A stretch of DNA of 23,059 nt from a virus: IMG/VR virus record IMGVR_UViG_3300027759_000445, positions 1 through 23,059 of that record, one strand, 5' to 3'. The position numbers and the translations under genes were made by a program. Shown piece after piece: positions 1-23,059 of the stretch (position 1 is its first letter; every line of letters begins with the position of its first letter). Below the pieces are notes generated by a model. That model was given only the letters and a program-made list of their open reading frames with translations. It was not told the DNA's origin and made no database searches.

Positions 1-458
1 CAAATATTTCCATCTGCTGGGGGGTCAAGCTTATCCCTAGGTATTCGCAGTACTCCCCTGGGTTTTTCGGAATCACTATAGTCTTCTGATTCTCCCGATT
101 CACCCTCTTGATCTCTTGGATTTCCGAGAGTTTCCCCTGCAACGCTGGACTCGATAAGGCCTTTTGCCATTTCTTTTGCAAGTTGTTTATTGAGGAGTTT
201 TTGGAGTTCTTGCTCATCATCTCGTTCCTTATTATTTCTCTCGATGATCCATTGCATGGCTCGCCAATCTTCACTTCCATGTTCATGGATAACCTGTTGC
301 ATGGCAATGGTTGCCTGTGCTTTCGCTTTAACCATCTCTTTTTTATGCCAAGGTTCAAGATCCCTTTTGGAGATCCCGAAGGCCTTCATGGCCAATTTAA
401 AATCAATTCCACGCTGAATGTTCTCCAGCATTTCGTAAAAACTGTCTGAATCTATCAT
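1..458 (-). CDS. Small terminase subunit-like protein, partial (3' end beyond left edge)
   Basis: An open frame starts at the ATG at 458 and stays open for 152 codons to base 1, so its C-terminus is missing. The N-terminal third reads as a helix-turn-helix-like segment (around residues 17-45), followed by SEDWRAMQWIIERNNKE at residues 62-78. This W..(A/M)xWxxER pattern is typical of many small terminase subunits, which bind the pac/cos DNA and pass it to the large subunit. Residues after about 95 are acidic and serine-rich, suggesting a flexible tail. The start overlaps the stop of the upstream 63-residue gene as ATGA, implying translational coupling. If the call is right, the large terminase should follow directly to the left. 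The assignment rests on motif resemblance and position; another small HTH DNA-binding protein is possible. Confidence 0.55.
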   Translation of the reverse strand, partial: MIDSDSFYEMLENIQRGIDFKLAMKAFGISKRDLEPWHKKEMVKAKAQATIAMQQVIHEHGSEDWRAMQWIIERNNKERDDEQELQKLLNKQLAKEMAKGLIESSVAGETLGNPRDQEGESGESEDYSDSEKPRGVLRIPRDKLDPPADGNI

Positions 459-646
459 GATTTTGGAAACTCCTTGCCCCCTGGGAATTCAACATTTTCT
501 GGTGTTTCTGGATCGATCAACATTCTCATAAGTTCAAGTGTCTCAGAGATATAAATCAAACTAGCTGCTATTGATTGAGAAGGTTTTCCTTTTTCATAAG
601 CAGCTATGGCTTCCACCATCCAGTCCGCTCCAGCTTTATTTAACAT
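455..646 (-). CDS. Small hypothetical protein upstream of the terminase-like gene
   Basis: A 63-residue protein begins at the ATG at 646, preceded by GAAAGGA at a suitable distance. A TTG 15 bases further upstream has no better ribosome binding site and was not used. The sequence is largely helical with one short hydrophobic patch (SIAASLIYISETLELMRML) and a charged C-terminus; there is no Cys, signal peptide or recognisable domain. Its stop codon overlaps the next start as ATGA, so it is probably co-translated with the small-terminase-like gene. An extended -10 promoter candidate lies about 40 bases upstream. Function is unknown; the position only suggests a role near DNA packaging. Confidence 0.6.
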   Translation of the reverse strand: MLNKAGADWMVEAIAAYEKGKPSQSIAASLIYISETLELMRMLIDPETPENVEFPGGKEFPKS

Positions 647-686
647 ATTGCATCCTTTCAAAAAGAGGGTAAAATAGGTAACAGTA

Positions 687-692
687 TTATAG
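687..692 (-). promoter_or_regulatory. Extended -10 promoter candidate for the leftward terminase-side pair
   Basis: On the minus strand the sequence TGCTATAAT gives a perfect -10 hexamer with the TGn extension that allows sigma70-type promoters to work without a good -35. No convincing -35 is seen. Initiation would fall near 680, about 35 bases before the ATG at 646. It sits in the 67-bp region between this gene and the divergent plus-strand gene at 714. The DNA is AT-rich, so chance occurrence is possible. Confidence 0.4.
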
Positions 693-713
693 CAAAAATC
701 AAGGGGAATTTCG

Positions 714-1229
714 ATGGCAGATTTAGTAGGTGCTATAGAAAAGCTGAAGAGACTTTTAGAAGACCGAGCAAAGCGGGTGGGGAGAGCTACGAATACTAAT
801 CCAAGCCCAAGTATCTCTACTACAAGTCAATCTGTGCTTTACACACCGCCATCTACATGGATGAAATCACTTGAGTATTTTCCAATGGCAAAAGCACCCT
901 CTGGATCAGTTATAATGCGAGCTAGAGGGCCAAACATAGATTATATATATCCAAGGATTGGGAAAGTTACTTTTAACAAATGGGTAGCTAACAACTGGAG
1001 GGGTGGAAAAATTTATTGGTATGCATCTCCATCACTAAAAGATTACTCAATAATAGGAAGAACAAGAGGATCAAAAGCTAGAAAAATGACAGGTAGGTTA
1101 TCTTCATGGGCATTTCACACAAATAGAAAGAGAAAGAATCTTAAGGCAAGGGTTATGAGAGGCCCACAAGCTAAAAATTTACCAAGTCATGTTCTATCAA
1201 GAGCAAGAGTAATTCATCACACTCCATAG
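714..1229 (+). CDS. Basic protein of unknown function, plus strand
   Basis: The 171-residue protein starts at the ATG at 714 behind AAGGGG. It has a short helical N-terminus (residues 1-25), a Ser/Thr/Pro-rich linker (27-47), a middle section with aromatic residues (GGKIYWYASPS) and a strongly basic C-terminal third (RTRGSKARKMTGRLSSW and later Arg/Lys pairs). The high positive charge suggests nucleic acid binding or packing against DNA, but no known fold is recognised. The TGRL pattern faintly recalls tail-completion (HK97 gp10-type) proteins; this is too weak to use. It is one of only two genes on the plus strand and is followed 8 bp later by the second, so the pair probably forms a separate transcription unit, possibly an accessory (moron-like) or early module. 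Confidence 0.6.
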   Translation: MADLVGAIEKLKRLLEDRAKRVGRATNTNPSPSISTTSQSVLYTPPSTWMKSLEYFPMAKAPSGSVIMRARGPNIDYIYPRIGKVTFNKWVANNWRGGKIYWYASPSLKDYSIIGRTRGSKARKMTGRLSSWAFHTNRKRKNLKARVMRGPQAKNLPSHVLSRARVIHHTP

Positions 1230-1237
1230 GAGAAGCA

Positions 1238-1543
1238 ATGTACCTAAATCCATACTATCGCCATATACAAGAAATGAAACGATTCTATGTCAAATCCGTA
1301 ACGGAAGAAGACATGGCTGTTGTGAAGAACTGCCTAGTAAGAAAAATTCGGGGCGGGAACATGAAAGCGGTAGAACTGTTCATGAAATTCACCGAATGGC
1401 AAAAAGAATTAGATGCAGCAGCAGATGCTAGACATGAACTTCAAACCATCATGGGTTCCCCTACGGATGGACTTATGAAATCGCTTCGCCCAGGGTCTGT
1501 AAATATTTCTACTGGACAGCTTGAAGAAAAGAAACAGGCTTGA
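1238..1543 (+). CDS. Small helical protein, possibly terminase-small-subunit-like or regulatory
   Basis: A 101-residue protein with an AGGAGAAGCA leader before the ATG. The central part (residues 19-53, YVKSVTEEDMAVVKNCLVRK and the following GGNMKAVELFMKFTEW) has the layout of small helical proteins often placed at phage packaging loci: S/T-xED, then a helix, a GG/GD turn, and a second helix with A(V/A)xLxx. That similarity is from memory of the pattern and is weak. The C-terminus is Ser/Gly-rich and probably unstructured. It follows the basic protein at 714 with an 8-bp gap, so both are likely co-transcribed on the plus strand, and it ends 94 bp before the convergent fibre gene, across an inverted-repeat element. 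No transmembrane segment is seen. Confidence 0.6.
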   Translation: MYLNPYYRHIQEMKRFYVKSVTEEDMAVVKNCLVRKIRGGNMKAVELFMKFTEWQKELDAAADARHELQTIMGSPTDGLMKSLRPGSVNISTGQLEEKKQA

Positions 1544-1552
1544 TATATTAAC

Positions 1553-1647
1553 TTAGTCCGAATGATTCTAGGGCTTGTTTTCGCAATTTCCTGAGACTAA
1601 TTCCCCTCGTAGTAGAATTGCATCAGAGGGGGAAGTTTCATTCGGAC
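1553..1647. other. Inverted-repeat element at a convergent gene junction
   Basis: Between the plus-strand gene ending at 1543 and the minus-strand fibre gene ending at 1638 there is a nested palindrome. The outer arms GTCCGAATGA (1556-1565) and TCATTCGGAC (1638-1647) are perfectly complementary over 10 bp; the right arm contains the stop and last codons of the fibre gene. Inside, TTCCCCTC (1601-1608) can pair with GAGGGGGAA (1626-1634) with one bulged G. A competing 6-bp pairing, TTAGTC (1553-1558) with GACTAA (1595-1600), would exclude part of the outer stem. Neither strand has a clear U-tract after the stems, so it is not a standard intrinsic terminator, although separating convergent transcripts is the simplest role. 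Confidence 0.45.
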
Positions 1648-4600
1648 ACTTTAAAATCTTTGCAAGTTATACATTTTTTCCAATCCGTCTTACCATGAAC
1701 ATCACATAAGCGAATCCACTTCTTAGGGCAATTACAATCTTTTCTATCAATTACTTTTCCAATGTGTTCGCATTGTTCATGGTTGATCATCTGCATTGGT
1801 GTTCTAGAATTCATCAAGTTTGATGTTTGAATAAATTCTACATTTTGAAGAATTTGATTAAATTCAATTGGCAATGCTTCTTGAATGAATTCATCAACAA
1901 CTTCTTCCATTGCAATATCGCATTGAAAACCTGGAACCGATATTGCTGTTAAATTTGTAATATATGTAAAAAATGGAAATTGTACATTTATATTTATAAC
2001 TGGAACTTCATTTGGTACTTTATAAGCTAGATTATATGCACCAAAAGAACTTGCTCTATTATTACCACCACCTTCTGCATCAAATCTCACATTCTTATAC
2101 TTAATTTTTAATGGGCTTAAACTTATTACTTCAAAATCAGGTTTTACACTAAACCTAAAACTGTAATAACTAAAGTAATAATCAAAATAAATGTAATCGT
2201 AATTATAAATAGCTGCCCCATTAGTGGCTTTAAAAGATATATCTAATCCTCCAGCAGAAAAACCACTAGAATAATTTGAAAACTTAAAATTAAAAATTCC
2301 ATTAAAATTATTTACCCATTCTTTACTTTTTGAGTAGCTTGCACCCAAAATATCTGCATTAACATTTGTTGGTATAGGATCATTTAAATTAACATTTTCA
2401 TATCTAGGTAAGTTTTCTTTTGATACATCCTTCCAACCATAAAGAAATTTAACTGATAAACTTCTATCTTTGTATAATGTTTCTAATCCAACATTAGGAA
2501 TGTAAATACCGTCATTTGCATCTTGTAAAGTTCTTGCAATTCTAATTAAAGTTTGTCCAGAAGTTTGTTTTTCATCCTTAATTTCTTCCATGTAAATGGA
2601 ATAAAAAGGAGTAAAAGTTATATCTACAGCGGTTGCACCACTACCACCACCACCAGAAATAACTACAGTTTTATTTGATGTAAAGTCTTTTCCTTTATTG
2701 TAAGTTGTAACCGATACAACTTTACCACCGCTAATAGTTGCGTATGCAGATGCACCAGTACCACCACCACCAGAAAGTGTAACAGTAGGAACAGATGTAT
2801 ATCCAGAACCGCTATTAGTAACTAAGTAATCTAATCCAACGAATTGAACTTCATTACCTGTTTTCCAAACATCTGCATCACCATTAATTAACAAACAGCT
2901 TTTAAACCTATCAGAAACACCAAAATCAGGATATGCTCTACCGGGTTTTGCTACATAAGAAGTAAGAATTGGGGGATCTATTGCAACAATATCTTTGGGA
3001 ATAATACTAAATTCGTAGACATTTGATGTACTAGAAAATTTATTTACAACCATAAACTCATTAGATTGATTTATGTTTGGGGGATAAAATTCATAGTTAT
3101 TTAATTCTATAGCTATCAAAGGTGAATAAGTAGGATAATACCCTGTATAAACACTTGTATAACTTCCCCAAGTAAAAACACTATATCCTATATAATTAGT
3201 AATGCTATAAGCACTTTGAAATGAAAATGAAAAAATATCAATAATACCTGGAGTTTTATAATAATCATCTAAAAAAGCATTATAATTAAACATATTAAAT
3301 TGCGGTATTTTTTTGTAATTTTCAAAATTAACTTTTAACTTACTAACTTTTCTTAACCTGTCTGGTATGCTTGCTGGTTGACACAATGGAACACTTTGAA
3401 AAGATATTATTGCATCTGATTCAAATCCACCTTTTAAAACAGCTTTATATGAAGATGGTATTGAACTCCCATTTGCGAGCCTCTCAATATTTACACCTTG
3501 ATTGTTCTTGTAAGTGTTTTCAAGAAGTATTTTGCCAGACCATAAAATATTTCTTATTGTTAATGTTGTTCTTCCAGTAGCATCAGTAGTAGATGTTATT
3601 TGGGTTCTATCTGTTTTGGATGCTATATATTTTAATGGAACATATGGTTGATCTATAAAATATGCAAATGGAATTGATGGGTTTTCAATAGGAACTTTTT
3701 TATATCCAAATGAAATCACTTCCACTTTATCTGTTATATTAATATAATAATCATCTCTAACATATAAATCTGTAAACGATCCATTAACAAAATTTTCAAT
3801 TATATTTTGATTATTATCAAATGTTGATGGGCGATTAGCAATTACAGCAGAACCAATTGAATCGTGCTGATCAAGAGTTAAAAATTCTGTTCTGTAATAA
3901 ACTGGAGGGCCACCCCAAGATGGTACTTGATATATGTAAGTTGCTTGTGATCTTATAACAGGGGAAACAGGAACTAAGGATAATTCTCCTAAAAACACTC
4001 CATTTTTATTTATTTCAAAACTCTTTAAAACATATCCATTTTTATAAGGAACTGACATTTTATTTATATAAGGATTGTATGCCCATAATTTTGGCAAATC
4101 TGAAGTAATAGGATTTTGTCCTTGATTTGGGCCAGGATATATAGTTTTTACAGAACTAAAAAAAGTGTAATTTGGATATTGATAAGAAAATTGATATGAA
4201 GAAACATCTAAAAAATAAGATGGTTGCATTACTTGAATAATATTATTTTCGCAAGTTGCATTTGGTCTAAAACCAGCCAAGCTATAATCGTTATTTTTAA
4301 TGAAATTGAAATAATTTGAAAGAGATCCAGTATATCTATATGTAATAGGATCATTATTTACTACATAATAAACTTCATAGAAATAAGAACTTCCCCCAAA
4401 TGTATTTGCATTGGGTAAATTTTGTTTGTAATATTCATCAAATCCAGGGTAATATGCTAAAATTGGTGATCGATATGGTTCTACTTCAACCTGATATGTT
4501 TTTACTGTTTTTTCAACAAAACCATTTTCATCAATTATTGTTGGCCATCCATAGTTATAAAAAGGACGGGTCAGAGGAACAGATAGGTTTCCTTTGCAAT

Positions 4601-4940
4601 TTAAAAAAGGATAATAAACTAATCTATCTGAAAATTCTGATTTGTTATTATAATTGCTATTAGTACCGTAATTTAGATAATCATTATTGCTTGATAAAAC
4701 ATAACCCCCAAAACTACCTGTTGGAATCATATAATCAGAAAATTCTAAAACCCCACTTCCAATAGATTGTTCATTAACAATTGGGGGTGCTGCTTTAAAA
4801 TTAGTTAATTCTAAAGTTGCATCTTCAGTTTTTTTAATGCAGTATCCACAAGTGCAACAAGCCACCATTCCTTGAGCATCAAAGATTGTGTTCCTATGAA
4901 TTACATTTTCTTTAATATCGTTTGTAGGTCTATATGCCAT
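1638..4940 (-). CDS. Large tail fibre/appendage-like protein with Cys/His-rich ends
   Basis: The 1100-residue protein starts at 4940 behind GGGGAAGCA. It is unusually rich in Tyr, Asn, Ser, Phe and Ile, with no signal peptide or membrane segment, as expected for an extended beta-rich virion appendage. Near the N-terminus are four cysteines (28, 29, 31, 34; CCTCGYC). Around residues 697-770 are two Gly-rich repeats containing SGGGGTGA and SGGGGSGA, the same module seen in the upstream neighbour. The last 50 residues form a Cys/His cluster: CEH at 1057-1059, CNC at 1069-1071, CDVH at 1079-1082 and CITC at 1090-1093. These eight ligands could hold two metal ions, and the layout resembles a Cys-rich module common in planctomycete proteins. 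The role as a fibre is inferred from size, composition, repeat and position; enzymatic motifs are absent. Confidence 0.6.
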   Translation of the reverse strand: MAYRPTNDIKENVIHRNTIFDAQGMVACCTCGYCIKKTEDATLELTNFKAAPPIVNEQSIGSGVLEFSDYMIPTGSFGGYVLSSNNDYLNYGTNSNYNNKSEFSDRLVYYPFLNCKGNLSVPLTRPFYNYGWPTIIDENGFVEKTVKTYQVEVEPYRSPILAYYPGFDEYYKQNLPNANTFGGSSYFYEVYYVVNNDPITYRYTGSLSNYFNFIKNNDYSLAGFRPNATCENNIIQVMQPSYFLDVSSYQFSYQYPNYTFFSSVKTIYPGPNQGQNPITSDLPKLWAYNPYINKMSVPYKNGYVLKSFEINKNGVFLGELSLVPVSPVIRSQATYIYQVPSWGGPPVYYRTEFLTLDQHDSIGSAVIANRPSTFDNNQNIIENFVNGSFTDLYVRDDYYINITDKVEVISFGYKKVPIENPSIPFAYFIDQPYVPLKYIASKTDRTQITSTTDATGRTTLTIRNILWSGKILLENTYKNNQGVNIERLANGSSIPSSYKAVLKGGFESDAIISFQSVPLCQPASIPDRLRKVSKLKVNFENYKKIPQFNMFNYNAFLDDYYKTPGIIDIFSFSFQSAYSITNYIGYSVFTWGSYTSVYTGYYPTYSPLIAIELNNYEFYPPNINQSNEFMVVNKFSSTSNVYEFSIIPKDIVAIDPPILTSYVAKPGRAYPDFGVSDRFKSCLLINGDADVWKTGNEVQFVGLDYLVTNSGSGYTSVPTVTLSGGGGTGASAYATISGGKVVSVTTYNKGKDFTSNKTVVISGGGGSGATAVDITFTPFYSIYMEEIKDEKQTSGQTLIRIARTLQDANDGIYIPNVGLETLYKDRSLSVKFLYGWKDVSKENLPRYENVNLNDPIPTNVNADILGASYSKSKEWVNNFNGIFNFKFSNYSSGFSAGGLDISFKATNGAAIYNYDYIYFDYYFSYYSFRFSVKPDFEVISLSPLKIKYKNVRFDAEGGGNNRASSFGAYNLAYKVPNEVPVININVQFPFFTYITNLTAISVPGFQCDIAMEEVVDEFIQEALPIEFNQILQNVEFIQTSNLMNSRTPMQMINHEQCEHIGKVIDRKDCNCPKKWIRLCDVHGKTDWKKCITCKDFKVSE

Positions 4941-4948
4941 TGCTTCCC

Positions 4949-6352
4949 CTATGGTAAATCATACCAACCTTTAACACCCGCTGCATCTGTTCCATAATAT
5001 TTATTTGCACCAGGAGTATCTAAATCATTTTTAAGTTTAAATCCCATTCCTTGCCCTAAAACTATTTGATAAGATACTACTGAAGAACCAGAATCAGGAT
5101 ATGCAAATGTTACATTATTAAATACTAATCCGTTTCCTGTTGATGTAACAACTTTGTTAGCAGAACCAGTATAAGAATTAGGACAATCTTTAAGATTTAT
5201 AAATGACATTGAAGGTATAACTGTTGAAGAAGGTAAAGTAGATGTAAAATATAATGCTGTTGCACTTGGATTAACGGCTACATAATAATTTGCCATTCCA
5301 GCATAAGAATCAGGAGTATCGTTTAAGCTAATAAAACTTTTTCTTGTGTCTTCTGCAATCTGTACTGTTTCAGATGGATACAAAGTTGCATAGGTATTAG
5401 AAAGAACCCCATTTACGCAAAAGGTATCTGTTACAACAGTAATACCTGTGGGGCCAGCAACAAGAGAATTTAAGAGTGTTACCCTTGGCCTTGGATCTGA
5501 ATTAACAGGGTCACTTGGATATGGATCGTAAGATGTTCCAACATAATAACCAACATAATTTCTTCCAGCAACCAATTCTCCACCATTAATATCTTTGGCC
5601 CAAAACAAACCCATGTTTGCAGAAGATTGAGAAAGTGTATCAAATCCAGCAGCGGGATAGTATCCGTTTTGAATTCCTGTTTCTTCTATAGTTACAAAGC
5701 ATTTTGAAGAAGGATCAAGGCTTCTAATAAATTCGTAAACATCTCGCCCATCGTTGGAATCAACTCCACGAAGTCTAGCTATATAAACCAAGCCTTGTCC
5801 TGATATCCCTATATTTGAAGTAAAATTTCCTTGATTGCTTGGATCGTCAATATCATATGGCATCGAATACATTTTAGGACAAGTTGTTCTGTTGTTAAAA
5901 CTAGCTTTTAATCCACCAACTTCTTCAACAAAATCAGTACCATTCCAAATCACTTCGTAAAAATCATAGAACAAATAATACCCAGGTGTTCCCCCAAGAA
6001 CCGCTGTGGCTTCAGCTTGAACTCCATCTTCGCCAGTTGGAGGATCTATTTCTACATTAGCATCACCTGTGTATCCAGAACCCTGATTAACTAAGGCTAT
6101 GGACACAACCGCCCCATTATTTATATAAGCCTTTGCTGTTGCACCAACACCTCCACCACCAGAAATGGTTACATCTGGAACTTCTTCGTATCCAGATCCA
6201 CCATTAGTTACAGCTACTCCACGAAATGGAATCTTATTATTTACCCTGACATAAAGAAATGGACTATTGCCTTCATTAGAAATTGTAATGGAACCTGTGG
6301 ATGCATCATATCCAGCGTTCATCCCGCTACCTTGAACTGGTTGTATTCTCAT
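4949..6352 (-). CDS. Tail fibre-like protein with GSGY/SGGGG repeats and FINL modules
   Basis: The start is set at the ATG at 6352, which has AAGGGAAG just upstream; an in-frame ATG at 6412 would put a terminator hairpin inside the coding region and was rejected. The 467-residue product begins with a short adapter, then two repeats around residues 46-117 (TNGGSGYEEVPDVTISGGGG, then VNQGSGYTG). This VT..GSGY..xPxVT.SGGGG.GA unit is widespread in phage appendage proteins. Towards the C-terminus two modules of the type FISLNDTPDSYAG..ANYYVAVN (about residue 338) and FINLKDCPNSYTGSANKVV (about 382) match a known fibre motif (FLDLTDTP.SY.G..GK). It ends in a Gly/Tyr-rich tail. It lies 8 bp before the 1100-residue fibre gene and is likely co-expressed with it. 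Probable role: receptor binding or fibre attachment. Confidence 0.65.
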   Translation of the reverse strand: MRIQPVQGSGMNAGYDASTGSITISNEGNSPFLYVRVNNKIPFRGVAVTNGGSGYEEVPDVTISGGGGVGATAKAYINNGAVVSIALVNQGSGYTGDANVEIDPPTGEDGVQAEATAVLGGTPGYYLFYDFYEVIWNGTDFVEEVGGLKASFNNRTTCPKMYSMPYDIDDPSNQGNFTSNIGISGQGLVYIARLRGVDSNDGRDVYEFIRSLDPSSKCFVTIEETGIQNGYYPAAGFDTLSQSSANMGLFWAKDINGGELVAGRNYVGYYVGTSYDPYPSDPVNSDPRPRVTLLNSLVAGPTGITVVTDTFCVNGVLSNTYATLYPSETVQIAEDTRKSFISLNDTPDSYAGMANYYVAVNPSATALYFTSTLPSSTVIPSMSFINLKDCPNSYTGSANKVVTSTGNGLVFNNVTFAYPDSGSSVVSYQIVLGQGMGFKLKNDLDTPGANKYYGTDAAGVKGWYDLP

Positions 6353-6364
6353 TTTGCTTCCCTT

Positions 6365-6398
6365 AAAAAAAACAGGACACAGTTTTAATTGTGTCCTG
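6365..6398 (-). terminator. Intrinsic terminator upstream of the distal fibre genes
   Basis: On the minus strand CAGGACACA (6398-6390) pairs perfectly with TGTGTCCTG (6381-6373) around an 8-base loop, followed at once by eight Ts (6372-6365). This is a textbook rho-independent terminator, 27 bases after the end of the 86-residue gene. The ribosome binding site of the fibre gene begins only a few bases beyond the T-run, so the two distal fibre genes must be reached by read-through or anti-termination. Confidence 0.8.
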
Positions 6399-6425
6399 CA
6401 ATTATCATACACATTTGCTTTTTAA

Positions 6426-6686
6426 TCAAGGGTTTTTGATCAATAAAGCCATGCATTGAATAACTTGAGGATATTGCATAAAATTACCAGATTCAGTAGA
6501 TAAAACAGATTTTGCCAATTCAATTTCTGGAACAGGAATACCACGAATTCCAGTCATTACATAATCAGCAAAAGCATTTACTGCTTCATCTTTAGTTGCT
6601 TCACCCTTGATAAATCTTGCAAAAATATCTAGGGAGGGATGTGCAACAGGCATCCCAGGTTGACCACCCATCATATTAGGATTCAT
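6426..6686 (-). CDS. Small hypothetical protein, helical, Met/Pro-rich N-terminus
   Basis: The 86-residue protein starts at 6686 behind AAAGGAAG. Residues 1-17 are rich in Met, Gly and Pro and look disordered; the rest (SLDIFARFIKGEATKDEAVN onward) is predicted by eye to be helical, with conserved-looking acidic residues and no Cys, signal peptide or membrane helix. It follows the small exported protein with a 12-bp gap and is the last gene before an intrinsic terminator, so the two probably share one message. No family is recognised. Its place among lysis and fibre genes does not settle its role. Confidence 0.6.
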   Translation of the reverse strand: MNPNMMGGQPGMPVAHPSLDIFARFIKGEATKDEAVNAFADYVMTGIRGIPVPEIELAKSVLSTESGNFMQYPQVIQCMALLIKNP

Positions 6687-6698
6687 AAGGCTTCCTTT

Positions 6699-6914
6699 CT
6701 ATCTTCCACAACAACTAGAACCACGAAGACTAAATCGAAGCTTTCCACCACGGAAAACTTTCGTGTCTTCTTTAACTGTTTCAATCTTAATGGTTTTTTC
6801 GACCTTTTTTTCGACTTGTACTACTGGAGCAGAACATTGCCCATTAGCACATGAAGAACCCTTGCGGATTGGTAAATCGATCACCATAGCTACCGTCAAC
6901 ACTAGACTAAACAT
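6699..6914 (-). CDS. Small cysteine-containing exported or membrane-anchored protein
   Basis: The start is placed at the ATG at 6914 because a strong TAGGAGG lies 7 bases upstream; an in-frame ATG at 6950 lacks such a site. The product is 71 residues. Residues 1-14 (MFSLVLTVAMVIDL) form a short hydrophobic N-terminus that could be a signal or anchor, followed by RKGSSCANGQCSAP (Cys22, Cys27), a charged Lys/Glu/Val stretch, and a C-terminus FRGGKLRFS..SSCCGR (Cys68, Cys69). CANGQC-type motifs with a basic, CCG-ending tail are familiar from small secreted proteins annotated in planctomycete genomes; this is an impression, not a search result. A candidate extended -10 promoter lies just upstream. 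Function is unknown; the four cysteines may form disulfides outside the cytoplasm. Confidence 0.6.
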   Translation of the reverse strand: MFSLVLTVAMVIDLPIRKGSSCANGQCSAPVVQVEKKVEKTIKIETVKEDTKVFRGGKLRFSLRGSSCCGR

Positions 6915-6950
6915 ATCGCTTCCTCCTAAAGAAAAAAAGTACCCAAGCAC

Positions 6951-6956
6951 ATTATA
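6951..6956 (-). promoter_or_regulatory. Extended -10 promoter candidate for the 6914/6686 gene pair
   Basis: The minus strand reads TGATATAAT across the stop codon of the cysteine peptidase gene: a perfect TATAAT with a TGn extension. No good -35 is visible. A start near 6944 would leave a leader of about 30 bases carrying the TAGGAGG site of the small Cys protein. Together with the terminator at 6365-6398 it would delimit a two-gene transcription unit. Chance occurrence in AT-rich DNA cannot be excluded. Confidence 0.4.
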
Positions 6957-7932
6957 TCAACCACTCGATAGTTCGTGCAGGGTATCCGTCAAAATTAGAG
7001 AAAGAAAAAACTTCCTCAAGACAGATTCTATCCATGTCCTTGGCTTTAATCCAATAGGAACCCTTGGGTTCACCGAAATTGCCTAGCGGGGTTCCATGAG
7101 CGTTACCCCATGAATTCTGAATCAAAAAGATCAAACCAAAATCTGGATGGGTGGTAAACCCTAAACATGACTGTTGGTGGCCCCACGATTGATTTCTTGA
7201 GGCTAATTGGACAGCAGGGGTTCCAGATGGCTTTACTTTTAGATCGCTAAATCCGAACCAAGAAGAGGCTATAGTGACAGGGTATCCATGCGATAAAGCC
7301 TGTTTAACCTCTTCACTATTTTTAAGCTTTGAAGTGCTTTGAACTTTGAACTTATTTGCTGAAGCATCAATATCAATGGGTGGCTTGTCACCATTTGACC
7401 AAGCGGTTTCTGCTGATGCACCAAAAGTCCAAGAACCATCTTGTTCTTTAATCGGTTGCGGGTAACTAGGATCTAATGGGGGGCAACCATCTTCGTTTAG
7501 GGATTCTGCCATAGAACTGCCAAAAGAACCTTCGCCTGTTCCATGCAATCCACCACGCTTACGAGATTGACCGTAATTATAAAGAATGAATGGAATTCTC
7601 CATTCTTCAAATGTTTGCCGTTGAGATATTATTTCAACCGCTTGTAAAGTAGCCATTACCGCTAAAGCACCATGACCTACACACGAACCAGTTTTTTGAT
7701 CCCAAGGAAAAAATTCGTAACCAGCAGCTTGATTAACAACCTTATATAAGAGTGATTCTTTCAAATCTAATGGCGGGCCAGCGATTTGAAAAGGAACAAG
7801 TTTTGCATTGAACTTGTCTTGAAGTTCTTTAGGCTGAGAATCAATTGGCAACCAACCGAATTTGCTTGGGGAAATTGGAGGTTCTTTTGCTTTATTTCTT
7901 TCGCCAAATTTTGGCTGGTTTTCCATAGTCAT
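6952..7932 (-). CDS. Papain-like (C1A-type) cysteine peptidase, candidate lysis enzyme
   Basis: The 326-residue protein shows the papain-family active-site pattern in the right order: DQKTGSCVGHGA (nucleophile Cys84, possible oxyanion Gln79), SWGHQQ (His252) and IQNSWGNAHG (Asn273 in the conserved NSWG). Residues 1-70 would be an N-terminal extension; no signal peptide or membrane helix is seen, so it would act in the cytoplasm or need a holin to reach the cell wall. The ATG at 7932 overlaps the upstream stop as TAATG and has AAGGAG in front; a second Met is at residue 3. It closes a run of membrane/export genes that looks like a lysis cassette, where an endolysin is expected, and no other muralytic enzyme is visible in the window. 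It might instead process virion proteins or cleave peptide cross-links; the substrate is not known. Confidence 0.75.
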   Translation of the reverse strand: MTMENQPKFGERNKAKEPPISPSKFGWLPIDSQPKELQDKFNAKLVPFQIAGPPLDLKESLLYKVVNQAAGYEFFPWDQKTGSCVGHGALAVMATLQAVEIISQRQTFEEWRIPFILYNYGQSRKRGGLHGTGEGSFGSSMAESLNEDGCPPLDPSYPQPIKEQDGSWTFGASAETAWSNGDKPPIDIDASANKFKVQSTSKLKNSEEVKQALSHGYPVTIASSWFGFSDLKVKPSGTPAVQLASRNQSWGHQQSCLGFTTHPDFGLIFLIQNSWGNAHGTPLGNFGEPKGSYWIKAKDMDRICLEEVFSFSNFDGYPARTIEWLI

Positions 7933-8558
7933 TACTTTAACTCCTTTGCTATCTGATTAAACTCTTTAGTAAGAAGATCCCTAAGTTTTTGATCTAACTT
8001 CAATGTGCCATCTTTAGGCAATCTTTCATTTAATCTCTTACCAATCACATCTCTAAGATTCGCAAGTTCATTTTCCATGAATTGTTTATTGATAGTCGCC
8101 TTGGCAGCTTTAAAAATGTCTGTAAGAAATTCGTAGTCGTTTTTCTGACACTCTTTTGCAAGTTCATCGTAGAACATAGATAACCACTTCACTTGCTCTT
8201 TGTCTTCTTTTGCTGCTGCTGCTTTAATATCGCTATCAGGATTTACTGGTGGAGCGGGTGCGGGTTCATCACCGATCAATACAGATGTAAACGCTGGTTC
8301 AGAAGGGCCAAACTCGTTGCCAACATAAGCGAACAATCTATACACACCTTGGATCTGTGAAGTAACTACAAGGGTTTTTGAATCCTTAAGTAAATCCACA
8401 GGGAAAATGTTCAAGCCTTTATCAATTGAAACCCATTTAACTAGCTTAGATTCGGTCTTGGCTGGAACGCTTATAAATGCCCCAGGCTGACCAGAAACCC
8501 TTGCTGGAAGCTCTATAGTTGGAATTTGAAGAAACACTAAAAAAAGAAGGTTTATCAC
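7932..8558 (-). CDS. Exported beta-domain plus helical protein in the lysis cassette
   Basis: Translation starts at the GTG at 8558 (AAGGAG 7 bases upstream), overlapping the HNH stop as GTGA. The 208-residue product begins with a short hydrophobic stretch (INLLFLVFLQIP) consistent with a signal peptide. Residues 18-97 (SGQPGAFISVPAKTESKLVK onward, ending PAFTSVLIG) look like an Ig/PKD-type beta-sandwich; 98-110 is a Pro/Ala linker (DEPAPAPPVNPDS); 111-208 is charged and helical. Similar hypothetical proteins with an opening PARVSGQPG segment are, from memory, found in planctomycete genomes. An exported protein between holin-like genes and a peptidase might act in disrupting the envelope (spanin-like role), but there is no lipobox or C-terminal membrane helix, so this is only a suggestion. 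Confidence 0.6.
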   Translation of the reverse strand: MINLLFLVFLQIPTIELPARVSGQPGAFISVPAKTESKLVKWVSIDKGLNIFPVDLLKDSKTLVVTSQIQGVYRLFAYVGNEFGPSEPAFTSVLIGDEPAPAPPVNPDSDIKAAAAKEDKEQVKWLSMFYDELAKECQKNDYEFLTDIFKAAKATINKQFMENELANLRDVIGKRLNERLPKDGTLKLDQKLRDLLTKEFNQIAKELK

Positions 8559-8842
8559 GGTCTGCTCCTTATTCGTTCTGCCATGTTTTTAGAATCTATC
8601 AAACAGTACACATTTACTGATGACCATTTTTTTGCGTGACCAAAAAGAAAATGACAAGGTCTGCATAGCGACAGTAAATTTTTTGGCTCCATTTCTAAAG
8701 ATGCATCTTTACAAAATGGGATCAGATGGTGGACTTGAAGCAAATTGGGATCATCCTCAAGGCAGGCAGCACAGTTAGGATTCCGTTCTAGATGTGCTGC
8801 TCTTACCTTGGCCCATTGTGATCCCCGATTATAAAAAAACAG
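8555..8842 (-). CDS. HNH endonuclease with no standard start codon at its 5' end
   Basis: The frame codes for GSQWAKVRAAHLERNPNCAACL, split here only by the limit of quoting, then the HNH core VHHLIPF, a conserved N in PKNLLSLC, and CRPCHFLFGH with FGH..W near the end. The two CxxC pairs make the zinc knuckle and the HH and N/H residues the nuclease site. The conserved part begins before any usable start: a TTG at 8743 would delete the first CxxC, and the only upstream candidate is a CTG at 8842 just before a T7 run. The preceding membrane-protein gene ends inside that run in another frame; one base less, or a +1 shift, would join them. The product may therefore be a fusion, or the frame is broken by an indel. 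Phage HNH proteins often aid packaging or act as homing nucleases; which applies is unclear. Confidence 0.65.
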   Translation of the reverse strand: MFFYNRGSQWAKVRAAHLERNPNCAACLEDDPNLLQVHHLIPFCKDASLEMEPKNLLSLCRPCHFLFGHAKKWSSVNVYCLIDSKNMAERIRSRP

Positions 8843-9146
8843 AGATTAATAACTTCAGAGCGGTCTTAAGAACGATTGCCCAAGGGATGATTCCAATTGT
8901 AATCGGATTTCCGTGGAAATCACCCTGGGGAATTGCTTGTTCAAGAATTGCAGCAAAGTCTTCAAGAGAAACTTCTGCATTTTGAAATATCTGTTTATCA
9001 TCAGGAATAACTTGGTCAGCAGCGTAACCAACGATGTTCCAAAGTGCATTAGAAAATTCTTTATTGCCTACATCTTTTTTGCCACGAACTTTATCAACCA
9101 CTAACATCATGGCATCCGTAGGCATAGAATTGGGAAAATTAATCAT
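8829..9146 (-). CDS. Small protein with a C-terminal membrane helix, holin candidate
   Basis: The 105-residue product starts at 9146 behind AAGGAAG and overlaps the upstream gene by 8 bp. Residues 1-75 are soluble and mixed charge (KVRGKKDVGNKEFSNALWNI); residues 80-105 form one long hydrophobic segment (PITIGIIPWAIVLKTALKLL then ISVFL) ending exactly at the stop. A single C-terminal helix is compatible with a tail-anchored membrane protein or a small holin/antiholin. It stops in TTA-TAA within a seven-T run, and the HNH sequence continues downstream in the +1 frame, so this protein may also be the N-terminal half of a longer membrane-anchored HNH product. No family recognised. Confidence 0.6.
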   Translation of the reverse strand: MINFPNSMPTDAMMLVVDKVRGKKDVGNKEFSNALWNIVGYAADQVIPDDKQIFQNAEVSLEDFAAILEQAIPQGDFHGNPITIGIIPWAIVLKTALKLLISVFL

Positions 9147-9411
9147 GCTTCACTTCCTTTTTTAAAGTCCTAGTGTAATTCAAAACCTCTGTCAAAATCC
9201 TCAAGCTTTCTGCTTGAGCCTTGGCCACTTCGCCAATGGAGCTTTCTAACCTATCTATAAATACCATATGTCTCTGGTGCAGGGGAAGTAGAATGTTTTG
9301 ACCTAGCCAACTAAACCCCTTATACACCACCCATAATAGAAAAACTAAACAACTTAAAGTAACTCCGAATCGTTCAAAAATGTCTACAATATTTAAGTCT
9401 GCAAACATCAT
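9139..9411 (-). CDS. Membrane-anchored coiled-coil protein, holin-like
   Basis: The 90-residue protein starts at 9411 (first of two ATGs) behind AGGAG. Residues 15-40 (GVTLSCLVFLLWVVYKGFSW) form one membrane helix; residues 48-90 are charged and heptad-like (FIDRLESSIGEVAKAQAESL) and end in Lys-rich EVKHD. An N-terminal helix followed by a cytoplasmic coiled coil resembles small holin-type or haemolysin-XhlA-type phage lysis proteins, though orientation cannot be told by eye. It is the first gene after a TATAAT promoter candidate and heads a tightly overlapped group that ends with the papain-like peptidase, which supports a role in timing or localising lysis. Confidence 0.6.
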   Translation of the reverse strand: MMFADLNIVDIFERFGVTLSCLVFLLWVVYKGFSWLGQNILLPLHQRHMVFIDRLESSIGEVAKAQAESLRILTEVLNYTRTLKKEVKHD

Positions 9412-9433
9412 TTTTACTCCTAAAATCTAATCA

Positions 9434-9439
9434 ATTATA
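9434..9439 (-). promoter_or_regulatory. Promoter candidate (-10 TATAAT) for the lysis cassette
   Basis: In the 75-bp gap between the propeller gene and the holin-like gene the minus strand carries a perfect TATAAT (9439-9434), with only a weak -35 match (TTTCAA) 16 bases upstream. The start would be near 9427, giving a short leader with AGGAG before the ATG at 9411. This is the longest gap in the central region, which fits an internal promoter that times lysis separately from tail synthesis. Confidence 0.4.
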
Positions 9440-9486
9440 ACTCAAAAAATTAAAATTGAAATAGTAATTTCTAGCAACATGATTAA

Positions 9487-10539
9487 CTATGTTCTAGCAA
9501 ATGTTACAATTTTTCCGGTAAATGAGTTATCTCCTGCAAAATAAACGCTTGTTCCATCAGCAGAAATAGCTAAATACGAATTTGATGCTAAAACACCCGA
9601 AGAAATTGTACTAGTTCCTGATAAACTACCTGTGCCAGTATCTCGAGCAAAAATATATATCTTATTACTACTATTAGAATAAACATTTGTGCCATCAGCG
9701 GAAATACAAACTGAATTAGGATAATATTCCATAATTCTAGATCCATTGGCAGTCAATGCCCCTGTGCTAGTATTACGATTAAAAATTAAAAGTCTGTTGA
9801 AATAGCCTGCTTCAGTTACATAAACATTTTGATTATCAGAAGAAATGCAGAAAAGAGGTGTACTTGGAACTGAAGAAGAAGTTAATACTACTCCACCGTA
9901 ATAAGTCAATATTCCGGTAGAAGTATTTCGTGACCAGATATTAACATAACCAGCAGCAGGGTAAAGAACATAAATGCTTGTACCATCAGCAGAAATTAAA
10001 ATTCTACCAACTGCACCTTGATTTGAACTTGTTGTTCCAATAGAAGTTAACACTCCAAAAAGGCTTCTAGAAAACATTGAAATTGTTGAAGAATAATAGT
10101 TATATACATATACATTTAAACCATCATTAGAAACACAAATACTTGTTGGGTAATTCCCTGTGCTTATTGTTTCTTGAGAAGTCAATGCTCCTGTGCTAGT
10201 ATTTCTATTAAATCGCAAAACTAAACCAGCGTAGGTTCCATAATTAGTTATTTTAACCACATAAACGCTTGTACCATCAACAGAAATACAAATGCCTGTT
10301 ATTTCTCCAAATCCAGTACTTATTGTTCCATTAGCCGTTAATATTCCTGTGGCAATATCTCGATCAAATATAAATACTGATGTGCTGGAATAGTCTGCTA
10401 CATAAACACTTTTCCCATCTGCTGAAACAACAATTCCACGATAACTATCCCCAATTGTTATTGTGTCAATCTTACTAAGTGATCCAGCATAAGATGGAGC
10501 AAATTTATTTGAACCCATGATTTTTCTAGAAATAGTCAT
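9487..10539 (-). CDS. Seven-bladed beta-propeller tail protein
   Basis: The start at 10539 overlaps the upstream stop as TAATG; an in-frame ATG at 10590 would lie inside the neighbour. The 350-residue protein contains seven copies of a strand motif of the form S.DG..VYV (SADGKSVYV, SVDGTSVYV, SNDGLNVYV, SADGTSIYV, SSDNQNVYV, SADGTNVYS, SADGTSVYF) alternating with (F/W)xRxxxTGxLT (for example FNRNTSTGALT). Seven units of about 45 residues match the YVTN/lactonase-like seven-bladed propeller. The last FART probably closes the ring with the first unit. No signal peptide is present. Lying at the end of the fibre cluster and translationally coupled to a fibre gene, it is most likely a receptor-binding or structural cap; a sugar- or ester-cleaving activity cannot be judged from sequence. 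Confidence 0.75.
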   Translation of the reverse strand: MTISRKIMGSNKFAPSYAGSLSKIDTITIGDSYRGIVVSADGKSVYVADYSSTSVFIFDRDIATGILTANGTISTGFGEITGICISVDGTSVYVVKITNYGTYAGLVLRFNRNTSTGALTSQETISTGNYPTSICVSNDGLNVYVYNYYSSTISMFSRSLFGVLTSIGTTSSNQGAVGRILISADGTSIYVLYPAAGYVNIWSRNTSTGILTYYGGVVLTSSSVPSTPLFCISSDNQNVYVTEAGYFNRLLIFNRNTSTGALTANGSRIMEYYPNSVCISADGTNVYSNSSNKIYIFARDTGTGSLSGTSTISSGVLASNSYLAISADGTSVYFAGDNSFTGKIVTFART

Positions 10540-11954
10540 TAGAAATTTTGACCCCCAATCATCGCATAAAATGTACTTCCACCATCCCATGTTGTTAGTA
10601 CGAAGATATCAACCTGACCATTTGTAATAGTTAAATTTGGGGATATGCCATCAATCCATTTTACTGATGCTGGCCATGCAACACTCCTTGTTGTTCCATC
10701 TGCCGTAAATGCTAAAGTCAATGCGTATGCTGTTCCAGATGCTGGTATATTTGATATCGTAAGTGTAGTTATATCTGCGTTTAATGAAACATGAAAAACA
10801 TTTCCTAATGCACAATTTAGTATTAGCGTTCCACTAGAAATAGTTGGTGCTGTTTTTGTTTCTTTTAGTCCGGTAATTGTAGGAGTTAAAATCGATGGAG
10901 AGGTTGCGAAAACATTTGCCCCTGTGCCAGTCTCGTCTGAAAGTGCTGCTGCTAAATTTGCTGAAGATGGTGTAGCAAGGAAAGTTGCTACATTTGTGCC
11001 TAGGCCAGAAACACCTGTCGAGATTGGCAATCCTGTGCATGAAGTAAGCGTACCGCTGGATGGTGTGCCTAATGCCCCTGCTGGTGCAATGTAATCTGTA
11101 CCTGATACTGCTGCACTAATTGCAGTTCCATTACCTTTTAAAACCCCTGTGATTGATGTTGATATAGTAATAGCTGGTGTTGTAGTTGCCGTTGCTACTG
11201 TTCCACCAAATCCGTTTGCGGATATTACGGATGCACTTGTTACAGTACCTGATCCACCAGCGTTATTATAATCTGAAATAAGAACAGGACTTTTGCTAGA
11301 GTTACCAATCCATATCTTCTTGTCTACTATATTAGCAGCAAGTTCCCCCTCTAAAAGCGAAGTAGGGGTTACTGTAGTTGTGCTACTTCTTTTTATTCTT
11401 ATCGTGTTCGTAACTGTGTAAGTAAATAAAGTGTTAGCAGCATTTGTACCACTAGGGGTAGTTACTAATACACTTGCACTACCAGCAGTTCCAGCGGGTG
11501 TAGTAGCGGTAATGGTTGTTGAATTTACAACTGTAACACTAGTAGCTGCAACACCTCCAATAGTAACAGAAGTTGCACCAGTTAAATTTGCCCCTGTTAT
11601 GGTTACGCTAGTTCCACCAAATGTTGTTCCAATAGAAGGAGAAATACCTGATACTGTAGGTGCTGATGTTAAACATTCACCTGCTGTTGATGTAGGGGCA
11701 GGGGCTGATCCGTTAACCCCAACTGACCAAGTAACCAACGCTATATTAGTCTGGTATAAAGTTCCCGAATAAAGAACATTATAACCCGTTGTGCCATCTA
11801 TTAATCTAAAGCTGTCATAATCATAATCATAGCTAAAATATATCGCTGGAGTTCCAACCTTTTCCCATGAACTATTGGAACTGTTATAACTATAAGTTCC
11901 GTTTGCTTGTGTACTACCTGCACCAGAAACGCAATAAGGATTTACTGTAGGCAT
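10539..11954 (-). CDS. Tail fibre with IPT/TIG domain
   Basis: The ATG at 11954 is chosen because GGAGGT lies 10 bases upstream; the ATG at 11972 falls within the upstream gene. The 471-residue product has an N-terminal domain starting VSGAGSTQANGTY (residues 9-21), a motif seen in many phage appendage proteins, then an IPT/TIG Ig-like domain at about 98-180 (SGISPSIGTTFGGTSVTITG), then a LLEGELAANIVDKKIWIG segment (about 200-220) like the LAxGELAxNxxDxKLxIG element that begins many fibre shafts. The remaining 250 residues are low-complexity Thr/Ser/Ala/Gly beta repeats ending in a compact WDGGSTFYAMIGG tip. Its stop overlaps the start of the propeller gene. Probable role: surface adhesion or receptor binding at the tail tip. 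Confidence 0.75.
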   Translation of the reverse strand: MPTVNPYCVSGAGSTQANGTYSYNSSNSSWEKVGTPAIYFSYDYDYDSFRLIDGTTGYNVLYSGTLYQTNIALVTWSVGVNGSAPAPTSTAGECLTSAPTVSGISPSIGTTFGGTSVTITGANLTGATSVTIGGVAATSVTVVNSTTITATTPAGTAGSASVLVTTPSGTNAANTLFTYTVTNTIRIKRSSTTTVTPTSLLEGELAANIVDKKIWIGNSSKSPVLISDYNNAGGSGTVTSASVISANGFGGTVATATTTPAITISTSITGVLKGNGTAISAAVSGTDYIAPAGALGTPSSGTLTSCTGLPISTGVSGLGTNVATFLATPSSANLAAALSDETGTGANVFATSPSILTPTITGLKETKTAPTISSGTLILNCALGNVFHVSLNADITTLTISNIPASGTAYALTLAFTADGTTRSVAWPASVKWIDGISPNLTITNGQVDIFVLTTWDGGSTFYAMIGGQNF

Positions 11955-11955
11955 T

Positions 11956-13050
11956 TTAGAATGAACCTCCATTTATATCGGCATTAGTTACTGATGAACA
12001 TGATACATTACCAGTAACTATTAATGAGCCAGAAATAGTACCACCAGAAGACGATAAAGAATTAGTAACAGTAACATCGCCTGTTGCAGAATCTACACTA
12101 ATACCAGTTCCGGCAATAATTGATGAAACACCACCAGAAGATGATGCAAATGAAAGATTTCCCGCACCATCAGTTACAATTGCTTGACCCGCTGTACCGT
12201 CTGAAATCGGGTAAATTATTGCGTTATTCGTAAGGCCAGCAAATACAACTGGATCTGTAGTGTTTAAACTTTGATCAAATGGATTTGCTGCTGATGCAAA
12301 TGAAAGATTTCCCGCACCATCAGTTGTGATTACCTGACCAATTGTACCATCAGATGTTGGATATATAATTGAGTTGTTGGTTAATCCGGTAAAAGATACT
12401 GCATCTGCAATATTCAAACTCTGATCAAATGGATTTGCTGCTGATGCAAAAGATAAATTCCCTGCACCATCAGTTGTGATTACTTGGCCTACTGTACCAT
12501 CTGATGTTGGGTAGATTATTGAATTATTTGTTAATCCAGTAAAAGATACAGCATCTGCAATATTCAAACTCTGATCAAATGGATTCGCTGCTGATGCAAA
12601 TGAAAGGTTACCCGCACCGTCTGTTACAACAACTTGACCTACTGTACCGTCAGATGTTGGATATATGATTGAATTGTTTGTCAATCCGGTAAAAGATACA
12701 GCATCTGCAATATTAAGTGATTGATCGAAGGGATTTGCACCGCTTGCAAATGATAAATTTCCCGCACCATCTGTTACAATTGATTGCCCTGCTGTACCGT
12801 CTGAAATTGGGTAAATTATTGCGTTATTCGTAAGGCCAGCAAATACAACTGGATCTGTAGTGTTTAAACTTTGATCAAATGGATTTCCACCACCACCAAA
12901 ATAAGCTAAAGCAGTCCAAGCTAAAACACCATCACCAATTTTCAATTGGTTCGTGTCTGTTTCTAAACCAAATTCACCTTCTGCTAAAGTTGGATCTACA
13001 CTTGTCCAGTTTGCTGCTGTATCTCGCCTAATTTGGATTTCAATTGCCAT
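11956..13050 (-). CDS. Tail fibre with Mtd-like N-terminus and five 50-residue repeats
   Basis: The 364-residue protein starts at 13050 behind GGAG. Residues 1-52 (IQIRRDTAANWTSVDPTLAE then GEFGLETDTNQLKIGDG) form the familiar attachment module of phage fibres, similar to the N-terminal domain of the major tropism determinant. Residues 56-305 are five tandem 50-residue repeats, each of the type NPFDQSLNIADAVSFTGLTN followed by NSIIYPTSDG, TVGQV and TDGAGNLSFAS. The C-terminal 60 residues are Ser/Gly/Thr-rich (SSGGTISGSLIVTGNVSCSS). There is no chaperone or peptidase domain. It sits 3 bp after the upstream fibre and 1 bp before the IPT/TIG gene start. The repeats probably make a beta-helical shaft whose length depends on copy number. 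Confidence 0.75.
   Translation of the reverse strand: MAIEIQIRRDTAANWTSVDPTLAEGEFGLETDTNQLKIGDGVLAWTALAYFGGGGNPFDQSLNTTDPVVFAGLTNNAIIYPISDGTAGQSIVTDGAGNLSFASGANPFDQSLNIADAVSFTGLTNNSIIYPTSDGTVGQVVVTDGAGNLSFASAANPFDQSLNIADAVSFTGLTNNSIIYPTSDGTVGQVITTDGAGNLSFASAANPFDQSLNIADAVSFTGLTNNSIIYPTSDGTIGQVITTDGAGNLSFASAANPFDQSLNTTDPVVFAGLTNNAIIYPISDGTAGQAIVTDGAGNLSFASSSGGVSSIIAGTGISVDSATGDVTVTNSLSSSGGTISGSLIVTGNVSCSSVTNADINGGSF
12136..12885 (-). repeat. Five tandem 150-bp repeats within a fibre gene
   Basis: The repeat period is exactly 150 bp (TTGATCAAATGGATT-type junctions recur at 12271, 12421, 12571, 12721 and 12871). In coding order, copies 2-4 carry SLNIADAVSFTGLTN, while copies 1 and 5 both carry SLNTTDPVVFAGLTN. 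Bases 12209-12286 are identical to 12809-12886, and 12191-12286 differ from 12791-12886 at one base only, whereas neighbouring copies differ at many silent sites. This points to recent copying between the outermost units. Confidence 0.9.
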
Positions 13051-13053
13051 GTT

Positions 13054-14214
13054 TTAAACTCCGTTTGCATCGCCACCAGAAACATTTTGTGTTATTAAAT
13101 ATACGCTATTTGCCACACCGCCATCAAGATTTCCTAATGTTGAAACATTAATAACTGATGTTGTAGCACTAGTAATCTGCCCAAATGAATTAACGGTAAA
13201 AACAGGGATATTTACTGAGCTTCCATATATTCCAGCAATTACACCAGATGCTGCAAGGTTAACTGAAAGAAATCCACTAGAAGTAATTGGCGTAGCTGTT
13301 ACAGATAATGTAGACGAAGCTAATCCAACCGAAGTAACTGTACCAATTCCACTCCCTGGAGTTCCTACAGATAAATTTACTGCTGATGTAATTCTACCAT
13401 CAGGCCCAATTGTGATTTGTGGAATAGCTGAATTGCTTCCATATACACCTGTTGTTACTCCAGTTGGTGCAGTTTCTAAAGTAATATTTCCGTTTGTTGT
13501 TCTTGGAGAATTTGTAACAGTTAAACTTGCTGAAAGTATTCCAACAGATGTTAAACCTTGAGTTGGAATTGAAATTGGTGATGTAGTTGCGTTTGTTACT
13601 TGACCTTTTGCATTAACAGTTAAAACAGGAACTTGTGTTGCACTTCCGTATGTTCCAGAAGAAACACCAGTAGTTGCAAGATTAGCAATTATGGTTCCAG
13701 AGTTTGTAATAGGAGAACCAGAAATGGAAAAATCAGTTGAGGTCATTGCAACCGAATTCACAGAACCAACCGCACCACCTGTGACCACTATAAGCGGTGA
13801 AGCAGCGGTTCCATCTCCAGTAAGCGTGTTGTTGTGCGATACAGCAGTTAAGTATGTAGAAGAGATGTCAGGAATATCAGCTTTGTTAATAACCCTAAAC
13901 GAAGGCAATCCTGACCCACTTACTGGCCCTGCAAGAAATGTATTAGCACCAGTAGTAATAAAGTTTAAATCAAATGTTCCATTAGCAGTAATAGGACTTC
14001 CTGTTACCGTAAACACATTGGATTGAGCAGTAAGGCTTATTGATAAAGATGATGGAGTAAAACTAACATATCTAAAAACAGCTATGTTGCTGTCATCTAA
14101 AACAGTAACAGTAGAAACAGGGTCAGACAGGGTAGGAATAACCTGTGGAGCAGAAATTGTAACTCCAACAGGGTCTTCCAATACAGTTACTCTAGCGAAA
14201 ATATCTGTTGCCAT
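13054..14214 (-). CDS. Repeat-rich tail fibre protein
   Basis: The 386-residue protein starts at 14214 behind AAGGAG. After a short N-terminus come a half-repeat (SLSISLTAQSNVFTVTGSPI, residues 56-75) and the motif NTFLAGPVSGSGLPSFR (91-107) with KADIPD, a known fibre element, then LTGDGTAASPLIV (131-143). Three repeats of about 65 residues follow (151-217, 221-284, 291-357), each reading V(N/T)SVGxxSxxLxVxxxPIT..G, GVxxGxYGS, and IPxxTVxxxGQITxATT. Such units occur in fibres of many marine and freshwater phages and form intertwined trimeric shafts. The C-terminus (GGVANSVYLITQNVSGGD) is short, so this may be the proximal shaft to which the downstream fibres attach. No enzymatic domain is visible. 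Confidence 0.75.
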   Translation of the reverse strand: MATDIFARVTVLEDPVGVTISAPQVIPTLSDPVSTVTVLDDSNIAVFRYVSFTPSSLSISLTAQSNVFTVTGSPITANGTFDLNFITTGANTFLAGPVSGSGLPSFRVINKADIPDISSTYLTAVSHNNTLTGDGTAASPLIVVTGGAVGSVNSVAMTSTDFSISGSPITNSGTIIANLATTGVSSGTYGSATQVPVLTVNAKGQVTNATTSPISIPTQGLTSVGILSASLTVTNSPRTTNGNITLETAPTGVTTGVYGSNSAIPQITIGPDGRITSAVNLSVGTPGSGIGTVTSVGLASSTLSVTATPITSSGFLSVNLAASGVIAGIYGSSVNIPVFTVNSFGQITSATTSVINVSTLGNLDGGVANSVYLITQNVSGGDANGV

Positions 14215-14222
14215 GATGCTCC

Positions 14223-14573
14223 TTACGGTACTGGTCTAGTGACTTCGGGAGAAACCGTAAAGCTGCCTTGAACAAGTCTGATTACATCAGCACCAGTCTG
14301 AATTTCAAGGTCATATTTGTAAGCACCAGTTGGCAATGCTTCTGTATCATCTGCGGTAATATCAAGCGTAATAGTGTTATCTAAAAGAGTTATTCTGCTG
14401 TTTCCTGTGGTTAACTCAATAATAATTGTCTCAGAAACAACGGTTGGGCGAACTTGCATTCTTGCAGTTGAAGAATTGTAATCGGGTTCGGTGTTGTCAG
14501 CGTTTACAACGGATATATTACGCTGAAAAGTCGCACCCTGTTCGCAAATTATGTTGTAGGTTCCCGCTAGCAT
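14223..14573 (-). CDS. Conserved phage tail-tip/fibre-adaptor protein
   Basis: The ATG at 14573 is chosen because AAGAGGT lies just upstream and follows the stop of the previous gene; a start at 14603 would sit inside that gene. The 116-residue protein opens AGTYNIICEQGATFQRNISV and continues with STARMQVRP, ITLDITADDTEALPTGAYKY and QGSFTVSPEVTR. This pattern (CEQGATF..., ARMQVRP..., PxGxYxYDLE, GxFTVSPEVTR) is shared by a common but usually unnamed small phage tail protein found near fibre genes. It is likely all-beta and structural, perhaps linking the tail tip with the fibres that follow 8 bp downstream. Confidence 0.65.
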   Translation of the reverse strand: MLAGTYNIICEQGATFQRNISVVNADNTEPDYNSSTARMQVRPTVVSETIIIELTTGNSRITLLDNTITLDITADDTEALPTGAYKYDLEIQTGADVIRLVQGSFTVSPEVTRPVP

Positions 14574-14583
14574 ATAACACCTC

Positions 14584-15870
14584 TTATGGTACTGGAACAT
14601 CATTCATTTTATACGGTAATGCGTTAAACATCAACTCAAAAGGATAACTTCCATAGATCGGTTTTTTCCTAAGATTTGGTTCTGGAAGCGGGGATGGATC
14701 TTCTGATATTACTGGATAATACCTTTTATTTACATTGGTCATTGCTAAATTATGACCAGCGTTAATATAACTCAAATTGTCTGGATTTATAACTCCAGCA
14801 GGGGCATAGTTCCCCTCGTCATCACTTGGATAAGGATCGCCATTAACATCTGTTGAAAAAATAGGTATATAAAGAAAATTAAAGGTTATATCGGTATAAA
14901 GAAGAGACTCTAAGGTAGGAAGATCAGCCAAATCACTTAAATTATACGATATAACATCAAACTGATTTCTTATTTTTTGAGTATTTGTAAAACCAGTAAA
15001 AAGCAATTCCCCTGGTTCAAAACCATAGAAATAATTTTGATTAACTCTTCCTAGTGCTTCATATATGTTTGTTGAAGCATCATTAGTGGGATCAACAAAT
15101 TCATAAGGAACTTGAAACCATGTTAATTTAAATACAACTTTTGGAACTAATGTTTTACCATAAAAACCTACAATAGTTTGACCATTAACCTGTTCTACAT
15201 CAGAATCAAATTTATATGCTCCACCCTTCATTGTAAGGTATTCGGCAGAAGATTCTGTCGTATATGTAGAAAACCTTCTATATTCTCTAATTGGATTTCC
15301 AGAAGCAGCATTTTGACTGCCATCATCCATGTAGTATGTGCCATCTCCACCATCTATTCTGTATACACCTTCATACTCTTCGTTTAACTTATCTATTGCA
15401 GCATCACTAACAACTAAGTATGGTTTTGTTGAAAATTCAACAACTACTTCGTATTTGTCATATACCACATAATAAGGTGGAATATATTGCCAAGAGGCAG
15501 ATGCGTTTGTATCCCAAGAAAGCAAATCAGAATCTGGTTCAGTATTTTTTCTTTCTAATCCAATACCTTTTATGCTTGATATTCTATCCGCATAAAGCCA
15601 ACGAAATTGAGGATGAGTCATAGGTGGAGTTCTTATTAAAGAACCATCAGTTGTATTTATTTTCGTATCGCCTAAAGCCTGTTGACAAAACAACGCTAAT
15701 GGGTTTTCTGGATTTAAATCCATCCCAGGCCCATTTATGATGTATGTTAATGTTGCTCTACTATCACCTTCTATAGATAAAGAAGAAACCCCTGGAGATA
15801 TGCTAGCTATTTTTTCTGATATATCACCTTCTGTCCAAAGATCCGGCTGGTTAAAAGGTACTGATGGCAT
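14584..15870 (-). CDS. Tail-tip/distal tail protein candidate, family not recognised
   Basis: The 428-residue protein starts at 15870 behind AAGGAG, 17 bp after the tape-measure stop. It is acidic and aromatic-rich, with no signal peptide, membrane helix or low-complexity repeat. Readable landmarks include MTHPQFRWLYADRISSIKG (84-102), a segment WQYIPPYYVVYDKYEVVVEF and a Tyr/Pro-rich C-terminus (KKPIYGSYPFELMFNALPYK). No known domain could be named. In siphophages the genes directly after the tape measure encode the distal tail (Dit) and tail-associated baseplate proteins, and this order is the only basis for the call. The compact, non-repetitive sequence fits a tail-tip hub better than a fibre. 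Confidence 0.5.
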   Translation of the reverse strand: MPSVPFNQPDLWTEGDISEKIASISPGVSSLSIEGDSRATLTYIINGPGMDLNPENPLALFCQQALGDTKINTTDGSLIRTPPMTHPQFRWLYADRISSIKGIGLERKNTEPDSDLLSWDTNASASWQYIPPYYVVYDKYEVVVEFSTKPYLVVSDAAIDKLNEEYEGVYRIDGGDGTYYMDDGSQNAASGNPIREYRRFSTYTTESSAEYLTMKGGAYKFDSDVEQVNGQTIVGFYGKTLVPKVVFKLTWFQVPYEFVDPTNDASTNIYEALGRVNQNYFYGFEPGELLFTGFTNTQKIRNQFDVISYNLSDLADLPTLESLLYTDITFNFLYIPIFSTDVNGDPYPSDDEGNYAPAGVINPDNLSYINAGHNLAMTNVNKRYYPVISEDPSPLPEPNLRKKPIYGSYPFELMFNALPYKMNDVPVP

Positions 15871-15887
15871 TTATATCTCCTTGGTTT

Positions 15888-18209
15888 TTAAACCGTTCCT
15901 AATTCAACTTGTTCTTGTTTGCTTAAAGCACCAGGTATTTTACCTTGTATCTGAACAGGTGGTGTAGTTTGTGGTTTATTATCTTTAGCTTTTTTCATTC
16001 CTTCTGCAAAAGCATCTGCCAATGCATTCTTGTCTAATTTACTAGAAATATCGCCAAGCATATCTTCTTGAGTCTTTTGGCCAGATGCTGCCATCATTGC
16101 ATTTTTTCTCACTTCGTCACCAACTCCAGCGATTGATGTTGATGAAACTTCTCTTACTGCTGCACCAACAGAAGATCCTTTTTTTATCCTATCTTGTTCT
16201 GCTGGTTTACCTTGCTTAAGACTTTCACCTGACTTTGATATTGCTTCTCCACCTTTAGCAATGCTTTTTCCAACATCACCCATAAGAGGTATATACGATA
16301 TCACTTTCCCAAGACCTTGGATAATTAATCCAACTATGTTTACAAATGCTCCTAGTAAAGTTTGAATTATTTCAAGAGTTGTTTTTATAACAAGTGTTAA
16401 TGCATCAAACGCAAAACTAAGAGTTGCCATAGCTACAGATACAATTGGTGATGCAAGTACTCCAATCGTTTGAACTAATGCAGATGAAAAAGCAGTTATA
16501 AATTCTATTATTGGTTTTAATACATTTGAAACACCAACAACAATAGTGGCTAATGCGTTAAATACTGGGCCAATAACACTATACACAACCGCACCTAAAT
16601 CCATTAAAGGAGATGCAATATTATCAAATGCAACAGCAGATTTATTTATTGAAGGAGTTAATTTCTTCATCGAATAATCTACATAATCAGCATATTTTCT
16701 AAGTAATGGAGAAAGATATTCTACCGCTGGTATCAACGATCTTCCTATTACACCACTAAGATCGTTCATCACTATTTCAAGCTTTTGCATTAACGCTGGA
16801 TTTGCTTTTGCAACCATTGGGCCAAAAACAGCAAGTGCCTGATTAGCTATTTTTACTGATTGAGTAATGCTATTGAAGGCAACACCTAGTGCTGTAGATG
16901 CTGCACCAACAACAGTAATTGATTTAGCTGCATTTACTATTGTAGAAACTGTAGAACCTATATTTACAACTGCTGATGCAATTATTGAACCAACTGATCC
17001 TCCAGCAGCATAATATCCAACACCACCAACCGAACCACCAGATGCACGATATTCAGTTTTCTTTTTATTTCTACCACTATTTATTGATTCAAGTTGTTTT
17101 CTGTTTTCTGGATCTTTAGCAGCATCTTTTTTTACAACAAACTCACCTGGGGTAAGCATTGCGGGTTGAGTATCAGTACCCTTTGGTTTCATTGGGCCAG
17201 AAGCATCACCACCATCAGCAAGATAGGAAACACCTCCACCTTTAGACATTTCTTTGGGTTGCTTGTAACCAATCCCTTTGGCCATCATTTTCAAACCATA
17301 ATTAACGAGTGGGCCTCTAAACAAAGGGGTTAAATTCTGAAACCCAGCAATCATTGAATCAAGTTCTTTTTGAGTTCTTTGATTAGCTTGTGCTAATTCT
17401 TTTGCAGCTTGATCTTGTTGTTTAATTAGATCATTTGCAGCTTTGGCCTCTTCGTTTGCTTGTCTTTCTTCTTGTTTCCTAAAGTATGTTCTTAGTGTTT
17501 TTTCTGCATTAACTGCATCTTGTTCGGCTTTTTCTTTTTCTTTTAAAGACTTTTGAGCAGATTTTGCAGCATCAGCAGCATCTTTTTTTTCTTGAGCTTT
17601 TTTTGCATCTGTTGCAGCTTTATCTGCTGCAATAACAGCTTCCTTCTTTTGATTTTCGTTTTTATCAAAAAGTTTTTTAGGAGGCCCAACAAAATCTTTA
17701 GTTCCTTCTTTACCAGTTTTTTTAACTTTCTCTTCATCTGCTTTTACAATTTTTTGTTTGTCTATGATCGATTGTCTTACACCAGAAATCATCTTAGACC
17801 AAGCATCACCAGTCTGATTGATCCCTTCAATCAAAGAGGAAATTTTTACTGGCTTAACTTTCTCTTGTCTTTTTTCTATTTCTTTTTCTCTGGCTTTTTC
17901 TTTAACTATTTTTTCTTTTTCTTGAAAATCAATTACTTTCTTTGGTTCTTTTACAACTTCTTTTGTAGATGTAGATTTGTCCTTAGTTGCTGGCTTTTGA
18001 ACCTTCTCAGGCTTTGCTACTACTTGAACTTTTATTGATTTAATTGCGTTTACAAGGGTTGTTTGCAACCTTTTAATTGCCGTAGTCAAACCAGTAAAGC
18101 TTTTGGTAAAATCCCTCGATCCCGCCTTAACACTTTGGGCAATATTTTCCACCGCACCAACCAGATCGTTTGTCATCTCGTCATCTGATTTTAATGGAAT
18201 ATCTGCCAT
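15888..18209 (-). CDS. Tail tape-measure protein
   Basis: The 773-residue protein sets tail length and is packed in the tail tube before ejection. Residues 1-300 are highly charged and helical, with long Lys/Glu/Ala-rich coiled coil (about 65-130 and 170-285). Around 330-375 is a Gly-rich element with DTQPAMLTPGEFVVKKDAA, the TPGEFVV motif common in tape-measure proteins, followed by two ASGGSVG/AAGGSVG segments. From about 405 to 640 it is hydrophobic with several candidate membrane-spanning helices, and the C-terminus is polar. The start ATG overlaps the T-domain stop as TAATG. At the usual ratio of roughly 0.15 nm per residue, the tail would be about 115 nm. Position after the G/T chaperone is canonical for siphophages. 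Confidence 0.92.
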   Translation of the reverse strand: MADIPLKSDDEMTNDLVGAVENIAQSVKAGSRDFTKSFTGLTTAIKRLQTTLVNAIKSIKVQVVAKPEKVQKPATKDKSTSTKEVVKEPKKVIDFQEKEKIVKEKAREKEIEKRQEKVKPVKISSLIEGINQTGDAWSKMISGVRQSIIDKQKIVKADEEKVKKTGKEGTKDFVGPPKKLFDKNENQKKEAVIAADKAATDAKKAQEKKDAADAAKSAQKSLKEKEKAEQDAVNAEKTLRTYFRKQEERQANEEAKAANDLIKQQDQAAKELAQANQRTQKELDSMIAGFQNLTPLFRGPLVNYGLKMMAKGIGYKQPKEMSKGGGVSYLADGGDASGPMKPKGTDTQPAMLTPGEFVVKKDAAKDPENRKQLESINSGRNKKKTEYRASGGSVGGVGYYAAGGSVGSIIASAVVNIGSTVSTIVNAAKSITVVGAASTALGVAFNSITQSVKIANQALAVFGPMVAKANPALMQKLEIVMNDLSGVIGRSLIPAVEYLSPLLRKYADYVDYSMKKLTPSINKSAVAFDNIASPLMDLGAVVYSVIGPVFNALATIVVGVSNVLKPIIEFITAFSSALVQTIGVLASPIVSVAMATLSFAFDALTLVIKTTLEIIQTLLGAFVNIVGLIIQGLGKVISYIPLMGDVGKSIAKGGEAISKSGESLKQGKPAEQDRIKKGSSVGAAVREVSSTSIAGVGDEVRKNAMMAASGQKTQEDMLGDISSKLDKNALADAFAEGMKKAKDNKPQTTPPVQIQGKIPGALSKQEQVELGTV

Positions 18210-18502
18210 TATTTTATCCCTGGTGGTAAGCTTCCAAATTGCTTAATCCAAGATGATTTCATCTTGGCTTCACTCATCCCTAATGATGCTCCCATTTTCA
18301 TAAAACTAAGGCATTTTTGCAACATCATATCTTCAATAGGAACAATTTTCTTTCTAGTATTCCACTCATGCTTTTCATCAGGAATATTAACAGGAATACC
18401 CTTATCATCTCTTCTCCGATAATAAAGTTCTACTATCTGCCTATCGGTCAACTTCTCAATCTCCCAAGGTCGCAAGAGATAAGGCTTATCCATCAAATTC
18501 AC
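18209..18502 (-). CDS. Tail assembly chaperone T domain, expressed as a -1 frameshift extension
   Basis: The open frame from the ATG at 18502 gives 97 residues (LRPWEIEKLTDRQIVELYYR then a WNTRKKIVP segment and a C-terminal PPGIK). That ATG lacks a good ribosome binding site. The same frame is open further upstream to a TAA at 18590-18592, encoding GVGDGSFNPKEPIPPPNLKT before the Met. The frame is entered by a -1 shift from the preceding G gene at CCCAAAC. The expected fusion is 258 residues from 18984 to 18209. In lambda and many siphophages the equivalent gpGT bridges tape measure and tail-tube protein during assembly and is absent from the virion. The sequence itself is not recognisably similar to lambda T; order and signal carry the call. 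Confidence 0.75.
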   Translation of the reverse strand: MNLMDKPYLLRPWEIEKLTDRQIVELYYRRRDDKGIPVNIPDEKHEWNTRKKIVPIEDMMLQKCLSFMKMGASLGMSEAKMKSSWIKQFGSLPPGIK

Positions 18503-18521
18503 ATAGTAAGTTTTTAAATTA

Positions 18522-18583
18522 GGTGGAGGTATTGGTTCTTTTGGATTAAAAGAACCATCACCTACACCTTCTTGCCGTTTGGG
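18522..18583 (-). promoter_or_regulatory. Programmed -1 ribosomal frameshift signal
   Basis: On the minus strand the G gene contains the slippery heptamer C CCA AAC (18583-18577) in the correct phase. Eight bases later starts a long hairpin: GGTG/CACC (18568-18565 with 18525-18522), AGGT/ACCT (18563-18560 with 18530-18527) and a perfect 10-bp TGGTTCTTTT/AAAAGAACCA stem (18557-18548 with 18542-18533) closed by a 5-base loop. The zero-frame stop TAG (18564-18562) lies inside the stem. The -1 frame opens only at a TAA just upstream (18592-18590), so the shift must occur in about 27 bases. Heptamer, spacer and stem all match the known layout of phage G/T signals. Confidence 0.88.
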
Positions 18584-18984
18584 AATGATTTATCCCGAAC
18601 TATCTCCATTACGGCTTCAAACCTGTCATTTTCAGCAAGCATGACATTTTGAACTTCATTCTCAGGTGCGGAAAACAATATAGATGCGAATGCCAATGCT
18701 CCTGATGGTGTAGACAACGATGATATAGAGTTCTCGCTACCAAATGAATAAACTCCGCTCGCAATATCTCTTGTTACAGAAGAAATTGCTTCACGGAATT
18801 CAACAGGTTCTAACCTGTCTTTCATTGAGAAGATAGAATCGAGAGCTTTCTTCTCCATTCTCTTTTCAAATTCAGCTTTAACTTTTTGTGTAATGAGTCC
18901 AGCGGTGTATTTTTTCCCATTGTATTCAATGGTCAAAGACCCTTCACCGCTGGAATTTAACAAATTACCAACTGTATCTGACAT
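18562..18984 (-). CDS. Tail assembly chaperone, G-like
   Basis: The 140-residue protein starts at 18984 behind AAGGAAG and ends at TAG 18562; its length equals that of lambda gpG. It is mainly helical: an N-terminal beta strand pair (GSLTIEYNGKKYTAGLI), a Lys/Glu-rich helix (KVKAEFEKRMEKKALDSIFS), then SxLSTPSGALAFASILFSAP and a C-terminal helix. Such small acidic-basic proteins between the tail tube and tape-measure genes bind the tape measure during tail assembly. A fraction of ribosomes shift frame near codon 135 to make the longer G-T fusion with the downstream open frame. The G part is produced in excess over G-T in phages studied, which would be set here by the strength of the hairpin. 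Confidence 0.8.
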   Translation of the reverse strand: MSDTVGNLLNSSGEGSLTIEYNGKKYTAGLITQKVKAEFEKRMEKKALDSIFSMKDRLEPVEFREAISSVTRDIASGVYSFGSENSISSLSTPSGALAFASILFSAPENEVQNVMLAENDRFEAVMEIVRDKSFPNGKKV

Positions 18985-19010
18985 GAATGCTTCCTTTCAA
19001 AAAAAACAAA

Positions 19011-19403
19011 TTAAGGAGTAACTGGCCCAACTCTAAAATCAAAATCACCATATGTAGCAAATGTTACAGATATTTTTTGAACATCTTTTGCATCTGCTGT
19101 ATAGGTCAATGATGTTATAACGCAATTAGTTATAGTTACTGTTTGTTCTACAGTATCACCATCAGTAATTTCTATATCTCCAACAGAACCTTGTTTTAAT
19201 CCGTATCCACCAACAATTTCAAGCAAATCAAGAGTTATTTCTGCTGAATACATACCAATTGCATGAGAATCAAAACCTTGGTTGATAAAGGTTGTAGTAT
19301 CAATAACTTCTGCTTTTGAATTTACAGAAATATTTGTTGCTGGAAGAGGATCTGCAATACCAGAAAGGTAAACATTTCCGGTTCTGCCTGAAAGAATAGC
19401 CAT
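19011..19403 (-). CDS. Tail-tube-like protein (second paralogue)
   Basis: The 130-residue protein starts at 19403 behind AAGGAG. It has beta-rich spacing with Gly turns and ends in NCVITSLTYTADAKDVQKIS followed by VTFATYGDFDF. The segment NCxxTSxTYxxxxKDVQKI is shared with the 166-residue neighbour upstream, as is a central SAEIT. This makes the two genes paralogues. Small beta proteins at this place, before the G/T chaperone and tape measure, form the tail tube ring in siphophages. Having two suggests a duplication: one may be the main tube subunit and the other a minor or terminating ring. Which is the main one cannot be told from sequence. Confidence 0.65.
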   Translation of the reverse strand: MAILSGRTGNVYLSGIADPLPATNISVNSKAEVIDTTTFINQGFDSHAIGMYSAEITLDLLEIVGGYGLKQGSVGDIEITDGDTVEQTVTITNCVITSLTYTADAKDVQKISVTFATYGDFDFRVGPVTP

Positions 19404-19420
19404 TTTTTATTCTCCTTGAA

Positions 19421-19921
19421 TTATACTGAGAAATCAGCAAAGTTAACATCAGGGGTTGATGAAGGTATTAGAGTCAGTTTAATTTTTTGAACATCTTTTA
19501 CAGCAACATCGTAAGTAACACTTGTTACGGTACAATTTTGAAACAAAAATTCTGCACCAGCATTATTAGCAGCACGATATTCGCTTGTTCCCAATGTTGC
19601 TTGACTAAGTGTTGGATTTTCTGCTAAAAATGCTGCTCTATTGCCATCTTGTGAAAGCTTTAAATCCGCTTTCATGCCAGCAAAAACAACAGGCATTTCT
19701 GTTTTATCATAAACCGCTTCAACAGTTATTTCTGCCGATTGAATACCATCTACAAGAATTGTATATCCTAGTCCGTTATAATTGCTCGCATCTGGAGTGT
19801 CCATTTTTGTAGAGATAGAAACAGATGTACAAGGGAGAAATACTGGAACTAAAGTATCGGTTCTTTCTATAAAAAGACTAGCTACTTTACCAGTAAGAAA
19901 AATATTGTCTATTGCTGCCAT
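19421..19921 (-). CDS. Tail-tube-like protein (first paralogue)
   Basis: A 166-residue protein starting at 19921 behind AAGGAG. It contains SAEITVEAVYDKTEMPVVFA in the middle and FQNCTVTSVTYDVAVKDVQK near the C-terminus, the latter matching the downstream 130-residue protein. The extra length relative to that paralogue lies in a central insertion (roughly residues 90-120, DGNRAAFLAENPTLSQATLG). It has no signal peptide or membrane helix and reads as an all-beta virion subunit. Its place between the connector genes and the tail chaperone is where the major tail protein is expected, and it is the first of the tandem pair, so it is the slightly better candidate for the main tube subunit. Confidence 0.65.
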   Translation of the reverse strand: MAAIDNIFLTGKVASLFIERTDTLVPVFLPCTSVSISTKMDTPDASNYNGLGYTILVDGIQSAEITVEAVYDKTEMPVVFAGMKADLKLSQDGNRAAFLAENPTLSQATLGTSEYRAANNAGAEFLFQNCTVTSVTYDVAVKDVQKIKLTLIPSSTPDVNFADFSV

Positions 19922-19936
19922 GTTTAACTCCTTAAA

Positions 19937-20416
19937 TTAAACTAAACCTTGTTCCATGAACCCATATGATACCTTAAAACCAGTCACATTGTAAACTGTA
20001 TTCGGGTTGCTGTTGACGGAAAACGGCTGAATACCTTTGATACTTATTCGTGATGGACTAAGCGAAGCTGGAAACTGGCTTATCTGATAAATTTCTTTTC
20101 TAATTTTGTACCTATCGTCAAGATCCGTATACACTAGATCCCTAGCATATTCTTGAATGTAATAAACCCTGATTGAATATATGTACTCAGATATTCCACC
20201 AAAGGCTTCTATTCCTAATTCTTCGCCTTCTTCTGATGGTGCTATTACTACACATGGGAATGAATCAGATTCCCTTATAACCGCACCCTTACGCTTGTAT
20301 ACGGTGTAAGTTAAATCCACTAGCTTTTCTGCAACAGTATCCATGATCGTAGTGTAACGATCTGCTGCATTAGCTGCCATAATCGGTCTTGGCTTGCGAT
20401 ATATTCTGTTATTCAT
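19937..20416 (-). CDS. Tail terminator/completion-like protein
   Basis: The ATG at 20416 is chosen, 2 bp after the upstream stop, over an in-frame start at 20437 inside that gene. The 159-residue protein begins with a basic segment (NNRIYRKPRPIMAANAADRY), has a middle part with PCVVIAPSEEGEELGIEAFG and ISEYIYSIRVYYIQEYARDL, and a C-terminal strand-rich part ending VTGFKVSYGFMEQGLV. The alternating strand/helix order (helix, PxVxIxP, xxYxxxVxYxxxY) resembles small tail-terminator or minor tail proteins in gene order and general shape, though no family match is certain. It directly precedes the tail-tube genes, which is the canonical place for the protein that caps the tail and joins it to the head. 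Confidence 0.5.
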   Translation of the reverse strand: MNNRIYRKPRPIMAANAADRYTTIMDTVAEKLVDLTYTVYKRKGAVIRESDSFPCVVIAPSEEGEELGIEAFGGISEYIYSIRVYYIQEYARDLVYTDLDDRYKIRKEIYQISQFPASLSPSRISIKGIQPFSVNSNPNTVYNVTGFKVSYGFMEQGLV

Positions 20417-20418
20417 GT

Positions 20419-20739
20419 TTAACTCTGTTGAGTGCAATCAAGACCGTAATATTCTCTGTTTCCAGCGTTATCAATTTGGTTGACATAATACTTAACCGAA
20501 TTAACATCCGTTATTTCGCAATCAATCATGGGCTTGAAACCACTAAGGTTAGCTTTCCATACTAAAAATCTTGTAATGTTTTCAATTTTTGCCACACCAC
20601 TTTGATCGGTGTAAGCTAATGTCATTGCTCTTCTAAATCCGTAATTTGTAGTGACGGTAGAATTGTCTACATTTTTTAAATTAAGCACCTCTGGATTATC
20701 AAACACATGATATTCCTGAGACAAATTTAGCGTAGGCAT
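20419..20739 (-). CDS. Head-tail connector/head completion candidate
   Basis: The ATG at 20739 has AGAGG 5 bases upstream; a GTG at 20745 overlaps that site and is less likely. The 106-residue product (PTLNLSQEYHVFDNPEVLNL onward; YGFRRAMTLAYTDQSGVAKI; NSVKYYVNQIDNAGNREYYG) looks mainly beta and lacks membrane or signal segments. It is not recognised as a named family. Small proteins between the capsid and tail-tube genes in siphophages are the adaptor, stopper or neck proteins, so a connector role is inferred from order alone. Confidence 0.5.
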   Translation of the reverse strand: MPTLNLSQEYHVFDNPEVLNLKNVDNSTVTTNYGFRRAMTLAYTDQSGVAKIENITRFLVWKANLSGFKPMIDCEITDVNSVKYYVNQIDNAGNREYYGLDCTQQS

Positions 20740-20748
20740 AAACACCTC

Positions 20749-20961
20749 TTACATGAATTGTGTCTTGTATATTTGCGGATTCACATAAGTCAGCAGTTTA
20801 TTAACTTGCGTAATATGCTGCAAGGTTTGCTGCCTCCACTCTGTTCTAGAAACAGCAACACCTTCCCATGAATAAGAAGGTTGAGGGCTTGCAGAATCAG
20901 CCACCAATGCGTTTATGTAGTTGTCTCTTATAGTCAGGAGGTTTTCGGCTGGAGTTGGCAT
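20749..20961 (-). CDS. Small conserved-looking virion-region protein, unknown
   Basis: A 70-residue protein starting at 20961 behind AGAGG, directly after the capsid terminator. It reads TPAENLLTIRDNYINALVAD, then a Pro/Ser-Tyr loop (SASPQPSYSWEGVAVSRTEW) and a helix ending in VNKLLTYVNPQIYK. Proteins of this pattern (TPAENLLTIRxNY...PxPSYSxxGxxVSRxEW) are familiar as small ORFs in phages and prophages, without an assigned function. Location suggests a head-tail joining or assembly factor. No Cys, signal peptide or membrane helix is present. Confidence 0.55.
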   Translation of the reverse strand: MPTPAENLLTIRDNYINALVADSASPQPSYSWEGVAVSRTEWRQQTLQHITQVNKLLTYVNPQIYKTQFM

Positions 20962-20970
20962 AATAACCTC

Positions 20971-21004
20971 TTAAAAAGAAAGCTAGGGGCCAAGAACTGG
21001 CCCC
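20971..21004 (-). terminator. Terminator hairpin after the major capsid gene
   Basis: On the minus strand GGGGCCA (21004-20998) pairs with TGGCCCC (20992-20986) around a 5-base loop, followed by TAGCTTTCTTTTT. The 7-bp GC-rich stem plus U-rich tail is a good rho-independent terminator 20 bases after the capsid stop. It precedes connector and tail genes with no promoter seen in between, so it probably reduces, rather than stops, downstream expression and keeps the capsid protein in excess. Confidence 0.75.
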
Positions 21005-21024
21005 CAACCTCAGGGTAGGTAGGA

Positions 21025-22242
21025 CTAAGCAGGGAGTCCTTGAACAACATAACGAGGATCAGTAACACCAGCAGAACCCCACCAAGAAGCTTTGATGGCA
21101 ACCGCAATGTCCTGATTAAACTCAGCCCAATTATTCGCAGGGGCTTGAACAACTTCCATAGGCTTTGCTTCTCTCCAGACAAACGCTTTCTTGAAGTTAC
21201 CAAGATAGACATATTTGTCTGCGGTGGAAGCAGCAATACCGCTAGTTACCAACAGGTTTCTCGCATGAGCGGATGTGAGAAGACCATAGTTAGTATCCAA
21301 TGGGTTAGGACTTTCCAACTGCTCGACATCACCAGAAGTGGCAAAAGGCCCATTTTTGGTAACTGTTTGAGGATTCAAGATCCTACTTGCAGTATACTTT
21401 TGGAAAGGCATAACAAGCATTTGCATACCAGGGCCAAAGATGTCGATTGGCTTGCCAGTATTAGGGTCTTTCATCTGATAAAACAACTGCTCTAGCGTGT
21501 TGATAGAAGCAAAGTTGCTTAGTGAATAAGATGCAACTTTATTAATGAATCCAAATGTCATACCAGCCTGTGCGGTGGTTGAATAGGTATTCAAAGTTGC
21601 TTCTGCACCAGCAGCAGTACCGTATACATAGCTACCTGTGAGGCCAAGTACCGTGTTAAGAATTCTTTCTTCACGCACTAGACCGCAATAAGTACCTACA
21701 GATTCAGCAGATGCCAAGGCCTGTGAAGTCTTATCCGAATAAATCATTTCAGCGGTAATCGCACAAATTCGCCCCACCTTTTCGATGGCTGGAAGTCGTA
21801 CATAGTTACCAGAGAACTGGGTTTGCGGATAAGGCATACCAGGTTGAACCACTTCTGGCGAAGGGCTGATATCAGACAACCAAGGAATGATCTCAGTCGA
21901 AAGGTTCTGACCAGCAGGGATGGTCGATACAAGTTGATCACCAATGAATGATGCTAACTTATATTTTTCTTGAACCGTAGTGATAAGGATCTGACCAGTA
22001 ATGGCAGCAAAGTTAGAAGCATCAACTGCTTCTGTTGCTTCCATAAAGGTTCGATCTGGGCCATTGAAGCGATTAAGCTGTTCGGCCCAATCGTCACCCA
22101 TGATGCCTTCTGCAAGGCCTCTAAGGGAAATTCTGCTTACAGCGATATCGCCTTTAGAAATAGATTCCGAAAAGAACGCTTTGGTTTTAGCCAAACCATT
22201 CTGTTGGCCGAATTCCTTCAGCTTTTTACCTAGACTCTTCAT
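21025..22242 (-). CDS. Major capsid protein, HK97-fold type
   Basis: The 405-residue protein starts at 22242 behind AAGGAG. Landmarks typical of a phage major capsid protein are a helical N-terminal section (residues 1-50, KSLGKKLKEFGQQNGLAKTK), strand-rich middle with VQEKYKLASFIGDQLVSTIP and RLPAIEKVGRICAITAEMIY, a domain with FGPGMQMLVMPFQKYTASRI, and the C-terminal FNQDIAVAIKASWWGSAG followed by DPRYVVQG. The last pattern (F.xDI....K.....G....DPR....G) recurs in capsid proteins of HK97/Mu-gpT-like type. Flanking genes are a scaffold-like protein and a decoration-like protein upstream and a strong terminator downstream, the usual high-expression setting of this gene. Formal assignment to a subfamily is not possible by eye. 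Confidence 0.85.
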   Translation of the reverse strand: MKSLGKKLKEFGQQNGLAKTKAFFSESISKGDIAVSRISLRGLAEGIMGDDWAEQLNRFNGPDRTFMEATEAVDASNFAAITGQILITTVQEKYKLASFIGDQLVSTIPAGQNLSTEIIPWLSDISPSPEVVQPGMPYPQTQFSGNYVRLPAIEKVGRICAITAEMIYSDKTSQALASAESVGTYCGLVREERILNTVLGLTGSYVYGTAAGAEATLNTYSTTAQAGMTFGFINKVASYSLSNFASINTLEQLFYQMKDPNTGKPIDIFGPGMQMLVMPFQKYTASRILNPQTVTKNGPFATSGDVEQLESPNPLDTNYGLLTSAHARNLLVTSGIAASTADKYVYLGNFKKAFVWREAKPMEVVQAPANNWAEFNQDIAVAIKASWWGSAGVTDPRYVVQGLPA

Positions 22243-22267
22243 ATCAATCTCCTTAAAAAGTTGTGGA

Positions 22268-22738
22268 TTATCGGGCCACAGGGTTTTGACTAGACAACAA
22301 TTGGAATTTTACAGTACCTGTACCAGCAAGGGCTTCAACAACTCGACCAATAGCCAAAGCAGCGGATGCAACTTTAACTAAAGATTGGGGCTGAAGAACG
22401 CTAGATACGGAAGTGGGGCCAACAAAATCCCCAACTAAAAGAGCGGAACCAGTATAATCACCAGCGTAGATACCAGAGCAATCAACCCGAATCTGGTTGG
22501 CTACCGAGTTACCGTACACAAGTGCTATATCTTCCCTCTTTAATTGACCTGACACACCTAGGAAAGCACTTGCAAACGCAGTTTGAGTGGTTGCCAAGTT
22601 GGTATCCCAAGGAAAATCAAGAGCGGAGATCGCACTACCGGAAGATAGTGCTACTAGATCGCCAACTTGAATCGCCTTGTTGGTGGCAACTGGAGCCACC
22701 ACAGGATTAGTCGCATTGAAACTGTAAGTAATCGCCAT
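22268..22738 (-). CDS. Capsid decoration/stabilising protein candidate
   Basis: A 156-residue protein starting at 22738 behind AAGGAG and ending 25 bp before the capsid ribosome binding site and start. It is small, beta-rich and hydrophobic-alternating (AIQVGDLVALSSGSAISALD; ALLVGDFVGPTS; VKVASAALAIGRVVEALAGT then GTVKFQLLS), without charges typical of a DNA-binding protein and without membrane helices. The VGDxV...AIGxxxxxxxxGxxxVxxL pattern fits capsid head-stabilising proteins of the DUF2190 kind that bind at capsid three-folds. Position just before the major capsid gene agrees. Confidence 0.6.
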   Translation of the reverse strand: MAITYSFNATNPVVAPVATNKAIQVGDLVALSSGSAISALDFPWDTNLATTQTAFASAFLGVSGQLKREDIALVYGNSVANQIRVDCSGIYAGDYTGSALLVGDFVGPTSVSSVLQPQSLVKVASAALAIGRVVEALAGTGTVKFQLLSSQNPVAR

Positions 22739-22761
22739 TGATAGGACTCCTTAATGATGGC

Positions 22762-23059
22762 TTACTTGCCAAGGACATTTTCACGGAACTGTTGATAATT
22801 CGACTCGCCTTGGATTGCAGTCGAACTAACTGGCTTAACGCTAGCTCTGACAAGAGCAACCTTTTTCCTGTCTTCAATCGCTTCTGCCCACATCGTTTCA
22901 CCGATAGCGGAAAGTTGCTTTACAAAAACAGGTGTTGCTTCTAGTTTATTCTCTTTAAGCAGAGAGAATATTTTTTCTTCATTGAGTTTTTCGGCCTTCC
23001 ACTTGCGAAGGTCTTGAAGTTCTTTTAAAGATTCTTCAAGCTCATCTTCGGTTGGATCT
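22762..23059 (-). CDS. Capsid scaffold/assembly protein-like, partial (5' end beyond right edge)
   Basis: A frame open from the right edge runs for 98 residues to a TAA at 22764-22762; the start is outside the window. The visible part begins with an acidic/charged coiled coil (EDELEESLKELQDLRKWKAE), then KLNEEKIFSLLKENKLEATP, VFVKQLSAIGETMWAEAIED, RKKVALVRASVK and a C-terminal ESNYQQFRENVLGK. Coiled-coil Glu/Lys-rich C-termini directly upstream of the capsid gene are typical of scaffolding domains, either alone or fused behind a prohead protease. The stop is 24 bp before the next ATG. Whether a protease domain precedes it cannot be seen here. Confidence 0.6.
   Translation of the reverse strand, partial: DPTEDELEESLKELQDLRKWKAEKLNEEKIFSLLKENKLEATPVFVKQLSAIGETMWAEAIEDRKKVALVRASVKPVSSTAIQGESNYQQFRENVLGK

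Follow-up and report, generated by a model that had tools for sequence, protein, structure and literature searches.

The window analyzed here, by which we mean the whole stretch of 23,059 bases that makes up an IMG/VR virus record, carries its structural genes on the minus strand, in the order capsid protein (matching Pfam Phage_capsid_4), two tail-tube-like proteins, a G-like open reading frame (ORF), T, and tape measure. The G/T pair sits between the major tail protein gene (upstream) and the tape-measure gene (downstream) and therefore occupies the lambda G/GT position. The T stop and the tape-measure start overlap as TAATG, the last A of TAA beginning the ATG. The features of the region are listed below.

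19011-19403, minus strand: major tail (tube) protein gene, 130 aa; PHROG 1407, E=3.8e-6
18562-18984, minus strand: G-like gene, 140 aa, zero frame; Shine-Dalgarno (SD) AAGGA 5' of ATG; 59 relatives at 66-98% identity
18593-18597, minus strand: SD-like CGGGA (NGG GA), 9 nt upstream of the heptamer, made by an NGG Arg codon that does not vary; probably stimulates from the upstream side
18590-18592, minus strand: TAA that closes the -1 frame, lying 6 nt upstream of the heptamer
18577-18583, minus strand: slippery heptamer C_CCA_AAC, in phase with the 140-codon ORF 18984-18562; CCCAAAC in 58/59 relatives and in the additional contig L134
18521-18569, minus strand: predicted stimulatory hairpin on the 3' side; 20 bp, interrupted by two 1x1 mismatches; holds the zero-frame stop UAG
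18209-18577, minus strand: -1-frame extension (T), 122 codons past the slip, ending at TAA
18209-18984, minus strand: putative G-T fusion of 258 aa, read in the zero frame over 18984-18577 and in the -1 frame from 18577 onward, this base being used twice
15888-18209, minus strand: tape-measure protein gene, 773 aa; PHROG 5493, E=1e-4; tblastn matches to annotated tape-measure proteins

The two tail-tube-like genes (19011-19403 and 19421-19921, minus strand) are adjacent paralogues with 25% identity over 123 columns and a common motif, TS(L/V)TYxxxxKDVQKI; the first matches the PHROG major tail protein family and the second matches it weakly. Elsewhere on the minus strand, a tail-fibre-like protein (11956-13050) holds five copies of the segment NPFDQSLNxxDxVxFxGLTNNxIIYPxSDGTxGQ, and a 326-aa protein (6952-7932) resembles by eye a papain-like (C1) peptidase (KTGSCVGHG, NSWG), which is unusual among phage structural genes.

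Neither G nor T matched any Pfam or PHROGs family above threshold, and G matched no solved structure in the PDB. The AlphaFold model of G consists of two strands followed by helices (pLDDT 76), and a Foldseek search of BFVD with this model returned only uncharacterised uncultured-phage proteins at E<=1e-3, named chaperones appearing only at E>0.5; the model of T (pLDDT 66) was too poor for a structure search. The tail-chaperone label that we apply to G and T is a putative one, drawn from gene position, architecture, and recoding, not from homology.

On the minus strand, the site reads GTT CGG GAT AAA TCA TTC CCA AAC GGC AAG AAG GTG TAG, ending at the zero-frame stop of G (UAG, 18564-18562). 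As claimed in the initial annotation, the heptamer CCCAAAC (18583-18577, minus strand) is present in phase in the 140-residue G-like gene. The TAA that closes the -1 frame upstream of it was also correctly recognized, at a distance of 6 nt, not 7; beyond this TAA, the -1 frame has 124 open codons, through to 18209 and into the next gene, and the expected products of 140 and 258 residues agree with the reading frames. An in-phase XXXWWWN heptamer within the last 9 codons has P=0.045 by codon shuffle and, taken alone, is no rarity. The genes of the window contain 49 such in-phase heptamers, among which only the C_CCA_AAC site has a long -1 ORF together with a strong hairpin (hairpin energy -26, with -18.9 for the next best). 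A second candidate, AAATTTC, located 10 nt from the 3' end of a gene that stops at 10539 and followed by a 353-codon -1 frame, was rejected, the junction being a TAATG stop-start coupling; in the same region (10539-10590, minus strand), the program-called ATG at 10590 is probably too early. A literature search for CCCAAAC combined with frameshift found no paper in the collection searched.

Scans of IMG/VR with G and T yielded 59 related loci, to which we added L134, a contig of 3.4 kb assigned to a Proteobacteria MAG; it was the single genome-contig match and is too short to name a host. Searches of INPHARED phages by tblastn with G, T, or the capsid protein returned no relative, only weak tape-measure matches. 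Identity to the 59 IMG/VR relatives is 66-98% for G and goes down to about 43% for T. CCCAAAC is exact in 58 of them, and this conservation rules out a chance origin of the heptamer. All 59 also have a -1 frame that runs open into T, as the initial annotation had described for the window, and the total lengths are 254-258 aa. From the heptamer to the G stop, the distance is 12 nt in most clades and 27 nt in two, therefore the position of the stop is not part of the mechanism. In 17 representatives with 94 comparable G codon columns, the third base is invariant in exactly four, namely the three heptamer codons and an upstream Arg codon; in 11 loci the F codon of the heptamer is changed to one for Y but retains C as its third base. 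The combination that had been named as contrary to a frameshift, loss of both heptamer and stem with a separately initiated T kept, was seen in none of the 60 loci. The single deviating heptamer, in L026, reads CACAAAC (3414-3420) and is accompanied by a change of GGC to GCC just after it, the SD-like motif, the hairpin, and the open -1 frame being intact; this may be a sequencing error, or the site may rely on the A_AAC tetramer.

Downstream of the heptamer, the hairpin (18569-18521) has a dG of -26.0 and a z of -5.4, and 0/200 shuffles were as stable. A stem-loop of 18 bp after an 8-base spacer had been claimed; the stem-loop exists, with 20 bp and two 1x1 mismatches instead, and the spacer is 8 bases when the terminal A-U pair is not counted and otherwise 7 nt. 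The burial of the zero-frame stop in the stem was accurately described. A hairpin starting 6-8 nt past the heptamer is predicted in most relatives, with differences in loop and indels, and the stability of the region ranges among them from -14 to -27 kcal/mol. The description of the hairpin as unusually regular is apt for the present sequence but not for the relatives, where it is less regular and variable, and the regularity is partly explained by the encoded Gly/Pro-rich peptide, the two arms encoding EGVG and PIPPP. Alignment of homologous loci, proposed as a check for covariation of heptamer and stem, showed a conserved heptamer, one stem pair with a synonymous double change, and several pairs that break. 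In the close clade, the covariation score was above most shuffles, 3/500 being as high. We also randomized synonymous codons per locus, with control windows, in 14 loci; this version replaced a first test, of weaker contrast, because pooled codon usage biased the controls. Among 450 coding windows of the contig, none is more stable than that of the hairpin, whose codon-constrained z is -2.9. These predictions support a structural stimulator downstream of the heptamer.

The initial annotation lacks an upstream SD-like element. The invariant Arg codon lies 14 nt, six codons, upstream of the slippery site and is NGG in 60/60 loci (AGG 32, CGG 28), NGG making up 89/340 of the Arg codons elsewhere. 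The motif that it creates across the loci is GGGA, lengthened to GGGAG in several clades, and the anti-SD energies of the upstream stretch are -4.1 to -8.9 kcal/mol; this motif would probably stimulate the slip by anti-Shine-Dalgarno contact. In dnaX, the spacing from SD to heptamer is about 10 nt. SD-like stimulators upstream of the slip site are known for dnaX and for many IS elements (PMC5009743, PMC4066793).

Heptamer and hairpin would be incidental if T were an independent gene with its start at GTG 18502 or ATG 18493, and the methionine of LMDKP, conserved in all relatives, means that a start codon is always available. However, these starts have unfavorable anti-SD duplexes (+1.7 and +0.4 kcal/mol, respectively, whereas most genes of the window reach about -5 to -9), in agreement with the earlier claim that T has no ribosome binding site of its own, and no SD was found before T in nearly all loci examined. 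The 22-30 codons from the heptamer to the first possible T start contain no ATG, GTG, or TTG in 60/60 loci, and in the -1 frame their peptide evolves under purifying selection, pN/pS being 0.17, 0.06, 0.15, 0, 0.30, and 0 in six clades (the two smallest with few changes); the other two frames contain stops in every clade, with ratios mostly near or above 1. As this peptide is conserved and has no start codon, only a frameshift from G can express it. The heptamer codons are moreover frozen, and a separately started T appears highly improbable.

Even with real frameshifting, the hairpin might be a mere by-product of the Gly/Pro-rich peptide (EGVG...PIPPP), the slip being driven by the heptamer and the upstream SD-like element. 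Consistent with this, beyond peptide constraint the hairpin is unremarkable in 6/14 loci (L023, L015, L120, L124, L125, and L126; 10-33%), the codon-constrained z reaching only -0.9 to -1.6 in L023, L015, L120, L124, and L126, and several stem pairs are broken in close relatives. We nevertheless consider this unlikely: under synonymous-codon randomization the hairpin of the window stands among the lowest 3.6% of its 450 control windows and the loci tested in clades B and C do not exceed the 5th percentile, one stem pair of the close clade shows a synonymous double change from GGU..AUA to GGA..AUU (UA to AU, L023/L076), and the 6-8 nt placement persists in most loci despite the loop and indel differences. 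Similarly, the Arg codon could act via slow decoding and not as an internal Shine-Dalgarno, given that CGG is rare in these genes (8/340 Arg codons) yet used in 28/60 loci at the site. Against this, AGG, the second most common Arg codon (81/340), is equally used there, and what the loci have in common is GGGA(G), with its anti-SD energies and dnaX-like spacing; slow decoding thus seems to us a rather poor prospect compared with an SD-like contact.

The conserved heptamer, the frozen third bases, and the selection on a -1-frame peptide that has no start codon strongly support the G-to-GT reading of the initial annotation, and the locus almost certainly encodes a programmed -1 ribosomal frameshift of the lambda type, located in putative genes for tail assembly chaperones. 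The majority of ribosomes would stop at UAG and produce the 140-aa G. A minority would pause on C_CCA_AAC. The hairpin, which begins 7-8 nt past the heptamer, would help, as probably would pairing of the anti-Shine-Dalgarno with GGGA(G), 8-9 nt before the heptamer. The tRNAs for Pro and Asn would re-pair on CCC and AAA, and reading would resume from CGG to give the 258-aa G-T. The slip itself and its efficiency we infer from sequence. By analogy with lambda, G would coat the tape-measure protein, and the T part would bring in tail-tube subunits.

The motifs that work best in E. coli are C_CCA_AAG, G_GGA_AAG, and A_AAA_AAG, and there AAC as the second codon belongs to the low-efficiency class, shifting less than AAG does (PMC4066793). 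CCCAAAC, which had been called canonical, is therefore so for the general pattern only and not as a bacterial optimum. Slippage on C_CCA_AAC is plausible because the g-t site of the haloarchaeal virus HCTV-1 is G_GGA_AAC (PMC5009743), with AAC also as second codon, and it fits a low G:GT ratio, although the efficiency class is that of E. coli and may not be that of the host. In lambda, the G:GT ratio is 30:1 (PMC5009743). We are inclined to see in these loci an uncharacterised environmental tail-chaperone family whose signal has three parts as in dnaX, an internal Shine-Dalgarno, C_CCA_AAC as a heptamer of low efficiency, and a hairpin, and in which the weak heptamer would be frozen so that the stimulators set a low, fixed G:GT ratio. 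The example would extend the known lambda G/GT frameshift, with the upstream SD-like motif as one additional conserved element, and would bring it to environmental phages without recognisable chaperone homology, where the recoding signal therefore marks a chaperone gene that homology searches fail to find. It is a conserved phage case that combines a "eukaryotic-like" AAC second codon with a conserved upstream SD-like element.

The programmed -1 frameshift of phage lambda G/GT was reportedly described by Xu, Hendrix and Duda in 2004. Expected of such systems are a fusion made at a few percent of G, binding of the tape measure by G and of the tail tube by T, and absence of the proteins from virions. 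The lambda heptamer is G_GGA_AAG, in contrast to C_CCA_AAC here, and our locus also differs from lambda in its strong hairpin, its conserved upstream SD-like motif, and its lack of detectable homology to named families. Like lambda G/GT (PMC5009743), it has two ORFs between tail tube and tape measure, the second of which lies in the -1 frame and has no start of its own, and an X_XXY_YYZ heptamer near the end of the first. With HCTV-1, a haloarchaeal tailed virus (PMC5009743), it shares the g-t gene context and the AAC second codon, whereas X = G and an archaeal host are particular to HCTV-1 and no homology was shown. Finally, the arrangement of upstream SD-like sequence, heptamer, and downstream hairpin is that of E. 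coli dnaX, which slips on A_AAA_AAG at about 50% to give a shorter product, whereas here the product of the slip would be longer and is expected to be rare.
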